DNA of 64,000 bases from Natronococcus sp. A-GB7 (GTDB taxonomy: Archaea > Halobacteriota > Halobacteria > Halobacteriales > Natrialbaceae). Location of the stretch: contig NZ_JARUKV010000008.1 of the NCBI RefSeq assembly GCF_029688865.1, forward strand, positions 109,018 to 173,017, in the 5' to 3' direction. The notes under the pieces were generated by a model, which ran no database searches, was not told where the DNA came from, and saw only the letters and a list, made by a program, of their open reading frames with translations. The number at the start of each line of letters is the position of its first letter. Position 1 is the stretch's first letter. The translations under genes and the position numbers were made by a program. Shown here piece after piece: positions 1-64,000 of the stretch.

Positions 1-513
1 GACGGCCGGCCGCGGACGGTTCTCCTTGGTAACTGGGTGGTCGCGCTCGATCGCCTCGTTCGACCGTCGTTCGATGCGCTCGAGATCCTCCTTGTCGAAC
101 GACGCGGGCTCGAAGTCGATCCGCGACCGGTCCGGATAGACCTGGTTGCCGGCGGTGCCCGCCCCGTACTCCTCGAGGACGACGCGGGAGACGACGTGTT
201 GGGCGGTGTGCATCCGGCTCAGTTTGCGGCGACGGTCCTCGTCGATCCGACCCTCGACCGTCGTTCCCTCGGGCGGGAGTTCGCCCGCTCGAAGCTCGAC
301 GTCGTGGCGCACGTCGCCGTGATCCTTCCGGACGTCGACCACGTCCGCGCGGCCGCCGTCCCACTCGAGGACGCCGCGGTCGGCGGGCTGGCCGCCGCCC
401 TCGGGATAGAAGTAGGTTCCGTCGAGGAAGACGCTGTCCTGGCCCGTCTCCGTGATCGTCGCGGTGAACGCTGTCACGTCGTCCGCGTCGGGGAGGTATC
501 GCAGATCGGTCAT
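1..513 (-). CDS. alaX: Alanyl-tRNA editing protein AlaX (C-terminus cut by window edge)
   Basis: The 171 codons in the window begin MTDLRYLPDADDV and resemble the free-standing editing domain of alanyl-tRNA synthetase, which hydrolyses mischarged Ser- or Gly-tRNA(Ala) in the cytoplasm. The family signatures are visible: the YFYPEGGGQPADRG segment near residue 40 and the zinc-binding HTAQH (HxxxH) near residue 104. The reading frame runs off the left edge, so the second zinc motif (Cys/His pair) cannot be seen. The ATG at 513 is the first start codon in frame with the conserved N-terminus. The gene is co-oriented with the aconitase gene, whose stop lies 125 nt upstream of this start. Confidence 0.82.
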   Translation of the reverse strand, partial: MTDLRYLPDADDVTAFTATITETGQDSVFLDGTYFYPEGGGQPADRGVLEWDGGRADVVDVRKDHGDVRHDVELRAGELPPEGTTVEGRIDEDRRRKLSRMHTAQHVVSRVVLEEYGAGTAGNQVYPDRSRIDFEPASFDKEDLERIERRSNEAIERDHPVTKENRPRPAV

Positions 514-638
514 CGATCGACGTTGTGCACGGAACGCCAAAGACGCTGACGCTCACGCTCACTCTCCGACGGGACGCCCCTCTCCCTCGCGCTCGTCGGG
601 TTCGGGCGAGCCGCCAAAAGAATCGGTGTCGGTCGAGC

Positions 639-3401
639 TCAGTTCATCTCGTCCTGTAGCAGCCGCCGCAACACGAGATGCAAGACGCCGCCGTTCTCGA
701 CGTACTCGACCGCCATCGGCGTGTCGACCTGCGCGGTCACCGTAAACTCCGTCGTCTCGCCGTCGTCGTCGGTGGCGGTGACGGTCAGCTCGGCGTTGGG
801 CTCGAGACCGTCCTCGAGCCCCTCGATCGTGTACTGTTCGTCGCCTGCGAGGCCGAGCTCTTCCCAGCCCTCGCCGTCGTCGAACTGCAGCGGGAGGACG
901 CCCATCCCGATGAGGTTGTCGCGGTAGATCCGCTCGTAGCTCTTGCCGATGGTCGCGCGGATTCCGAGCAGGTCCGTGCCTTTCGCAGCCCAGTCCCGGC
1001 TCGAGCCGGTGCCGAGTTCGATCCCGGCCATGACGATCAGCGGGGTGTCCTCCTCGCGGTAGCGTTCGGAGGCCTCGAAGACCGTGGTTTCCTCGCCGGT
1101 CGGGTGGTGGATCGTGTACCCGCCCTCCTTTCCGTCGAGCATCTCGTTTTCGATCCGGACGTTGGCGAACGTCCCCCGCATCATGACCTCGTGGTTCCCG
1201 CGGCGAGAGCCGTAGGTGTTGAACTCGTAGGGTTCGACGCCCTGTGCGGCGAGCCAGCGGCCCGCGGGCAGTCCCTCGCTGAACGGGCCGGCGGGGCTGA
1301 TGTGGTCGGTCGTGACAGTGTCGCCGAGGGTCAACAGCGCGCGAGCACCGTCGACGTTACCGACGCCGGGTTTCTCGAGCGGGAACTCCTGGAAGAACGG
1401 CGGCTCGCGGATGTAGGTCGACTCCTCGTCCCAGTCGTAGACGTCGCCCTCGGGGGCGTCCAGGGCCTCCCAGCGCTCGTCGCCCTCGTAGACGCTGGCG
1501 TACTTCTCCGCGAACATCTCGGGGGAGACGCTGTCGTGGATCGTCTCGCGGATCTCTTCGGCGTCCGGCCAGACGTCCTCGAGGTACACCTCCTCGCCGT
1601 CGTCGTTCGTGCCAAGCGGCTCGGTCTCGAGGTCGACGTCCATCTTCCCGGCGAGCCCGTAGGCGACGACCAGCGGCGGACTAGCGAGGTAGTTGGCCCT
1701 GATCTTCGGGTGGATGCGGGCTTCGAAGTTCCGATTTCCGGAGAGAACGCTCGTCGTCCAGAGGTCGTGTTCGTCGATCGCGTTCTCGATCGGCTCGGGG
1801 AGCGGCCCGGAGTTGCCGATACAGGTCGTACAGCCGTAGCCGACGACGTGGTAGCCCAGTTCCTCCAAGTCGTCGAGCAGGTCCGCACGCTTCAGGTACT
1901 CCGTGACGACGCGGCTCCCGGGTGCGAGGCTCGTCTTGACGTAGTCGGGCACCTCGAGTCCCTGCTCGGCCGCGTTGCGGGCCAGCAGGCCGGCGGCGAC
2001 CATCACCGACGGGTTCGAGGTGTTCGTACAGCTGGTGATCGCGCTGACGAGGACGTCGCCGTGGCCGATTTCGACCTCGGTACCGTCCTCGAGCTCGACG
2101 GGAACTTTCTCGTCGAGTGCGAGGCCGGGGTCGGCGTCGGTCGCCTCTGCGGCGGCCGCGCCGCTGCCGTCACTGATGGCGGGCTCGCCGCCCGCACCGA
2201 GCACGCCCTCCTCCTGTAGCAGAGCCGGGAAGTGCTCGTCGAGGTCGCCCATCGGGATCCGCTGGTGGGGCTTCTTGTGGCCCGCGAGGCTCGGTTCGAC
2301 CTCTCCGAGGTCGAAATCGACGGTTTCGGTGTATTCGGGCTCCTGTTCGCCGAACAGGCCCTGGGCCTCGAGGTACTCGCGGACGAGCTCGACGTGGTCC
2401 GGATCCCGTCCCGTGAGTTCGAGATACTCGAGGGTCTTCTCGTCGACGGGGAACATGCTGATCGTCGACCCCTGCTCGGGAGCCATGTTTGAGATGGTCG
2501 CCCGATCCGCCACGGAGAGCTCGGCGACGCCGGGGCCGAAGAACTCGACGAACTTGTCGACGACGCCGACCTCGCGGAGCCGTTCGGTGATGTGGAGCAC
2601 GAGGTCCGTCGCCGTGGCGCCCTCGGGGAGCTCGCCCTCGAGGCGGACGCCGACGACTTCGGGCAGGCTCATGTTTATCGGCTGGCCGAGCAGGGCGGCC
2701 TCGGCCTCGATTCCGCCGACGCCCCAGCCGACGACGCCGATGCCACCGATCATGGGGGTGTGGCTGTCGGTGCCGACGAGCGTGTCGGGGACGAGCCACT
2801 GCTCGCCGTCGTGCTCGCGCTCGTGGACGACACGGCCGAGGTGCTCGAGGTTCACCTGGTGGACGATCCCCGTTCCCGGCGGAACGACGTTGAACTCGTC
2901 GAACGCTTGCTGTGCCCACTTGATCGCACGATAGCGCTCCTCGTTTCGCTCGTACTCGATCTCGACGTTCTTCTCGTAGGCCTCGGCGCTGCCGAAGTGG
3001 TCGACCTGGACGCTGTGGTCGATCACGAGGTCACAGGGGACCTCGGGTTCGACGACCGTCGGATCGACGCCCTTTCGGTCGGCGGCCGAGCGCAGCGCCG
3101 CGAGGTCCACCACTGCCGGAACGCCGGTCAGGTCCTGCAGAACGACCCGCGACACCGTAAACGGTACTTCGGCGTCCGGGACGTCCGGCTCCCAGGATGC
3201 CGCGGCGCGGATCGACTCGGCGTCGATCTGATCGCCGTCCGCGTTTCGCAGCACCGACTCGAGCAGGATCCGGATGCTCACCGGCAGCTTCTCGAGCTCG
3301 CAGAGCCCCTCCTCCTCGAGGGCCGTGAGATCCGCCATCTTGTACGTCTCGCCGTCGTGTTCGAACTCCCGGATCGCCTCCGAGAACTCATCAACTACCA
3401 T
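639..3401 (-). CDS. acnA: Aconitate hydratase (AcnA/IRP1-type)
   Basis: A 920-residue aconitase that interconverts citrate and isocitrate in the TCA cycle. The three cluster-ligand cysteines are visible: C458 in TSCTNTS and C524/C527 in GCTTCIG. The N-terminal domain contains GVPAVVDLAALR and the C-terminal swivel domain contains GDTVTTDHISPAG and GSSRDWAAKG, so all aconitase domains are complete. The open frame extends 19 codons further upstream, but the start MVVDEFSEAIREF at 3401 is preferred because the extension has no family-like sequence and a TATA-like TTCAAATACC (complement of about 3422-3431) sits about 25 nt upstream, as expected for a leaderless transcript. Together with the Mqo-like and methylaspartate-cycle genes it reflects acetyl-CoA-fed central metabolism. 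Confidence 0.95.
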   Translation of the reverse strand: MVVDEFSEAIREFEHDGETYKMADLTALEEEGLCELEKLPVSIRILLESVLRNADGDQIDAESIRAAASWEPDVPDAEVPFTVSRVVLQDLTGVPAVVDLAALRSAADRKGVDPTVVEPEVPCDLVIDHSVQVDHFGSAEAYEKNVEIEYERNEERYRAIKWAQQAFDEFNVVPPGTGIVHQVNLEHLGRVVHEREHDGEQWLVPDTLVGTDSHTPMIGGIGVVGWGVGGIEAEAALLGQPINMSLPEVVGVRLEGELPEGATATDLVLHITERLREVGVVDKFVEFFGPGVAELSVADRATISNMAPEQGSTISMFPVDEKTLEYLELTGRDPDHVELVREYLEAQGLFGEQEPEYTETVDFDLGEVEPSLAGHKKPHQRIPMGDLDEHFPALLQEEGVLGAGGEPAISDGSGAAAAEATDADPGLALDEKVPVELEDGTEVEIGHGDVLVSAITSCTNTSNPSVMVAAGLLARNAAEQGLEVPDYVKTSLAPGSRVVTEYLKRADLLDDLEELGYHVVGYGCTTCIGNSGPLPEPIENAIDEHDLWTTSVLSGNRNFEARIHPKIRANYLASPPLVVAYGLAGKMDVDLETEPLGTNDDGEEVYLEDVWPDAEEIRETIHDSVSPEMFAEKYASVYEGDERWEALDAPEGDVYDWDEESTYIREPPFFQEFPLEKPGVGNVDGARALLTLGDTVTTDHISPAGPFSEGLPAGRWLAAQGVEPYEFNTYGSRRGNHEVMMRGTFANVRIENEMLDGKEGGYTIHHPTGEETTVFEASERYREEDTPLIVMAGIELGTGSSRDWAAKGTDLLGIRATIGKSYERIYRDNLIGMGVLPLQFDDGEGWEELGLAGDEQYTIEGLEDGLEPNAELTVTATDDDGETTEFTVTAQVDTPMAVEYVENGGVLHLVLRRLLQDEMN

Positions 3402-3568
3402 ATTCGAGCTGCGAACCCGTGGTATTTGAATCCCTCGAGAATATTCCCTAGAGAACATATACTCCCTATATTTGGCGGCTCGGCGGACCGTTTCAAGAAC
3501 TCGAGACGTCCGGCGGGAGCGCGCGGTGGCTCGAGGGTCGCTCGAGACGTTCGTTCGCCGGGCCCGAG

Positions 3569-4417
3569 TTAGTAGCCGAGTTGGTCGAGGGTCGCCTCGA
3601 GTCGGCCGGGGTACCGACCGCCGAAGAGGTGAGCGTGAACCAGCAGCGGATAGAGCCGGTAGACGTACCGCCGCCGCTCGAAAAAGCCCGCCTCGATCCC
3701 CCGGCGTTCCCGGTAGCGCTCGAAGAAGGGGTCGCCGAAGGTCCCGGTCCAGTCGACGTAGGCGAGTTCGACCTCAGGATGGGCGTAGTACGTCGCTGGG
3801 TCGAGAAACGCCGTCACCGCGCCGTTTCGCGAGAGGACGTTCGTGGTCCAGACGTCGCCGTGGATCAGCCCGGGCGCCGCGGGCTCGGAGAGCAGGTCCT
3901 CGAGCTCCGAGCGGAGGGTCTCGAGGCGTTTCGCGAGCGAGGTCGACAGCGATCCCGACTCGAGCGCCAGGTCGGCGACGTGTTCGAGGCGCTGCTCGCG
4001 GTAGAAGTCGATCCAGGAGTCTGTCCAGGGGTTCGGCTGGCGAACGGGACCGGTGAGAGTGTCGCGTTCGAATCCGAACGCCCCGGCCTCGACGTCGTGC
4101 AGCCGAGCCAGGTGGTCCGCCGCGTTGCGCGCGACGGCGGGACCGTGATCCGCCGTTCCCGGGACGTGCTCGAGGACCAGCAGGTCGGGGCTGGCGTGGT
4201 AGACGGCGGGAACCGGGAGCTCGCTCTCGTCAGCCAGATACCGAAGCATGAACGCCTCGACCTCGAGGGGCGTCTCGCCCGTCTTCGCGACCACCGACGA
4301 GCCGTCGGCCAGCTCGACGCGGTGGACGGACCCGATCTGACCGCCCTCGAGCGCGGTCGTGTCGACGACGTCGCACTCGAGCGCGCGGGCGACCGCGTCG
4401 GCGATCGGCTCCCCCAT
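3569..4417 (-). CDS. Fructosamine kinase family / aminoglycoside-phosphotransferase-fold protein
   Basis: A 282-residue kinase-like protein. The N-lobe has GGQIGSVHRVELADG and VVAKTGE (candidate ATP-binding lysine), and the C-lobe has the catalytic loop GLIHGDVWTTNVL (HGD...N) and the metal-binding FLDPATYY (DP in place of DFG-like DPA). This pattern matches the fructosamine/ketosamine-3-kinase family, which phosphorylates glycated protein amines to promote deglycation. The substrate here is unproven. Its ATG overlaps the stop of the DHFR gene by one base (TAATG), so translation is probably coupled and the gene forms one operon with folA and thyA, although no folate role is implied. The longer upstream frame is antisense to real genes and was rejected. 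Confidence 0.8.
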   Translation of the reverse strand: MGEPIADAVARALECDVVDTTALEGGQIGSVHRVELADGSSVVAKTGETPLEVEAFMLRYLADESELPVPAVYHASPDLLVLEHVPGTADHGPAVARNAADHLARLHDVEAGAFGFERDTLTGPVRQPNPWTDSWIDFYREQRLEHVADLALESGSLSTSLAKRLETLRSELEDLLSEPAAPGLIHGDVWTTNVLSRNGAVTAFLDPATYYAHPEVELAYVDWTGTFGDPFFERYRERRGIEAGFFERRRYVYRLYPLLVHAHLFGGRYPGRLEATLDQLGY

Positions 4418-4950
4418 TACGCCTCGCGGACGTACTCGACGAACGCGAACCCGTCGCGCTCGTCCCGATCGACCTCGGTCCAGGCGTCGCGGTCCCAGTC
4501 GGGAAACTCGGTGTCGCCCGCCGGATCGCGGTCGACTTCCGTGACGACGAGTCGATCGAGAGCGGGAAGGAACCCCTCGTAGACCGTCGCGCCGCCGGCG
4601 ACGAACGCGGTGTCGACCCCGCCGTGGCGGTTCTCGGCCGCGGTCTCGGCCTTTCGAAGCGCCTCCTCGAGACTCCGCGCAACCACGGCGTTCTCGGGGG
4701 TCTCGAGCTCCCGGCTCGTCAGCACGACCGTCGTCCGACCCGGCAGCGGCTCGCCGATCGCCTCGAGGATCCCCTCGTACGTTACCCGCCCCATAATCAC
4801 CGGGTGGTCCATCGTGGTCTCCTTGAAGTGTTGCAGATCCTCGGGGAGGTGCCAGGGCATCTCGCCGTCCCGCCCGATGACGCCGTTGTCGGCGACGGCG
4901 ACGATCGCGGCGAGCTCGAGCTCGGTCTCGAGAGCCGAAGCGTCGGTCAT
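4417..4950 (-). CDS. folA: Dihydrofolate reductase
   Basis: A 177-residue enzyme of standard DHFR length that reduces dihydrofolate with NADPH. Family motifs are visible: AAIVAVADNGVIGRDGEMPWHLPEDLQHF (substrate/NADPH loop, residues about 13-42), VIMGRVTYEGI, RTTVVLTSR and FVAGGATVYEGFLP. The start overlaps the thymidylate synthase stop by four bases (ATGA), so TS and DHFR are translationally coupled. Thymidylate synthase of the ThyA type oxidises methylene-THF to DHF, which explains why a DHFR is encoded directly beside it. This thyA-folA arrangement is known from Haloferax volcanii (hts, hdrA). Confidence 0.95.
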   Translation of the reverse strand: MTDASALETELELAAIVAVADNGVIGRDGEMPWHLPEDLQHFKETTMDHPVIMGRVTYEGILEAIGEPLPGRTTVVLTSRELETPENAVVARSLEEALRKAETAAENRHGGVDTAFVAGGATVYEGFLPALDRLVVTEVDRDPAGDTEFPDWDRDAWTEVDRDERDGFAFVEYVREA

Positions 4951-5960
4951 TCTGCCACCGCGAACCGAAGCCCCTCGTGGGAGTCGTACCCCCGCAGCTC
5001 GAGGTCAGCCACCGAGAGATCGTCGATCGAGGCGTCGCCGATCTCGAGGGTTGGTCGCTCGAGTGGTTCCCGGGCACACTGCTCGAGCAGGCCAGGGACG
5101 TGGTCGAGCCGTTCGTCGCCGTCGGCCTCGGCGGGGGCCTCGCGCTCGAGCCATTCCCGGATCTCGCGGTACTCCTCCGTATCGTCGACGTCGGCGAGCC
5201 GGGACTGGAGGGCCTCGAGGTTGTCGGCGTACCACTCGCCGCGCTCGCCGCGGCCGCAGTAGACGTGGGCGTCGACGACGGTGTGGGCGAACGTGCCGGG
5301 CTCGAACCCGGTCTGTCTGGCGACGACCTTCGTCAGGAGCGCGTAGGCCGCGATGTTGAACGGCACGCCGAGCGCGACGTCGCCCGAACGCTGCGTGAGA
5401 TGGCAGTTCAGGCGGTCGCCCTGGACGTTGAAGACGAAGGAGTAGTGACAGGGCGGCAGCGTCGAGACGGCGGCGTTCGCGGGGTGCCAGGCGTTGACCA
5501 CGAGCCGTCTCGAGTTCGGCGAATCGGAAAGCGTGTCGACGACGTACTGGAGCTGATCGAACGTTCTTCGATTACCCTCCTCGGTGACCCAGCGATGACT
5601 CTCGTCGGGCCAGCTCTCGCCCTCGAGCTGACTCTCGCCGTCGGGAACCGGATAGCGCCGCCAGAACCGGCCGTAGGCGGTGTCGAGTCGGCCATCGTCG
5701 TCGGCCCAGGCGTCCCAGATCTTGGTCTCCTCGCGCAGCTCACGGATGTGCTCCTCGCCCGAGAGGTACCAGGCGACCTCGTGGAGCATCGAGTTCCACC
5801 GGTAGCCGTCCATCTTCTTGGTCGTCAACAGCGGGAACCCCTCCTGGAGGTCGACCTCGTAGTGTTCGCTGAACGACGAGATCGTGTCGACGCCGGTCCG
5901 GTTGGGTTTGTGGGTCCCGTCCGAGAGTACCGAGTCGACGAGCTCGAGGTACTGATGCAT
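4947..5960 (-). CDS. thyA: Thymidylate synthase (ThyA type)
   Basis: A 337-residue enzyme that methylates dUMP to dTMP with 5,10-methylene-THF. Visible motifs are DGTHKPNRTGVDTISSF at the N-terminus, FPLLTTKKM, the active-site segment LPPCHYSFVF with nucleophile C171, the HLTQRSGDVALGVPFNIAAYALL dUMP/folate region, and DAHVY. It carries an acidic insertion of about 60 residues after NLEALQSRLAD, consistent with haloarchaeal members being longer than the 264-residue E. coli enzyme. It is the first gene of a thyA-folA-kinase operon. A CATTATC TATA-like element lies about 28 nt upstream, and the palindrome TGTAGCTACA (5961-5970) abuts the start codon. Confidence 0.96.
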   Translation of the reverse strand: MHQYLELVDSVLSDGTHKPNRTGVDTISSFSEHYEVDLQEGFPLLTTKKMDGYRWNSMLHEVAWYLSGEEHIRELREETKIWDAWADDDGRLDTAYGRFWRRYPVPDGESQLEGESWPDESHRWVTEEGNRRTFDQLQYVVDTLSDSPNSRRLVVNAWHPANAAVSTLPPCHYSFVFNVQGDRLNCHLTQRSGDVALGVPFNIAAYALLTKVVARQTGFEPGTFAHTVVDAHVYCGRGERGEWYADNLEALQSRLADVDDTEEYREIREWLEREAPAEADGDERLDHVPGLLEQCAREPLERPTLEIGDASIDDLSVADLELRGYDSHEGLRFAVAE

Positions 5961-6121
5961 TGTAGCTACATTTGAAACGGTCCGATAATGGGTTTGCGCT
6001 TCAGCCTCGTCGATGGATTCGGTTCACCTGTCCCTCGAATACAACGAGTCGAGCTTTTTGGCACCAGATAATGGCTGATACCGAGTCGGATATCAAGAAG
6101 CAAAGAGGTTGGTCTTCGGAC

Positions 6122-6154
6122 AGGCTACTATCTGTAGGTCAGCAGTAGTTGCCT
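6122..6154 (-). terminator. Inverted repeat after the 28-residue ORF
   Basis: The arms AGGCTACTA and TAGTTGCCT pair at 8 of 9 positions around a 15-nt loop. The structure starts 4 nt after the stop codon of the small ORF at 6159-6245, in the position expected of a transcript 3' end or stabilising hairpin. Confidence 0.35.
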
Positions 6155-6158
6155 TAGC

Positions 6159-6245
6159 TCACGCCACTGCCATTCCAAGTCTGAAGGCACCGAGCATCAG
6201 GGTGAGGATTGCGATGACCATCATGGTCTGTTGGTAGTTGTCCAT
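6159..6245 (-). CDS. Small hydrophobic membrane peptide (28 aa)
   Basis: An ORF of 28 codons plus TGA, MDNYQQTMMVIAILTLMLGA followed by FRLGMAVA. A short polar head is followed by one membrane-spanning stretch (residues about 8-22). I do not recognise the family. Support for it being real comes from the coherent head-plus-TM design, its location in an otherwise gene-free 410-nt stretch, and the inverted repeat just past its stop. No convincing TATA box was found upstream. It is too short for most gene callers, and a chance ORF cannot be excluded from one genome. Confidence 0.5.
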   Translation of the reverse strand: MDNYQQTMMVIAILTLMLGAFRLGMAVA

Positions 6246-6371
6246 TCGGATTCACTGGACCTATTCGTTTTCTTTGAGGTCCGGATAGCCAGTCGGATCG
6301 CCCGTACAAACGCCTTCACTTTCGCCGTGCTGTCCAAACCCTCTTTGTCCGCCCACCCTTCTCCCCGACCG

Positions 6372-7928
6372 ATGACGAGTCACGCCGGGGCCCGCCTGCT
6401 CGCCCTTCCGCCGTCAGCCGTTCTCGGGCGCCCGGCCGAGACCCTCGCGGACGTCGATGCGACCCTCGAGCCCGACGCGGTCTGGCTGCTCGGCCCCGAA
6501 CGCGAGGCGCGGGCCTTCGCACGGACACGACGGGAGTTCGACACGCCGGCGTTTCACCCCCCGCTCGAGACGAACGACGGACCCGTCTCCAGACAGGCTC
6601 TCGGGGCGGGACTCGAGGTTGCAGTCGTTCGAAGTATCCGTGCGCTTCGTGCGTCTCCTGCGGACGTCTCGAGGGCGCTGTCCGACACGCGTTCGAGTTC
6701 GACCCCGATCGCGGTCGTCTGTGACGACGTCACGACGACGACGCGACCGACGGCGCTCGAGACGACCCTCGAGGGGGCGGCCGAACTCGCGGCGGCACTG
6801 CCGACCGGTCGGGTGACGGCCGTCCTGACCGGGGGTCTTCCCGCCGACTACGACGAGCTGTGGCACCTCGAGGCCGAGACGGGCGCGGTTCGGGCCGTCG
6901 AGCACGAGCCCCAACTCGAGTGTGAGCCGGCCGGCGACGACTGCGTCTCCGTTCGGGTTCGAGGTGTCGGTCCCGTCGAGGGCTACGGCGGATCGGCGTC
7001 GCTCGCCGTCCTCGAACTCGACGAAACGGGAGTCACGACCGTCGACACGTCCGATACCTCGAACTTCGGCCTCGAGGCGGTCACCGGCATCGGTCCGAAG
7101 ACGGCGAAGCGACTCGCCGACTCCGAGGTGACGACGCGGGCGGAGCTCCTCGAGACGCCGATCGACGAACTCGCAGATTACCCCGGCGTCGGTCGGGACG
7201 GCGCACGCCGGATGCACCGCCACGCGACCGTGCTCGAGACGAACGAACCCCGGCGACTCACCGGCGAGTCGCTCCCGGGCGAGGGCGGGCGGCCCCCGCT
7301 GTGTCTCGATATCGAGACCGACGGACTCTCGCCGACGATCCTCTGGCAGATCGGGGTCTACGACCCGGTCGACGACTCGTACCGTGCGTTCGTCGAGCGC
7401 GACGACCCGGACGATCCCGCACCGGTGCTCGAGTCGTTCTGCGACTGGTTGTTCGCCAGTCACCCCGACAGGGCGCTGCTCACCTGGAACGGCTGGCGCT
7501 TCGACTACCGCCACCTCGGGTCGTTCGTCACACGCCACGTGCCGTACTACGCCGACGAGTGGGAGTCGGTGCCGAAGTTCGATCTCTACGACTGGGCCGT
7601 CCGCGAGGGGCACGCCCTGTTGCCGGGTCGGACGAACCGACTCGATGACGTCGCCGGCGCGCTCGGCTACGAGGGCGGCGGAACCGGCCTCGACGGCGCG
7701 CAGACGGCAGCGGCCTACCAGCGGTTCGTGCGAACCGGCGAGGAGCTCGACTGGGATCGCCACGAGGCCTACTGCGAGGACGACTGCCGGGCGCTGTGGC
7801 ACGTCTACGACCGGCTCCGGGGCGCGCCGCGGGCAGCGGATCCGAGCGACACGTCTCCAGCGGACGCCGACGGAGCGACTCCCACCGGAACGTCGGGAGG
7901 CGAACAGACCGGACTCGGTGATTTTTGA
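6372..7928 (+). CDS. MrfB/YprB-like RNase H-fold exonuclease with helix-hairpin-helix
   Basis: A 518-residue protein with three parts. Residues about 1-230 are a haloarchaeal N-terminal region I cannot name. Residues about 236-300 hold helix-hairpin-helix motifs (AVTGIGPKTAKRLADSEV, LADYPGVGRDGARRM). Residues about 310-480 form a DEDD-type exonuclease domain with LDIETDG, LLTWNGWRFDYRHL and YCEDDCRALWHVYDRL supplying the acidic residues. This is the COG3359/YprB family; Bacillus MrfB acts with the helicase MrfA in mitomycin-damage repair. Here the stop is two bases before the MrfA-like helicase gene, which supports a shared pathway. The open frame extends 47 codons upstream, but MTSHAGARLL at 6372 is preferred because the extension is composition-wise noncoding. 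Confidence 0.82.
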   Translation: MTSHAGARLLALPPSAVLGRPAETLADVDATLEPDAVWLLGPEREARAFARTRREFDTPAFHPPLETNDGPVSRQALGAGLEVAVVRSIRALRASPADVSRALSDTRSSSTPIAVVCDDVTTTTRPTALETTLEGAAELAAALPTGRVTAVLTGGLPADYDELWHLEAETGAVRAVEHEPQLECEPAGDDCVSVRVRGVGPVEGYGGSASLAVLELDETGVTTVDTSDTSNFGLEAVTGIGPKTAKRLADSEVTTRAELLETPIDELADYPGVGRDGARRMHRHATVLETNEPRRLTGESLPGEGGRPPLCLDIETDGLSPTILWQIGVYDPVDDSYRAFVERDDPDDPAPVLESFCDWLFASHPDRALLTWNGWRFDYRHLGSFVTRHVPYYADEWESVPKFDLYDWAVREGHALLPGRTNRLDDVAGALGYEGGGTGLDGAQTAAAYQRFVRTGEELDWDRHEAYCEDDCRALWHVYDRLRGAPRAADPSDTSPADADGATPTGTSGGEQTGLGDF

Positions 7929-7930
7929 GC

Positions 7931-10636
7931 ATGAATACGGACGACACCGCGGACGAAGACGCGATCGGGCCAGCCGACGGGAACCGGGGCGACGTACCGA
8001 TCACCGGCGACGAGCTGCTCGAGACGTTCCCTCGGTACCGCGACGACGAGGACGTCTCCGTCCTCGAGATTCCCGGCCGTGAGGCGTCGACGGTGCCGAA
8101 CGACGAGGTCCTGCGGCCCGAACTCGCCGGCCCCCTCGAACAGGACCTGTACGCCCACCAGGCCGAGGCGCTCGCGGCGCTCGAGCGCGACGAGAACGTC
8201 TGCGTCGCGACGAGCACGTCGTCGGGAAAGACCCGGATCTACGCCCTCGAGATCGCCCGGAACGTCCTCGAAGCGCGCGCTCGCGGCGAGCGCTCGACCG
8301 CGTACGTGCTGTACCCGACGAAGGCGCTCTCGCGGGATCAGGAGCGGGAGCTGAACGACTTTTTCGAGCAACTGGGACTCGACATCTCGGTCCGAGTGTA
8401 CGACGGCGACACGGACCCCGGCGAGACCCGACGGCAGATTCGCGAGGAGGCCGACGTGATCATCTCGAACTTCGCGGGCGTGAACACGTACCTGCACGAT
8501 CACGACCGCTGGGCGCGCTTTCTCTCGAGCTGTGAGCTCGTCGTGATCGACGAGTCCCACACCTACACCGGCGTCCACGGCATGCACGTCGCCTGGGTCC
8601 TCAGACGATTGAAGCGGGTCCTCGAGTACTACGGCGCCGACCCGCAGTTCGCGCTCACGAGCGCGACGATCGGCAACCCCGGCGAGCACTCGAGCGCCCT
8701 GATCGACGAGCCAGTGACGGTGGTCGACGAGGACGGCTCGCCCGCGGGGCCACGAGAGCTGGTGCTCTGGAACCCGCCGGCTCGAGCGCGAGCAGACGGT
8801 GCGGACAGCGATTCGACGACCACCGGCGGGAGCGAGGACGAAGCTGACGACGCCGTCGTCGACCGCGTTCCCGCGAGCGTCGAGGCGCCGAAGCTCCTCT
8901 CGCACCTGTGTTACCACGACGCCCAGACGCTGCTGTTTACGCCCTCGCGGAAGCTCTCCGAGCTGTCGATCAGGCGGGCGTCGACCCACCGCCGCGACCG
9001 AAGTCGGTACTACACGAACCCCGATCGGGGGAGCGAAATCGAACCCTACCACGCCGGCCACTCGCGGACGAAACGCCACGGGACCGAACACCGACTCAAG
9101 ACCGGTGCGCTCGACGGCGTCGCCTCGACGAACGCCCTCGAGCTGGGGATCAACGTCGGCGAGATGGACGCGACGGTCCAGCTCGGCTACCCGGGCCAGC
9201 GCCAGTCGTTCTGGCAGCAGATCGGCCGCGCGGGTCGGGGAACGAAGCGGGCGCTCTCGGTGCTCGTAGCGGGGCATCGCACCCTCGATCAGTACGTCGC
9301 GAACAACCCCGACTACCTGCTCGAGACCGACGTGGAGGACGCGGTCGTCGACGTCGATAACGACGCGGTGTTCGCCCGACACCTCCTGTGTGCGGCGGAC
9401 GAACTCGCCCTCGAGGAGGCCGACACGGGCGCGTTCGCCGGGCGCGAGCGACTCGAGGGCGCCGTCGAGATGTGGCGCCGCGCGGGTCGGTTGGCGGGCC
9501 ACCTCGAGACGGGCGTCTCCTACGTCGGCCCGCCCCGCCCCCAGGGGTCGATCTCGCTGTACGCGACGTCCGGCGAGGAGTACGTCGTCGAACTCGCCGA
9601 CGGCGTCGACGAGCGACACGATCCCGAGATGGAGCCCCTCGCCGAGGAGCGAGTCCTGCGGGACTTCCACGAGGGCGCGATCAGGCTCCACGAGGGCCAG
9701 CAGTACGAGGTCGTCGGTGTCGACCACGACTCGCCCCGGCCCACGGTGACGCTCCGACCGACGGACGCCGACTGCTACACCCGAACCCGGACCGACGTGA
9801 CGGTCCTCGACGCCGTCCCGGAGGAGTCCCGCGAGATCGGCGACTTCGCGCTGCACTTCGGACGCGGACGGGTGTTAGTCTACCACGGCACCTACGACCG
9901 GGTCGACGTCGACAGCGGCGACCCGAAGGAACAGGGGATCCCGACGGAGAACCCGCCGCTGTCGATCGAGACCCAGCTCTGCTGGCTCGAGGTGCCCGAC
10001 CGCGTCGAACGGGCGCTCGTCGAGCGCTACCGCGAGTTCTCGCTCGAGGACGAGGACGGGGACGGAGACGGAAACGAACCCGCGGCGACGGCCCACCTCG
10101 GCTACGCGGGTGGACTCCACGCCGCCGAGCACGCGACCATCGGCGTCGCGCCGCTCGAGCTGATGGTCGACAAGCGCGATCTGGGCGGGCTCGCGACGCT
10201 CTCGATCGACTCGCACCTCGAGCGGGAGCGAGGCGAGAACGGGACGACGGGTGAGCGGGCTCCGCGCAACGTCGCCGCGGCCGAGGCCACCGTCAGAGAG
10301 ATCGCCGACGGCCTCGAGCACGAGCCGAAAAGCGGCTGGTTCATCTACGACGGGATCGACGGCGGACTCGGCTTCTCGCGGGCGATCTACGAGAACTTCG
10401 AGGCCGTCGCCGAGCGCGCACGGGAGCTGATCGCGGACTGCGACTGCGGCCGCGTCGACGGCTGTCCGGCCTGCGTGATGGACGACCAGTGTGGCAACGA
10501 CAACCAGCCGTTACACCGCGAAGCCGCCGTCGACGTGCTGGATCGGTTGCTCGGAAACGAGGACCGGGAGGCGCTCGAGGCCCCCGCCGAGACCGAACCT
10601 GGCGGTGATCGGCGGCCGCCGTTGTTCTACTCCTGA
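7931..10636 (+). CDS. MrfA/YprA-like DEAD/DEAH-box helicase with C-terminal zinc site
   Basis: A 901-residue superfamily 2 helicase. Walker A is TSTSSGKT (about residue 95), motif II is VVIDESH (about 207), motif III is TSATIGNP (about 243) and motif VI is QQIGRAGRG (about 430). The C-terminal region ends with a four-cysteine site CDCGRVDGCPACVMDDQCGN (about 837-856), the DUF1998/MrfA-type zinc-binding module. Bacillus MrfA is a 3'-5' helicase that works with MrfB on mitomycin C lesions. The ATG at 7931 lies 2 nt after the exonuclease stop; a TTG at 7925 in frame is less likely. Co-transcription with the exonuclease is almost certain. The exact lesion handled in haloarchaea is not known to me. 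Confidence 0.85.
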   Translation: MNTDDTADEDAIGPADGNRGDVPITGDELLETFPRYRDDEDVSVLEIPGREASTVPNDEVLRPELAGPLEQDLYAHQAEALAALERDENVCVATSTSSGKTRIYALEIARNVLEARARGERSTAYVLYPTKALSRDQERELNDFFEQLGLDISVRVYDGDTDPGETRRQIREEADVIISNFAGVNTYLHDHDRWARFLSSCELVVIDESHTYTGVHGMHVAWVLRRLKRVLEYYGADPQFALTSATIGNPGEHSSALIDEPVTVVDEDGSPAGPRELVLWNPPARARADGADSDSTTTGGSEDEADDAVVDRVPASVEAPKLLSHLCYHDAQTLLFTPSRKLSELSIRRASTHRRDRSRYYTNPDRGSEIEPYHAGHSRTKRHGTEHRLKTGALDGVASTNALELGINVGEMDATVQLGYPGQRQSFWQQIGRAGRGTKRALSVLVAGHRTLDQYVANNPDYLLETDVEDAVVDVDNDAVFARHLLCAADELALEEADTGAFAGRERLEGAVEMWRRAGRLAGHLETGVSYVGPPRPQGSISLYATSGEEYVVELADGVDERHDPEMEPLAEERVLRDFHEGAIRLHEGQQYEVVGVDHDSPRPTVTLRPTDADCYTRTRTDVTVLDAVPEESREIGDFALHFGRGRVLVYHGTYDRVDVDSGDPKEQGIPTENPPLSIETQLCWLEVPDRVERALVERYREFSLEDEDGDGDGNEPAATAHLGYAGGLHAAEHATIGVAPLELMVDKRDLGGLATLSIDSHLERERGENGTTGERAPRNVAAAEATVREIADGLEHEPKSGWFIYDGIDGGLGFSRAIYENFEAVAERARELIADCDCGRVDGCPACVMDDQCGNDNQPLHREAAVDVLDRLLGNEDREALEAPAETEPGGDRRPPLFYS

Positions 10637-10652
10637 GCGTCTCGCCCCGCGG

Positions 10653-12701
10653 CTACGGCGCGACGTACTCGACCTCGAGTCGGTCGAAGCAAAACGACCA
10701 GAGGTCGAGCTGTTCCTCGACGACCATCCAGGTCGGCTTGCCCGTTCCGTGGCCGGTGTCGCGGTTCGTCTTGCAGAGGAACGGGCCGCCCTCGACCTCG
10801 TTCTGCATGCGGGCGGCCATCTTCCAGGCGTGGACCGGGTGGACGCGCGTATCGCTCTCGGCGGTCTCGAAGAGGACGGCGGGATACTCGGGCCCACCGT
10901 CTTCGGACGGCTCGAGGTTGTGGTACGGCGAGTAGTTCCTGATCCACTCGTACGCGTCGGGATCCTCCGGCGATCCGTACTCGCTCGTCCAGGACGCGCC
11001 GAGCAAGAACGTGTGGTAGCGAAGCATGTCGAGTAGGGGGACCTGACAGCAGACCGCCGCCATCAGCTTCGGCCGCTGGGTCAGCACCGCACCGACGGTC
11101 AGCCCGCCGTTCGAGCCGCCCCGGATCGCCAGTCGATCGCTCGAAGTGTACCCTCCCTCGATCAGATACTCGGCCGCGGCGATCATGTCGTCGAACGTGT
11201 TCTGTTTGTTCTCGTGGCGAGCCGCCTCGTGCCACTCCGTGCCGAACTCGCCGCCACCTCGGAGGTTCGCCTGGACGTAGACCCCACCCGAGCGGAGGAA
11301 CTCCCGTCCGAACTTCTGAAAGGTCGGCGTCAGGCTGTTCTCGAAGCCGCCGTAGCCGTACAGCAGCGTCGGACTGTCGCCGTCGCGCTCGAGGTCGGCA
11401 CGGTGGACGACGAACATCGGAACGTCGGTGCCGTCGGCCGACTCGTACCGAACCTGCTCGACGGTGACGTCGAACTCGAGGGCGATATCGGGGCGGTCCA
11501 GTTCCGAGACGTCGCCCGCCTCGAGGTCGTAGCGAAACACCGCGGGCGGGTGGTCGAACGACTGGTAACTGAAGAACGCCTCGGGAGCGTCGCGATTGCC
11601 GCTCAGTCCGGCGATCGTTCCCTTCCCCGGAAGTTCGACGGATCGCAGATGGTCGCCGCCGAGGTCGAATACCTCGAGATCGGAGACGGCGCTCTCCTCG
11701 TACTGCACGAGCAGTCGGTCGTCCGTGACGGTCGCGTCTTTGACGATCCCGTCGCGCTCGGGGACCGCCTCGGGCAGCGCGGCGGGGTCGACCTCACCAA
11801 CGTCTCCGGAGAGCTCGAGCTCGAGGAATCGGTAGAAGGGTGCCTCGAGGTCGGTCCGCAGGTAGGCAGTATCGTCGTGGATCAACGGCGTGTAGAAGTG
11901 CTCCGAATCGGTGATGACGGGCGTCAGATCCGTGTCGCCGACCTCGGCGTAGAACAGATCGCTTCGCTCCCAGCCGGTCACGAGCGCGACGAGCAGGTGG
12001 CTCCCGCTCCTGTCGGTGGCAAGCAGCGGCCAGGTCGCGGGATCGTCGACCTCGCGGACGAGCTCGTCCGCGTCGAGGGCGTCGCCGTGCTCGTGGTAGC
12101 AGATCTCTTTCTCGAGCTGGCTCTCGCCGGTTAGGCCGGTACGTCCGTAGTAGAACCCGTCCGGCGTCCACGCGAACATGCCGGGGTTCACGCGACCGAG
12201 ATCGGTGAGCTCCTCGCGGACGGTTCCGTCGGACACCTCGAGAACCGTCACGTCGTACAGCTCGTCGCCGTCCTCGTGGACGCCGTAGGCGAGTCGCTCG
12301 CCGTCGGGAGAGACGGTCCACCAGCCCATCGACTTCGTTCCGTCGTCGCTGAACTCGTTGGGATCGACGAGGACCGCTCGGTCCGACTCGAGTGACTCCC
12401 GGACGTACAGAATCGGCTGGTCGTCCTCCGGTCGCTCGACCTCCTGGAAGTACCCCGTCGGCGCGGCCGTCACCGTTCCGTAGTCGGTCGTCCGCGCGAG
12501 CGATTCGAAGCGCGGCCGTAGCTCCTCGCGAACGTCGATCGACTCGAGGAAGGCGTCGGCGTACTCGTTTTGGCGGTCGACCCAGTCGTCGACCGCCTCC
12601 CCGCCGTCCTCGAGCCAGAGGTAGGGATCGTCTACGAGGTCGCCGTGTCGTTCGTAGCTCGTGTTTTTTCGCTTCGTTGGCGGGGGTCCAGCCGGGTTCA
12701 T
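10653..12701 (-). CDS. Prolyl oligopeptidase family serine peptidase (S9A)
   Basis: A 682-residue cytoplasmic peptidase with no signal peptide. It has the expected N-terminal DPYLWLEDG, a seven-bladed propeller region, and an alpha/beta-hydrolase domain with the catalytic triad S530 (GGSNGG), D617 (ESDTRVHP) and H651 (TGHGTG). The length matches S9A oligopeptidases, which cleave short peptides after proline; oligopeptidase B-like specificity cannot be ruled out. MNPAGPPPTKRKNT at 12701 is chosen as start because it leads directly into the conserved YERHGDLVDDPYLWLE segment; the 81-codon upstream extension looks random. It is convergent with the helicase gene, with 16 nt between stops. Confidence 0.92.
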   Translation of the reverse strand: MNPAGPPPTKRKNTSYERHGDLVDDPYLWLEDGGEAVDDWVDRQNEYADAFLESIDVREELRPRFESLARTTDYGTVTAAPTGYFQEVERPEDDQPILYVRESLESDRAVLVDPNEFSDDGTKSMGWWTVSPDGERLAYGVHEDGDELYDVTVLEVSDGTVREELTDLGRVNPGMFAWTPDGFYYGRTGLTGESQLEKEICYHEHGDALDADELVREVDDPATWPLLATDRSGSHLLVALVTGWERSDLFYAEVGDTDLTPVITDSEHFYTPLIHDDTAYLRTDLEAPFYRFLELELSGDVGEVDPAALPEAVPERDGIVKDATVTDDRLLVQYEESAVSDLEVFDLGGDHLRSVELPGKGTIAGLSGNRDAPEAFFSYQSFDHPPAVFRYDLEAGDVSELDRPDIALEFDVTVEQVRYESADGTDVPMFVVHRADLERDGDSPTLLYGYGGFENSLTPTFQKFGREFLRSGGVYVQANLRGGGEFGTEWHEAARHENKQNTFDDMIAAAEYLIEGGYTSSDRLAIRGGSNGGLTVGAVLTQRPKLMAAVCCQVPLLDMLRYHTFLLGASWTSEYGSPEDPDAYEWIRNYSPYHNLEPSEDGGPEYPAVLFETAESDTRVHPVHAWKMAARMQNEVEGGPFLCKTNRDTGHGTGKPTWMVVEEQLDLWSFCFDRLEVEYVAP

Positions 12702-12943
12702 ACCGACCGTATTCGATGCTGACACCTTGAAGCGACCGGTCGCGGAACCCCACTTCCGGTCCGAAAGCGCTCCTCTACCGGGAGCCCGCCTCGCTCGATC
12801 CGCCGTTCTCGACAACTGCACCGCTCGAGGTCTCGCCGAAACAGCAGCTGTCGATACCGCATTCGTCGATCGACGGCAGTTTGATCGAAAAAGATGAGTT
12901 ATACGTCTGGACCGAAGTTGGGCAAGTAGCGGCCACCATAACA

Positions 12944-14353
12944 ATGTCTGGCAAGTACGACCTCGTTATCGTCGGCGGCGGTATCAGCGGCGCCTCGCTG
13001 CTGTATACGACCGCGACGTTCACCGATATCGACTCCATCGCACTGATCGAGAAGGAAGACGAGATCGCGGCGATCAACTCCGATCACACGAACAACTCCC
13101 AGACCCTCCACTTCGGGGATATCGAGACCAACTACACCCTCGAGAAGGCCCGGGAGGTAAAGGAGGGTGCGGAGATGCTCGCGGGCTACCTCGAGAACCG
13201 CGACCCCGACCGGGAGATGCACGACAAGCGCAGCAAGATGGTGCTGGGCGTGGGCAACGAGGAGGTCGCGGAGCTCGAGCGACGCTACGAGGGCGACGGC
13301 TTCGGCGACCTGTTCCCGAAGCTGCGCTCGATCGGCCGCGAGGAGATCGCCGAGATCGAGCCGAAGGTCGTCGAGGGTCGGGATCCGGACAAGGAGCTGC
13401 GCGCGCTGCAGACCCCGGACGGCTACGTCGTCGACTACGGCGCGACGACCCAGTCGTTCGTCGAACTCGCCCGTGAGGAGGCGGGCGTCGACGTCTACAC
13501 CGGGACGAAAGTGAAGGACATCACGCCGACGCTGGACGGCTACACCATCGAGACGACCGACGGTCGCTTCGACTGCGAGGCGACCGTCGTCGCCGCCGGC
13601 TCCCACAGCCTCCAGATCGCCAAGGAGCTGGGGTACGGCGAGAACAAGGTCCTGCTCCCGGTGGCGGGCAGTTTCTTCCTCGCGGATGACCTGCTCAACG
13701 GCAAGGTCTACACCCTCCAGATGAAGAAGCTCCCCTTCGCCGCGGTTCACGGCGACGCAGACGTTCACGACTCTTCGATCACGCGCTTCGGTCCGACCGC
13801 GAAGCTCGTCCCGACCCTCGAGCGGGGGCGAATCTCTACCGTCACCGACTTTCTCGATGTCTTCGGCCTGAACGCCGCGGCGTTTCTCAGCTACGCGAAC
13901 GTCCTCTCGGATCGCATTCTCCTGCCGTACGTGCTTCGAAACCTCGTCTACGACGTGCCGAACGTCGGTCCGAAGCAGTTCCTCCCGCACGTCCAGAAGG
14001 TCGTCCCTAGCGTCGAACTCGACGATATCGAGCGCGCGAAGGGGTACGGCGGCGTCCGCCCCCAGATCGTCGACACCGAGAAGAAATCGCTCGACATGGG
14101 CGAGGCCAAGATCGTCGGCGACGACATCATCTTCAACATCACCCCCTCGCCGGGCGCCTCGACCTGCCTGAAGAACGCGCGACGCGACACCCTCGAGGTC
14201 CTCGAGTTCCTCGAGGGCGAGTACGAGTTCGACGAGGAGGCGTTCCGCGAGCAGACGATCGAACAGTTCCCGCGTCCGGACGGGATCGAGGAGGGCGACA
14301 CCGACGAGGACGCCGGCGCGCCCCTCGAGCCCTCGCCCGCCGACGACGACTGA
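12944..14353 (+). CDS. Malate:quinone oxidoreductase-like FAD-dependent oxidoreductase
   Basis: A 469-residue flavoprotein. The Rossmann FAD-binding motif VIVGGGISGASLLY begins at residue 7, followed by NNSQTLHFGDIETNYTLEKA, which matches the Mqo family signature region, and a second FAD contact TVVAAGSHSLQIAKEL. Mqo oxidises malate to oxaloacetate and passes electrons to the membrane quinone pool. An NAD-linked malate dehydrogenase alternative is excluded by the fold; a different 2-hydroxyacid substrate is possible. The ATG at 12944 (MSGKYDLVIVGGG) is preferred over the upstream frame because the FAD motif is normally very near the N-terminus. A TATA-like GTTATACG lies about 45 nt upstream. 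Confidence 0.78.
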   Translation: MSGKYDLVIVGGGISGASLLYTTATFTDIDSIALIEKEDEIAAINSDHTNNSQTLHFGDIETNYTLEKAREVKEGAEMLAGYLENRDPDREMHDKRSKMVLGVGNEEVAELERRYEGDGFGDLFPKLRSIGREEIAEIEPKVVEGRDPDKELRALQTPDGYVVDYGATTQSFVELAREEAGVDVYTGTKVKDITPTLDGYTIETTDGRFDCEATVVAAGSHSLQIAKELGYGENKVLLPVAGSFFLADDLLNGKVYTLQMKKLPFAAVHGDADVHDSSITRFGPTAKLVPTLERGRISTVTDFLDVFGLNAAAFLSYANVLSDRILLPYVLRNLVYDVPNVGPKQFLPHVQKVVPSVELDDIERAKGYGGVRPQIVDTEKKSLDMGEAKIVGDDIIFNITPSPGASTCLKNARRDTLEVLEFLEGEYEFDEEAFREQTIEQFPRPDGIEEGDTDEDAGAPLEPSPADDD

Positions 14354-14464
14354 AACTCGAGACCGACCGCGAGGCGGACTTCGGCGAATCATACGCGTAC
14401 TCGTGCATACTTCTCGCTCGCACAAAGGGCAACGCTTACAGGTTCGTGCGTTTCGCTATCGAGC

Positions 14465-15769
<1,305 letters not shown>

Positions 15770-15837
15770 CGTAGCGTGGCTCCGTTAGCCGACTTCGGTC
15801 GCGATCGAGACGGTGTACGACGGCCCGTCGGTACACG

Positions 15838-16287
15838 CTACGGTGCCGTTTTCGTCTCGGCGTCGTACTCGCGGACGAGCGCCGCCACGTACCAGAGCTT
15901 GAGCGCCATAGAAGCGACGCCGGCGAGCGCGGCTCGAAGCGGTCGCTGCCGGTACGCCGCGACGACCGCGTACGCCGTCACCGGGACGTTGACGGCGTTG
16001 AGAACGGTCGGGTAGGTGAGGCCGATAACGCCGTTCCCGCGTTCTTTCCACCACCGCTCGGCGAGCACGACGCGGGTCATCCACGCGTCCTCGTTCTTCG
16101 GCGGCGAGAACAGAATCGGGTTGAGTAGCGTGAATACCGCGGCGACAGCCGCCACGTTCCAGTTCCGTCGGTACGTCGCGTAGAGGATGACCGGCAGCAG
16201 TACCGTCCGACTCCAGCCGCTCTTCGGATTGGAGTGTCGGCTCCAGAACGTCCCTTCGATCCCCTCGAGTGTCGATTTCAGCTCCAC
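15838..16287 (-). CDS. Small haloarchaeal membrane protein (DUF6653-like)
   Basis: A 149-residue protein with about three hydrophobic segments (residues about 45-65, 85-110 and 118-138). The N-terminal FWSRHSNPKSGWSRTVLLP followed by a helix and LLNPILFSPP resembles what I remember of the haloarchaeal DUF6653 family, but this is recall rather than a search. No catalytic motif is evident and the function is unknown. It is convergent with purD and co-oriented with the downstream-lying GH3 gene. Confidence 0.7.
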   Translation of the reverse strand: MELKSTLEGIEGTFWSRHSNPKSGWSRTVLLPVILYATYRRNWNVAAVAAVFTLLNPILFSPPKNEDAWMTRVVLAERWWKERGNGVIGLTYPTVLNAVNVPVTAYAVVAAYRQRPLRAALAGVASMALKLWYVAALVREYDAETKTAP

Positions 16288-16359
16288 GAGTCCGGATGCC
16301 GTCCCAGGTGAATAACGCTGCCGTACCGACTGCTCGGACGCCCGCCCTCACTTCGCCGG

Positions 16360-18627
16360 CTACCGGACGCGACGATCGGTCGAGGACGACTCGCGGGCTG
16401 CAAGCGACTCCCGAACCCGTTCCCGGAACTCCGAGTCGAGCTCCGTCCGCAGGGTCGTCCGAACGTCCCGCGAGGACCGACCGATCTCGAGAGCGTACTC
16501 GCCCGGATCGACCGTCCAGCCGTCTCCGTCCTCGCCGTAGCGGGCGAACGCGAGATCCTCGAGGTCGACCGCGACCGAGGCGCGCTCGCCGGCCGGGATC
16601 GCGACGCTCTCGAAGCCCGCGAGTTCGCGGACGGGACGGTCGACGCCGTCGACGGATGGCGGACGGACGTAGACCTGGACGGCTTCTCGACCATCTCGGT
16701 CGGCCGTGTTCTCGACCGTGACTCGAACGACGCCGTCCTCGAGGTCCGGGTCGGCGTCGACGTACTCGTAGTCGGCGTAGCTGCGGCCGTGGCCGAAGGG
16801 GTAGGTCGGCTCCCGCTCGGTCGAGTCGAAGTGGCGGTAGCCGACGAAGACACCCTCGTCGTAGCGGGCCGTCCCGTCGACGCCCGGATAGCGCCGTTCA
16901 TCTGCGGTCGGGTAGGCGTCCTCGGGCGCGAACGTCACCGGCAGCCGCCCGCCCGGGTCAACGTCGCCGTAGAGGATCGACGCAACGGCGTTGCCGTGGC
17001 TCTGGCCGGGATACCAGTTCTCGAGGACCGCGGCGACGTCCTCGCGCCAAGGCGCCTCGATCGGCCCGCTCGAGTTGACGACGACGACCGTGCGGTCGTT
17101 TTCCGCGGCGACAGCCTCGATCAGCTCCTCCTGGCGGTCGGGCAGACGCAGGTCCTCGCGGTCGATCGCCTCGCTCGCGGTGTCACGGACGAAGACGACC
17201 GCAACGTCGGCCTCGCGTGCGGTCGCCGCGGCGCCCTCGAGGTCGGGCTCCCGGCCAGACCCGTCGGGGTCGTTCTCGTCGTCGTCGTCGAGACCCGCGA
17301 ACTCCTCGAGCATCGATACTTCCTCGACCCGCGGGAGGCCGTGTGCGACCGCCACCTCGCCCTCGGCGCGCTCGGCGATCCCGGTTCGCGGATCGGTCTC
17401 GACGACGGGCGTCGTCTCCGAGGAGCCCCCACCCCCGAGGACGGGTTCGTCGACGTTCGGGCCGACAACGGCGAGGTCTGCGTCGTCAGCGAGCGGGAGG
17501 ACGCCGTCGTTCTCGAGCAGGACCGTCCCTCGCGTCGCGACGCGAGTCGCGAGTTCGCGATGAGCGGGCGTGTCGACCGCGCCGTCGTCGGAGTCCGTCG
17601 GGTCGCCCGAGGCGTGTCGTGTCTCATCGTCCTCGAGCAGCCCGACTCGGTCCATCACACCGAGCACTCGAGCGACCATGTCGTCGAGTCGCTCCTCCGG
17701 GACGGCACCCGATTCGACCGCGTCGGCCAGCGAGTCGGCGAACCGCTCGCAGCTCTCGGGGTCGGGCATTCCCTCGGCGATGGCGTCCGGGAGCTCGCCC
17801 GGTTCGTCGCCGTCGCCGTCCACTGTCTCGGACGCGTCGGCGTCGTCGCCCGCCATCGCGGACTGCATCTCCGCCATCGTGATTCCGGGCATTTCGACGT
17901 CGAGTCCCCCGTTCGCCGCGGCGGCCGTGCCCTCGGTGCCGAACCAGTCCGAGACGACGTACCCCTCGAACCCCCACTCACCCTTCAGCACGTCCCGAAC
18001 GAGCCGCTCGTGGTCGCTCATTCGCGTCCCGTTGACGTCGTTGTAGGCGGTCATGACGGAGCCTGCGCCGGCCTCGACGGCCGAGCGGAACGACGGGAGG
18101 TACAGTTCGCGCAGCGGGCGTTCGTCGATCTCGGCGTCGACGGCGGCGCGGGCGGTCTCCTGACTGTTCGCGACGTAGTGTTTCGGCGTCGCGACGACGT
18201 CCTGGGACTGGATTCCCGCGACGACCGCTCCCGCGAACGTCGCCGAGAGGACGGGATCCTCGGCGAAGTACTCGAAGTTCCGGCCGTTGTGGGGGACCCG
18301 AACGAGGTTGGCGCCGGGGGCGAGCAGGACGTCCTGTCCCTTGCCCCTGGTCTCCCGTCCGAGCGCCTCTCCGTGCTCGCGTGCGAGTTCCGCGTCGAAG
18401 GTCGCGGCGAGCGCGATCGGCGCGGGAAACGCCGTCGCGGACTCGTCGGGAATCCGCACGCCGAGGGGCCCGTCGGCCATCCGCAGCGGCGGAATCCCGA
18501 GCCGGTCGACGCCCGCCACGTAGCCCGTCGCCCGTCCCTCGGGGTCGTTCGCGCCGTGTGTGAGCCGAACCTTCTCCTCGAGCGAGAGCTCCTCGACGAT
18601 CCGCCGGATCCGCGGTTCCCGTGACAT
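16360..18627 (-). CDS. Glycoside hydrolase family 3 beta-glucosidase
   Basis: A 755-residue GH3 enzyme without a signal peptide, so probably cytoplasmic and acting on imported oligosaccharides. Domain order is the TIM-barrel (LLAPGANLVRVPHNGRNFEYFAEDP, TPKHYVANSQE), the nucleophile D227 in YVVSDWFG, an alpha/beta sandwich domain with acid/base candidates near VNSSGPIEAPW, and a C-terminal fibronectin III-like domain starting around VQVYVRPP. A low-complexity acidic stretch (DADASETVDGDGDEPGE) interrupts the barrel-to-sandwich linker. The likely reaction is release of terminal beta-D-glucose or xylose; the exact specificity is not readable. It lies about 8 kb from the sugar ABC importer but is not linked to it. 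Confidence 0.9.
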   Translation of the reverse strand: MSREPRIRRIVEELSLEEKVRLTHGANDPEGRATGYVAGVDRLGIPPLRMADGPLGVRIPDESATAFPAPIALAATFDAELAREHGEALGRETRGKGQDVLLAPGANLVRVPHNGRNFEYFAEDPVLSATFAGAVVAGIQSQDVVATPKHYVANSQETARAAVDAEIDERPLRELYLPSFRSAVEAGAGSVMTAYNDVNGTRMSDHERLVRDVLKGEWGFEGYVVSDWFGTEGTAAAANGGLDVEMPGITMAEMQSAMAGDDADASETVDGDGDEPGELPDAIAEGMPDPESCERFADSLADAVESGAVPEERLDDMVARVLGVMDRVGLLEDDETRHASGDPTDSDDGAVDTPAHRELATRVATRGTVLLENDGVLPLADDADLAVVGPNVDEPVLGGGGSSETTPVVETDPRTGIAERAEGEVAVAHGLPRVEEVSMLEEFAGLDDDDENDPDGSGREPDLEGAAATAREADVAVVFVRDTASEAIDREDLRLPDRQEELIEAVAAENDRTVVVVNSSGPIEAPWREDVAAVLENWYPGQSHGNAVASILYGDVDPGGRLPVTFAPEDAYPTADERRYPGVDGTARYDEGVFVGYRHFDSTEREPTYPFGHGRSYADYEYVDADPDLEDGVVRVTVENTADRDGREAVQVYVRPPSVDGVDRPVRELAGFESVAIPAGERASVAVDLEDLAFARYGEDGDGWTVDPGEYALEIGRSSRDVRTTLRTELDSEFRERVRESLAARESSSTDRRVR

Positions 18628-18690
18628 CTACCGGCGATTCACGGCGGCTGCAGGATAGTGTTGTGGTCGTCGGGCGGTCGATCGCGGCCG

Positions 18691-18936
18691 TCAGTCCGAC
18701 GTGCTCGAATCGTCCGAGGAGTCGTCGAGGTCGGCGTCGTCGCTCCCGTCGGTCGGACCCAGTTCGGCCTCGAGGGCCTCGTCGAGGGATTCGGCGTCAG
18801 CACCGCCGCTCAGCGCCCGGCGAACGGCGACGTAGCCGGCCACGAAGATCGCACCGGAGACGATCGCCCCCGGGATTCCGTAGCGTTTGTAGCCGAACAG
18901 TAGCACCTTCTTGCCGACGGTGAATGCTCCGATCAT
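18691..18936 (-). CDS. Single-TM haloarchaeal protein with acidic tail (81 aa)
   Basis: An 81-residue protein starting MIGAFTVGKKVLLFGYKRYG. One transmembrane segment (IPGAIVSGAIFVAGYVAV, residues about 20-38) is followed by a strongly acidic cytoplasmic-type tail ending DSSDDSSTSD. I do not recognise a named family. The frame stays open far upstream, but that region is the hairpin-bearing intergenic stretch and was judged noncoding. It is co-oriented with the GH3 gene. Confidence 0.65.
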   Translation of the reverse strand: MIGAFTVGKKVLLFGYKRYGIPGAIVSGAIFVAGYVAVRRALSGGADAESLDEALEAELGPTDGSDDADLDDSSDDSSTSD

Positions 18937-19096
18937 CGTGTGTACGATAGACGCGTCGACAGTATGAACCTGGGGCTTTCGTATCAACCACCCCCCCCTA
19001 CTTCGCTCGGTCTGACGACCTCGCTCGTTGAGGGTGGGGTTTGTCGGTGGACTTCCCTTCTGCCGACACTGGGTCGGTAGCGTGGAGGTCGCCGTC

Positions 19097-19139
19097 TCAG
19101 AACGCTTCGCGTTCTGATCGAGCGAGAGCTTCGCTCTCG
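19097..19139. repeat. Two TTC-triloop hairpins in tandem
   Basis: Two perfect inverted repeats with a TTC loop: arms TCAGAACGC / GCGTTCTGA (19097-19117) and CGAGAGC / GCTCTCG (19123-19139). They lie in the gene-free stretch between the aminotransferase and the 81-residue protein. The same design recurs at 42693-42711. Confidence 0.6.
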
Positions 19140-19220
19140 TTGACGCTACTCGGTCGTTTCGCTCCCTGCGTTGCTCCTTGAGCACGGGGCCTCCGACTCG
19201 CAGTTAGGTGGCCGCGACCG

Positions 19221-20555
19221 CTACGTCGAGGCGACCGAAGTCGCCTCGAGCAGCAGTTCGGCACCGAGGTCGATCTCGCGTTCGGTGACGTCCAGCGGCG
19301 GCAGCAGCCGCAGCGACTTGTAGCCACAGCCGAGGGTGAGCAGGCCGCGCTCGAAGGCGGCCTCGACGACGGCCTCCCGTCGTGCTTTGGTGTCGAACTC
19401 GATGGCGAGCATCAGGCCGCGTCCCCGGACGTCGATCGCTCCCGGAATTTCGGCCCGCTCGAGTCGGCTTCGGAGCTGTTCGCCGCGCTCGCGGACGTTC
19501 TCGAGCAGGTTCTCCTCGTGGATCACGTCGATCGTCAGGGCGCCCTGCATCGCGGCGATCACGTCGCCGGCACCCCAGGTCGAGGAGATCCGGCCCGTCT
19601 CCGCGGGGAAGACGTCCGATCGCGAGATCGTCGCGCCGACGCGCAGCCCCTTCGCACTGGTGATGACGTCCGGCGTCAGCTCGAGGTGGTCGACACCCCA
19701 CAGCTCGCCCGTGCGCCCGAGTCCGGTCTGGATCTCGTCGGCGACGATCTTCAGGTCGTAGCGCTCGCGCAGAGCCTCGAGGTCCCGGGCGAACTCCGGA
19801 TGGGCGACGCGGTAGCCGCCCTCGCCCTGGATCGGCTCGAGGATGAGGAAGGCGACCTCGTCGGGATCGATCACGCCCCTCTCGGGGTGGAGTTTGTCGG
19901 CGACGACGTTTCCGCCGGGGCCGTCGGTCAGCCAGTCGGTCTCGTACCCCTCCCTCGTCGAGGGGTAGGGAACGCTGACCACGCCGGGAATCTCGGGGTA
20001 GCCCGTCCGGTGGACGGCCTTCGAGCGATTGAGTGAGAGCGCCCCGAGGGTGCGACCGTGGAACGCGCCGTCGAACGTGAACGCGCGGTGGCCGCCGGAG
20101 GCGTAACAGATCTTGATGGCGTTCTCGACGGCCTCGGCGCCGGAGTTCGAGAGGAACACCCGATCCATGTCGTAGTGGTCGGTCGCCGCGATCAGCCTGT
20201 CCTGAAGCTGAGTCGGACTGGGGAACTCGGGCTCTTCCGGCGGCCAGCCGCCGCTGGCGTAGAAGTCCTGGCCGGCGATCTTCAGGGGGTCGACGAGGTC
20301 GAACGCCTCGAGCTTCTCGCGGACGACGGGATTGTTGTACCCGAGCGGGGCGGCGGCGACGTGGCTCGTGAAATCGAGCAAGACGTTGCCGTCGACATCG
20401 GTACAGAACGGCCCGACGGCGTCAGCCTGGGTGTTCCAGACGAACTCGTAGACGTACGTACTCGGCGCGGCGTAGCGGTGGTGGTACTCGGCCCAGCGTT
20501 TCGCCCGCGCGCCGGGGATCGTCCCTACCTGCGGTTCGACCGTATCGCGATCCAT
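19221..20555 (-). CDS. Class III PLP-dependent aminotransferase (4-aminobutyrate/acetylornithine type)
   Basis: A 444-residue aminotransferase of subgroup III. It shows FLSNSGAEAVENAIK (phosphate-binding), the AFHGRT motif, ILEPIQGEGGY, the ADEIQTGLGRTGELW segment with the PLP-contacting Asp, and the Schiff-base lysine K302 in SAKGL. The family transfers omega-amino groups from substrates such as GABA, ornithine or lysine to 2-oxoglutarate. The precise donor cannot be decided from sequence; the long N-terminal lead GTIPGARAKRWAEYHHRYAAPST is typical of GabT-like haloarchaeal members. A TATA-like CTTTAAC lies about 27 nt upstream of the ATG. The gene is monocistronic. Confidence 0.88.
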   Translation of the reverse strand: MDRDTVEPQVGTIPGARAKRWAEYHHRYAAPSTYVYEFVWNTQADAVGPFCTDVDGNVLLDFTSHVAAAPLGYNNPVVREKLEAFDLVDPLKIAGQDFYASGGWPPEEPEFPSPTQLQDRLIAATDHYDMDRVFLSNSGAEAVENAIKICYASGGHRAFTFDGAFHGRTLGALSLNRSKAVHRTGYPEIPGVVSVPYPSTREGYETDWLTDGPGGNVVADKLHPERGVIDPDEVAFLILEPIQGEGGYRVAHPEFARDLEALRERYDLKIVADEIQTGLGRTGELWGVDHLELTPDVITSAKGLRVGATISRSDVFPAETGRISSTWGAGDVIAAMQGALTIDVIHEENLLENVRERGEQLRSRLERAEIPGAIDVRGRGLMLAIEFDTKARREAVVEAAFERGLLTLGCGYKSLRLLPPLDVTEREIDLGAELLLEATSVAST

Positions 20556-20920
20556 GCTGGCGATTGGGATGCCGATGAGTTAAAGGGGTACTGCTCGCCT
20601 CGCGGAACACGAAACGATCGGCGTACCGAAGCCGTCGCCGGGCGGAAGGGCCACGCCGTGGAGCGCGCCCGGTCGTGAAACTCGGCGTTCGGGGACACGG
20701 TTCCGCGAGCGCGATTCGAACGACGGTAGCGTCTAGCGGCTCCGGCGGGTTCCGACGCGATGCCGTTCACTTTGCGCCCTTAGACGAGTGGTCTGCGGGC
20801 GCCGACTCGACTCCAAACCGTGCCGTCTCGGCGCGAACGCCCGCTCGAGGACGGCAGCACTCGGGCGACCGACAGGAGCGGACTACGGTGGCAACCGGCG
20901 GAGTAAGCGGGTCGAACCCG
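20556..20920. other. Gene-free stretch
   Basis: Apart from the aminotransferase promoter at its left end, I see no ORF with coding character, no tRNA and no strong hairpin in this interval. Confidence 0.5.
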
Positions 20921-21196
20921 TTAGAGATCGACGTACTGAGACTCCCACTCCCGGCGAGCCTCGAGTTCCCGGCGGCCCCGACGAGTGACCGTATAGAAGT
21001 TGGTCCGCCGGTCGCGGCTCCCCTTCTCGACGAGTCCCTTGTCGACGAGGGTATCGAGGTTTGGATACAGCCGGCCGTGGTGGATCTCCTTCTCGTAGTA
21101 CTCCTCGAGTTCCTCCTTGATTGCCAGTCCGTGTGGCTCCTCCTCGCCAGCGATGACGTAAAGTAGATCCCGCTGGAATCCTGTCAGGTCGTACAT
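20921..21196 (-). CDS. PadR-family transcriptional regulator
   Basis: A 91-residue winged-helix regulator consisting of only the PadR DNA-binding domain: LTGFQRDLLYVIAGEEEPHGLAIKEELEEYY (helices 1-3), HHGRLYPNLDTLVDKGLVEKG (recognition helix plus start of wing) and DRRTNFYTVTRRGRREL (wing). The long C-terminal dimerisation domain of subfamily 1 members is absent, as in most short haloarchaeal PadR proteins. It probably binds as a dimer to an inverted repeat. A matching candidate (21202-21218) lies between its own TATA box and start codon, which suggests autoregulation. The target genes are unknown. Confidence 0.9.
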   Translation of the reverse strand: MYDLTGFQRDLLYVIAGEEEPHGLAIKEELEEYYEKEIHHGRLYPNLDTLVDKGLVEKGSRDRRTNFYTVTRRGRRELEARREWESQYVDL

Positions 21197-21201
21197 TGGG
21201 A

Positions 21202-21218
21202 AAGTACCACCGGCACTT
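21202..21218. promoter_or_regulatory. Candidate PadR autoregulatory operator
   Basis: An inverted repeat AAGTACC / GGCACTT (6 of 7 positions) with a 3-nt spacer, placed 6 nt upstream of the padR start codon and downstream of its TATA box. Confidence 0.35.
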
Positions 21219-21226
21219 ACTGTCGA

Positions 21227-21236
21227 ATTTTAATAA
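21227..21236 (-). promoter_or_regulatory. TATA box of the padR-type gene
   Basis: Read on the minus strand the element is TTATTAAAAT, about 31-40 nt before the ATG at 21196, and is the only AT-rich element near that gene. Confidence 0.45.
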
Positions 21237-21619
21237 GGCTATCGGGTCGTTTCGAGTGAAACAGGCATATTACCATCGAAGATAGCTGTTTCGCCGAGTT
21301 TCAAATGATAACGGGAGCGAGGGATCGTTCAGTCGCCGATCGTAACTCCGCTTTCATGTCTCCGATCGTCCAGTTCGAACCGTCGGTCTATCGGTGCTCG
21401 ACTCGCCGGACGTTCACGTAGCGGTCGCTCGAGGGTAGTAGTAAACAGGAAAGCAAGCCGCGCGACGGAAAACTGTCGCGCGGCCGCTTGCCGCCCTGAA
21501 TTGGTCCCCGCTGACGCTTCGGCCCTCCAAGCGAAGCGTCACTCGAAAGATTCCGTTCTCCGTACTTAACTCTGTCGCAAACGGGATGGATAGTGATAGG
21601 TCCCGGTCAGTGAGACTCC
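21237..21619. other. Gene-free stretch with two strong hairpins
   Basis: No ORF here has coding character. The only structure I see is the pair of hairpins at 21458-21541, annotated separately. Confidence 0.5.
21458..21541. repeat. Two long hairpins (possible structured RNA or mobile-element remnant)
   Basis: Hairpin 1 has 9-bp arms CCGCGCGAC / GTCGCGCGG (21458-21483) with an 8-nt loop; pairing may continue past a 3-nt bulge through CAAG / CTTG. Hairpin 2 has 10-bp arms TGACGCTTCG / CGAAGCGTCA (21512-21541) with a 10-nt loop. They are 28 nt apart in a gene-free interval. Confidence 0.6.
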
Positions 21620-21766
21620 TCAGATGTGTTCTTCCTCGAGCACCCACCCGAGTGCGCGTTTGTAGTAGGTAAACATCTCTCTGACGCCGTCGTGGCGCAT
21701 CTCCTCGCTCTCGAGGTGCTCTTCGAGGAACTCGTACTGCTCTCGGATTTCTTCCTCGTCTCGCAT
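21620..21766 (-). CDS. Small acidic helical protein (48 aa)
   Basis: A 48-codon ORF beginning MRDEEEIREQYEFLEEHLES, with a predicted all-helical, possibly coiled-coil N-terminal half rich in Glu and Arg, and a C-terminal MFTYYKRALGWVLEEEHI. Codon use (GAG, GAC, CTC, third-position GC) is that of real haloarchaeal genes, and the overlapping frames are not. It resembles short conserved haloarchaeal hypothetical proteins, but I cannot name a family and no function is implied. Confidence 0.7.
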   Translation of the reverse strand: MRDEEEIREQYEFLEEHLESEEMRHDGVREMFTYYKRALGWVLEEEHI

Positions 21767-21983
21767 ACCCGTACTTCGCGGAGCGGGCGCAAAAAAGGTC
21801 GCGTGGCGACGCTAATTCGCTATTGGCGCCCTCCGCGGCTGGCAACGCGTCGCGGGGGCGGTCCGTTTCACGAGTAAGTGGCTGTTTTCGGGCCACCGAT
21901 CTCCTCATACGACCTCAGTCGCAGGCCTTCGCGTTGTAGTCGTATACCGGTGAGCCCGAACCGTGGTGGACGGTGATCCGTGC

Positions 21984-22757
21984 TTACTCGTCCTCGTCGT
22001 CCTCGTCGTCCTGCGGCTCGTTGTCGTCTTCGTCCATCCGGGCGTCGCCCTCGTCGGATATCTCACCGTCCTCGGCGAAGTCCAGCGTGATCTCCTCGTC
22101 GTCGCCGTCGATCTCGACGTCGTCTTCGGCTTCCTGGTCCTCGTACTCGGCGGCAACCGTGTACTCTCCGTCCTGGAGGTCCTCGAACTCGACTTCGCCG
22201 TCCTCGTCGGTCTCGTCCTCCCAGTCGTCCTCGTCGGCCGTGTCATCGTCATCCTCGAGGTCGTCGTCCTCGTCGTCATCCATGACGTCATCATCGTCCT
22301 CGTCGTCATCCATGACGTCATCATCGTCCTCGTCGTCATCCATGGCGTCCTCATCGTCGTCCATGATGCCATCGTCGTCCTCGTCGTCCATGGCATCCTC
22401 GTCGTCTTCGAGGTCGTCGTCTTCATCGTCCATGACGTCCTCGTCGTCCAGGTCCTCGCCCTCGTCGATGCCCTCGTCTTCGAGGGTAACGGTCGCGCCC
22501 TCGACGGGCTCACCGTCGTCCTCGACGGTCACCGTCAGCGTGTACGTCTCCTCGTCGTCTTCGTCGTCCTCGTCGTCCGCCGGATCCTCGTCCGCGACGT
22601 CGTCCTCGCCGTCCATCGGATCCTCGTCGTCTTCGAGGTCGTCGTCCTCGTCGTCCTCGTCTCCGGGTCCTTCGTCGGCACAGCCGGCCAGGACGAGTGC
22701 GCTTGCGGTACCCGCTGCAGCGACGAACTTCCGTCGGTTGAGTCGTTCTCGAGACAT
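21984..22757 (-). CDS. Tat-exported lipoprotein with an acidic insert in an Ig-like/carboxypeptidase-regulatory domain
   Basis: A 257-residue lipoprotein. The N-terminus has a Tat-like NRRKFVAAAG followed by the lipobox LAGC with C26. Residues about 71-92 (TYTLTVTVEDDGEPVEGATV) look like the first strands of a carboxypeptidase-regulatory/SdrD-B-like beta domain, and residues about 183-235 (DGEVEFEDLQDGEYTVAAEY) look like its last strands. In between sits an insert of roughly 90 residues made almost only of Asp and Glu with periodic Met/Leu/Val. The insert is built from DNA repeats (22281-22340). It is probably anchored outside the cell membrane; its role is unknown. The start MSRERLNRRKF fits the signal. 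Confidence 0.85.
   Translation of the reverse strand: MSRERLNRRKFVAAAGTASALVLAGCADEGPGDEDDEDDDLEDDEDPMDGEDDVADEDPADDEDDEDDEETYTLTVTVEDDGEPVEGATVTLEDEGIDEGEDLDDEDVMDDEDDDLEDDEDAMDDEDDDGIMDDDEDAMDDDEDDDDVMDDDEDDDDVMDDDEDDDLEDDDDTADEDDWEDETDEDGEVEFEDLQDGEYTVAAEYEDQEAEDDVEIDGDDEEITLDFAEDGEISDEGDARMDEDDNEPQDDEDDEDE
22281..22340. repeat. Two perfect 30-bp tandem repeats inside the acidic lipoprotein gene
   Basis: The units at 22281-22310 and 22311-22340 are identical and each codes for a ten-residue block DDEDDDDVMD. A partial copy precedes them at 22261-22280 and degenerate copies follow, pointing to slippage or unequal crossing-over as the source of the insert. Confidence 0.85.
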
Positions 22758-23005
22758 ACTCTACGGTAACAGCTTCCCGCTGGTGGGGGTGTGGCCTGCA
22801 ACTGCCGTACGTTAATGACCTATTAGCAATCAAACACGTTCTGATGACGGTCATCGGTTCTGGAGTATATTCAGATTAAAACTACGATGACGAGAATAGT
22901 TCGGCGGAAGCCGATCGGAATCGGGTCGGCGTTCGAGCGATCGTACCTCGATCTGTCACGAGCCGATCCATAACGTAATTGAACACCTGCTGTGATGTTG
23001 TCTTT

Positions 23006-24016
23006 ATGAAACGGCGGATCGGCGTCGGGTTCGTATTCGCCGTCTTCCTTCTGGCAATTCTGATCCACACCGTCGGTAGCGAAAACTTCCTCGCGGAGCT
23101 GTTCTCGGCCAACCCCGCTACGCTCTCACTCGGCGTCCTGTCGGGACTTCTCGCGCTGACCTTCCGCGGAGTGGTGTGGGAGCAGTTCCTCTCGCTGGTC
23201 GACGAGGGGCTCTCCCGGACCCAGATCGGCGGGCTGTTCCTGACCGCGATGTTTCTCAAGTACATCACTCCGTACGGCCAGATCGCGACGGAACCGCTCG
23301 TCGCCTACCTCGTCTCGAAGGACGAGTCGATGGCCTACGAGGACGGCCTCGCGAGCGTCCTCTCGGCCGATCTGTTGAACTACGTTCCCTACTACACGTT
23401 CGGGTTCGTCGCGTTCGGGCTGTTGACCGTCGGCGACGCGCTCGGAGACGGGTTGATCGACCAGTTCGTCGCCTTCGGTGCCCTCTTCTTTACGCTCGTC
23501 GGAATCGTCGCCCTGGTCGTCTATCGGCCCTCGATCGTCTACACCGTCGTCGTCGGCCTAACGAGCCTCGTCCGACGACTCGTCGGTCGGTTCACCAGCC
23601 GATTCGACGATCCCCTCGCTCCGGAGTCGGTTCGGGATCGCCTCGACGGGTTCTACCGAACCGTCGAGACGATCTCCGCCGACAGACGAACGCTGCTGAT
23701 CGCCGTCGTCGCCGCCCACCTCGGCATGGTGTTTCTTATGCTCCCGGTCTACATCGGGGCGATCGCGCTCGGCTATCAGCTCCCGTTCGCGGTCGTCGCG
23801 GTGGCCGTCGCGTTCGGGAAGCTCGGATCCGTCGTCCCCGCTCCCGGGGGTACCGGGGGCGTCGAAGCGATGGTTACCGCGACGCTGACGACCCTGGGCG
23901 GTCTCGAGCCGGCAGCCGCGTTGACGATCGCGCTGATCTACCGACTCTGTACGTACTGGCTGACGGTGACGGTCGGCGGAGCCGCTGCGGGGTTCCTGTT
24001 GACCGGAGAGTCGTAG
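23006..24016 (+). CDS. Lysylphosphatidylglycerol synthase transmembrane family protein (UPF0104)
   Basis: A 336-residue polytopic membrane protein with about eight hydrophobic segments. It shows features of the LPG_synthase_TM (PF03706) family: GLLALTFRGVVWEQFLSL, FLKYITPYGQIATEPLVAYL, and the late GSVVPAPGGTGGVEAMVTATL followed by IYRLCTYWLTV. In bacteria the domain flips or synthesises aminoacylated phospholipids; archaeal homologues lack the soluble synthetase domain and are thought to be lipid or polyprenol flippases, but their substrate is not established. The start MKRRIGVG at 23006 is preferred over a frame nine codons longer because it begins directly at the first TM helix. Confidence 0.85.
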   Translation: MKRRIGVGFVFAVFLLAILIHTVGSENFLAELFSANPATLSLGVLSGLLALTFRGVVWEQFLSLVDEGLSRTQIGGLFLTAMFLKYITPYGQIATEPLVAYLVSKDESMAYEDGLASVLSADLLNYVPYYTFGFVAFGLLTVGDALGDGLIDQFVAFGALFFTLVGIVALVVYRPSIVYTVVVGLTSLVRRLVGRFTSRFDDPLAPESVRDRLDGFYRTVETISADRRTLLIAVVAAHLGMVFLMLPVYIGAIALGYQLPFAVVAVAVAFGKLGSVVPAPGGTGGVEAMVTATLTTLGGLEPAAALTIALIYRLCTYWLTVTVGGAAAGFLLTGES

Positions 24017-24061
24017 ACCGGTTCAATGGGTCTTTTTGCCGGCCGACCGTAGCCGTCGCGT

Positions 24062-24787
24062 ATGAAGATCAGGGGCGAACGCGAGTGCACGGAGTGTGGT
24101 ACGCAGTGGTCGTACTACGAGACGGGCAGCGTCGGCTGTCCGGCCTGCGGGAGTCTCCGCAGCGTCGGCCTCGACGACCGAACCGAACACACGGATCTCT
24201 CCGTCGAGTTCGATCTCGCCCCGATCAGAAACGAGATCGACGACGTCTCGACCGATATCCTAGCAGACCGCGCGCGTGAGCACGCAAACGAGTATATTCG
24301 ACGCCGGGGGTTCATCAACGCTGGCGACCTCCGCGAACTCGACGACCGCTACCTCGCGGCGACCGAACTGCTCCACGTCGCCGACGTCGTCGGCCGCGAA
24401 CACGACCTCGAGGAGCGCGAGGAGCTGTACTTCCTCTCGTTGCTCAGGGGGGCCGACGCGGGGGAACGGCCACCGGTTGACGAGGTTCCCCCGACGCTGC
24501 GGGGCGTCCGCGGGCTCGCGTACGCGAACGCGGTTCGGGAGTACCGCCGGGACGTTCGAAACTGGACCCAGGACCGAGAGCTGACCGGTGCCGAGCGTGG
24601 CGCTCTCGAGACACTCGGCGATCACGTCAAGCGGATTCGGATGCTCGACGGCGACGTCGACCCGGAAACGGCCGAGGGCCTGCTCGAGGCAACCCGCGAC
24701 CTCGCGAACGGACTCCGGGGGGACGAACTGGCGTTTACGCAGGCCCAGACCCGGCTCGAGGAGCTCGAGCCGGGCGACGTGGCGTAG
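24062..24787 (+). CDS. Haloarchaeal zinc-ribbon protein (DUF7117-like)
   Basis: A 241-residue protein. Residues 9-30 form a zinc ribbon (CTECGTQW ... GCPACGSLRSVG, two CxxC pairs). The rest is predicted helical with RAREHANEYIRRRGFINAGDLRELDD and several Arg/Glu-rich helices. It looks like a conserved haloarchaeal family that I recall as DUF7117, but this is uncertain. The function is unknown; a nucleic-acid or protein-binding adaptor role is plausible. It is convergent with folD, whose stop lies immediately beyond its own. Confidence 0.72.
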   Translation: MKIRGERECTECGTQWSYYETGSVGCPACGSLRSVGLDDRTEHTDLSVEFDLAPIRNEIDDVSTDILADRAREHANEYIRRRGFINAGDLRELDDRYLAATELLHVADVVGREHDLEEREELYFLSLLRGADAGERPPVDEVPPTLRGVRGLAYANAVREYRRDVRNWTQDRELTGAERGALETLGDHVKRIRMLDGDVDPETAEGLLEATRDLANGLRGDELAFTQAQTRLEELEPGDVA

Positions 24788-25681
24788 TCAGGGAAGCTCG
24801 ACGTCCACGTCCGCCTGCAGGCTCGCGGCTTTGACCGTGTTGTACAGCAACATCGCCCGGGTCATCGGGCCGACCCCGCCGGGGACGGGCGTGATCGCGC
24901 TCGCTCGCTCCTTCGCGCTCTCGAATTCGACGTCGCCGACGAGTTCGTACCCCTTCTCGGTGTCTGCATCCACGCGGTTGACGCCGACGTCGATCACGAC
25001 CGCTCCCTCGCCGACCATCGAGCCGTCGATCAGCTCGGGGGCACCCGCAGCCGCGACGACGACGTCCGCACTGCGGGTCTTCTCCGCGAGGTTCTCGGTT
25101 CGGGAGTGACAGACGGTGACCGTCGCGTTCCCGTCGTCGGCCTTCTGGATCAGCAGGTTCGCCAGGGGCTTGCCGACGATGTCCGACCGGCCGACGATCG
25201 TCACGTCCGCGCCCTCGAGTTCGACCCCCGCGTGGGCGAGTAGCTTCTGAACGCCGTGGGGCGTACACGGCCGAAAGCGGGCGTCGCCGGCGACGAGCCG
25301 ACCGACGTTCTCGGGGTGGAAGCCGTCGACGTCCTTCGCGGGGTCGACCCGACGGATCACCTCGCGGTAGTCGACGTGGTCGGGGACCGGGGCCTGGACG
25401 ATGTAGCCGTGGATCTCGGGATCGTCGTTGAGATCGGCGATCGAATCGTACAGCTCCTCGGCGGGAGCGTCACCGTCGACGTCGACGTGCGTGCTCTCGA
25501 TGCCGACCTCCTCGCAGTCGCGTTGTTTCATGTTCACGTAGGTCTGACTCGCGGGATCGTCGCCCATCAGTACCGTCGCCAACCCCGGCCGCGTGCCCGC
25601 GTCGGCCAGTCGTTCGATCGCGTCCGTCAGATCGTCGCGGATCTCGCTCGCGACGGCCTTTCCGTCGATGATCTCGGTCAT
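24788..25681 (-). CDS. folD: Bifunctional methylene-THF dehydrogenase / methenyl-THF cyclohydrolase
   Basis: A 297-residue FolD interconverting methylene-, methenyl- and formyl-THF. Visible signatures are ATVLMGDDPASQTYVNMKQRDCEEVGI with the catalytic Tyr/Lys pair region (YVNMK), GYIVQAPVPDHVD, the CTPHGVQKLL motif, and the NADP-binding VTIVGRSDIVGKPLANLL. The C-terminal PVPGGVGPMTRAMLLYN is diagnostic. The length is standard. With glyA (37.9 kb) and thyA/folA (4.4-6.0 kb) it gives a complete set for one-carbon transfer to thymidylate and purines, although these genes are not in one operon. Confidence 0.95.
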   Translation of the reverse strand: MTEIIDGKAVASEIRDDLTDAIERLADAGTRPGLATVLMGDDPASQTYVNMKQRDCEEVGIESTHVDVDGDAPAEELYDSIADLNDDPEIHGYIVQAPVPDHVDYREVIRRVDPAKDVDGFHPENVGRLVAGDARFRPCTPHGVQKLLAHAGVELEGADVTIVGRSDIVGKPLANLLIQKADDGNATVTVCHSRTENLAEKTRSADVVVAAAGAPELIDGSMVGEGAVVIDVGVNRVDADTEKGYELVGDVEFESAKERASAITPVPGGVGPMTRAMLLYNTVKAASLQADVDVELP

Positions 25682-25834
25682 TACTCGGGAGGGCGGGCGC
25701 GAGGCTAATCAATGCTCGGGTTCGTGACTACATTGATCTTTTCGGACCCAGATTTATGCATGTTTATGGGATGGACGTGTGTCCGAGACCGAGTGATCGG
25801 TGTTCTTTTGCGCCAGCCGAGTAATGCTCGACCG

Positions 25835-26521
25835 ATGGTGAACGAGCCGGGACAACTCGAGATCGATCTCGCGGGCAGCGTCGCGGCGTTCGGTCGGATC
25901 GCCTACAGCGACCTGCTCACGCTCGCGATCGTGAGCGTCCTCGCGACGATCGCCTCGCTCCCGCTCGTGACCGTCGGCGCGGCGATCGTCGCACTCGTCG
26001 ACACCGTCACGGCCGTCGTCACGGGCGAAGGGCGCGGCGGGCCGACGAAAGAGCGCCAGCGGATCCGCCTCTTTCTCGAGTCGTTCCGGGCGAACCTCCG
26101 ACGCGGACTGCCGTACTCGGCCGTCCTGCTGGGGACGATCGTCGTCGCCGGCTACTACGTCCTCGGCGCGGCCGAGGGATCCGGGCTGTTCCTAATCGGG
26201 GCGTTGCTCGGCCTGTACGCGATCGTCATCGTCCTCGCGTGGCTGCTCCGGACCGCGAGCGTCGCGGTTCGCTCGAGCGACGAGCCCGCGTTCCTCGATG
26301 CGGCCCGCGAGGGCGCCTACATCGGCCTGGAGTACCCCTGGTACACCGCCTTACAGCTCGTTACCGTCGGCGGAATCTTGCTGGTCGCGTTCCCGTTTCC
26401 CCCGGCGTACGCCCTCGTGGTTCCCGGATTGCTCGCCCTGCTCGAGGTCGTCACTTTCGAGGAAACCGCGGGTCGGGGCGCGATGTCGCTGGTTCGGGCC
26501 TACAGGGGTGAACTCGAGTGA
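25835..26521 (+). CDS. DUF624/YesL-like membrane protein
   Basis: A 228-residue protein with about five transmembrane segments, starting MVNEPGQLEIDLAGSVAAFG. The segments ALLTLAIVSVLATIASLPLV-like helix, a cytoplasmic loop KERQRIRLFLESFRANLRRGLPYS, and later helices match the layout of the DUF624 (YesL) family, membrane proteins often encoded beside carbohydrate ABC importers in bacteria. Here the next genes but one encode exactly such an importer. The function of the family is not established. The frame upstream of 25835 continues to 25712 but looks noncoding. Its stop overlaps the next start (GTGA). Confidence 0.68.
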   Translation: MVNEPGQLEIDLAGSVAAFGRIAYSDLLTLAIVSVLATIASLPLVTVGAAIVALVDTVTAVVTGEGRGGPTKERQRIRLFLESFRANLRRGLPYSAVLLGTIVVAGYYVLGAAEGSGLFLIGALLGLYAIVIVLAWLLRTASVAVRSSDEPAFLDAAREGAYIGLEYPWYTALQLVTVGGILLVAFPFPPAYALVVPGLLALLEVVTFEETAGRGAMSLVRAYRGELE

Positions 26522-27057
26522 GCGAGAGCGACCGCGGCACGGAGAGCACGTCGGAGAGCTCCGGAATCGGGTCCGTCGCGGACCTGCTCGGCGGTCCGGA
26601 CGCGAAGACGAGTCGAGAACTCCACCTGCTGTCGGTCGTTCCGATCGCCTTCCTCGCCGTTGTCGGCGGCTACCACCCCTGGGTCGCCGTCCCGCTCGTC
26701 GCCGGTGCGCTCCTGCCCGAACTCGACGCGATCGACCGCCAACTCCACCGGTCGTGGCTCCTCCATACGTTCCTGGCCCCGGCGATCGCGTACTGGCTGC
26801 TGGGGCAAGCGGGGTTCGCCGAAGCGTTGCCGGGGCTGGTGACGGCCGTCCACTTCCTGACGGTTGGGATGCTGGTTCATTTCCTCGCGGACTACGTCTA
26901 TCCTCGCGGAATGGACCACCCCGGTGCGGAGTGGCCGGTACGGCCCGTGTTCTTCTCCGCACCGTGGGGATTGATCTGGCTCGGTATCGCGTGGTTCGTT
27001 CAGTGGTTTCTCTACCTCTCGCCGGCGTTTCTCCCCTGGCTGGCCGGCCACGTCTGA
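26518..27057 (+). CDS. Integral membrane protein, YdjM/DUF457-like
   Basis: A 179-residue protein starting with GTG that overlaps the preceding gene by four bases. After a polar N-terminal 35 residues it has about four TM helices. The loop LLPELDAIDRQLHRSWLLHTF (residues about 66-87) with two Asp/Glu and two His residues, plus VHFLADYVYP, resembles the metal-binding signature of YdjM-type inner-membrane metal-dependent hydrolases. Enzymatic activity is only a possibility. Translational coupling indicates a joint role with the DUF624-like protein. Confidence 0.6.
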   Translation: MSESDRGTESTSESSGIGSVADLLGGPDAKTSRELHLLSVVPIAFLAVVGGYHPWVAVPLVAGALLPELDAIDRQLHRSWLLHTFLAPAIAYWLLGQAGFAEALPGLVTAVHFLTVGMLVHFLADYVYPRGMDHPGAEWPVRPVFFSAPWGLIWLGIAWFVQWFLYLSPAFLPWLAGHV

Positions 27058-27076
27058 TCGGTCCTGATTTTGCCAC

Positions 27077-27094
27077 CACTTGAGTAGTAACTAC
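27077..27094. promoter_or_regulatory. Candidate TrmB-type operator upstream of the ABC ATPase gene
   Basis: CACTTGAGTA (27077-27086), a one-mismatch copy of TACT-N2-AGTA, overlaps the inverted repeat GTAGT-A-ACTAC (27084-27094). The element ends about 32 nt before the start codon, directly upstream of a weak TATA-like CTTTACC. The same TACTTGAGTA core occurs in the binding-protein promoter. Confidence 0.5.
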
Positions 27095-27125
27095 TTTACC
27101 AGTGGAGAACGATCTGTGTGACAAC

Positions 27126-28271
27126 ATGCCAGGCGCGGTCTACGAGAACGTCACGAAGGTCTTCGAGGGGGGCGCGGATACGGTGGTCGCCGTCGACGAC
27201 CTCTCGTTCGAGATCAACGACGGCGAGTTCCTCGTCCTTGTCGGTCCGTCGGGGTGTGGCAAGTCCACGACGCTTCGACTGCTCGCCGGCCTCGAGACGA
27301 TCAGCGACGGCGAGGTCCGGATCGACGGTGAGGTCGTCAACGACCAGAAACCGAAGGATCGCGACATCGCGATGGTGTTCCAGAGCTACGCGCTGTACCC
27401 CCAGAAGACGGTCCGCGAGAACATGGAGTTCGGCCTCCGGATGACGACGGAGCTTCCCGACAGCGAGATCGTCGATCGGATCGAACGGACCGCGGAGATG
27501 CTGGGGATCGACGACCTGCTCGATCGCAAGCCGAACGCGCTTTCGGGCGGACAGAAACAGCGCGTCGCGCTTGGTCGAGCGATCGTCCGCGAGCCGTCGG
27601 TTTTCCTGATGGACGAGCCGCTTAGCAACCTCGACGCGAAACTGCGGACCGAGATGCGGACCGAACTCCAGCAGCTCCAGGACGACCTCGACGTTGCGAC
27701 GCTGTACGTCACCCACGACCAGACCGAGGCGATGACAATGGGTGACCGGATCGCCGTGCTCGACGACGGGAAACTCCAGCAGATCGGAACTCCCCTCGAG
27801 TGTTACCACGAGCCGTCGAACCTGTTCGTCGCGGGTTTCATCGGCGATCCGTCGATGAACTTCCTCGAACTCGAGTACGATCGCATGGACGGCACAGCTC
27901 GCGGAACCGGCGTCAGCTACCGGTTTGTCGACGAGCAGCGCGCCCGTCTCGAGAACGGCCTCACAGGCGACGGCGTCACGCTTGGAATCCGGCCGGAAGA
28001 CATCGAAGTCGCCGAATCCGCCGATCCGACGACGGTCGAGGCCGAGGTCGAGGTCGTCGAGCCGATGGGCAAGGAGAACTTCCTCCACGTCTCGGTCGGC
28101 GACGCGCGGCTCACCGCGTCGATCTCCGGGGAATACGTCGTCGACGAGGACCGGACGTTGCGCCTCCGGTTCCCGCAGTCGAAGGTCCACGCGTTCGATT
28201 CGGCCTCCGGCGACGCGGTCTTCAATCGCGACCGGGCGGCCGACCAGCTGCCCCCCGCCGCGACGCTGTAA
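27126..28271 (+). CDS. Carbohydrate ABC transporter ATP-binding protein (MalK/UgpC type)
   Basis: A 381-residue ATPase energising sugar import. Walker A is GPSGCGKST, the Q-loop is MVFQSYALYPQKTV, the signature is LSGGQKQRVALGRAI, Walker B is VFLMDEPLSNLD and the switch His lies in YVTHDQTEAM. The C-terminal regulatory TOBE/MOP region (from about residue 240, FIGDPSMNFLELEY, IRPEDIEVAE) is that of MalK/UgpC proteins. ATG 27126 (MPGAVYENVTKVF) is preferred to GTG 27102 because the extra eight codons overlap the promoter. It forms a unit with trmB; the permeases and binding protein are on the opposite strand and converge on it. Confidence 0.94.
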   Translation: MPGAVYENVTKVFEGGADTVVAVDDLSFEINDGEFLVLVGPSGCGKSTTLRLLAGLETISDGEVRIDGEVVNDQKPKDRDIAMVFQSYALYPQKTVRENMEFGLRMTTELPDSEIVDRIERTAEMLGIDDLLDRKPNALSGGQKQRVALGRAIVREPSVFLMDEPLSNLDAKLRTEMRTELQQLQDDLDVATLYVTHDQTEAMTMGDRIAVLDDGKLQQIGTPLECYHEPSNLFVAGFIGDPSMNFLELEYDRMDGTARGTGVSYRFVDEQRARLENGLTGDGVTLGIRPEDIEVAESADPTTVEAEVEVVEPMGKENFLHVSVGDARLTASISGEYVVDEDRTLRLRFPQSKVHAFDSASGDAVFNRDRAADQLPPAATL

Positions 28272-28310
28272 CTCCGAACCGTTTACACCGACGCCGAGAC
28301 AGCTGTTTCT

Positions 28311-29384
28311 ATGGACGCGTCGACACTCAGGGACGTGCTCGAGCGGTCCGGTCTCACCCAGTACGAGGCCGACGCCTACCTCACGCTCGTCGAGTCGGGT
28401 TCCGCAACCGCCGTCGAAGTCGCCGAGCGATCCGACGTTCCGCAGGCTCGAATCTACGATGTACTCCGGGAGCTCGAGTCGGACGGCTACGTCGACCTCT
28501 ACGAGGAGGGAACGCTCCGCGCCGAGGCGATCGAGCCCGATGCGGTCGTCGAGGAGATTACCGCACAGGCACAGCTGATGACCGAAGCCGCAGAGGAGCT
28601 CGAGGACCGATGGCAGGAGCCAAGCGGGGAGGATCACACTGTCGGCGTCGTCAAGCGGTTCGAAACCGTCCTCAACCACGTCCGGGACGCGATCGAGGGT
28701 GCCGAGTACGAGGTGGAAGTCGCAGCGACGCTCGAGCAGTACGAGCAAATCCGCGACACGCTGGCGGCAGCGTACGACCGCGGTGTCGTCGTCAAGGTCT
28801 CGATCACGTCGGCGACGGGCGAACCGATCGACGACCCCGAGAGCCGATTCGCCGGCGTCGCGACGGAGGTCAGACGGCGACGACTCCCGACGCCGTTTCT
28901 AGTGCTTACCGACCGCACGGAGGTCTGTTTCGCGCCGATGGAGCGACGCCCCGAAGGGCGGGAGTACGGGGTTCTCGTCGACGACTACACGCTCTCGCAG
29001 ATCTTCGTCTGGTACTACCAGACGGCGGTCTGGGAGTCCTGGGATCTGCTGTACTCCGACCGCGGCGAATCACCTCCGGCGACCTACACGGACGTTCGGA
29101 ACTTCCTCGCCGATATCGTCTCCGCCGTCGAGGCCGGTGACGACGTCCTGGTTTCGGTTGAGGGGCAGGATCGAACGACCGGCGACGCGGTCTCCCTGCG
29201 GGGCCGGGTCGATAGCGTCACCTACGCCGACGTCGACGGCGGCCCGTCGCTGGCCTCCTTCGCCGAGGAGGCGAACTTCGTCCTCGAGACCGACGACGGC
29301 CAGTATGAGGTCGGTGGCTGGGGCGCGATGCTGGAGGACGTCGAGGCCCACCGGATCGTCCTCGAGGAGATCGGAGAGCGGTAG
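28311..29384 (+). CDS. TrmB-family sugar-sensing transcriptional regulator
   Basis: A 357-residue regulator. Residues about 1-80 form the TrmB winged helix (LRDVLERSGLTQYEADAYLTLV, AVEVAERSDVPQARIYDVLRELES). Residues about 100-350 form the TrmB sugar-binding domain (VVKRFETVLNHVRDAIEGAEYEVEVAATLEQYEQI and the C-terminal beta-rich part). TrmB proteins repress or activate sugar import and gluconeogenic genes in response to bound maltose, trehalose or glucose. The gene follows the ABC ATPase by 39 nt and may also have its own weak TATA (GTTTACA, about 24-30 nt upstream). Candidate binding sites occur in both sugar-gene promoters nearby, so it is probably the local regulator. Confidence 0.9.
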   Translation: MDASTLRDVLERSGLTQYEADAYLTLVESGSATAVEVAERSDVPQARIYDVLRELESDGYVDLYEEGTLRAEAIEPDAVVEEITAQAQLMTEAAEELEDRWQEPSGEDHTVGVVKRFETVLNHVRDAIEGAEYEVEVAATLEQYEQIRDTLAAAYDRGVVVKVSITSATGEPIDDPESRFAGVATEVRRRRLPTPFLVLTDRTEVCFAPMERRPEGREYGVLVDDYTLSQIFVWYYQTAVWESWDLLYSDRGESPPATYTDVRNFLADIVSAVEAGDDVLVSVEGQDRTTGDAVSLRGRVDSVTYADVDGGPSLASFAEEANFVLETDDGQYEVGGWGAMLEDVEAHRIVLEEIGER

Positions 29385-29432
29385 CGAGCAGCGGTCGAGT
29401 CCTCGCTTCGAGCGGATCGAGAACGGCGAGTC

Positions 29433-30299
29433 TCAGCCCTTCATCCCGCTCAGGCTCATGCCGCGAATGAAGTACTTCTGGGCCGAGAGGAACGCGATGA
29501 TGACCGGTGCGACGATGATCAGCGCGACGGCCATCATCAGTCCCGTTTCGGCGAAGTACTGGTTCCGGACGGCGAAGAGTGCAACGGGCAGGGTGAAGTT
29601 CTGTGTCTCGGTCATGACGATCACGGGCCACTCGAAGTTGTTCCAGGCGCCCATGAACGTAAAGATGCCAAGCGCCGCCAGTGCCGGCTTCGCGAGCGGG
29701 AGGTAGACGTGGTAGAACGTCCGAAACTCTCCACAGCCGTCGATCTTCGCGGCGTCGCCGAGCGACGAGGGGAGGCTCTTGAAGTGTTGACGCAACAGGA
29801 AGATCCCGAACGGACTCGCAGCCATCGGCAGGATCAGCCCCTGGTAGGTGTTCGTCCAGCCGAGTTCGACGAGGATGAGATAAACCGGGATCAGCGTGAT
29901 CATCCCAGGAATCATCATCGTCGAGATGAAGGCCAAGAAGAGCTTGTCCCGACCCCAGAAGTCGACCTTCGCGAGGGCGTAGCCCGCGAGGCTGTCGAAG
30001 ACGAGGTTGAAGATCGTCACGGCGCCCGCAAAGATGATGGTATTGATGAACCATCGAACTAGCGGGATGTTATCCCGATTCCAGAGCTCGAGGAAGTTCT
30101 GGACGGTGAACTCCGCGGGGACGAAGGTCACTTCGGCGGAGGTCGGGTTCGCGGAGAACGCCGACGTGATCGTCCACCAGAACGGGAGGGTCATCCACAG
30201 CGCGCCCGCGGTGACGACGGCGTACAGCACGGCGGTTTTCGTCCAGTAGGTCGCACCGTCGCGTTCGTAGCCCGGATACTCGTAGTTCGATCGTGCCAT
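29433..30299 (-). CDS. Carbohydrate ABC transporter permease (MalG type)
   Basis: A 288-residue permease with about six TM helices. The EAA motif that docks to the ATPase is visible as SLPSSLGDAAKIDGCGEFRTFYHVYLPLAKPALAALGIF, and the C-terminus ends RGMSLSGMKG as in MalG/UgpE proteins. Its ATG overlaps the stop of the MalF-type gene by one base (TGATG), giving a binding-protein / permease / permease operon. The stop is 48 nt from the trmB stop on the other strand, so the two units converge. Confidence 0.93.
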   Translation of the reverse strand: MARSNYEYPGYERDGATYWTKTAVLYAVVTAGALWMTLPFWWTITSAFSANPTSAEVTFVPAEFTVQNFLELWNRDNIPLVRWFINTIIFAGAVTIFNLVFDSLAGYALAKVDFWGRDKLFLAFISTMMIPGMITLIPVYLILVELGWTNTYQGLILPMAASPFGIFLLRQHFKSLPSSLGDAAKIDGCGEFRTFYHVYLPLAKPALAALGIFTFMGAWNNFEWPVIVMTETQNFTLPVALFAVRNQYFAETGLMMAVALIIVAPVIIAFLSAQKYFIRGMSLSGMKG

Positions 30300-31297
30300 C
30301 AGTAGTCGACCTCCTCAGACTTGCGGTAGCGGTACTGCCAGTAGCTGAAGGCGAAGATGATCGCGAAGAGGATCATCGCCATCGCGGCACCCTCGCCGAA
30401 GTAGTTCTCCTCGAACGCGCGCTGGTAGATCCGTAACACGGCGGTGGTCGTCGCGTAGTAGGGACCGCCCTCCTCGAAGACCAGCGCGATGCCGAACACC
30501 TGGAACGCGCCGATAATCGCCATCACGATCACGAAGAAGTTGGTGTTGCCGAGGTTCGGCCACGTGACGTGGCGAAAGCGCTGCCAGGCACTCGCACCGT
30601 CGATGCGCGAGGCCTCGTACAGCTCCTGTGGCACGTTCTGCAGGCCGGCCAGGAAGAGGATCATATTGAACCCGATCCCGCCCCAGATCGCCAACAGCAT
30701 GATCGCACCGAGGGCCGTGTTCGGATCGCCAGCCCAGTTGTGGGCTAGACCCAACGGGCTGAGGAACTCATTGATGATGCCGTTGTCCGCGAGCAGCCAG
30801 CGCCAGATGACTGCCGACGCCGCGCCACTCAGCATGACGGGCATGAAGTACGCCGCTCGATACGCGCTCTTCGCGCGGACGCGCTTGTCGAGCATCAGCG
30901 CGATCGCCAGACCGCCGTAGATCTGCAGTGGAACGGTACCGATCGCGTATATCGCGGTATTTCGTAGCGAGAACCACCAGGTATTCGCGCCGGGGTCCCG
31001 CAGCGGCTCGAACCCGTTCTCCCAGGGCCACGGCGTCAGCACGGTCCAGAAGTTGTCGAGGCCGACCCACGTCGACTCGTGAGTCAGCATGCTGTACTCG
31101 GTAAAGGCGAGGTAGAACGCGTACAGCACCGGACCGAGCAGAAACACGGAGAACACGGCGACGTTCGGCGCGACGAACAGCAACCCGGCCAGGTTCGACT
31201 GGTCTTCCGTGATGCCGAGCCGTCGCTTGGCACCGGCTAATCCGCTTGTACCGCTCTCCGTTGTCGTCCGCTCGTCGGCCTCCGATTCGTACGCCAT
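30299..31297 (-). CDS. Carbohydrate ABC transporter permease (MalF type)
   Basis: A 332-residue permease with a polar N-terminal arm of about 45 residues (MAYESEADERTTTESGTSG) followed by six TM helices. The EAA loop is LYEASRIDGASAWQRFRHVTWPNL. It is one nucleotide downstream of the binding-protein stop and overlaps the MalG-type start. The longer frame reading back to 31375 lies inside the binding-protein gene and was rejected. It forms the heterodimeric channel with the MalG-type partner. Confidence 0.93.
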   Translation of the reverse strand: MAYESEADERTTTESGTSGLAGAKRRLGITEDQSNLAGLLFVAPNVAVFSVFLLGPVLYAFYLAFTEYSMLTHESTWVGLDNFWTVLTPWPWENGFEPLRDPGANTWWFSLRNTAIYAIGTVPLQIYGGLAIALMLDKRVRAKSAYRAAYFMPVMLSGAASAVIWRWLLADNGIINEFLSPLGLAHNWAGDPNTALGAIMLLAIWGGIGFNMILFLAGLQNVPQELYEASRIDGASAWQRFRHVTWPNLGNTNFFVIVMAIIGAFQVFGIALVFEEGGPYYATTTAVLRIYQRAFEENYFGEGAAMAMILFAIIFAFSYWQYRYRKSEEVDY

Positions 31298-31298
31298 C

Positions 31299-32615
31299 TC
31301 AGAGCACGTCGTCGTTGATCTGTTCCTGGGCGCGCTCGAGTGCAGTCTGAGGATCGTTCTGGCCCGTGATCGCACCCTCGAGTTCGGGAGTGAGGACGTT
31401 CATGATCTCGCCGCTCTCCGGCCCGAAGTTCATCACTTCGGCCCAGTCGCCGGCCTCGAGCATGGTCTGACGGCGCGGATGGTCTTCGTAGTACTCGAGG
31501 TCGTCGTGGTCCTCGTGGGCCGACAGCGCCAGCCCCTGCTCGGCCCATGCTTGCATCCCCTCGCTGTCGGTGAGTTCGCTGATCAGCGTGTAGGCTGCAC
31601 CGGGATCCTCGGTGTGCTCGGAGCTGCTGTAACAGACGGTGTACGCTGCGGTCGCCTGTTCGCCGTCCTCGGGGATCGGCAGGTGGGCGACGTCGACGTC
31701 GTCGTCGACGTCCGAGAACTCGCTTTCGAGGCTGGCGATCGCCCAGGTTCCCTCGACGGCCATCGCGACGCCTTCCGATCCGAGCGCCTCGCCGTGCCAC
31801 TCGTAGCCCGTCTCGGACGGGCGGCCGATCAGGTCGTCCTCGAGTAGTTCGACGACGAACTCAAGGGCTTCGACGCCTTCCTCGGAGGCGACGACACACT
31901 CGTCGCCGTCCTCGGAGAGGACCTGACCGCCCTTCTGGAACAACAGCGGGAAGAACATCCGGCCGTCGTCGGAAGCGAACATCGGGTAGTCGACCTCGCC
32001 CTCCTCCTGTACGGCCTCGAGCGACTCCCGGAGTTCGTCCCACGTTTCGGGCGGCTCGTCGACGCCCGCGTTCTCGAGCATCGGCTCGTTGTAGAAGAGT
32101 CCGAGCGTCGAGAAGTCCTTCGGAACGCCGTACAGCGTTCCGTCGTACGTGAACGCCTCGATGAGCGGGTCGAAGAAGTCGTCGACGTCGAGATCGTCGT
32201 CTTCCTCGATGTACTGCTCGAGGTCGACGAGTACTCCCTCGGAGGCGAACGACGCGTAGTAGGAGGCGTCGAGGTAGAAGGCGTCGGCGATCTCGCCGGC
32301 ACCGATCTGGGTCTGGACCTGGCGTTCGTACTCGCTGGGAATCGGCTCGTAGTCGACGTCGGCGCCGTACTCTTCTTCGAACTGCTCGACCTGCTCCTGC
32401 AGGAGTTCGTACTCGGTGTCGTCGGTCGCCCAGCCGGTTAGCGACAGCTCGGTTCCTTCGAGATCCCCTTCGTCGATCTCGTCGGGATCTGTCTCGTCGT
32501 CGTCGCCCCCGAGACATCCTGCAAGACCGAGCGCACCTGCCGCTGCGGCGCTCTGAACGACCCGCCGCCGGGTGATTCTGCCCGAATTATCGTGGCTGAT
32601 TCGGTTCCGTGACAT
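31299..32615 (-). CDS. Extracellular sugar-binding lipoprotein of the ABC importer
   Basis: A 438-residue family 1 solute-binding protein. The N-terminus has a Tat signal (RITRRRVVQSAAAAGALGLAGC) with a lipobox whose cysteine is near residue 34, followed by an acidic linker GGDDDETDPDEIDEGD. The mature part shows ELSLTGWATDDTEYELLQEQVEQFEEEYG, YPMFASDDGRMFFPLLFQ and AVEGTWAIASLESEF, typical of MalE/UgpB-type proteins. It captures a sugar outside the membrane; the sugar is unknown, but the adjacent debranching-type glucosidase suggests a glucan-derived oligosaccharide. Transcription starts at a clear TATA box 28-33 nt upstream. Confidence 0.94.
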   Translation of the reverse strand: MSRNRISHDNSGRITRRRVVQSAAAAGALGLAGCLGGDDDETDPDEIDEGDLEGTELSLTGWATDDTEYELLQEQVEQFEEEYGADVDYEPIPSEYERQVQTQIGAGEIADAFYLDASYYASFASEGVLVDLEQYIEEDDDLDVDDFFDPLIEAFTYDGTLYGVPKDFSTLGLFYNEPMLENAGVDEPPETWDELRESLEAVQEEGEVDYPMFASDDGRMFFPLLFQKGGQVLSEDGDECVVASEEGVEALEFVVELLEDDLIGRPSETGYEWHGEALGSEGVAMAVEGTWAIASLESEFSDVDDDVDVAHLPIPEDGEQATAAYTVCYSSSEHTEDPGAAYTLISELTDSEGMQAWAEQGLALSAHEDHDDLEYYEDHPRRQTMLEAGDWAEVMNFGPESGEIMNVLTPELEGAITGQNDPQTALERAQEQINDDVL

Positions 32616-32634
32616 CTACTCACAAGACACCGAC

Positions 32635-32644
32635 TACTTGAGTA
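32635..32644. promoter_or_regulatory. Candidate TrmB-type operator over the binding-protein promoter
   Basis: TACTTGAGTA, a perfect TACT-N2-AGTA dyad, overlaps the downstream edge of the TATA box of the binding-protein gene. A protein bound here would be expected to block transcription. Confidence 0.55.
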
Positions 32645-32648
32645 TAAA
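32643..32648 (-). promoter_or_regulatory. TATA box of the sugar-binding-protein operon
   Basis: TTTATA on the minus strand, 28-33 nt before the ATG at 32615, the distance expected for a leaderless haloarchaeal transcript. Confidence 0.75.
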
Positions 32649-32663
32649 TATTCCGGATCTACT

Positions 32664-32677
32664 ACTACTGGAGTAGT
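32664..32677. promoter_or_regulatory. Candidate TrmB-type operator between divergent sugar promoters
   Basis: ACTACT-GG-AGTAGT, a perfect 14-nt dyad containing TACT-N2-AGTA. It lies 15 nt from the TATA box of the binding-protein gene on one side and 12 nt from that of the glucosidase gene on the other, so one bound dimer could affect both. Confidence 0.6.
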
Positions 32678-32689
32678 GTGAAAACGTGG

Positions 32690-32695
32690 TTTTAA
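32690..32695 (+). promoter_or_regulatory. TATA box of the debranching-enzyme-like gene
   Basis: TTTTAA, 26-31 nt before the ATG at 32721, consistent with a leaderless start. Confidence 0.65.
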
Positions 32696-32720
32696 GTCAG
32701 GACCCCAACTACACCGGCGC

Positions 32721-34655
32721 ATGAAATCGGACAGCACGGTCGCGAACGGTCGGACCTTCTTCGTAACCGGTGAGGATGGACGGCCGACTCGAGCGCACGA
32801 CGGATTCTACCACGACGACGTGCGTCACCTTCGCATGTATGCCCTGGAACTCGACCGGGCGCTCGAAACGATCGACATCACCGCTCCGCGTCCGGGTGAG
32901 CGGATCGTTCACGCGGGAAGCGAGATCGAGGTCGGCGCGCGGTCGCTTCAGGTCACCCGGCGCCAGGTCGTCGACCGGGCGTTCTGCGAACGGATCGAAC
33001 TGACGAACCTCGAGAGCGAACCGCTCGAGGAGCGGCTGACGTTCGACCTCGAAACCGGGTTCGAGGATCTCTTCGAGATTCGGGGCCACGCCGACGCACC
33101 GGAGCGAACGATCGAGGCGACGGCCGAATCCGATAGCGTGACGTTCGCGTACGACCCCGCGGACGTCGACTACGAGCGAGCCACCACGGTTCGAGTTGCG
33201 GGACGCGACGAGGTCTCCGTCGAAGCGGTCGACGGCACCGGCGCGACGCTCTCGACGGGCGTCTCACTCGAACCCGGCGAAACGGGCGTCGTCACCGTCG
33301 TCGTCACCCCGACCGACGATGCGCCGTCGCCGACCGACGCGTACGACCGTTCGCTCGAGCGGGTTCGGCGGCGCGAACGGGACTGGTACGAGAGGACGTC
33401 GCTCCCGAGCACGCAGCGATCGGAGACGGACGCGGTCCTCGAGCGAAGCCGTCGCGACCTTCTCTCGCTGACCATGGACACGGAGTACGGACCACTGTTT
33501 ACCGCGGGGACGCCGTGGTTCGCGACGGCGTTCGGCCGCGACTCGCTGATCGCCGCCTATCAGGCGCTGCCGATGACGAGCGATCCGGCCGTCGCGACCC
33601 TTCAGTACCTCGCCGACCACCAGGCGACCGAGGTCGACGAGTTCCGGGCCGCCGCTCCCGGAAAGATCTTCCACGAACTCCGTCACGGCGAGCTGACGGT
33701 CAGGGAGACGGTTCCCCACTCCCCCTACTACGGCACGATCGACGCGACCGCGCTGTTCGTCGTCTTGCTCCACGAAACCTGGAGCCGAACCGGGGACGAC
33801 GACCTGCTCGAGGAGCTCCGGCCGAACCTGGAGGCCGCACTCGAGTGGCTCGAGACGTACGGCGACGCCGACGACGACGGTTTCCTCGAGTATCCGACCG
33901 AGGGTCACGACGGACTGACCCACCGTGCCTGGAAGGACAGCGGCGACGGGATCGTTCATCCCGACGGCAGCCATCCGACGGGACCACTCGCCGTCGCGGA
34001 GGTACAGGGCTACTACTACGACGCGCTCTCGCGGGCCGCGGAGCTCTACCGCCATCTCGGGGACGCCGAAACCGCGTCGGAACTCGACGAACGCGCTACC
34101 GAACTCGCCGAACGGTTCGACGAGGCGTTCTGGCTTCCCGAGGAGTCGTTCTACGCGGTCGCACTGGACGGCAACGGCGACCCGATCGAGAGCGTCGCGA
34201 CGAACCCAGGGCAGTGTCTCTGGAGCGGGATCGTTCCCGCAGAACGGGCGGACGCGGTGATCGATCGACTGGTCGCCGACGACATGTTCTCCGGATGGGG
34301 GATCCGGACGCTCTCGAGCGACCACGACGCCTACAACCCCCAGAGCTACCACCTCGGGAGCGTCTGGCCCCACGACACGTCGCTCGTCGTCCTGGGGATG
34401 GTAAACTACGGTCGATCCGACGCCGCGAAAGCGATCACGGAGGGGGTCGTCGACGCGGCGTCCCGTCGCGGAACCGACCGACTCCCCGAACTGTTCGCCG
34501 GCTTCGACCGCGATCACGCGACGATCCCGATCGAGTACGGAACCGCCTGTGAGCCCCAGGCGTGGGCTGCCGGCGCACCGGTTGCGTGTCTGGGCGCGTT
34601 CGAAGCCGAGTACGAACTCGACCACCTCGAGCAGTCGGTCGCTCGAAGCCGGTAA
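32721..34655 (+). CDS. Glycogen-debranching-type glucosidase (GDE N-terminal domain plus (alpha/alpha)6 barrel)
   Basis: A 644-residue protein without signal peptide. Residues about 1-210 match the N-terminal beta-rich GDE domain (NGRTFFVTGEDGRPTRAHDGFYHDDVRHLRMY). Residues about 235-640 form a glucoamylase/amylo-alpha-1,6-glucosidase-like barrel with GTPWFATAFGRDSLIAAYQ, KIFHELRHGEL, the RAWKDSGDGIVHPDG segment with a candidate catalytic Asp, and SYHLGSVWPHDTSLVVLGM. Members hydrolyse alpha-1,6 or alpha-1,4 glucosidic bonds in oligosaccharides. It diverges from the binding-protein gene and shares a symmetrical candidate operator, so it probably processes the imported sugar inside the cell. 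Confidence 0.88.
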   Translation: MKSDSTVANGRTFFVTGEDGRPTRAHDGFYHDDVRHLRMYALELDRALETIDITAPRPGERIVHAGSEIEVGARSLQVTRRQVVDRAFCERIELTNLESEPLEERLTFDLETGFEDLFEIRGHADAPERTIEATAESDSVTFAYDPADVDYERATTVRVAGRDEVSVEAVDGTGATLSTGVSLEPGETGVVTVVVTPTDDAPSPTDAYDRSLERVRRRERDWYERTSLPSTQRSETDAVLERSRRDLLSLTMDTEYGPLFTAGTPWFATAFGRDSLIAAYQALPMTSDPAVATLQYLADHQATEVDEFRAAAPGKIFHELRHGELTVRETVPHSPYYGTIDATALFVVLLHETWSRTGDDDLLEELRPNLEAALEWLETYGDADDDGFLEYPTEGHDGLTHRAWKDSGDGIVHPDGSHPTGPLAVAEVQGYYYDALSRAAELYRHLGDAETASELDERATELAERFDEAFWLPEESFYAVALDGNGDPIESVATNPGQCLWSGIVPAERADAVIDRLVADDMFSGWGIRTLSSDHDAYNPQSYHLGSVWPHDTSLVVLGMVNYGRSDAAKAITEGVVDAASRRGTDRLPELFAGFDRDHATIPIEYGTACEPQAWAAGAPVACLGAFEAEYELDHLEQSVARSR

Positions 34656-34670
34656 GCCGTCAGCGAAGCG

Positions 34671-35936
34671 CTACCGAAGCGCCCCTCGAGCCGTCTCACC
34701 CATCGCCGCCATCCGCACGTCGTGTTCGTAGGCGTCTCGGATCCCGTTCGTTACGTACGCGAACGCGAGCCCGTCCTCGGGGTCCGCCCAGGAGATGCTG
34801 CTGCCGAGTCCGGCGTGGCCGTAGGTAGCTGCGGGGTCGGGAACGCCGTGGCGGTCCGGGACGGTACCGCCGAGCTGGAACCCCAGCCCGTACCGCTGTG
34901 CGGTGCCGACGCCGCCCTCGGGTCCGACCTCGGCCTGGGGCGCGGCCGCCTCGTCGACCGTCTCCTCCTCGAGCAGCCGGGTACCCTCGAGCTCGCCGCC
35001 GTTGACGTAGCAGGCGTAGAACCTGGCCAGGTCGCCCGCAGTTCCGACCCCGGTTGCGCCGGGAGCGACGCTTCGCTGGACGTCCTCCCGGTTGAACTCC
35101 GCGGCGGCCTCCTCGGTGGTGTAGCCGACGATCGGTTCGGGCTCGCCGACGCGGTCGAACGGCTCGAACCCGACCAGCGTCGCGACGTCGTCGGGCTCGT
35201 CCTCGGGCAGCCCGATGTGGGTGCGGTCCATTCCCAGCGGCTCGAATACCTCCTCGCGTGCGAACCGGTCGATCCGTCGACCGTCGATTCGCCGGACGAG
35301 TCCGGCGATGATCCACCCGAAGCTGAAGACGTGGTACTGGGCCGTCTCTCCGGGCTCGAAGGCGAGGTCTGCCTCCTCGACCGCGCAGTCGATCGCGTAC
35401 GGATCGTCCCAGCGGTCGGGTTCGTCGTCGACGTCGACCGCCGGGATTCCGGCCTGGTGGCTCAGAACCTGTCGGATCGTCGTCTCGGCTTTCGGCGATC
35501 CCGAGTCGGCATAGTCGGGCCAGTAGTCGACCACGCGGTCGTCGAAGCCGATCTCTCCGCGGTCCGCGAGTACGTGGAGACAGGCCGCGGCGTACGGTTT
35601 CGTACACGAAAACAGCAGGAATCGGGAGTCGTCGGTCACCGCGTCGCCGTCGGGCCCGTCGACCCCGCCAGCGAGATCGGCGACGAGTTCGCCGTCCTCC
35701 CACACCGAGAGCTGCGCGCCGTGGTGTAGTCCAAGCTCGAGGTGGTACTCGAAGGTCCGGTCGATCCGTTCGACGCCGTCCGGAACGATAGCGGGTTCGC
35801 CGCCGTCCGTTCCTGACTCGCCGCGAGCCAGCGATCCTCGCGTCGCTCCGCCCTTTCCGGTGAGACCGGCGATACCCGCGGCCCCGACGGCCGAGAGCAC
35901 TGTTCGACGACCGACGGCCGTTCGATCGAATGGCAT
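34671..35936 (-). CDS. Exported serine hydrolase, beta-lactamase/esterase family
   Basis: A 421-residue beta-lactamase-related (class C/EstB-like) hydrolase. The N-terminus GRRTVLSAVGAAGIAGLTG is a Tat signal without a lipobox. The catalytic Ser-x-x-Lys is in LLFSCTKPYAA, the downstream tyrosine is in AQYHVFSFGWIIAG, and the third motif region is YGHAGLGSSISWADPE. Such proteins act as esterases or DD-peptidase-like enzymes; archaea lack murein, so an esterase or amidase role is more likely. It is convergent with the glucosidase gene, with 15 nt between stops, and has its own TATA box. Confidence 0.87.
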   Translation of the reverse strand: MPFDRTAVGRRTVLSAVGAAGIAGLTGKGGATRGSLARGESGTDGGEPAIVPDGVERIDRTFEYHLELGLHHGAQLSVWEDGELVADLAGGVDGPDGDAVTDDSRFLLFSCTKPYAAACLHVLADRGEIGFDDRVVDYWPDYADSGSPKAETTIRQVLSHQAGIPAVDVDDEPDRWDDPYAIDCAVEEADLAFEPGETAQYHVFSFGWIIAGLVRRIDGRRIDRFAREEVFEPLGMDRTHIGLPEDEPDDVATLVGFEPFDRVGEPEPIVGYTTEEAAAEFNREDVQRSVAPGATGVGTAGDLARFYACYVNGGELEGTRLLEEETVDEAAAPQAEVGPEGGVGTAQRYGLGFQLGGTVPDRHGVPDPAATYGHAGLGSSISWADPEDGLAFAYVTNGIRDAYEHDVRMAAMGETARGALR

Positions 35937-35960
35937 GTGTTCCCGACCATCACGCTCGTC

Positions 35961-35966
35961 TATAAG
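35961..35966 (-). promoter_or_regulatory. TATA box of the serine hydrolase gene
   Basis: CTTATA on the minus strand, 25-30 nt before the ATG at 35936. Confidence 0.5.
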
Positions 35967-36285
35967 TCATCTGCATGCAACGACTCGTCGGGTCACTCGA
36001 GCCCCGCTCGAGTGGGTGGCTACGAGACTGATCAGTACTCGTATTCGTACCAGGACTGCCACCAGATTTGGATCTACTGGACATCTCTGTGGCTACTTTT
36101 CTCGTGAAAGCGGCCGATAGCCGGGCAGTCGAGAGATGGTCGTCGATCCATCACCGATCGGTACCGATCATCGAAGTTGACGAGGGACCCTTACAGCAGC
36201 GTCAATCAGTATCCGTTACCGGCACACACTCTGTACAGTATCAGGCTATCTCGATCTCACCCTTCCGTCCGCCAATACACACCGG
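35967..36285. other. Gene-free stretch with one hairpin
   Basis: The interval holds a perfect 8-bp inverted repeat CACTCGAG / CTCGAGTG at 35994-36014. An open frame covers most of the rest on the plus strand, but its codon use is noncoding. Confidence 0.5.
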
Positions 36286-36293
36286 TATAAAAA
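36286..36293 (+). promoter_or_regulatory. TATA box of the APC permease gene
   Basis: TATAAAAA in an AT-rich patch. Transcription starting about 25 nt downstream would give a short leader before the ATG at 36341 and excludes the longer upstream reading frame. Confidence 0.65.
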
Positions 36294-36340
36294 CAACAAT
36301 GTTAATGTCTAACTGTCTGGTATTGACTTGCACAGTACCG

Positions 36341-37792
36341 ATGTCGGGAGACGAATTCAAGCTGATCAACGAGCGGGTCGGCCCGATCGCCGCAGTGGCG
36401 TTGCTCATCGGGACGGCAGTGGGAATGAGCATCTTCATCGTACCGACGCAGATGGCGGCCGTCGCGGGGCCGAGCATCGTCGTCGCGATCCTGCTATCGG
36501 TGATCCCGATGGTGCTGGGAATTCTCCTGCTGTTACAACTCGGTGGGGCGATCCCGGTCGCCGGCGGTACGTACGTCTACGCCTCGCGGCTGGTCGGTCC
36601 GTACTGGGGGTTCCTGGGAGTCGCGGTTCCGGTGATGGCGGTCTGGGCGTATCTGCTGTTCGCCGCGCTCGGGTTCGCCGAGTACGTCCCCGTGTTCGTC
36701 GAGCTCCCGACGCTGGTCTCGGTCTACTTGCTGTTGGGCGCCTTCCTGGCGTTCAACTACGTCGGCGTGCGACTGGCCGCGAACGTCCAGATCCTTCTGG
36801 TCTGTTTCCTGATGGCGGCGATGCTGACGTTCATCGCCGGCGGACTCACCTCCTTCGAGGCGTCGAACGTCACGCCACTGTTCCCGGCGGGCGAGGGCGA
36901 ACCGTTCGCTGACGGCTACGCACCCTTCTTCCTGGCTGCCGTGACGCTGTATATCCCCTTCCAGGGTTTTGCCATGATCATCGAGATCGGCGAGGAACTC
37001 GAGAATCCGGCGAAGAACATCCCGCGCGTGCTGGCCGTCGGGATGGCGCTCGTCGCCGTCCTGACGATCGGAACCGTCGTGGCGCTCGTCGGTGCGGTCC
37101 CGCGGGAATCGATCGTCGGCGAGGACGGACAGGCCGTCGAGGGCGGTCTCGCGGCGGTTGCAGGCGGTATCATGCCCGGGTGGGCGATCGCGTTCGTCGC
37201 GCTCGGCGCGCTCGTCGCCGCGGCGACGACGACCAATACGCTGTACACCTCCTACTCGCGAACGATCATGCGCGCGGCCCGCGACGACGTCATCCCCGGC
37301 TTCTTCGCGGGAATCCACGATCGGTTCAAGACGCCCCATCGCGCGCTCCTGTTGCTCAGTCTCCCGCCGCTGCTCGCCGCACCGCTGATGGGGCCCCTGG
37401 ACGGGATCCTCGCAGTCGACGTCCTCGACTGGCTCGTCACCGTGACGGTCACCGGCATCTTCATGAGCTTCATGATCACTGGCGTCGCGCTGTGGAACCT
37501 GCCGAAGACGTTCCCCCAGCGCTACCAGTACTCGTTCTACAAGCTCCCGCTGTGGCTGCTGAAGGTCGTCGCCGTCGGCAACGTCGTCGTCTCGGGTGCG
37601 TTTATGATCTTCGTCGCCCTCGGTGCCCCGTCGGCGCTCGTGCTACAGGCCGTCTGGATCGGGCTGGTGTCGCTGTTGTACGTCTACCGCGTGCGAACCT
37701 ACGGCGAGGAAGGCGAAGACCTCCGCGAGAAGATGAGCCTGCTCCACAAACACGAGGCCATCGACGGAAACAGCGGCGGCAACGACGACTAG
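36341..37792 (+). CDS. APC-superfamily amino acid permease
   Basis: A 483-residue permease with about twelve TM helices. The first helix carries the substrate-binding motif AAVALLIGTAVGMSIFIVP; later segments are GGAIPVAGGTYVYASRLVGP (consensus region), PFQGFAMIIEIGEELENPAKNIPR and GALVAAATTTNTLYTSYSRTIMRAARD. The C-terminal tail is charged. The family exchanges or imports amino acids and amines; the substrate is not readable. MSGDEFKLINERVGP is chosen as start because it follows the TATA box and directly precedes helix 1. Confidence 0.9.
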   Translation: MSGDEFKLINERVGPIAAVALLIGTAVGMSIFIVPTQMAAVAGPSIVVAILLSVIPMVLGILLLLQLGGAIPVAGGTYVYASRLVGPYWGFLGVAVPVMAVWAYLLFAALGFAEYVPVFVELPTLVSVYLLLGAFLAFNYVGVRLAANVQILLVCFLMAAMLTFIAGGLTSFEASNVTPLFPAGEGEPFADGYAPFFLAAVTLYIPFQGFAMIIEIGEELENPAKNIPRVLAVGMALVAVLTIGTVVALVGAVPRESIVGEDGQAVEGGLAAVAGGIMPGWAIAFVALGALVAAATTTNTLYTSYSRTIMRAARDDVIPGFFAGIHDRFKTPHRALLLLSLPPLLAAPLMGPLDGILAVDVLDWLVTVTVTGIFMSFMITGVALWNLPKTFPQRYQYSFYKLPLWLLKVVAVGNVVVSGAFMIFVALGAPSALVLQAVWIGLVSLLYVYRVRTYGEEGEDLREKMSLLHKHEAIDGNSGGNDD

Positions 37793-37912
37793 GACGACAC
37801 CGCGCGCCACACGTGACCGTTCCGAGTGCATATTCGGACACGGGTCACCGGTGAAAACGAACGCGAAACGTCGAACGCAATCAGCGGGCGCGACCGGCCC
37901 GAACCGGGCCGA

Positions 37913-39160
37913 CTACTCGTACAGCGGGTTCTCCGCACACAGCGACTCGACGTCCTCGCGGACCTCGGCGATGACATCCTCGTCGTCGGGCGCGTCGATG
38001 ACGCGGGCGATCAGATCGGCGACCTCGCGGCAGTCGTCCTCGTCGAAGCCCCGCGTCGTCAGCCCGGGCGTACCCGCCCGGATGCCCGAGGGATCGAACG
38101 GCGAGCGGGTCTCGCCGGGAACCGTGTTCCCGTTGAGGACGATGCCGGCGTCCTCGAGCGCTTCTTCGGCGTCGCCGCCGGAGGTATCGGGGTGACTCTC
38201 GCGGAGGTCGACGAGTACGAGGTGGTTGTCCGTCCCGCCCGAGACCAGCGAGAAGCCGTGTTCCGAAAGCTGGTCGCCCAGCGCCTTCGCGTTCGCGACC
38301 GTCTGCTCGGCGTACTCTTCGAACTCGGGCTCGAGGGCCTCCTTGAATCCGACGGCCTTGCCGGCGACGTTGTGCATCAGCGGGCCGCCCTGTCCGCCGG
38401 GGAAGACGGCGGCGTCGATGTCGTCGGCGTACTCCTCGTCGCACATGACGATTCCGCCCCGTCCCGAGCGGATCGTCTTGTGGGTGCTTCCGGTGACGAA
38501 GTCGGCGGTGCCGACCGGCGAGCTGTGAGCGCCTGCCGCGACGAGCCCCGTAATGTGGGCGATGTCCGCGAGGTGATAGGCGCCGACGTCGTCGGCGGCC
38601 TCCTGGATGCGCTCCCACTCGACCTCGCGGGGGTACGCCGAGTAGCCGGAGACGATGATGTCTGGCTCGAACTCGGCGGCGTGGTCGGCCAGCCCCTCGT
38701 AGTCGAGGTAGCCGGTCTCGGGGTCGACCTCGTACTGCTCGACGTCGTAGAGCTGCCCGACGAAGTTCGCGGGGTGGCCGTGACTGAGGTGGCCGCCGTG
38801 GTTTAGATCCAGCGAGAGGATCTTGTCGCCGGGCTCGAGCATCGAGAAGTAGACGGCCTGGTTGGCCTGGGTACCCGAGTGGGGCTGGACGTTGACGTGC
38901 TCGGCGCCGAACAGCTCCGTGGCACGGTCGATCGCCAGCTCCTCGACCTCGTCGGCGTACTCACAGCCGCCGTAGTAGCGCTCGCCGGGGTAGCCCTCGG
39001 CGTACTTGTTCGTCAGGACGCTTCCCTGCGCGTCGACGACGGCGCGGCTGACGTGGTTCTCGCTCGCGATCATCTGGAGCGACTCCCGCTGTCGATCGAT
39101 CTCTCCCTCGAGTGCGTCGGCGACGGCGGGGTCGACGTCCCGGACGTGCTCGTGATCCAT
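37913..39160 (-). CDS. glyA: Serine hydroxymethyltransferase
   Basis: A 415-residue PLP enzyme converting serine and THF to glycine and methylene-THF. SENHVSRAV, the NVQPHSGTQANQAVYFS segment, LNHGGHLSHG, the PLP lysine K228 in GSTHKTIRSGRGG and GGTDNHLVLVDL are all present. A TATA-like ACTTATC about 28 nt upstream of the ATG suggests a leaderless transcript. It supplies glycine and one-carbon units to purD, thyA and folD-dependent steps. It diverges from the CHAT-domain gene. Confidence 0.96.
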   Translation of the reverse strand: MDHEHVRDVDPAVADALEGEIDRQRESLQMIASENHVSRAVVDAQGSVLTNKYAEGYPGERYYGGCEYADEVEELAIDRATELFGAEHVNVQPHSGTQANQAVYFSMLEPGDKILSLDLNHGGHLSHGHPANFVGQLYDVEQYEVDPETGYLDYEGLADHAAEFEPDIIVSGYSAYPREVEWERIQEAADDVGAYHLADIAHITGLVAAGAHSSPVGTADFVTGSTHKTIRSGRGGIVMCDEEYADDIDAAVFPGGQGGPLMHNVAGKAVGFKEALEPEFEEYAEQTVANAKALGDQLSEHGFSLVSGGTDNHLVLVDLRESHPDTSGGDAEEALEDAGIVLNGNTVPGETRSPFDPSGIRAGTPGLTTRGFDEDDCREVADLIARVIDAPDDEDVIAEVREDVESLCAENPLYE

Positions 39161-39300
39161 GTCTGGTGTGCGGTCCGGTGAGGGGATAAGTGTACCCGTC
39201 TACGGCAAGTCGAGCCAGTAGCGTCCGTCCGGCGAAACGTTCCGGACCGGGGGTAACGTCCGATACACCTAACTAATCGGGCGGGTATTGAGCATACCGA

Positions 39301-41388
39301 ATGATAGAGTGGGCGACGGCCGGGGAAACGCTCCACGTGATGGACACGGATAACGCCGAACTCACCGTTGTCGGGAGTGATCTCTCCGTCGTCGGATCGG
39401 GCCGCGAGATACCGCGTCCGGTCGACGAGACGATTACCGTCACGACCGACGAGCTTCGGTTTCCGAACGCCGTCGTCTACGCGTTCGCCCTCGGCTCGAG
39501 CGCACGGTACGAACTCGATCCGGGCGGCGAGTCCCTCTCGTTGCCGCCGGACGAGTACGTGATCGACGTCGACACGGAGATCAAGAGCTACCTCCGCTTT
39601 TCCGGACGCGCGACGATCCGGAAGACCGACGACTTCGAGTCGATCGTGGTCTCCTTTCCGGAGCCGATTCGGGTCATCGTCGGCCTTCGGAGCCGTCACG
39701 AACGCCCCGCGGGGACGATCACCGTCCCCGACTCGCCGGCCGACGTTGCGACGGCGATCTCCCATCTCGCCTCCTCGTACAAGACCACCAGCCCCGACCG
39801 CACGTATCCGACGCTGCGCGGTCATCCGCCGCTGATCGAGTTCGGCGACGAACTGGAGATCCCCGAGGGGATCCGATCCGAACACCGGGAGAGCGGCATC
39901 GAGTTCGTCGTCCCCCCCAACTACGAGTCGCTGTACGCTACCGCGTCGCTCGCGTACTATCTCCAGGCGACGGTGCGAACGACGAACAGCGACGACATCG
40001 TCGGAACGCGTCCGCGGCTTCGCGTTCCCGACCAGGGCGTCGAACGAGAGCTGTCGCCCATGCCCGGTCTCGAGCGGGACGTCGAACGACTCCTTCGAAA
40101 GACGTTCTTTCTGGACTGTCTGGCCCGCAACGTCGGCCCGTACGGGACCCAACTCGCCGAGTCCAGCCTGCTCGACGTCCTCGAACTCGACGCCGAACGG
40201 CTGTACGATGCGACGCCCGCGACGCGGCTCGCGACCTACCTCGACGTCCCCTACGAGGCGGTCGAACACCGCCTTCCGGAGTGGCACCTCGCGACGTACG
40301 TCGCTCCCGAGTACGAAAACGCCGAGACGCTGCCGTTCCTGCTCGATCGAATGAGCCTGCTGTACACGCCCCGCACCTCCGAGCTCGAGGGTCAGGAGCT
40401 GATCGAGCGCTCCCTGACCGACTTCTATCGCGGCGGAAACGGCTCTCCCGGGGGAGCCCACTCCGGACAGGTCGCGTCGGTCGACATCGTCAAACCCGAT
40501 CTCCGGGACGCTCGGGTTCACGGCTGGCTCGCAGACGGCGTCCCGATCGACGTCTTCAAATCGACGGCGACGGCCTACCACAACCGGCTGGGATATCTCG
40601 AGCGCTCGAGCGAGTCGACCTCGATCTGTGTCGTCCTGAACGATCCCGAGATGGCCGGGGAACACGACGACGTCGCCGAAATATACCGACGACGGTCGAA
40701 CGAGGTTCGCATGGACGTCACCGTCGAGGAGGGGCTGACGAGGGCCGAGCTCGCGACGGTGTTCGAGAGCGAGTACGACTTCGTCCACTACATCGGCCAC
40801 TGCGAGACCGACGGTCTGCGCTGTACCGACGGGACGCTCTCGGCCTCGAGCCTGGAGCAGTGTTCCGCACAGACGTTCTTCCTCAACGCCTGTGGCTCCT
40901 ACTACGAGGGGATGGAGCTGATCGAGAAGGGAAGCGTCGCGGGCGCGGTCACGTTCCGGAAGGTGCTGAACGATCACGCGATCAAGGTCGGATCGACGTT
41001 CGCCAAACTGCTCGTCCGCGGGTTCAGCATCGAGCGTGCGCTTCGACTCGCACGCCGTCGGATCATGATGGGCAAGGACTACGCCGTCGTCGGCGACGGC
41101 ACCCACTCGCTCACCCAGAGCGACAGCCGGCTCCCGACGACGATCACCCTCGAGGAACTCGAGAGCGACCGGTATCTGGCGACGTTCGACTGCTACTCGA
41201 CGCGTGCGACGGGATCGTACTACGTGCCACACACGACCGGCAGCGAGTACGCCTATCTCTGTGGCAACGAGTCCAGTTTCACGCTGGACCGATCGGAGCT
41301 TCTGTCACTGCTCAAGGAAACGGAGTCGTCGGTCATCTACGACGGCGATATCTACTGGTCCGGAGAACTGTGGTCGCGGTTGGTCTGA
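39301..41388 (+). CDS. CHAT-domain (caspase-like) protein
   Basis: A 695-residue protein. The C-terminal part (residues about 460-605) is a CHAT peptidase domain of clan CD: FVHYIGHCETDG supplies the catalytic His H500, TFFLNACGSYYEG supplies the Cys C531, and VAGAVTFRKVLND ... STFAKLLVRGFSIERALRLAR is the characteristic following helix. The first 400 residues are an unrecognised beta-rich then helical haloarchaeal region, and residues about 610-695 form an extra C-terminal domain. No signal peptide or TM segment is seen, so it is probably cytoplasmic. CHAT proteases cleave partner proteins in processes including antiphage cell death. No substrate gene is adjacent. A TATA-like TAACTAAT lies about 25 nt upstream. 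Confidence 0.75.
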   Translation: MIEWATAGETLHVMDTDNAELTVVGSDLSVVGSGREIPRPVDETITVTTDELRFPNAVVYAFALGSSARYELDPGGESLSLPPDEYVIDVDTEIKSYLRFSGRATIRKTDDFESIVVSFPEPIRVIVGLRSRHERPAGTITVPDSPADVATAISHLASSYKTTSPDRTYPTLRGHPPLIEFGDELEIPEGIRSEHRESGIEFVVPPNYESLYATASLAYYLQATVRTTNSDDIVGTRPRLRVPDQGVERELSPMPGLERDVERLLRKTFFLDCLARNVGPYGTQLAESSLLDVLELDAERLYDATPATRLATYLDVPYEAVEHRLPEWHLATYVAPEYENAETLPFLLDRMSLLYTPRTSELEGQELIERSLTDFYRGGNGSPGGAHSGQVASVDIVKPDLRDARVHGWLADGVPIDVFKSTATAYHNRLGYLERSSESTSICVVLNDPEMAGEHDDVAEIYRRRSNEVRMDVTVEEGLTRAELATVFESEYDFVHYIGHCETDGLRCTDGTLSASSLEQCSAQTFFLNACGSYYEGMELIEKGSVAGAVTFRKVLNDHAIKVGSTFAKLLVRGFSIERALRLARRRIMMGKDYAVVGDGTHSLTQSDSRLPTTITLEELESDRYLATFDCYSTRATGSYYVPHTTGSEYAYLCGNESSFTLDRSELLSLLKETESSVIYDGDIYWSGELWSRLV

Positions 41389-41587
41389 ACCGCTACGGGC
41401 CGCTGTACGTGCTGACGCCGCTCGCTCTGAGGAGCGAGCGACCGTCGCCGCTAGTTCGTACTCGTCGTTCGACACACATCCGCACCGCCTCGATCAGGTC
41501 ACCAAATGCACCCATGCAGCCCTACAATAACAGAAGGTGAACATAAGTTTTGTCGTAATTTCAGATATAAGTATAGATGGAATGGGC

Positions 41588-41617
41588 TATAATACTAATT
41601 TGCTGGCACGTATTATA
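41588..41617. repeat. Perfect 8-bp inverted repeat in AT-rich DNA
   Basis: The arms TATAATAC and GTATTATA flank a 14-nt spacer. It could act as a protein-binding site or as a transcription end for the CHAT gene, about 200 nt upstream. Confidence 0.5.
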
Positions 41618-41637
41618 TAGATAAATGTGGGGTGCGA

Positions 41638-41672
41638 CGGGGCTCGAACGGCTTGATTCGACGACGGCCCCG
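41638..41672. repeat. GC-rich bulged hairpin upstream of the TbsP-like gene
   Basis: The left arm CGGGGCTCGAA pairs with TTCGA and, past a 5-nt bulge, with GCCCCG. The loop is 8 nt. The 3' side superficially resembles a tRNA T-arm but the remaining tRNA arms do not form. Confidence 0.5.
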
Positions 41673-41735
41673 CGATCTTTCGGTCTCGCTCTAGCGGAAG
41701 CCATCGGTTCTGCCGAAAAAACGGCCACCAAAATT

Positions 41736-41758
41736 AAGTAACTGTACCTCGTTTACTT
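41736..41758. promoter_or_regulatory. Dyad near the start of the TbsP-like gene
   Basis: AAGTAA and TTACTT form an inverted repeat with an 11-nt spacer, ending 10 nt before the ATG. The left arm overlaps the only TATA-like element (AAATTAAG). The position suits autoregulation. Confidence 0.35.
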
Positions 41759-41768
41759 CTGTATTGGC

Positions 41769-42587
41769 ATGACCTCGAATTTACTCAATCACCAGATTGA
41801 CGATATCCTCGAATCGGTACTCGAAGACGCGAGCGGCGACGTGTACATGGTAAACCCTTCCCGGGATGCCATCGAGCAGTTCGTCTCCGTGGCGACCGCC
41901 TTCGAGGGCGACCTCCCGTCGGTGCACATGCTCGCCGACGAGCGGACGCTCAAAGACGTCATGGACGACTTCATCGTCGCCTCCAACGCCGCGGACCTCG
42001 TCAGTCAGGGCGCGCTCTCGTTGCGCACCCTCGAGGAGGCTCCCGAGAACTCCCTGCTCGTGACCGAGGACAGCGTCGTCGCCATCGTTCACGCCAACGA
42101 CCGCGTCGGCGGGCTCGTCACCGACGACGAGAGCTTCGTCACCGACACCCACGACGCCTACGCGACTCGCTGGGAGGACGCCTCGCAGTTCAACCTCCGG
42201 ACGCCGCCGATCACCGACGTCCAGAACACGCTCTCCGAGGAGATCAGCCCCGACGCACAGGAGGACTTCAGTGCGATCCTCGACTCGCTCGAGACCGCCC
42301 GCGGCGACGGCGACGGGCTCGACGAGGTCACGATCTCGCTGCTCGTCGCCGCGAAAAACGAGGCGCTGCTGTACGACATCAGCAAGTGGGGCGAGGACGT
42401 CGGCATCGCCAGTAAGGCGACGTTCAGCCGCACGAAGACCAAGCTCGAGGACATGGGCCTGATCGACACCGAGAAGGTCCCCATCGACGTCGGCCGCCCG
42501 CGCCTGCGCCTGAAGATCGGTGACGAGCGCCTCACCGAGGCCGACAACGGCCAACTCGCGACGGTCGCACAGTCGATTCTCAACTAA
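41769..42587 (+). CDS. tbsP: TbsP-like transcriptional regulator (DUF5821)
   Basis: A 272-residue protein starting MTSNLLNHQIDDILESVLED. Residues about 1-150 form an alpha/beta N-terminal domain (DVYMVNPSRDAIEQFVSVAT). Residues about 170-260 form a winged helix (LDEVTISLLVAAKNEALLYDI, DVGIASKATFSRTKTKLEDMGL, VPIDVGRPRLRLKIG). I recognise this as the DUF5821/TbsP family, whose Haloferax member acts with TrmB in glucose and gluconeogenesis gene control. That identification is from memory of the family sequence. It is striking that a TrmB gene is in the same window, 13 kb away. The gene appears monocistronic and possibly autoregulated. Confidence 0.78.
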   Translation: MTSNLLNHQIDDILESVLEDASGDVYMVNPSRDAIEQFVSVATAFEGDLPSVHMLADERTLKDVMDDFIVASNAADLVSQGALSLRTLEEAPENSLLVTEDSVVAIVHANDRVGGLVTDDESFVTDTHDAYATRWEDASQFNLRTPPITDVQNTLSEEISPDAQEDFSAILDSLETARGDGDGLDEVTISLLVAAKNEALLYDISKWGEDVGIASKATFSRTKTKLEDMGLIDTEKVPIDVGRPRLRLKIGDERLTEADNGQLATVAQSILN

Positions 42588-42620
42588 CAACCTTTTACTC
42601 TGCGCTTGTTCCGCGCCGAC

Positions 42621-42711
42621 GGCAGCGTAGCTGCCACACGGCGCGCCGGCACTCGGTAAAATCCTCAAAAGAGCGGAGCTCTTTTGGACCTCGCGGGAGC
42701 TTCGCTCCCGC
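42621..42711. repeat. Three triloop hairpins in tandem
   Basis: Perfect arms with three-base loops: GGCAGC-GTA-GCTGCC (42621-42635), AAAAGAGC-GGA-GCTCTTTT (42667-42685) and GCGGGAGC-TTC-GCTCCCGC (42693-42711). All three have GC closing the loop on the left and GC on the right. Confidence 0.65.
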
Positions 42712-42932
42712 TCAGGGTTGAGCAAAAGCACCGGAAGACGTTCCGACTCGCTCACTACGTTCGCTGCGTGGGCTGCGACTTCCGAGCCCTCGTTCGTTTC
42801 ACTCACGAGGACACTCCTCCCTCCGTTTGTTCGTCCCGATAGTCCTCACTCGCATCGGTCGTCGGCCCGCTCGCTCACCCTCCGGGTTCGCTCGCGGTGA
42901 GTACCGGGAGTCTGCCTGCCCTTCCCCGTTGA

Positions 42933-42976
42933 GCGAACGCTGCGCGTTCGCGATGCTCGGAAGAGCTTGCTCTTCC
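42933..42976. repeat. Two further short-loop hairpins
   Basis: GCGAACGC-TGC-GCGTTCGC (42933-42951) and GGAAGAGC-TT-GCTCTTCC (42959-42976), both perfect 8-bp arms, 7 nt apart. Confidence 0.65.
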
Positions 42977-42984
42977 GTTGAGTC

Positions 42985-43012
42985 GCGCGCTCGCCGAATT
43001 CGGCGAGCGCGC
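42985..43012. repeat. Perfect 28-bp palindrome
   Basis: The half-site GCGCGCTCGCCGAA is followed immediately by its exact reverse complement, centred at 42998/42999, about 80 nt before the rnp3 start codon. Confidence 0.75.
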
Positions 43013-43094
43013 TCCCGGCCGTAATCTATTGCTCGAGGGAGTCGGGCGAGCGCGTGACGCAAACCCCAAGTCGAAGCCCCGAGACTCCTCGAGT

Positions 43095-43799
43095 ATGTAC
43101 GAGGCCGTCCGCGCCCACCCAGAGGGGCAGAGCACGGTCGCCAGACTCGCGAAACTGGCGGCCGACTACGGCTACGAGGGCGTGGTCGTGCGCAACCACT
43201 CGAGCGCGCGGGCCGACTACGACGCCGGCGGGATCGCCGACGAGTACGGGATCGACGTCGTCCGCGGCGTCGAGATCCGAGCCGACGACCCCGAACAGGC
43301 GAGCGGCTCCGTCGGTAACTTCCGTCCCTCGCACACGATCCTCGCGCTCGAGGGCGGGACGAACGCCCTGAACCGCTTCGCCGTCGAGCAGGCGAAGGTC
43401 GACGTGCTGGCGGGCCCGATGGCCGGCGGCGGCGACGTCAACCACGTGCTGGTGAAGGCGGCCGTCGAGAACGGCGTCCGCATCGAGTTCGATCTCTCGG
43501 GGGTTCTTCGAGCGAGCGGCGGTCGCCGCGTGCGGGCGATCCAGTCGCTGCGGAAACTCGAGGAGATCGCCGACTACTACGATGCGCCCTACGTCGTCAG
43601 CGCCGACCCGCACTCGCACCTCGAGCTTCGCGCGCCCCGCGAACTGCGGGCGCTAGGCGAGGAGGTCGGCCTCTCGAGCGACTTTATCGAGGACGGACTC
43701 GCCGAGTGGGGGCGACTCGCCGAGCGCAATCGCTGCATCGACTCCGAGTCGTTCATTGAGCCGGGGGTCGAACGGGGACGATATGAAGAAGAGTCCTGA
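43095..43799 (+). CDS. rnp3: RNase P protein component 3 (Rpp30)
   Basis: A 234-residue Rpp30 with a PHP-like TIM-barrel fold. Visible family segments are MYEAVRAHPEG, GYEGVVVRNHS, YGIDVVRGVEIRADDPEQ, VDVLAGPMAGGGDVNHVLVKAAVENGVRIEFDLSGVL and YVVSADPHSHLELRAPREL. The protein pairs with Pop5 and activates the archaeal RNase P RNA in tRNA 5' maturation. The ATG at 43095 gives the expected N-terminus; the 39-codon upstream extension crosses the palindrome and is noncoding. It is the first gene of the rnp3 / methyltransferase / rnp2 / psmA / SBDS cluster, a conserved archaeal arrangement linking tRNA processing, proteasome and ribosome assembly. Confidence 0.92.
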   Translation: MYEAVRAHPEGQSTVARLAKLAADYGYEGVVVRNHSSARADYDAGGIADEYGIDVVRGVEIRADDPEQASGSVGNFRPSHTILALEGGTNALNRFAVEQAKVDVLAGPMAGGGDVNHVLVKAAVENGVRIEFDLSGVLRASGGRRVRAIQSLRKLEEIADYYDAPYVVSADPHSHLELRAPRELRALGEEVGLSSDFIEDGLAEWGRLAERNRCIDSESFIEPGVERGRYEEES

Positions 43800-44427
43800 G
43801 GAACACGCCGCCCGCTTCGACGAGAAAGCCAGCGAGTACGACGAGTCGAAATCAGACGAGTACCGCGCCTGCGCGAACCTGGTGATCGAACACGCCGCGC
43901 CCGACGCCGAGGACGTCGTCCTCGATCTGGGGACCGGAACGGGCGCCATTGCGCTCGCGCTCGCGCCCGACGCCGAGCGGGTCGTCGGCCGGGACATCAG
44001 CGAGGGGATGATGGACGAGGCGCGCGCGAAAGCCCAACAGGAGGGCCTCGAGAACGCGGCGTTCGATCGGGGCACCTTCCGCGAGCCCGAGTACGATGGA
44101 CCCGTCGACGTCGTCACCTCGAACTTCGCCATGCACCACCTCTCGGACGAGGAGAAACGGGAGGCGATCGAGGTGATCGCCGGCCTCGAGCCCCGAAAGT
44201 TCGTCCTCGGGGACGTGATGTTCTTCGGCGAGCCCGACCCCGAGGCGCCGTTCTACTCGCCCGACGTCGACGACCCGGCGACCGTCGGCACGCTCGCGGA
44301 CGCGTTTACGAGCGCAGGCTTTTCGCTAACGGCCGTCGAGCGGGTTCACGACCAGGTGGGCGTGCTGGTCGCTGAGCGGAGTCCGGTCGCCGAGGCCGAG
44401 GCCCCCGACCCGGACTCGGGCGAATGA
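43783..44427 (+). CDS. Class I SAM-dependent methyltransferase
   Basis: A 214-residue methyltransferase with the SAM-binding motif I VVLDLGTGTGAIALAL (residues about 45-60), motif II VVGRDISEGMMDEAR and a motif IV-like VDVVTSNFAMHHLS. The substrate is unknown. Its ATG lies inside the end of rnp3 (17-nt overlap) and its stop overlaps the rnp2 start (ATGA), so it is translationally tied to the RNase P proteins. The start MKKSPEEHAARFDEKASEYD was chosen as it fits the family N-terminus. Confidence 0.88.
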   Translation: MKKSPEEHAARFDEKASEYDESKSDEYRACANLVIEHAAPDAEDVVLDLGTGTGAIALALAPDAERVVGRDISEGMMDEARAKAQQEGLENAAFDRGTFREPEYDGPVDVVTSNFAMHHLSDEEKREAIEVIAGLEPRKFVLGDVMFFGEPDPEAPFYSPDVDDPATVGTLADAFTSAGFSLTAVERVHDQVGVLVAERSPVAEAEAPDPDSGE

Positions 44428-44909
44428 AACACCTCCCGAAACACCTCCAGCCACGGTGGCGCTACCTCGCCCTCGAGCTCGAGGGCTGGCCCGACGCCGA
44501 GATCGACCGACGGGCGTTCCAGCGGGAGTGTTGGTACGCGGGCCAGAACCTGCTGGGGGATCCGGGCAGCGCCGCGGCCGATCTGACGGTCGTCAGGTTC
44601 GATTTCGAGGACGGAATCGGTTCCGCGATCGTCCGAGTCCGTCGGGGCGAGACCGAACCCGCCAGAGCGGCGATCGCCTGTATCGACGAGATCGACGGCG
44701 ATGCGATCGGAATTCGGGTCCGCGGTATCAGTGGCACGATCCGTGCCGGTGAAGAAAACTATTTAGGACGCCGCCGGCAAGAATCGAAGGAGAGAAACGT
44801 CGTGTTCCGGAACGAGGAGCGAGTCGCCGTCGTGCGCGACGGGTCTGCAGACGTGCGACTCGATGACGCGTTCGTGGGCGCGACAGACCTCGATTGCAGT
44901 TTCGCGTGA
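44424..44909 (+). CDS. rnp2: RNase P protein component 2 (Pop5)
   Basis: A 161-residue Pop5/Rpp14-family protein. MKHLPKHLQPRWRYLALELEG is the characteristic N-terminus, followed by RECWYAGQNLLGDPGSAAADLTVVRFDFEDG and AIVRVRRGETEPARAAIACIDEI. It forms a heterotetramer with Rpp30 and helps the RNase P RNA cleave tRNA precursors. A C-terminal extension past residue 110 (SGTIRAGEENYL and beyond) is longer than in many archaeal Pop5 proteins. The four-base overlap with the methyltransferase and the 4-nt gap to psmA indicate one transcript. Confidence 0.9.
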   Translation: MKHLPKHLQPRWRYLALELEGWPDAEIDRRAFQRECWYAGQNLLGDPGSAAADLTVVRFDFEDGIGSAIVRVRRGETEPARAAIACIDEIDGDAIGIRVRGISGTIRAGEENYLGRRRQESKERNVVFRNEERVAVVRDGSADVRLDDAFVGATDLDCSFA

Positions 44910-44913
44910 TACT

Positions 44914-45672
44914 ATGCAGGGACAACAACAACAGCAGGCGTACGACCGCGGCATCACGATCTTCTCGCCCGACGGCCGACTCTACCAGGTCGAGTACGCT
45001 CGCGAGGCGGTCAAGCGAGGCACAGCAAGCATCGGCGTGCGAACCAACGACGGCGTCGTTCTCGCCGTCGATAAGCGAGTCCCCTCCCCGCTGCTGGAGG
45101 ACTCGAGCGTCGAGAAGATACACAAGGCCGACGACCACGTCGGCATCGCGAGCGCCGGCCACGTGGCCGACGCCCGCCAGCTGATCGACTTCGCCCGTCG
45201 GCAGGCGCAGGTCAACCACCTCCGCTACGGCGAACCGATCGGTGTCGAGACGCTGACGAAGGAGGTCACCGACCACATCCAGCAGTACACCCAGGTCGGC
45301 GGGGCGCGGCCGTTCGGCGTCGCCCTGATCGTCGGCGGCATCGACAACGGCGAGCCGCGACTGTTCGAGACCGACCCCTCGGGGACGCCCTACGAGTGGA
45401 AAGCACTGGCCGTCGGCTCCGATCGCGGCGAGCTCCAGGAGTACTTAGAGGAGAACTACGACGACGAGGCCGACCTCGACGGCGGTATCGCCCTCGCGCT
45501 CGACGCGCTCGCGTCGGTCAACGACGGCTCCTTGCTGCCCAGCGAGGTCGGACTCGCGACGATCGACGTCGAGAGCGAGTCCTTCGAGCAGTTCGACCAC
45601 GACAAGATCGAGACCCATCTCGAGGAGAACGACCTGCTCGACGACGGCGAGGACGAGGAAACCGACGAGTAG
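44914..45672 (+). CDS. psmA: Proteasome subunit alpha
   Basis: A 252-residue 20S proteasome alpha subunit. MQGQQQQQAYDRGITIFSPDGRLYQVEYAREAV contains the alpha-type N-terminal helix and the YDRxxTxFSPxGRLxQVEYA signature; GTASIGVRTNDGVVLAVDKR, IASAGHVADARQLIDFAR and GGARPFGVALIVGG follow. Alpha rings gate substrate entry to the beta chamber. The start at 44914 places the signature at the usual distance; an upstream in-frame start lies inside rnp2. The tail is very acidic. It follows rnp2 directly in the cluster. Confidence 0.96.
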   Translation: MQGQQQQQAYDRGITIFSPDGRLYQVEYAREAVKRGTASIGVRTNDGVVLAVDKRVPSPLLEDSSVEKIHKADDHVGIASAGHVADARQLIDFARRQAQVNHLRYGEPIGVETLTKEVTDHIQQYTQVGGARPFGVALIVGGIDNGEPRLFETDPSGTPYEWKALAVGSDRGELQEYLEENYDDEADLDGGIALALDALASVNDGSLLPSEVGLATIDVESESFEQFDHDKIETHLEENDLLDDGEDEETDE

Positions 45673-45727
45673 TCACCGAAACGCCGGCAGGAAAAGCTCT
45701 TTTACCCGGCCGGAGGTATGCTCCGGT

Positions 45728-46453
45728 ATGATATCGCTCGACGAGGCGGTGACGGCGCGACTCGAGTCACACGGGGCGCGTTTCGAAGTGCTTGTCGATC
45801 CGGACGCAGCGCTGGCGATCAAACGCGGCGACTTCGAGGGCGACCTCGAGGACGTCATCGCCGCCGAGGACGTCTTCGAGAACGCCTCGCGTGGGGACCG
45901 CCCCGCCGAGAACGATCTCGAGAAGGTCTTCGATACGACCGACCCCCTCGAAATCATCCCCGAGGTCATCAAGGAGGGGGAGATCCAGATCACGGCCGAC
46001 CAGCGCCGCGAGATGCAGGAGCGAAAGCGCAAGCAGCTGATCGACACCATCACGCGAAACGCGGTCAACCCACAGATGGACAACGCTCCCCATCCCCCCG
46101 AGCGGATCGACAACGCCCTCGAGGAAGCCGGCTTCACCGTCGACCCGATGGAACCCGCCCAGCAACAGGTCGACGACGCGCTCGACGACCTGCGACCCGT
46201 GATCCCGATCCGGTTCGAGGAGGTGACGATGGCTGTCCAGATCCCCGCCGAGCACGCCGGCAGCGCGCAGTCGAAGATCCGCGGGTTCGGCGACCTCGAA
46301 CGCGAGGAGTGGCAAGCCGACGGCTCCTGGATCGGCGTGCTCACCTTCCCCGCCGGACTACAGAACGAGTTCTACGACACCGTCAACGAACACTCGAGCG
46401 GCGAGGCCGAGACGGAACTCATCAAGGACAAGGACGACCTCAACACGCGGTAG
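45728..46453 (+). CDS. Ribosome maturation factor SBDS (Sdo1)
   Basis: A 241-residue three-domain SBDS protein. The N-terminal FYSH domain is seen in ARFEVLVDPDAALAIKRGDF ... VFENASRGDRP, the middle domain in VIKEGEIQITADQRREMQERKRKQLIDTITRNAVNP, and the C-terminal ferredoxin-like domain from about residue 165 (IPIRFEEVTMAVQIPAEHAGSAQSKIRGFGDLEREEWQADGSWIGVLTFPAG). It helps release the anti-association factor from the large ribosomal subunit. It ends the conserved cluster; the exosome genes that often follow in other archaea are not here. Confidence 0.95.
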   Translation: MISLDEAVTARLESHGARFEVLVDPDAALAIKRGDFEGDLEDVIAAEDVFENASRGDRPAENDLEKVFDTTDPLEIIPEVIKEGEIQITADQRREMQERKRKQLIDTITRNAVNPQMDNAPHPPERIDNALEEAGFTVDPMEPAQQQVDDALDDLRPVIPIRFEEVTMAVQIPAEHAGSAQSKIRGFGDLEREEWQADGSWIGVLTFPAGLQNEFYDTVNEHSSGEAETELIKDKDDLNTR

Positions 46454-46706
46454 GCCGCGTCCTCGTTTCTCCGCGGACGCCGGCTCCGTCGACGGTTCTC
46501 GGTCGTGCACTGGATTCAAGACGATCCGCCGCGTACGAAGGGGTATGCTCCGCGACCGTTCAACGGAGGTGTTCGACCGCCATCAGTAGCGTCTCCGGAC
46601 GCGCGCGTCGTCGCTCGAGCGACGGCCCCGGGACGACTGCGGTCGAGCGCACCGACGACGAGCGCCCCGCCTCGAGCGACTATCCGACCTACACACGAGT
46701 ACTTGC

Positions 46707-48008
46707 ATGAACGCGATCATCGCCAAACGAGTCGACTCCGGCACGCCAGACACCACCGAGATCCGCGAACTCGCAGCGGCGGCCGGCTACACCGTCGTCG
46801 GCGAAGTGACCCAGTCCCGAACCGCCGACGCGGCGCTCCAGCTCGGCGAGGGGAAAGCCGAGGAGCTCGCCGACGTCGCCGAGCGATCCGAGGCGACGAC
46901 GGTCATCTTCGACAACCGACTGGGCCCCTACCAGACGTACAATCTCGGCCAGCTGCTGCCCGAGGGCGTCGAGGTCATCGATCGGTTCACCCTCATCCTC
47001 GAAATCTTCGGCCAGCGCGCCCAGACCCGGAAGGCCCAGCTCCAGGTCGAGCTCGCCGAACTCCGTTACGAGCTCCCGCGAGCGGAGGCGAAAACGAGCC
47101 TCGCCAAGCGCGAGGAACACCCCGGGTTCATGGGGCTCGGCGAATACGACGAGAGCCGCGAGCGGGACATCAAGGCCCAGATCAGCCGTATCAAGGACGA
47201 GCTCGAGCAGATCGAGCAGACCGAGGAACACCGCCGCGAGCGACGGCGCGATTCGGGGTTCGATCTGGTCGCGCTCGCCGGCTACACCAACGCCGGCAAG
47301 TCGACGCTGCTTCGCCGGCTCGCAGCTGACCTCGAAGTCGAGGAGAACGAGGACCTCCACCCGGATCTGGACGCGACCGCGGAGTCCCAGGATCGGCTGT
47401 TCACGACGCTGGGGACGACGACCCGAAAGGCCGACATCGAACCCCGGGACGTCCTGGTCACCGACACGGTCGGCTTCATCAGCGACCTCCCCCACTGGCT
47501 GGTCGAGTCGTTCAAGTCGACGCTTGACTCGGTCTACCGGGCGGATCTGGTCTTGCTCGTCGTCGACGTCAGCGAGGACGTCGACGAGATCCACGAGAAG
47601 CTCGTCACCTGTCACGACACGCTCTACGAGCGAAACGAGGCGCCGATCGTCACCGTCCTGAACAAGGTCGACAAGATCGACGACGAGGAGCTCGAGCGCA
47701 AGACGGAGGCCCTGTCGGCGCTCGCTCCGAACCCTGCCGTCGTCAGTGCAACGGAGGGAACTAGCGTCGACGACCTGCTCGAGCGTATCGACCGGGAGCT
47801 GCCCGACTGGGAGGAAGAACGGCTCGTCCTCCCGATGACCGACGACACGATGAGCGTGGTCTCCTGGCTCCACGACAACGCCCACGTCGAGGACGTCACC
47901 TACGGCGACGAGGACGTCCTCGTCGCCTTCGAGGCCCGGCCCGCGGTCATCTCGCAGGCGCGCTCGAGGGCGAGCGAGTTGCAGACGGCCGCGGCGGAGT
48001 CGGCGTAG
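46707..48008 (+). CDS. hflX: Ribosome-associated GTPase HflX
   Basis: A 433-residue GTPase. The N-terminal HflX domain (DNRLGPYQTYNLGQLLPEGVEVIDRFTLILEIF) and its coiled linker (RIKDELEQIEQTEEHRRERRR) precede the G domain: G1 GYTNAGKST, G2 region FTTLGTTTRK, G3 DTVGFI, G4 NKVDK. HflX binds the ribosome and can split stalled or stressed 70S-type particles. A C-terminal extension of about 70 residues follows the G domain. The 250 nt upstream hold no other gene. Confidence 0.94.
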   Translation: MNAIIAKRVDSGTPDTTEIRELAAAAGYTVVGEVTQSRTADAALQLGEGKAEELADVAERSEATTVIFDNRLGPYQTYNLGQLLPEGVEVIDRFTLILEIFGQRAQTRKAQLQVELAELRYELPRAEAKTSLAKREEHPGFMGLGEYDESRERDIKAQISRIKDELEQIEQTEEHRRERRRDSGFDLVALAGYTNAGKSTLLRRLAADLEVEENEDLHPDLDATAESQDRLFTTLGTTTRKADIEPRDVLVTDTVGFISDLPHWLVESFKSTLDSVYRADLVLLVVDVSEDVDEIHEKLVTCHDTLYERNEAPIVTVLNKVDKIDDEELERKTEALSALAPNPAVVSATEGTSVDDLLERIDRELPDWEEERLVLPMTDDTMSVVSWLHDNAHVEDVTYGDEDVLVAFEARPAVISQARSRASELQTAAAESA

Positions 48009-48058
48009 CTCGCCTCTCGAGGCCGTTCCGCCGAGAAGCCACTTATCCTCGCGGCGAG

Positions 48059-48223
48059 GTCGATCGGAACGCGGTGTTTACGGTGTCGGTCGCGGACGAG
48101 ACTGTCCGCTGGAGTACCGAGCCGACCGACGACATCGGAACGCACGGCGGGCTGGCACTCGCGGACGGTCTCGTCTACGCGATCCGTGCCGACGGCACCC
48201 TGGTCGCACTCGAGGACGGATGA
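48059..48223 (+). pseudogene. Remnant of a PQQ-like beta-propeller protein (C-terminal end)
   Basis: A frame ending at TGA 48221-48223 reads FTVSVADETVRWSTEPTDDI followed by GTHGGLALADGLVYAIRADG and TLVALEDG. This is the repeat pattern of PQQ_2/BamB-type propellers (Trp-containing strand, then ADGLVYAIRADGTLVAL). Only one to two blades remain, and there is no start codon, signal or upstream propeller; the frame runs into the 3' end of hflX. It is best read as the decayed end of a deleted secreted propeller gene. Confidence 0.6.
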
Positions 48224-48314
48224 GCGACGGCAAACGCCCACTCGGGTCCCCGTCGACCGTCGAACGCTGCCGCAATCCCGTCAATATAAATCATTGAGTT
48301 GAGTCGCATACGGT

Positions 48315-49472
48315 ATGGAACGCGTTGCAATCATCGGTGCCTCGATGACCAAGTTCGGGCAACGCGAGGAGTGGATCCAGGAGCTCCTCGCGGAGGCGGG
48401 ACTCGACTGTCTCGAGGACGCGGGCGTCGAGGCCGACGAGGTCGAACACCTGTACGTCTCGAACATGGCCAGCGGCGAGTTCGAGGGACAGACCGGCGTG
48501 ATGAACGGGCTGGCACACGACATCGGCGCGCTGCCGGCGTACACCCAGCGCATCGATCAGACCAGCTCGAGCGGCGGAGCGGGGATCTACGCCGCCTGGC
48601 AGTCGGTGGCAAGCGGAGCGAGCGAGATGACGCTGCTCGTCGGCGGCGAGAAGATGACCCATCGGACGACAGGCGAGGCGACCGACGTCATCGCCTCCCT
48701 CACCCATCCCGTCGAGTACAAGACGGGTGTGACCCTGCCCTCCTTTGCGGGAATGACCGCGCGCCACTACCTCGAGCGCTTCGACGCGCCCCGGGAGAGT
48801 CTGGCAAAGGTCGCCTCGAAGAATCACAAGAACGGCGTCGACAACCCTCACGCGCAGTTTCAGAAGGAGGTCGACGTCGACACCGTTCTCGAGTCGCCGA
48901 TCGTTGCGGATCCGCTGCGGCTGTACGACTTCTGCCCGATCACCGACGGCTCGGCCGCGCTGATGCTGTGTCCCGAGTCGGTCGCCCGGGAGTACACCGA
49001 CGACTACGTCGTCATCTCGGGGATCGACGGCGCGACCGACACGCACGTCGTCCACGAACGCGAGGATCCGACGGTAATGGGCGGGGTCGTCGAGAGTGGT
49101 GAGGGCGCCTACGAGATGAGCGACCGCGAACCCGACGATATCGACGTTGCCGAACTTCACGACATGTTCACCATCCTCGAGTTCCTGCAGATGGAGGGGC
49201 TGGGCTTCGCCGAGCAGGGGGAGGCCTGGGAGCTCGTCGAGGAAGGGTACACCGAACGGGATACGGGCGAGCTGCCGGTCAACACCTCCGGCGGGCTCAA
49301 GTCGAAGGGCCATCCGCTGGGCGCCAGCGGCGTCGCCCAGGGCGTCGAGATCTACGAACAGCTGATGGGCGAGGCCGGCGACCGCCAGGTCGATGCGGAG
49401 GTTGGGCTCTGTTGTAACGTCGGCGGCTTCGGCAACTGCGTTATCACGACCATTATGGAGACAGGACAATGA
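48315..49472 (+). CDS. Thiolase-family protein lacking the nucleophilic cysteine
   Basis: A 385-residue archaeal-type (SCP2-like) thiolase starting MERVAIIGASMTKFGQREEW. The C-terminal catalytic elements are present: the AELHDMFT His motif, SGGLKSKGHPLGASGVAQ with the catalytic His, and CCNVGGFGNC. However, where thiolases have the acylated cysteine (usual pattern N-A-C-A-S-G), this protein has QTSSSGG, with S84 in the cysteine position. It is followed by a DUF35 protein with a 4-nt overlap, the arrangement known for the archaeal thiolase/DUF35/HMG-CoA-synthase complex, but no HMG-CoA synthase is adjacent. Acyl transfer by the normal route appears impossible; a different acyl-CoA reaction or a scaffold role is possible. 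Confidence 0.85.
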   Translation: MERVAIIGASMTKFGQREEWIQELLAEAGLDCLEDAGVEADEVEHLYVSNMASGEFEGQTGVMNGLAHDIGALPAYTQRIDQTSSSGGAGIYAAWQSVASGASEMTLLVGGEKMTHRTTGEATDVIASLTHPVEYKTGVTLPSFAGMTARHYLERFDAPRESLAKVASKNHKNGVDNPHAQFQKEVDVDTVLESPIVADPLRLYDFCPITDGSAALMLCPESVAREYTDDYVVISGIDGATDTHVVHEREDPTVMGGVVESGEGAYEMSDREPDDIDVAELHDMFTILEFLQMEGLGFAEQGEAWELVEEGYTERDTGELPVNTSGGLKSKGHPLGASGVAQGVEIYEQLMGEAGDRQVDAEVGLCCNVGGFGNCVITTIMETGQ

Positions 49473-49855
49473 CGATGGAAGCGACCCGCTACGACGACGG
49501 CACGATTAGCTACCCCGGTCACCCGCGAAGCAGGAACGGTGCGGAGCCGGTCGAGACGATCGATCTGAGCGAGTACACCGCCGAAGTGGTGACCTGGACG
49601 ACCAGCACCGCGACGCCGCCGGGGGTCCGGGAGCCCAACCACCTCGCGATCGTCGAGTTCGACGTCAGTGAGGCTGTCGACGACGGCAAAGACGCCGAGA
49701 CGTCGGTCCGCGCACTCGTTCAGCTCACGAACGACGACGCGGAAACCGGCGACGAGGTCGAACCGGTCTACACCGAGGAGCTCCGCGAGCCCGGCGCCGG
49801 CATCAGGGAGCCCGACAGCCAGGACTGGGACGGCTACCGGTTCGAACCGGTCTGA
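49469..49855 (+). CDS. DUF35 OB-fold protein without zinc-ribbon cysteines
   Basis: A 128-residue partner of the upstream thiolase (ATGA overlap). DUF35 proteins normally have an N-terminal zinc ribbon with four cysteines and a C-terminal OB-fold that closes over the thiolase active site. Here the ribbon region (ISYPGHPRSRNGAEPVET) contains no cysteine at all, while the OB-fold strands AEVVTWTTSTATPPG, HLAIVEFDV and VRALVQLTND remain. The last codons overlap the convergent gene by 22 nt. Confidence 0.72.
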   Translation: MTMEATRYDDGTISYPGHPRSRNGAEPVETIDLSEYTAEVVTWTTSTATPPGVREPNHLAIVEFDVSEAVDDGKDAETSVRALVQLTNDDAETGDEVEPVYTEELREPGAGIREPDSQDWDGYRFEPV

Positions 49856-50556
49856 GGATCGCCGTCTTCGGATTCGTCGTCCTCCGCCCCCTCGTTTTCG
49901 CCGTTTGTTCCGTCCGTTCGTTCGTCCTCCGAGTACCGATCCTTGAGCGTCTCGAGCTCCGCGTCCACGTCGACGCTCGAGTCGGGGTCGTCGCCGTCCT
50001 CGTCCGTCTCCGTCGTTCCGTCGGGTTGATCGATGTCGATCCGGATCGGCCCGCTCTCGTCGGAGTCGTCGCGGCCCTCGACGGCGCGTCGCAGTCGGCC
50101 GTCGACCTCGTCGCGGAGCTCGCGGGCCTCGACGAGCAGCTCTCGAGCGTCCTCGTCGGCGGGCAGCGAACCGTCGGCGGCCGCCCGCTGGAGCTCCGCG
50201 AGGACGGTGTCGAGCTGCGAGAGCGTCGCTCGGCGCACCTCGTTCGCGCGCGTTCCGGCGCGGTCGGCGCTCTCGTCGACGCGGTCACGGACCTCTCGTT
50301 CCGTACGAACGATTTCGAGGCCGCGCTGGAGGGCCTCGAGGGTTCGGACGCTCGACTCGAGCGTCGCCAGCAGCGCGGGGATCGCGACCTCGTCGGCCAC
50401 CCGGAGTAGCTCTCGAGGGGTCGGCGGGCGGGGCGCGGGAAACCGAGGGCGAGGGCGGCGAGCGGGTTCATCGAGTTCGGTTCGGAGTTCCTCGATCGTC
50501 GTAGTGAGCTCGCGGATCGCGTCGGCGAGCTCGTCGTCGGGATCAGGATCGGCCAT
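49834..50556 (-). CDS. Haloarchaeal coiled-coil protein (DUF7547-like)
   Basis: A 240-residue protein, MADPDPDDELADAIREL at the start. Residues about 8-30 and 60-150 are predicted long helices (DELADAIRELTTTIEELRTEL; ALLATLESSVRTLEALQRGLEIVRTEREVRDRVDESADRAG), with a proline-rich linker (ARRPRPRFPAPRPPTPREL) between them and an acidic disordered tail. I recall similar haloarchaeal proteins as DUF7547; the function is unknown. The much longer open frame upstream is antisense to the exonuclease gene and was not used. The last 22 nt overlap the DUF35 gene on the other strand. Confidence 0.75.
   Translation of the reverse strand: MADPDPDDELADAIRELTTTIEELRTELDEPARRPRPRFPAPRPPTPRELLRVADEVAIPALLATLESSVRTLEALQRGLEIVRTEREVRDRVDESADRAGTRANEVRRATLSQLDTVLAELQRAAADGSLPADEDARELLVEARELRDEVDGRLRRAVEGRDDSDESGPIRIDIDQPDGTTETDEDGDDPDSSVDVDAELETLKDRYSEDERTDGTNGENEGAEDDESEDGDPQTGSNR
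49836..49851. repeat. Perfect 16-bp palindrome in overlapping convergent 3' ends
   Basis: ACCGGTTCGAACCGGT is its own reverse complement and lies within the 22-nt overlap of the DUF35 and coiled-coil genes, coding for their last residues on both strands. It may act as a bidirectional transcript-end hairpin. Confidence 0.6.
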
Positions 50557-50670
50557 ACCTCGCTCTACACGGGCCGGGACCAAAAGCCGGGCGTTCGGAC
50601 CGGTCGGGAAACCGACCGGTCGCTCGTGCGGAACCAAGCGCTTTTGGCCGACTGGCACCCCTACACTGGT

Positions 50671-51423
50671 GTGCGAATCGAGAACAGTTTCATCCCGGTC
50701 CGGGGCGTCGGGGAGACCACCGAGCGCCGGCTCTGGGAGAACGGGGTAACCCACTGGGAGGAGTTCGACGGCAGCGTCGTCGGCGACACGCTCGCCGACC
50801 GGATCGAGACGTTCATCGACGAGGGGTGGACTCACCTCGAGCGCGGCGACGTCTCGACGTTCGCCGAGTCGCTGCCGGCCGCGAGCCGGTGGCGCCTCTA
50901 CGAGAACGTCCGCGAGGAAACCGCCTTTCTGGACATCGAGACGACCGGCCTGAGCGCCGATCGCAACGACGTGACGACGGTGTCGATCCACCGCGGCGAC
51001 GAGACGAAGACGTTCGTCCAGGGCCGGGACCTGACCGCCCGGCGCCTCGAGGCGGAACTCGAGGAGTCGGCGCTGCTGGTGACGTTCAACGGGCAGCGCT
51101 TCGACGTTCCGTTCCTCGAGACGTGCTACGACCTCGACGTGACGGTTCCTCACGTCGATCTCATGTACCCCTGCAAGAAGGTGGGGCTCGACGGCGGGCT
51201 GAAGGCGATCGAACGCGAGCTGGGGATCGGTCGCGACATGCCCGACCTCAGCGGTCGGGACGCGGTTCGGCTCTGGCACGAGTACGAGGCCGGCGACGAC
51301 GCCGCCCTCGAGCGCCTCGTCGAGTACAATCGTGCCGACACCGAGAACATGAAACCGCTGCTGGAGACGGTCGCTGGGCGACTCCACGAGTCTGTATTCG
51401 AGGCGGCCTGTCGGGACGCGTAG
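50671..51423 (+). CDS. RNase H-fold (DnaQ-like) exonuclease, short MrfB/COG3359 paralogue
   Basis: A 250-residue protein. The N-terminal 30 residues (FIPVRGVGETTERRLWENGV) form one helix-hairpin-helix, and residues about 88-245 form the exonuclease domain: FLDIETTGLSADRND, LLVTFNGQRFDVPFLE, the YPCKKVGLDGGLKAIERELG segment and YNRADTENMKPLLE, giving a DEDD set. It is a compact relative of the MrfB-like protein at 6372-7928 but lacks that protein's large N-terminal region and has no helicase partner here. The GTG at 50671 (MRIENSFIPVRG) is preferred over an in-frame GTG 15 codons earlier. Confidence 0.8.
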   Translation: MRIENSFIPVRGVGETTERRLWENGVTHWEEFDGSVVGDTLADRIETFIDEGWTHLERGDVSTFAESLPAASRWRLYENVREETAFLDIETTGLSADRNDVTTVSIHRGDETKTFVQGRDLTARRLEAELEESALLVTFNGQRFDVPFLETCYDLDVTVPHVDLMYPCKKVGLDGGLKAIERELGIGRDMPDLSGRDAVRLWHEYEAGDDAALERLVEYNRADTENMKPLLETVAGRLHESVFEAACRDA

Positions 51424-51485
51424 CCGTCGCTCGTTGCACGGATAGCCGAGAACACACGCAGTTGCGTCGGTTCGAAGGCTTGTCT

Positions 51486-51767
51486 CTACTCGAGTTCCGT
51501 GACGTCGACGTCGCCGTCGCTGGTTACGACGACGTGGTAGCCACAGTAGTCAAACTCGATCCGGCCGCTGGCTCGGTGCATTCCGTTCTCGCGAGGGGAG
51601 AACAACGAGTCGAGCGCCTCGGGGTTGATAACCTCGTAGAGTGCATCGTACTTCGGCGGTTCGATATCGGTCGGCTCGACACCCTCTCGGTCGGCGACAG
51701 CGGCGACGACCTCGTAACTCAACGACGCGGCGGAGGCTGTATCGGAGCGGTCGACTGAGAGTAGCAT
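51486..51767 (-). CDS. HalOD1 output-domain protein
   Basis: A 93-residue protein consisting of one HalOD1 domain: YEVVAAVADREGVEPTDIEPPKYDALYEVINPEALDSLF ... GRIEFDYCGYHVVVTSDGDVDVTELE. HalOD1 is found alone or as an output module of haloarchaeal signalling proteins; its molecular action is not known. The start matters: a TATA box at 51791-51798 would place the transcript start near 51767, exactly at the ATG of MLLSVDRSDT, so the earlier in-frame ATGs at 51785 and 51830 are upstream of transcription. Confidence 0.85.
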   Translation of the reverse strand: MLLSVDRSDTASAASLSYEVVAAVADREGVEPTDIEPPKYDALYEVINPEALDSLFSPRENGMHRASGRIEFDYCGYHVVVTSDGDVDVTELE

Positions 51768-51790
51768 TAGGCGGAGTCTTTCCATCGCTA

Positions 51791-51798
51791 TATATAAA
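51791..51798 (-). promoter_or_regulatory. TATA box of the HalOD1 gene
   Basis: TTTATATA on the minus strand, 24-31 nt before the ATG at 51767. It decides the start codon of that gene. Confidence 0.7.
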
Positions 51799-52044
51799 CC
51801 CTCTGTCCTCTGTTCGGAACGAAGCCACAATATGATGCACTACGCGACAAATGTGGGCATTGATGTGTATGTTTATACCCCACATATGGATCGAATCTGA
51901 GACCCTCTTTTTTCCGAGAACGCCCGTTAGAGAAACAGCGTGTGCTATCGCGGTCGTCTCGTCCGGACGCTGACACCGCCGGAAGACGAACAAAAGAACG
52001 AACCACCCTTCGATACCGGTTCTCGATCCCTTCCCTAGCTCGAG

Positions 52045-53544
52045 TTATCGGCGGTCGTCAACGCCGCCGGGGAACTCGTTGTTTTCCATGGAAACCGAGC
52101 CCGACCGATTGTGGATGCGAACCGAGCTGCTGCCGTCGGCGGCCTCTGCGGTGGTGTTCTCGATGGTGACGTCGCTTCCGTTGTGAACGGTGATCGGGAT
52201 GCGGCTCGTCTCGAACTCGCTGTCCGCGATGAGGTAGTCGCTACCGCGAAGCTCGATTCCCCGGCGGCGACCCTCGCCGAGCTGCTCGACGGAGAGACCC
52301 TCGAACTGGCAGTTGTTGCGTTCACAGAAGATCGCCGGCTGAATCGGAGAGCCACCGGCGTCACCGACGACGCTGACGTCCTCGAGGGAAACGGCACCGG
52401 GGCTGTCACCGAGGATGCGGAAGGCGTAGGAACTGCCGTTGATCTCGACCTCCGAGTTCACGAAGTCGACTTCGCCGGCGCCATCGTCCACTCGGATGGC
52501 CGCACTTTGGCCCTCGGCTACGACTCGGGTGTTGGCGATCGTGGTCGACTCGGCGCCTCCCATGATTCGGATCGCTTCGCCGTTCTGCTGTGGAACGTCA
52601 ACCGTCACGTTAGAGACGGTGAACTGATTGCCCTGGTCGAGACGAATCGCGTGCTGTCCGTTCGCCTGAACGTTGTTCTCGTCGACGGCGATGATCGTGT
52701 TCTCGATCGAACCCTCGTTTCCGCTGAGGCGGATCGAGGCGGTAGCGCTGTTTTCGTACCATCCACCCTCGACGCTGATGCGTCCGTTGTTACCGGAGGC
52801 GTACAATCCGGTTCCCGGGAACCCTCCGAGGATACAGTCCTTGAACGTGATGTCGCCCTGGTGCTCTCCGTTGAGAACGATTCCGGTCGCACCTCGCCAT
52901 CGACCGCTGTTCGGAGTCTCATCGACGTGTACTGCGCCGTCGAACGCGTGGAAGCAGTCGATGATACCGGATCCGTCGGGGTCCGTGATGTTGAACAGCG
53001 CGGGACCCCAGGTACCGCTGTCGTGAACGCCGTGAACGAAGACGTCGCGGACGACGAGTTCGTCCGTGACTTCGGCGCTGATCACGCGAATACCGGTGTC
53101 GGATGCGGTCTGGTCGACCTCGAAGCCCTCGAACCACACCGAACCGCCGGGATTGTTGTTCGTTCCGAGTCGGAACAGTCGGGCTCGCGAGCTACCGAAC
53201 GTGTGGTAGTCCGCCGGAACCAGCGTCGCGCCGTCTCCGACGATCCCAACGTTGTTGAACCCAGTGAACCGCACCTGGTCGTCCATGTAGTACTCCCCTT
53301 CGGGGAACTTCAGGAGCGTGTCCTCTGCGATGTTTTGCTGGACGACGGAGGTGATCGACTCGTTGCCGTTCGGATCGGCACCCGCCTCGACCATATCGAC
53401 CACGTTGCTGTAGTCGCTCTCGCTCGCACTCGCGTCCGTGGACGCGGAGGCCATCCCGGTTGCGGAAAGCGTTCCGAGTCCCGCAAGACATCCCTTCAGA
53501 TACGTTCGTCTACCTGTCAGCCAGTTACCAGAGTCGTTCGACAT
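52045..53544 (-). CDS. Exported right-handed parallel beta-helix protein
   Basis: A 499-residue protein with a Tat signal (GRRTYLKGCLAGLGTLSATGMASA, cleavage near residue 35). The mature part begins VVDMVEAGADPNGNESITSVVQQNIAEDTLLKFPEGEYYM, the pectate-lyase-like opening found in many secreted haloarchaeal beta-helix proteins, and continues as repeated short strands with Asn and Gly turns (VNVTVDVPQQNGEAIRIMGG-like rungs). It is probably extracellular or surface-bound and may bind or cleave polysaccharide, but no catalytic residues are evident. The start follows a TATA box and places the twin arginines correctly. Confidence 0.87.
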   Translation of the reverse strand: MSNDSGNWLTGRRTYLKGCLAGLGTLSATGMASASTDASASESDYSNVVDMVEAGADPNGNESITSVVQQNIAEDTLLKFPEGEYYMDDQVRFTGFNNVGIVGDGATLVPADYHTFGSSRARLFRLGTNNNPGGSVWFEGFEVDQTASDTGIRVISAEVTDELVVRDVFVHGVHDSGTWGPALFNITDPDGSGIIDCFHAFDGAVHVDETPNSGRWRGATGIVLNGEHQGDITFKDCILGGFPGTGLYASGNNGRISVEGGWYENSATASIRLSGNEGSIENTIIAVDENNVQANGQHAIRLDQGNQFTVSNVTVDVPQQNGEAIRIMGGAESTTIANTRVVAEGQSAAIRVDDGAGEVDFVNSEVEINGSSYAFRILGDSPGAVSLEDVSVVGDAGGSPIQPAIFCERNNCQFEGLSVEQLGEGRRRGIELRGSDYLIADSEFETSRIPITVHNGSDVTIENTTAEAADGSSSVRIHNRSGSVSMENNEFPGGVDDRR

Positions 53545-53570
53545 TACGACTTTCCGTACAGACGGGTCCG

Positions 53571-53580
53571 TTATACATAT
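53571..53580 (-). promoter_or_regulatory. TATA box of the beta-helix protein gene
   Basis: ATATGTATAA on the minus strand, 27-36 nt before the ATG at 53544. Confidence 0.55.
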
Positions 53581-54073
53581 ACTCGAAGTAATTTGAAGTG
53601 AAAGTATCTCAGCTTGCGAACGACCCCGTTCAACAGTTTCAAGCCCGACGAGGCGGGTCGAGACGTTCTCGAGCGGATGGAACGGGAAATCCGATATTAT
53701 CGCCGAAATAAGCGCGCACCACCGTGTGACTCGTGGCGAAGAACAGTTTCGTGAGAAATCAAGCCAGCTACTTATACGGACTAAGAAGTTGTGCGTATCG
53801 AAACAGTCCTCCTACGGGTTTTTCACCCGGTTCAGCGGACCGATTGCGGAACTATATCCGACCGACCCCGAATTAGTCCGTGATGAATCGGTACGGTTCC
53901 GGTGGTCGGACGCGCGTTCGAAACGGATGGGTAATCGACCAACGGTTGAACAACTCGAAGAAAATGAAAGTCGACTCGAGCGGTACGGTAGCTCGAGACG
54001 AACGGACGTGTCCGTCGAACAACCAAAGCCGAACCGATCGGTAAGAGTTCGGTTCGCGCTCGCGACGACCGAA
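53581..54073. other. Gene-free stretch next to tRNA-Thr
   Basis: No coding-like ORF, tRNA or strong hairpin seen. Open frames here have atypical codon use, and the longest one runs into the tRNA gene. Confidence 0.5.
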
Positions 54074-54092
54074 CCAGGAGTGGGATTCGAAC
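54074..54092 (-). repeat. Partial duplicate of the tRNA-Thr 3' end
   Basis: CCAGGAGTGGGATTCGAAC matches the plus-strand image of the tRNA T-arm and acceptor end (54103-54121) at 17 of 19 positions, in the same orientation and 29 nt away on the 3' side of the tRNA. Confidence 0.65.
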
Positions 54093-54100
54093 AGCGGCCA

Positions 54101-54174
54101 AGCCAGGGGTGGGATTTGAACCCACGAAGTCTCGATTACAAGTCGAGTGCATGAACCGCCCATGCTCCCCTGGC
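54101..54174 (-). tRNA. tRNA-Thr (anticodon TGT)
   Basis: The minus strand folds into a full cloverleaf: acceptor GCCAGGG / CCCTGGC, D-stem GCAT / ATGC with loop GGGCGGTTC, anticodon stem CTCGA / TCGAG with loop CTTGTAA, T-stem GTGGG / CCCAC with loop TTCAAAT, and discriminator T. The anticodon TGT reads ACN-type Thr codons (ACA, possibly ACG). The 5' end is 11 nt past the GNAT stop, so it may be cotranscribed with that gene. No CCA is encoded and no intron is seen. Confidence 0.92.
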
Positions 54175-54185
54175 GCAGCAGTGAG

Positions 54186-54695
54186 TTACCGTTCCTCCTT
54201 TGAGTGTGTATCGTTTTCCGGCCGGTCCTCGAGCGACCGCCGCATCGACACCCTGTAGGGCTCGTACGCACGTTCCTCGTAGAACCGCCTCGCGGCCTCG
54301 TTGTCCGACAGCACCTCGAGGATCACGACCTCCGCACCCCGGTCGGCGAGAGCGTCCTCGGCAGCCTCGAGCAGCGCGGTCCCGACCCCGCGGTCGCGGT
54401 AGGCGGGTGCGACGTAGATGTTCGAGAGCAGCCCCCGGGTCGCGTCGAGCTCGAGGGATCCTCGCTCGAGCGAGTAGGTGACGAAGCCGACGATCGACTC
54501 CCCGTCGCGTGCGACGAGGAGCCCGTCGGTGTGGAGGTGTCCGGCGAGCGTCTCCCGCATCGTCTCCCGGTTTTCCTCGCCGCGAACGAACGAGCCGTGA
54601 TCGCGCTGGTCGCGAGCCAGCCGCACCCACAGCTCGGTGATCGCCGGCAGGTCACCCTGGGTCGCGGGTTCGACGACCGGTGAGTCCGAAGCCAT
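54186..54695 (-). CDS. GNAT-family N-acetyltransferase
   Basis: A 169-residue GNAT enzyme. The acetyl-CoA-binding motif A is LSNIYVAPAYRDRGVGTALLEAAEDAL (residues about 90-120), and motif B is VVILEVLSDNEAARRFYEERAYEPYRVSM. The substrate is not readable; the motif B sequence is like that of RimI-related and small-molecule acetyltransferases. The start MASDSPVVEPAT at 54695 is chosen because it is just before the first conserved strand. It lies immediately upstream of tRNA-Thr on the same strand. Confidence 0.86.
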   Translation of the reverse strand: MASDSPVVEPATQGDLPAITELWVRLARDQRDHGSFVRGEENRETMRETLAGHLHTDGLLVARDGESIVGFVTYSLERGSLELDATRGLLSNIYVAPAYRDRGVGTALLEAAEDALADRGAEVVILEVLSDNEAARRFYEERAYEPYRVSMRRSLEDRPENDTHSKEER

Positions 54696-54779
54696 TGTCC
54701 TCCGGTCGACAGCTGCATCCAAAAGGTCTTCTTATTCTCCCTCCGTCGCGCCGGCCGGAACGGGCTTACGACGGTGACC

Positions 54780-55382
54780 TCAAACCGATCGGCAGTCTGA
54801 ACAGACCAGTCGCCCGTTGGCGTCCCACAGCGAGTCGGCGAGCGAACCGCAGGCCTCGCAGACGCCCTGCGTGGAGAACTCGTCGCCACCGTTTGGCAAC
54901 AGCTCGGTCTCGAGGTCGTCGCCGGGACGCGAGGACCGGGACTGCTCGAGGGGGCGTTCCGACTCGAGGGAGCCCTCGGGGCTGCTGCTCGTCGTTCCCT
55001 GGAAGGAGCCCGCGGCGGTGATGACGTCTCGCTGGGTGAGCACGCCGACGATCTCGTCGTCGTTCTCGACGACCAGGTTGCGGATGTTCTGTCGGCTCAT
55101 CGTCGTCGCGGCGTCGGCCAGCGACCAGCCCGCGTTGATCGAAATCACCGGGCTGGTCATGACCTCCCCGACGGTCGTCTCGGCCGGATCGTCCTCCTCG
55201 GCGACGAGGCCGAGTACGTCCCACTCGGTCATGATTCCGACCGGCTCCGAGCCGCGAACTACGAGGACACAGCCAGCTCGTTCTTCGCGCATCAGCCGGA
55301 CGGTACCCAAGACGGGATCCGACTCGCTGACACCGACGTATTCGGTCGTCAGGACCTCCCTGACGGACAGTTCCGGTTCCAT
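54780..55382 (-). CDS. CBS-domain pair protein with C-terminal zinc ribbon
   Basis: A 200-residue protein. Two CBS motifs form a Bateman module (VREVLTTEYVGVSESDPVLGTVRLMREERAGCVLVV and VGEVMTSPVISINAGWSLADAATTMSRQNIRNLVV), which usually senses adenine nucleotides or SAM. After a Ser/Pro-rich linker, a zinc ribbon CEACGSLADSLWDANGRLVCSDC closes the protein. This layout is frequent in haloarchaea; the regulated partner is unknown. The start MEPELSVREVL at 55382 is preferred over an ATG four codons upstream. Confidence 0.88.
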   Translation of the reverse strand: MEPELSVREVLTTEYVGVSESDPVLGTVRLMREERAGCVLVVRGSEPVGIMTEWDVLGLVAEEDDPAETTVGEVMTSPVISINAGWSLADAATTMSRQNIRNLVVENDDEIVGVLTQRDVITAAGSFQGTTSSSPEGSLESERPLEQSRSSRPGDDLETELLPNGGDEFSTQGVCEACGSLADSLWDANGRLVCSDCRSV

Positions 55383-55514
55383 ATGTGTACACATCCCACG
55401 GACCGGCTAAAAACTATCTCCGGCACGGTTAAGTGAACGCGTGACAAACGTACGAGGTTCGACAGTGTCTACAAAGATTCGCAAGAACGGGCACGAACGC
55501 GACCGCGAGGGTCC

Positions 55515-56276
55515 TCACCACTCGAGTTCGATTCTGGTTCCGTCGGCACGGCAGTCCTCGAGGGCGTGTTTGGCGGCGATGCCTGCCTCGTGGGCGCTTC
55601 TCCCCCGGCCGGCGCCGACCTGAAGCTCGACGTCGACCTCCTCCTGGACGTGGTAGATCGCCTCCTCGTACTCTGCCTCGCCGAGGTCCGGACAGACGAC
55701 GATGACGTTGTCACCGCCGACGAAGAACGCGAGGCTGTCGTGGGCCCGTCGCATGTGTCGCATGAGGGAGGCATACCCCTGCTCGATCTCGATGAAGGTG
55801 TCGAAGGCGTTGAGTTCGTCGGTGTACTCGCCGGTCGCGTCGATGACGTCGAAGTGTGCGATCTGGACGTCCCCGTCGGTTCGATGCTCGTCGTCGATCG
55901 TTCGGCCCCCGAGACACTCGCGTCGGTTCTTGTCCTGTGCGCTGCCGGCCTCCTGGATCAGCGCGGTCGCGTCCGAAAGTGCCTGTACCGGGGTCGTCCC
56001 GGTCGCGACGCCGAGACTGACCGTCACCGGGTACCGGTTGCCGATGGACTCTTGCAGGAGCGCGTGGTCCTCGTGTGAGAGTCCGTTCGTGACGGCGATC
56101 ATGTTGTCGAAGCGGGTGAAGAAGACGTAGCCGTCGCGGTTGCCGACGAACTGGGAGACGTCGGCGTACAGCCGCGACTGGAGCGTCTGGAGATCGGCTT
56201 CCCGGCGCGGTTCGGGCGTTACGGTCCAGGGACCGTAGTTGTCGATCTGGAGGAGCGTAACCTGCGTGTTCGTCAC
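55515..56276 (-). CDS. arfA: GTP cyclohydrolase III (GTP cyclohydrolase IIa)
   Basis: A 253-residue enzyme of the archaeal GCH III family, which hydrolyses GTP to FAPy-type product at the first step of riboflavin and F420 (deazaflavin) synthesis. The two nucleotide-cyclase-like half domains are visible: MTNTQVTLLQIDNYGPWTVTPEPRREADLQTLQSRLYADVSQFV and, in the second half, the FFVGGDNVIVVCPDL metal-binding segment (GGDN). VFFTRFDNMIAVTNG is the matching site in the first half. The length is normal. The start codon is GTG. Confidence 0.93.
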   Translation of the reverse strand: MTNTQVTLLQIDNYGPWTVTPEPRREADLQTLQSRLYADVSQFVGNRDGYVFFTRFDNMIAVTNGLSHEDHALLQESIGNRYPVTVSLGVATGTTPVQALSDATALIQEAGSAQDKNRRECLGGRTIDDEHRTDGDVQIAHFDVIDATGEYTDELNAFDTFIEIEQGYASLMRHMRRAHDSLAFFVGGDNVIVVCPDLGEAEYEEAIYHVQEEVDVELQVGAGRGRSAHEAGIAAKHALEDCRADGTRIELEW

Positions 56277-56336
56277 GGTACCCGAAGGTTTCGATCGGCG
56301 TCGTATAAGTGGTACGTAATCCAGATCCGTGACGGC

Positions 56337-56657
56337 TCAGGCGGGTTTCTTCTCCGGGTCGCTTCCTTCCGGGTGGTACTCCCAGAAGTCGCCGGCCCGC
56401 ATCGCCGCGCCGACGGCTTTGTGCATGTCGAGCATCGTCTCGAACTCCTCGGGCTCGACGTACTCGAAGATCTCCCGCATCGGCACGACGCGCTTGTAGT
56501 TGATTCGGATCGGGTCGTCGCCGTGTTCGGCGACGAACTCGTCGCGGTCCATCGGGAAGTCCTCCTCCTCGTCGACCTTGTCGGCGATGATCCGCATGTC
56601 GAACTTCCGCATTCCCTCGCTGCCCTGCTCCCCGTCGGGGTCGAATGGCCAGTCCAT
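56337..56657 (-). CDS. Haloarchaeal small protein (DUF5785-like)
   Basis: A 106-residue acidic protein starting MDWPFDPDGEQGSEGMRKFD. The N-terminal DPDGEQGSEGMRK motif and the FPMDRDEFVAEHGDDPIRINYKRVV middle part are what I remember as DUF5785. No catalytic or metal site stands out and the function is unknown. It is 60 nt upstream of arfA on the same strand and may be cotranscribed with it. The longer frame upstream overlaps the mct end and was rejected. Confidence 0.75.
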   Translation of the reverse strand: MDWPFDPDGEQGSEGMRKFDMRIIADKVDEEEDFPMDRDEFVAEHGDDPIRINYKRVVPMREIFEYVEPEEFETMLDMHKAVGAAMRAGDFWEYHPEGSDPEKKPA

Positions 56658-56751
56658 ACCCCGAGGTGTGTGTGGGGGCCGCAAAAGGATTACCCTCCGC
56701 TCCGGGCACGCTTCGAGGTGGCTCCGAGAGGAGCCGACCCCTCGACGGCGA

Positions 56752-57939
56752 TCAGTCGTCGGCCGCCGTCTCGGCGTCGGTGCGCTCGGGCTCGTCGTCC
56801 TCGAGCAGTTCCCCCCGGTGTTCGTCGAGCAGCGGTGCTCGGCCACCGGGTTCGGGCGGCGTCTCGGTCATCTTGATCGGCGAGCCCGCGATCTCGACGG
56901 TTTCGTCGGCTCCGGGCTGTTCGACCGGCACGAGCATCTCGCGGTCGCGGACGTGGGGATCCTCGAAGATCTCGTCGGTGCTCTGGACCGGCGCGACCGG
57001 GACCCGTCCCTCGAGGGTCTCGACGAGGTCGGCGGTCTCGAGGTCGGCGGCCCACGCTGCGATCTCCTCCCGGAGTTCCTCGCGGTGCTCGAGACGATCG
57101 GCTGCCTCGGGGTACTCCGCAGCCAGATCCTCCCGTCCCATCGCCTCGCAAACCTCGTTCCAGTGGTTCGTGCCGAAGGCGGCGATCACGGCGTGGCCGT
57201 CGCGAGTCTCGAAGGCGTCGTAGGGGAACAGCGTCGGGTGAGAGTTGCCCCGCCTCGAGGGCGCCTCGCCGGTGTAAGAGTGCTGGTAGACCGCCCGCTC
57301 GGTCATGCTGAGCATCGCGTCGTACATCGCGGTGTCGACGTACTGGCCCTTGCCGGTACAGTGGCGGTAGTTGACCGCGGCGAGGATGCCGATACAGTTC
57401 AGCGTCGCGGTAAAGAGGTCGCCGATGCCGGGACCGACCTTCGTCGGCGGGCCCTCTTCCTGTCCGGTGATCTCCATCACGCCGCCTAACGCCTGCGCGA
57501 TGAGGTCGAAGGAGGGCTGGCCCTGGCGGTGGGTCTCGCCCGTCCGCGGATCACCGAAGCCGCGAATCGAGGAGTAGATTAGCTCCGGGTTGCGCTCTTT
57601 GAGGGTCTCGTAACCCAGGTCGTACTTCTCCATCGTCCCCGAGCGATAGTTCTCGACGACGACGTCGGCCTCTTCGACGAGCGAGAGGAAGTCCTCCCGA
57701 TCGTCGGGGTCGTTGAAATCGAGCTCGAGGCTGCGCTTGCCGCGGTTGACGCTCTGGAAGTAGCCGCCGTAGGCCTCCTCGTCGCTCTCGACGAACGGCG
57801 GGTTCGACCTGATCAGGTCACCGCCCGGGCGCTCGATCTTTACCACGTCGGCGCCCATATCCGCGAGCAACATCGTACAGTACGGGCCGGCCAGCACCTG
57901 CGTCAGGTCGATCACGCGCAGGTTCGACAGTGCGCCCAT
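56752..57939 (-). CDS. mct: Mesaconyl-CoA C1-C4 CoA transferase (CaiB/BaiF family)
   Basis: A 395-residue class III CoA-transferase. The N-terminus MGALSNLRVIDLTQVLAGPYCTMLLADMGADVVKIERPGGDLIR contains the family signature; the active-site Asp lies in the GQPSFDLIAQALGGVMEITG segment. Class III enzymes transfer CoA through an enzyme-bound anhydride. Because it is divergent from mamA and next to the other methylaspartate-cycle genes, the likely reaction is the intramolecular mesaconyl-C1-CoA to mesaconyl-C4-CoA transfer or the activation of mesaconate. ATG 57939 is preferred over a 37-codon extension that has no family match. Confidence 0.88.
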   Translation of the reverse strand: MGALSNLRVIDLTQVLAGPYCTMLLADMGADVVKIERPGGDLIRSNPPFVESDEEAYGGYFQSVNRGKRSLELDFNDPDDREDFLSLVEEADVVVENYRSGTMEKYDLGYETLKERNPELIYSSIRGFGDPRTGETHRQGQPSFDLIAQALGGVMEITGQEEGPPTKVGPGIGDLFTATLNCIGILAAVNYRHCTGKGQYVDTAMYDAMLSMTERAVYQHSYTGEAPSRRGNSHPTLFPYDAFETRDGHAVIAAFGTNHWNEVCEAMGREDLAAEYPEAADRLEHREELREEIAAWAADLETADLVETLEGRVPVAPVQSTDEIFEDPHVRDREMLVPVEQPGADETVEIAGSPIKMTETPPEPGGRAPLLDEHRGELLEDDEPERTDAETAADD

Positions 57940-58058
57940 GGAGGCGACTGTCTGCGGACAGGCGCAAAAACCTTTGCAATAGATCATGAAGGTGTGGTTG
58001 TCTCTCAAGGGGGTGGTGTTAGGGTGTTTAAGGAGTATTATCATGATCAACCATTAAC

Positions 58059-58064
58059 TTTATA
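58059..58064 (+). promoter_or_regulatory. TATA box of the mamA operon
   Basis: TTTATA, 28-33 nt before ATG 58092, which supports that ATG over the in-frame one at 58077 for mamA. Confidence 0.65.
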
Positions 58065-58091
58065 CGGCAATTCATCATGGTTCTGGATACG

Positions 58092-58532
58092 ATGTCCCGA
58101 ACGGTCGTCCTCGGCGTGATCGGTTCCGATGCTCACGTCGTTGGCATCACGATCCTAGAGCAGGCCCTGAGTGCAGCTGGCTTCGACGTCGTCAACCTCG
58201 GCGTCCAGACCTCCCAGGAGGACTTTGCGGAGGCAGCGGTAGCCCACTCGGCGGAGGCGGTACTCGTCTCCTCGCTCTACGGTCACGCCGAGCAGGACTG
58301 CCAGGGGTTCCACGAGGTCTTAGAGGAGGCCGACGTCGACGCCCTCACCTACATCGGCGGCAACCTCGCCGTCGGGCAGGACGACTTCGATCAGACCCGC
58401 GCGACCTTCGAGGAGCTCGGGTTCGATCGGGTCTTCGACTCCGAGACCGACCCCGAGGAGGCCATCGCCGCCCTCGAGCGAGACCTCCACGTCACGACCA
58501 CCGAATCCGAGCGGGTTACCGTCAGCAGCTAA
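58092..58532 (+). CDS. mamA: Glutamate mutase sigma subunit (B12-binding)
   Basis: A 146-residue subunit of adenosylcobalamin-dependent glutamate mutase, which rearranges glutamate to 3-methylaspartate. The base-off B12 motif D13-x-H15-x-x-G18 is present in GSDAHVVG, followed by the LVSSLYGHAEQD and TYIGGNLAVGQ segments that cradle the cofactor tail. The length is normal for GlmS/MutS. It is the first gene of the methylaspartate-cycle operon, 11 nt upstream of mamB, and is preceded by a TATA box. This cycle lets the cell make malate from acetyl-CoA without a glyoxylate shunt. Confidence 0.93.
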   Translation: MSRTVVLGVIGSDAHVVGITILEQALSAAGFDVVNLGVQTSQEDFAEAAVAHSAEAVLVSSLYGHAEQDCQGFHEVLEEADVDALTYIGGNLAVGQDDFDQTRATFEELGFDRVFDSETDPEEAIAALERDLHVTTTESERVTVSS

Positions 58533-58543
58533 CTGGTGGCTCG

Positions 58544-59995
58544 ATGATACGAGACGAACGCATACCATCCGACGAGCTACGGCGTATCGACGACGAAATT
58601 CGGTCCGACTGGGACACCGGTGGCGACGTCGACTTCGAGGAGGCGATTGCCTACCACGAGTCGCTGCCGGCGAGCAAACGCTTCGCCGACGTGCTCGAGT
58701 CCGCCGACAGCCCTCTCCTGCAACCCCGCGCGGGAGTCCCGCGACTCGACGACCAGATCGAGCTGCTCGAGTACCTCCACGGCGAGGGGAAAGCGGACCT
58801 CTTGCCGACGACGATCGACTCCTACACGCGCGACAACGAGTACGGGAAGGCCCAGGAAGGTCTCGAGAAGGCCCGCGAGACGGGCGAGGACACCCTCAAC
58901 GGGTTCCCCGCGGTCAACCACGGGATCGAGGGCTGTCGCGAGCTGATCGAGGCCTTAGACGCCCCGATCGAGGTCCGCCACGGCACCCCCGACGCTCGCC
59001 TGCTGGCGGCGATCACCTTCGCCGGCGGCTTCCAGAGTTTCGAGGGCGGACCGATCTCCTACAACATCCCCTACACGAAACGCCACGGACTCGAGGAGAC
59101 GATCGAGAAGTGGCAGTTCGTCGACCGGCTGGCGGGGGCCTACACCGAACGGGGCGTGCGGATCAACCGCGAGCCGTTCGGTCCCCTTACCGGGACGCTG
59201 GTCCCGCCGTCGATCGCGATCGCGATCATGATCGTCGAGGGCCAACTCGCCGCCACCCAGGGCGTGCGCTCGATCACGCTGGGCTATGGCCAGGTCGGCA
59301 ACGTCGTCCAGGACGTCGCCGCGCTGAACGCCCTCCAGAAGCTCGGCGACGAGTACCTCCCCGACGAGGTCTGCGTGACGACGGTGTTCCACGAGTGGAT
59401 GGGCGGCTTCCCGCCCGACGAGGCCCGCGCCAACGGCGTCATCAGCCTCGGCGGGATGACCGCCGCCATCGCACGGCCGGACAAGGTTATCACGAAGTCG
59501 CCCCAGGAGTTCCAGGGGGTTCCGACCAAGGAGGCCAACGCCTCCGGACTCCGCACGACGCGACAGGTCATCGACATGGCGATCGAGCAGAACATCGACA
59601 TCGACGGTATCGCGGAGGAACAGGACCTGATCGAGCGGGAGACCCGCTGTCTCATGGACACGATCTTCAGCCACGGCGACGGCGACGTCGTCCAGGGGAC
59701 GATCAAGGCGTTCGACTCGGGGGCGCTCGACGTCCCCTTCGCGCCGAGCGACAGCGCGAAAGGCGCCGTGTTGCCCGCCCGGGACGACGATGGCCGGGTT
59801 CGGATCTTCGAGTGGGCCGACCTCGAGATGGACGACGATATCAAGGAGATCCACAAGGCCCGCCTCTCCCAACGTGCCAGCACGGAGGGCCGCGAGGAGT
59901 CGTTCCGCATGGTCGCCGACGACGTCGACGCGATCAGCGACGGGAAGCTCATCGGCCGTCCCCAGGACAAGGGGGGTGTCGGCAGTGCGGATTGA
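58544..59995 (+). CDS. mamB: Glutamate mutase epsilon subunit
   Basis: A 483-residue catalytic subunit with the expected TIM-barrel pattern. Visible family segments are PLLQPRAGVPRLDDQIELLEYL, PTTIDSYTRDNEY, GFPAVNHGIEGCRELIEAL, APIEVRHGTPDARLLAAI, and GGFQSFEGGPISYNIPYTK with the glutamate-binding residues. It holds the adenosyl radical chemistry and pairs with MamA. It starts 11 nt after mamA and its end overlaps the start of mal by 11 nt, so the operon is tightly coupled. Confidence 0.95.
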   Translation: MIRDERIPSDELRRIDDEIRSDWDTGGDVDFEEAIAYHESLPASKRFADVLESADSPLLQPRAGVPRLDDQIELLEYLHGEGKADLLPTTIDSYTRDNEYGKAQEGLEKARETGEDTLNGFPAVNHGIEGCRELIEALDAPIEVRHGTPDARLLAAITFAGGFQSFEGGPISYNIPYTKRHGLEETIEKWQFVDRLAGAYTERGVRINREPFGPLTGTLVPPSIAIAIMIVEGQLAATQGVRSITLGYGQVGNVVQDVAALNALQKLGDEYLPDEVCVTTVFHEWMGGFPPDEARANGVISLGGMTAAIARPDKVITKSPQEFQGVPTKEANASGLRTTRQVIDMAIEQNIDIDGIAEEQDLIERETRCLMDTIFSHGDGDVVQGTIKAFDSGALDVPFAPSDSAKGAVLPARDDDGRVRIFEWADLEMDDDIKEIHKARLSQRASTEGREESFRMVADDVDAISDGKLIGRPQDKGGVGSAD

Positions 59996-61262
59996 GGCGA
60001 TCCACGCTACGCCGGGTTACAGCGGGTTCTTCTTCGATGACCAGCGCGCGATCAAGGAAGGGGCCGTCCAGGACGGATTCACCTACGACGGCGACCCCGT
60101 TACCGACGGCTTCGACGAGATCCGCCAGGCCGGCGAGACGCTCATCGTCGACGTCGAACTCGAGGACGGCAGCGTCCACCGCGGCGACTGCGCCGCGGTT
60201 CAGTACTCCGGGGCTGGCGGGCGCGATCCGCTGTTTCGCGCCGCGGAGTACGCCCCCATCGTCGAGGGCCCCGTCGCCGAGGAACTGGTCGGTCGGGACG
60301 CGAGCGACTTTCTCGCGAACGCCGACCTGCTCGAGAACGGCGAGTTCGAGGGCAGCCGGCTCCACACGGCGATCCGCTACGGCGTCTCCCAGGCGCTGCT
60401 GGCCGCGGCCGCCCACGATTCGGGAACGACCCGAACCGACGTCCTCGCGGACGAACTCGGCACGGAGCCGGCGGTCGACCCAGTTCCCGTCTTCGGCCAA
60501 TCCGGCGATAACCGGTACGTCAACACCGAGAAGATGTTCGTCAAGGGCGTCCCCGTCCTTCCCCACGGGCTCATCAACAGCGTCGAGAAGATCGGCGAGA
60601 ACGGCGAGACCTTACTCGAGTACGTCGAGTGGCTCGCCGAGCGCTCGCAGGAGCTCGGCCCCGACGGTTACGAACCACGGTTCCACATCGACGTCTACGG
60701 CATGATCGGCGAGGTCTTCGGTGCGCCCTACGACCGCGAGGAGGTGGTCGACTACTTCCGGGCGCTCGAGGAGGCCGCCGCGCCCTATCCGATCCAGATC
60801 GAGGGGCCGATGGACGTCGGCGACCGCGAAGCACAGATCGAGGCGATGGTCGAGCTCCGCGAGGGACTCGCTGACGCCGGCGTCGGCGTCGACATCGTCG
60901 CCGACGAGTGGTGTAACACCTTCGAGGACGTGCGGGCGTTCGTCGACCGGGGTGCGGCCGACGTCGTCCAGATCAAGACCCCCGACCTCGGCGGGATCCA
61001 CCGAAGCGGGCAGGCAGTCAGGTACTGCGAGGGAACCGACACCCGCGCCTACCTGGGCGGCACCTGCAACGAGACGGAGACGTCCGCGCGCGCCTGCGCG
61101 CACGTCGCGCTCGCGACCGACGCCGCGCAGGTGCTGGCAAAGCCCGGCATGGGGTTCGACGAGGGATACATGATCGTCGAAAACGAGATGCGACGAACCG
61201 TTACCAGACGAAACAGAGACCGACAGCGGACGAAAACAGACGAGGTGGCCGCAGATGACTGA
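59985..61262 (+). CDS. mal: Methylaspartate ammonia-lyase
   Basis: A 425-residue enolase-superfamily lyase that removes ammonia from threo-3-methylaspartate to give mesaconate. The N-terminal RIEAIHATPGYSGFFFDDQRAIKEGA, VLPHGLINSVEKIGENGE, the metal/active-site segments HIDVYGMIGEVFG and IEGPMDVG, and the catalytic-lysine region QIKTPDLGGIHRSGQAV are present. The GTG at 59985 (MRIEAIH) was chosen; an alternative GTG at 59976 in the same frame adds three residues. It overlaps mamB by 11 nt and mch by 8 nt. Confidence 0.94.
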   Translation: MRIEAIHATPGYSGFFFDDQRAIKEGAVQDGFTYDGDPVTDGFDEIRQAGETLIVDVELEDGSVHRGDCAAVQYSGAGGRDPLFRAAEYAPIVEGPVAEELVGRDASDFLANADLLENGEFEGSRLHTAIRYGVSQALLAAAAHDSGTTRTDVLADELGTEPAVDPVPVFGQSGDNRYVNTEKMFVKGVPVLPHGLINSVEKIGENGETLLEYVEWLAERSQELGPDGYEPRFHIDVYGMIGEVFGAPYDREEVVDYFRALEEAAAPYPIQIEGPMDVGDREAQIEAMVELREGLADAGVGVDIVADEWCNTFEDVRAFVDRGAADVVQIKTPDLGGIHRSGQAVRYCEGTDTRAYLGGTCNETETSARACAHVALATDAAQVLAKPGMGFDEGYMIVENEMRRTVTRRNRDRQRTKTDEVAADD

Positions 61263-62334
61263 CGAAGCGACCGAGATCGACTGGACCGATACCGAGACGT
61301 TCTCGCGCGCGCTCGAGCGCGCCGACACCCGCGAGAAGGGCAACTACTTCGAGGCGTTCGCAGAGGGCGACCTGATCGAACACGATCCCGGGCTGACGCT
61401 CACGCAGTGGGGCAACGAGGCCTGGATGAGTCAGACCCTGAATCACGATCCCGCCTACTGGCGGACCGACGCCGCTCGAGATCGAGGATTCGACGAACCG
61501 CCGATCCACCCCGACTACCTCACGGCCGCGACGCTCGGCATCACCGTCGAGGACTTGAGCGAGAAGGGCGGCTACTTCCTCGGACGCACCGACGTCCGGT
61601 TCCCTAGCGCTCCCATCTACACCGGCACCGAACTGCGCGTCGAGAGCGAGGTCGTCTCGACGGCGACCTCGAGCTCCCGGCCCGAGTACGGGATCGTCAC
61701 CTGGCGCACTCGAGGGCGGGACGCCGAAACCGACGACGTGCTGTGTTCGTACGAGCGAACGAACATGATCCCGCGACGCGAACCCGTGGCGACCGACGGC
61801 GGCGGAAGCGCTGCGGCGGCCGAGGAGCCCGACGAGCCGGAACTTCCGAGCGAGTTCGTCACCCCCGACGGCGGCGCTTTCGAGGACTTTCGCGAGGCGC
61901 TCGAGCGCGCCGACGATCGCGGCGCCGCGGTCGCCTACCGCCACGAGCGAGGTCGCACGCAGGACGACACGACCGTCGCCGGGCTGCCGCTGGCGACGCT
62001 GAACACCGCCAAACAGCACCACAACGCCGACGTGATGGCCGACTCGCCGTCGGGCGACATCGTCACGTACGGCGACGTCACCCGATCGACGGCGCTGGGC
62101 CACGCCCGCTCCGACGAGCGAACGTTCCGCGAAGTGGGGTTCGACGACGAACAGTTCCACACGTTCGTCACGCCCGGCGATACCGTCTACGCGTTCACCC
62201 GCGTTCTCGAGGCCGAAGAGACGGGCCACGACGAAGCGGGCACCGTCCGCTTCGAACACATCGCGTTCAATCAGGACGAGACGCCGGTCTACTCCGGCAC
62301 TCGTACCGCGAAGATCCGCAAGCGCTCGAGCTGA
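61255..62334 (+). CDS. mch: Mesaconyl-CoA hydratase (MaoC/double hotdog)
   Basis: A 359-residue protein with two hotdog repeats. The first half has NYFEAFAEGDLIEHDPGLTLTQWGNEAWMSQTLNHDP and GYFLGRTDVRFPSAPIYTGTEL, and the second half repeats the pattern with VTYGDVTRSTALGHARSDERTFREVGFDDEQFH. It is the type of hydratase that converts mesaconyl-CoA to beta-methylmalyl-CoA in the methylaspartate cycle. An Ala/Glu/Pro-rich linker near residue 180 joins the halves. The start overlaps the mal stop by 8 nt. Confidence 0.9.
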   Translation: MTDEATEIDWTDTETFSRALERADTREKGNYFEAFAEGDLIEHDPGLTLTQWGNEAWMSQTLNHDPAYWRTDAARDRGFDEPPIHPDYLTAATLGITVEDLSEKGGYFLGRTDVRFPSAPIYTGTELRVESEVVSTATSSSRPEYGIVTWRTRGRDAETDDVLCSYERTNMIPRREPVATDGGGSAAAAEEPDEPELPSEFVTPDGGAFEDFREALERADDRGAAVAYRHERGRTQDDTTVAGLPLATLNTAKQHHNADVMADSPSGDIVTYGDVTRSTALGHARSDERTFREVGFDDEQFHTFVTPGDTVYAFTRVLEAEETGHDEAGTVRFEHIAFNQDETPVYSGTRTAKIRKRSS

Positions 62335-62379
62335 ACCGCCCGCCGACCGTTTCCGATCACACCAGACACATCCACACGC

Positions 62380-63429
62380 ATGACCGACGACACCGAGATC
62401 CGACTCTGCCGCACGTTCCAGACCGCACCCGCCGCCGTTCCCAAGGATGAGACGGCGAAATACCTCGTCTCCGCGCTCGAGGCGGAGGGGTTCCAGGCGC
62501 CGGACTGGCTGGTGCCCGACCTCGAGGACGGCACCGCGCCCGACATGAAAGCCGAGGGGCTCGAGAACACGATCGATCGCGTCCCCGAGTACGACTTTCC
62601 CGGCGAGATCCACCCCCGCGTCGAGTGGGCCTACGACGACGGGAGCTATCGCCAGAAGGGACGCGAGCAGATCGACCGACTGATCGCCGAGATCGGTGAC
62701 GAGATCGACGGCGTCGTGGTCCCGAAAGTCGGCCGCCTCGAGGACGTCGAACGGGCCGCCGGCGTCGTCGCGGAAGCCGAACGCGAGCACGGCTACCCCG
62801 ACGGCTCGATCGACCTCTCGATCATCGTCGAGACCGGCCGCGCCCGGTCGGATCTCCGCGAGATCGCGAAGTTCGGCGCCGAATCCCGACTCGCCGCGAT
62901 GATCTTCGGTCCCGTCGACTACGCGGCCGAACTCGGCGGACGGGACCTCGGCGAGGGGATGCCACGCTGGGACGGCCTGCTCGAGGCGCTGTCGAACGAA
63001 GCCAGCGCGGGCGGGCTGCTCTCGATCGGCGGCCCGTTCGACGACCTGTTCAAGGAGCGGGCGGGGCTGACCTACTACAACGCCGACGCCTACGCCGACC
63101 AGATCGAACGCGAGGCCCAGGTCGGCCTCGACGGCTCCTGGTCGCTGTACCCCAAGCAGACGATTCAGGCGAACACGATCCACATGCCCACCCCCGAGGA
63201 GCTCGAGCGCGACGTCCACAAGATCGAGCGGTTCAACGAGGCCAAACGCGAGGGCACCGGCGCCGTGACGATCGACGGCCAGATGGTCGACGAGGCGACG
63301 TTCAAGAACTTCCGGAACACCGTGCGGACGGTGCGGGCGATCCACGACCGCCGGCCGGACCAGACCGACGAGCGCTACGACGACGAGTTGCTGGAGCGGG
63401 CGCTCGAACTCGAGCTCTCCTATCGGTAG
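62380..63429 (+). CDS. CitE-family lyase, probably beta-methylmalyl-CoA lyase
   Basis: A 349-residue HpcH/HpaI/CitE-type enzyme. The characteristic segments are WLVPDLEDGTAPDMK (metal/CoA region), GVVVPKVGRLEDVE, the IIVETGRARSDLREIAKF segment with the metal-binding Glu, and MIFGPVDYAAELGG with the Asp ligand. In the haloarchaeal methylaspartate cycle CitE1 cleaves beta-methylmalyl-CoA to glyoxylate and propionyl-CoA, and CitE2 acts with acetyl-CoA and glyoxylate as an apparent malate synthase. The position directly after mch suggests the first role, but the two paralogues cannot be told apart here. It lies 45 nt past mch and ends the operon. Confidence 0.85.
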   Translation: MTDDTEIRLCRTFQTAPAAVPKDETAKYLVSALEAEGFQAPDWLVPDLEDGTAPDMKAEGLENTIDRVPEYDFPGEIHPRVEWAYDDGSYRQKGREQIDRLIAEIGDEIDGVVVPKVGRLEDVERAAGVVAEAEREHGYPDGSIDLSIIVETGRARSDLREIAKFGAESRLAAMIFGPVDYAAELGGRDLGEGMPRWDGLLEALSNEASAGGLLSIGGPFDDLFKERAGLTYYNADAYADQIEREAQVGLDGSWSLYPKQTIQANTIHMPTPEELERDVHKIERFNEAKREGTGAVTIDGQMVDEATFKNFRNTVRTVRAIHDRRPDQTDERYDDELLERALELELSYR

Positions 63430-63711
63430 TAGCTGATTCGTCGCCCTGGTTTTCGTCTACGTTCTGACTCGAGTCGAGGTATCGTCGCGGGCGACGCACT
63501 CGAGGGCCGTTCTTCGGGTTCGATACGGCCTTCTGTTTCCGAATCCGAACCCGATCGCGTCGGCGCTCGTCTCGAACGTGTTCTCTCTCCCACAAGACAC
63601 TCGTACATTCAATTGTTCTTACCGCTCTATGGCCGTGACCGTGGTAAATAGCGCCACCATGTACAGCCCGAACGATTTCCGCTCCGCCCCCCTCTTTCGA
63701 GATGGGTTGGC

Positions 63712-63933
63712 ATGACGGACTCGAGACCGCCGGCAGGCAACATTCAGTGGGGGTGGCGGTGTCCACGGTGCGATACGGACGTTGCGGTTGCACGGAACCC
63801 GCAGACGGGGACGTTCAGCTGGGAGTGCGAGGAGCCGGACTGCGTCGCGGTCGGATTCGGATTCCGCTCGCGTCGCCGCGCTCGGCTCGGCGTGCTCGAG
63901 TATCGGGAACGGTACCGGAACGTGTACCGGTGA
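63712..63933 (+). CDS. Small zinc-ribbon protein (DUF7838-like)
   Basis: A 73-residue protein starting MTDSRPPAGNIQWGWRCPRC. One zinc ribbon is formed by CPRCDT and CEEPDC, spaced by 22 residues, and an Arg-rich C-terminus (FRSRRRARLGVLEYRERYRNVYR) follows. It belongs to the large set of small haloarchaeal zinc-finger proteins that probably bind nucleic acid or protein partners; the DUF number is from memory. No clear promoter element was found in the 280-nt upstream gap. Confidence 0.72.
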   Translation: MTDSRPPAGNIQWGWRCPRCDTDVAVARNPQTGTFSWECEEPDCVAVGFGFRSRRRARLGVLEYRERYRNVYR

Positions 63934-63943
63934 CGCGGCCGGT

Positions 63944-64000
63944 TCAGAGACCGATACTCCGGTCGGGCAGCGCCGCAGGTGCTCGGTCGGCTCCCATTAC
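63944..64000 (-). CDS. Possible C-terminal end of a gene entering from the right edge
   Basis: On the minus strand a frame reads VMGADRAPAALPDRSIGL and then TGA (complement of 63944-63946). The composition is coding-like, but 18 residues are too few to name a family or to be sure it is a gene. Confidence 0.3.
   Translation of the reverse strand, partial: VMGADRAPAALPDRSIGL

What the first reader, a model, noticed from the sequence alone, without database searches (positions are those of the whole stretch)
39301..41388. Stand-alone CHAT (caspase-like) protease with unrecognised N-terminal region
The C-terminal part has the complete CHAT dyad (H500 in YIGHCE, C531 in FLNACGS) and the following fold segment that ends in ALRLAR, yet the first 400 residues match nothing I know. 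CHAT proteins in bacteria are activated proteases in defence and cell-death systems. Here the gene sits alone beside glyA, with structured noncoding DNA and a TbsP-like regulator downstream, and no obvious substrate gene nearby.
Basis: partly seen in the sequence, partly recalled or inferred. Interest (0 to 1): 0.75.

Follow-up and report, generated by a model that had tools for sequence, protein, structure and literature searches.

The report
Ancient haloarchaeal caspase-like protease family
A gene beside a sugar-metabolism regulator in a salt-loving archaeon belongs to a family that is present in nearly all haloarchaea sampled and is predicted to be a caspase-like cutting enzyme; standard protein libraries barely recognise it, and what it cuts is not known.

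The parts
39301..41388 (+). CHAT-like (clan CD) cysteine protease gene, 695 aa
39301..39726 (+). [not shown]
39736..40275 (+). residues 146-325: predicted alpha/beta region (R173, P176 invariant in A2 and A3, R276 in A3); no confident relative
40276..40605 (+). residues 326-435: first part of the gingipain/separase-type fold match, with the flexible linker inside it
40429..40485 (+). R377 (116 of 138 non-redundant active members) and the following low-confidence linker of variable length (11-88 aa between 377 and 409): candidate self-cleavage site (inference)
40606..41121 (+). residues 436-607: catalytic domain
40660..40662 (+). E454 codon: invariant acid just before the helix that follows the first catalytic-domain strand; predicted S1 acid
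   Evidence: PMC4357240 passages
40798..40800 (+). H500 codon (catalytic His)
40891..40893 (+). C531 codon (catalytic Cys); N529 two residues before is invariant in active members
41122..41385 (+). residues 608-695: C-terminal beta extension with conserved G638 and W686
41769..42587 (+). tbsP, recurrent downstream neighbour of this branch of the family (66 of 71 loci; 14 of 24 genomes)
37913..39160 (-). glyA, divergent upstream neighbour (66 of 71 loci); probably a bystander (inference)

Best explanation
The gene encodes a member of a deeply conserved haloarchaeal family with a strongly conserved His500-Cys531 pair on a predicted gingipain/separase/CHAT-type fold, and it is predicted to be a cysteine protease that would cut after Arg or Lys and likely clips its own linker after Arg377. 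Residues 1-325 and the 326-435 subdomain would hold the catalytic domain in check until a signal arrives. In the branch of this gene the signal or target is likely linked to the neighbouring regulator TbsP; in the other branch it is likely linked to DUF7504/HalOD1 signalling proteins. Shown here: family, conserved dyad, joint replacement of dyad and E454 in the five degenerate copies that could be read there, predicted fold, two branches, recurrent neighbours. Inferred: catalysis, Arg/Lys preference, self-cleavage, the link to TbsP. My separate estimates: active protease 0.85; Arg/Lys preference 0.55; self-cleavage at R377 0.3; functional (not only positional) link to TbsP 0.35.
Against: No activity, substrate or expression datum exists. 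The Pfam CHAT score is below its cut-off. The degenerate copies are few and not independent: L113 and the three of L125 form one clade, so the joint loss may reflect only two or three events. The S1 assignment is by sequence order, not by measured geometry, and R465 in the same helix is basic in 91% of active members. R377 is absent in 22 of 138 non-redundant active members, and the helix before it lies in the low-confidence stretch. tbsP and this gene are separated by a median of about 420 bp, so they are not a tight operon. The 71 loci were found with patterns from this very protein, so they favour close orthologues. TbsP occurs in 3 of 24 genomes with no family member found (G037, G068, G129) and in G078, G006, G153 and G069 without a family gene within 1 kb. 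One close relative (G033, 58%) is not beside tbsP. Five of 71 loci lack tbsP nearby.
Confidence: 0.58

Rival explanations
1. It is a defence or programmed-death effector: a CHAT protease that is switched on by infection or stress and kills or shuts down the cell.
For: The CRISPR-linked proteases Csx29 (TPR-CHAT) and SAVED-CHAT are fold neighbours here. Copies vary in number per genome and relatives occur on plasmids (25 records).
Against: No PADLOC hit for the protein; of nine further proteins scanned (other family members and neighbours), one neighbour at L107 gave a weak Csa3 hit, E 0.005, and eight gave none. 272 of 292 sampled haloarchaeal genomes have a member. The branch of this gene is syntenic with glyA and tbsP. 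No phage record matched.
Confidence: 0.12
2. The family supplies the unidentified caspase-like (Asp-cutting, zVAD-FMK-sensitive) activity reported in Haloferax volcanii.
For: H. volcanii has a member with intact dyad, P0246; G078, whose protein gives a 100% match to Haloferax sp. MBLA0076, has one member. The caspase profile PF00656 and the CHAT profile PF12770 do not ring in H. volcanii, a control genome, which would explain why no gene was recognised. The protein behind the activity is described as still to be identified (PMC3615174: abstract, introduction, specificity part 1, inhibitor and roles sections, passages).
Against: No basic residue is invariant in 436-611 (R465 is basic in 91%) and the invariant S1-type residue is acidic, which predicts Arg/Lys rather than Asp at P1. 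The activity was also reported in Methanosarcina, Pyrococcus and Sulfolobus, where I have not looked for this family. The authors themselves raise a possible link to proteasomes.
Confidence: 0.1
3. The neighbourhood with tbsP is only conserved synteny; the protease has an unrelated housekeeping role such as processing of ribosome-associated or envelope proteins.
For: Intergenic distance of about 420 bp; TbsP persists without the gene; glyA is as constant a neighbour (66 of 71) as tbsP; other family copies in the own genome lie near contig ends beside rpsL/rpsG and fusA.
Against: The tbsP neighbourhood persists down to 41% protein identity (L063, L064), while the genes beyond tbsP are shared only in part of the loci.
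Confidence: 0.35
4. It is a non-proteolytic scaffold that keeps the fold but not the chemistry.
For: Degenerate copies without the dyad exist in the family (L113, L125 x3, L127; L119 and L122 gapped there).
Against: The dyad, N529 and E454 are kept in the other 479 ORFs and replaced jointly in the degenerate copies that could be read.
Confidence: 0.06

Closest known systems
CHAT domain proteins (PF12770): SAVED-CHAT and Csx29/TPR-CHAT
   Different: Below the Pfam cut-off; Pfam recognised no other domain, and the model shows a beta-sandwich and an alpha/beta N-terminal region; neighbours are glyA and tbsP
Gingipain (C25) catalytic domain
   Different: About 10% identity; I did not test for secretion
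Separase (C50)
   Different: No significant sequence-level match to solved structures
Caspases/metacaspases (C14, PF00656)
   Different: No PF00656 hit in the own genome; no invariant basic residue as the caspase S1 site has; the linker with R377 lies before the catalytic strands

Membership tests
CHAT (PF12770) | Pfam gathering score of 24 bits | tested here: not met
   16.1 bits; 6 of 18 family members hit CHAT at E <= 0.1, best E 1.5e-5
CHAT (PF12770) | His-Cys dyad at the ends of adjacent strands | tested here: met
   position by DSSP only, no distance measured
CHAT (PF12770) | clan CD fold of solved CHAT proteins | tested here: met
   [not shown]
CHAT (PF12770) | proteolytic activity | not testable with these tools
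   needs enzyme assay
Caspase family C14 (PF00656) | profile match | tested here: not met
   0 of 8 genomes including the own one; Haloferax volcanii control negative
Caspase family C14 (PF00656) | basic S1 pocket for Asp at P1 | tested here: inconclusive
   no invariant Arg/Lys in 436-611 (R465 basic in 91%), invariant E454 and N529; no coordinates to place them
Separase (C50) / gingipain (C25) | catalytic-domain fold with a preceding subdomain | tested here: met
   gingipain and separase rows, model range from about 326-336 to 607
Separase (C50) / gingipain (C25) | sequence-level relationship | tested here: not met
   best solved-structure hits with P0001 E 0.35 and with the profile of A2 E 1.2, none of these families
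Known defence system | match to a PADLOC protein family | tested here: not met
   for this protein; nine further proteins, one weak Csa3 hit in a neighbour of L107

The most novel reading that the evidence does not exclude
An ancestral archaeal caspase-like system: a clan CD protease inherited since before haloarchaea separated from an unnamed non-haloarchaeal family of the same phylum, split in haloarchaea into two branches wired to two regulators (TbsP; DUF7504/HalOD1), that controls transcription or cell state by site-specific cleavage and whose Haloferax volcanii copy accounts for the orphan caspase-like activity of haloarchaea.
Probability: 0.1. Interest if true: 0.88.

Novelty: new variant of a known kind. 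Interest (0 to 1): 0.6.

Why it matters
Haloferax volcanii was reported to show caspase-like activity higher than in any other unicellular microbe then measured, with the protein still to be identified (PMC3615174, sections read). A clan CD protease family that is present in 272 of 292 sampled haloarchaeal genomes, and that the Pfam caspase and CHAT profiles miss in whole-genome scans, turns that question into a knock-out experiment. A housekeeping rather than defence CHAT protease, wired to a metabolic regulator, would also widen what this protease class is known to do.

Tried and rejected
Relation between TbsP_N and DUF7504, which would have unified the two partners: no profile similarity (hhalign probability 0.1; BLASTP nothing). 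One search used a wrong motif and held one TbsP sequence; one search repeated it with 66. The FilR1_middle and DUF7436 hits of TbsP are sub-threshold.

Defence role: no PADLOC support apart from the weak Csa3 hit of one L107 neighbour. Noncoding RNA next to the gene: no Rfam match at E <= 1; promoter and terminator scan at or below its shuffles, with patterns that do not cover archaeal promoters.

Literature: searches for CHAT with haloarchaea (none, seven papers, 586 papers of which 20 were listed), HVO_2860-2862 (none), HVO_1237-1239 (none), TbsP (five), caspase with Haloferax/orthocaspase (90 of which 20 listed), separase/archaea/CHAT, DUF7504/HalOD1/TbsP (swamped by unrelated words, uninformative). 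I saw no description of this family in these listings; only open-licence PMC papers were searched. Papers: PMC3615174 abstract, introduction, part 1 of 2 of the specificity section, inhibitor section, roles section and passages; PMC4357240 passages; PMC13286277 two passages; all others search listing only. The TbsP paper (PMC11023807) is not held.

Full report
Observation. The ORF at 39301-41388 (+) encodes 695 residues with YIGH500CE and FLNAC531GS. Pfam gives only CHAT, below its cut-off (16.1 bits against 24); NCBIfam and PADLOC give nothing; comparison with sequences of solved structures gives nothing significant (best E 0.35 and 1.2).

A large, old family. The protein search returned 1124 homologues, of which the best 120 were listed; those whose source names an organism are haloarchaeal. 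The genome itself has matches at five places. In a sample of 292 genomes of the window's class, 272 have at least one match (as a rule at most three candidates were scored per genome, so copy numbers there are lower bounds, and a match need not be an orthologue of this gene). In a phylum sample with an alignment query, 36 of 43 genomes of the window's own order (the own one included) and 4 of 203 others have one; all four others belong to one unnamed family, f19. Three of those four keep the dyad. The plasmid collection gave 25 records, all haloarchaeal, the phage collection none. 'Stand-alone' in the sense of a lone gene is therefore wrong.

Catalytic residues. H500 and C531 are 120 of 120 in the first set. 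Over 486 family ORFs, 479 have both. The set is P0001-P0353 (the listings of three searches, the window protein and P0241 from L118) plus 133 ORFs of at least 450 codons from loci; the two parts overlap and many rows are near-copies. Of the seven others, five (L113, three in L125, L127) have both replaced and two (L119, L122) are gapped there; none keeps only one. After thinning to 70% identity, 138 active members remain; N529, M451 and E454 are 138 of 138, N447 137, D448 131. In the five degenerate copies that can be read at these positions E454 is gone as well. Joint replacement of the pair and its surroundings is what relaxed selection on one active site looks like, and argues that the others are active. 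But L113 and L125 form one clade, so this may be only two or three independent events, and no assay exists.

Specificity prediction. In a review of clan CD (PMC4357240, passages), Arg/Lys-cutting enzymes carry an S1 acid on the first helix (MALT1 D365, RgpB D163, and D95 in the proposed pocket of TbMCA2), while caspase-7 uses R87, Q184 and R233. Here the invariant E454 lies just before helix 455-468, after strand 440-446, and no Arg/Lys is invariant in 436-611, although R465 is basic in 91%. I predict Arg/Lys at P1. R377 (116 of 138 active members) stands at the end of a helix, 364-376, in a stretch of low confidence (361-390, pLDDT about 50) and before a linker of variable length: a candidate self-cleavage site. 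Both are untested.

Neighbours and branches. glyA(-)/this gene(+)/tbsP(+) recurs: in 71 loci from genome contigs, found with patterns from this protein, tbsP follows on the same strand in 66 (median gap 420 bp) and glyA precedes divergently in 66; the RNase P/proteasome cluster behind tbsP is shared only in part of the loci. In 24 genomes chosen, 53 family genes were found after joining the coordinates of split matches; 14 have TbsP_N within 1 kb, all downstream and on the same strand; 10 others have DUF7504 within 1 kb against about 0.45 expected by position; none has both. Of eight plasmid copies that I chose to read (of 25 records), five have DUF7504 beside them; in L113 a histidine kinase precedes, the one L115 neighbour scanned hit no family, and the neighbours in L117 were not scanned. 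A quick tree of 55 chosen rows gives two haloarchaeal clades at SH-aLRT 99: one holds the 28 tbsP-linked rows plus four degenerate copies; the other, of 19 rows, holds the 13 rows labelled DUF7504 (11 seen directly beside it, one in tandem with such a copy in L126, and the H. volcanii protein labelled by analogy with G078) and six others. The tree has no bootstrap, and its long outgroup branches (f19) make the root unsure. TbsP is reported to influence glucose metabolism with TrmB through gapII (PMC13286277, passage).

Against my reading: TbsP is present in three of 24 genomes without any family member found and in four without a family gene beside it; one close relative is not next to tbsP (G033); the gap is wide for an operon; the CHAT score is sub-threshold; E454 was placed by order, not geometry; R377 is absent in 22 of 138.

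Open question touched. PMC3615174 (abstract, introduction, specificity part 1, inhibitor and roles sections and passages read) reports very high LEVDase/VEIDase/IETDase activity in H. volcanii, inhibited by zVAD-FMK, with the protein still to be identified. H. volcanii has a family member with intact dyad (P0246, HBNXHx_1238); another Haloferax genome (G078) has one match, beside DUF7504; PF00656 and PF12770 do not ring in the H. volcanii control. The acidic S1 prediction speaks against Asp at P1, so I give this 0.1, but a gene deletion would answer it.

Verdict. Real, conserved and poorly covered by the profile libraries used; a new variant of the clan CD/CHAT kind rather than a new kind; function predicted, not shown.

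Noticed in passing
window 41723-41775 and 41490-41570: Two stretches between this gene and tbsP are nearly unchanged in the window and four close loci, L001-L004; the first named ends at the tbsP start and is likely its promoter/leader, the other is unexplained.
   Followed up: partly
L108 9128-10653 and contig end; L109 8512 to contig end: In the own genome two contig ends suggest that family copies with DUF7504 and DUF5781 genes lie between rpsL/rpsG and the elongation-factor gene fusA; the join itself is not shown.
   Followed up: no
L125 (G043): Three neighbouring degenerate copies with Glu for His and Pro for Cys, in the tbsP-linked clade: a dead subfamily whose role is unexplained.
   Followed up: partly
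L119 4918-6624 and 8798-9730; L122 8276-10423 and 5213-6118: In two genomes of one genus (g27) a family member whose catalytic half is not recognisable lies about 2.2 kb from a second, diverged TbsP-like gene.
   Followed up: partly
L106 6062-9351: A HalOD1-DUF7504 gene overlaps the start of a family copy by 4 bases, suggesting co-translation.
   Followed up: no
L113 1731-6025: A plasmid copy without the dyad directly follows a GAF/PAS histidine kinase gene.
   Followed up: no
control list: Methanosarcina acetivorans is the only one of the 14 control genomes with a Pfam CHAT match; caspase-like activity was reported for that species too (PMC3615174 introduction).
   Followed up: no
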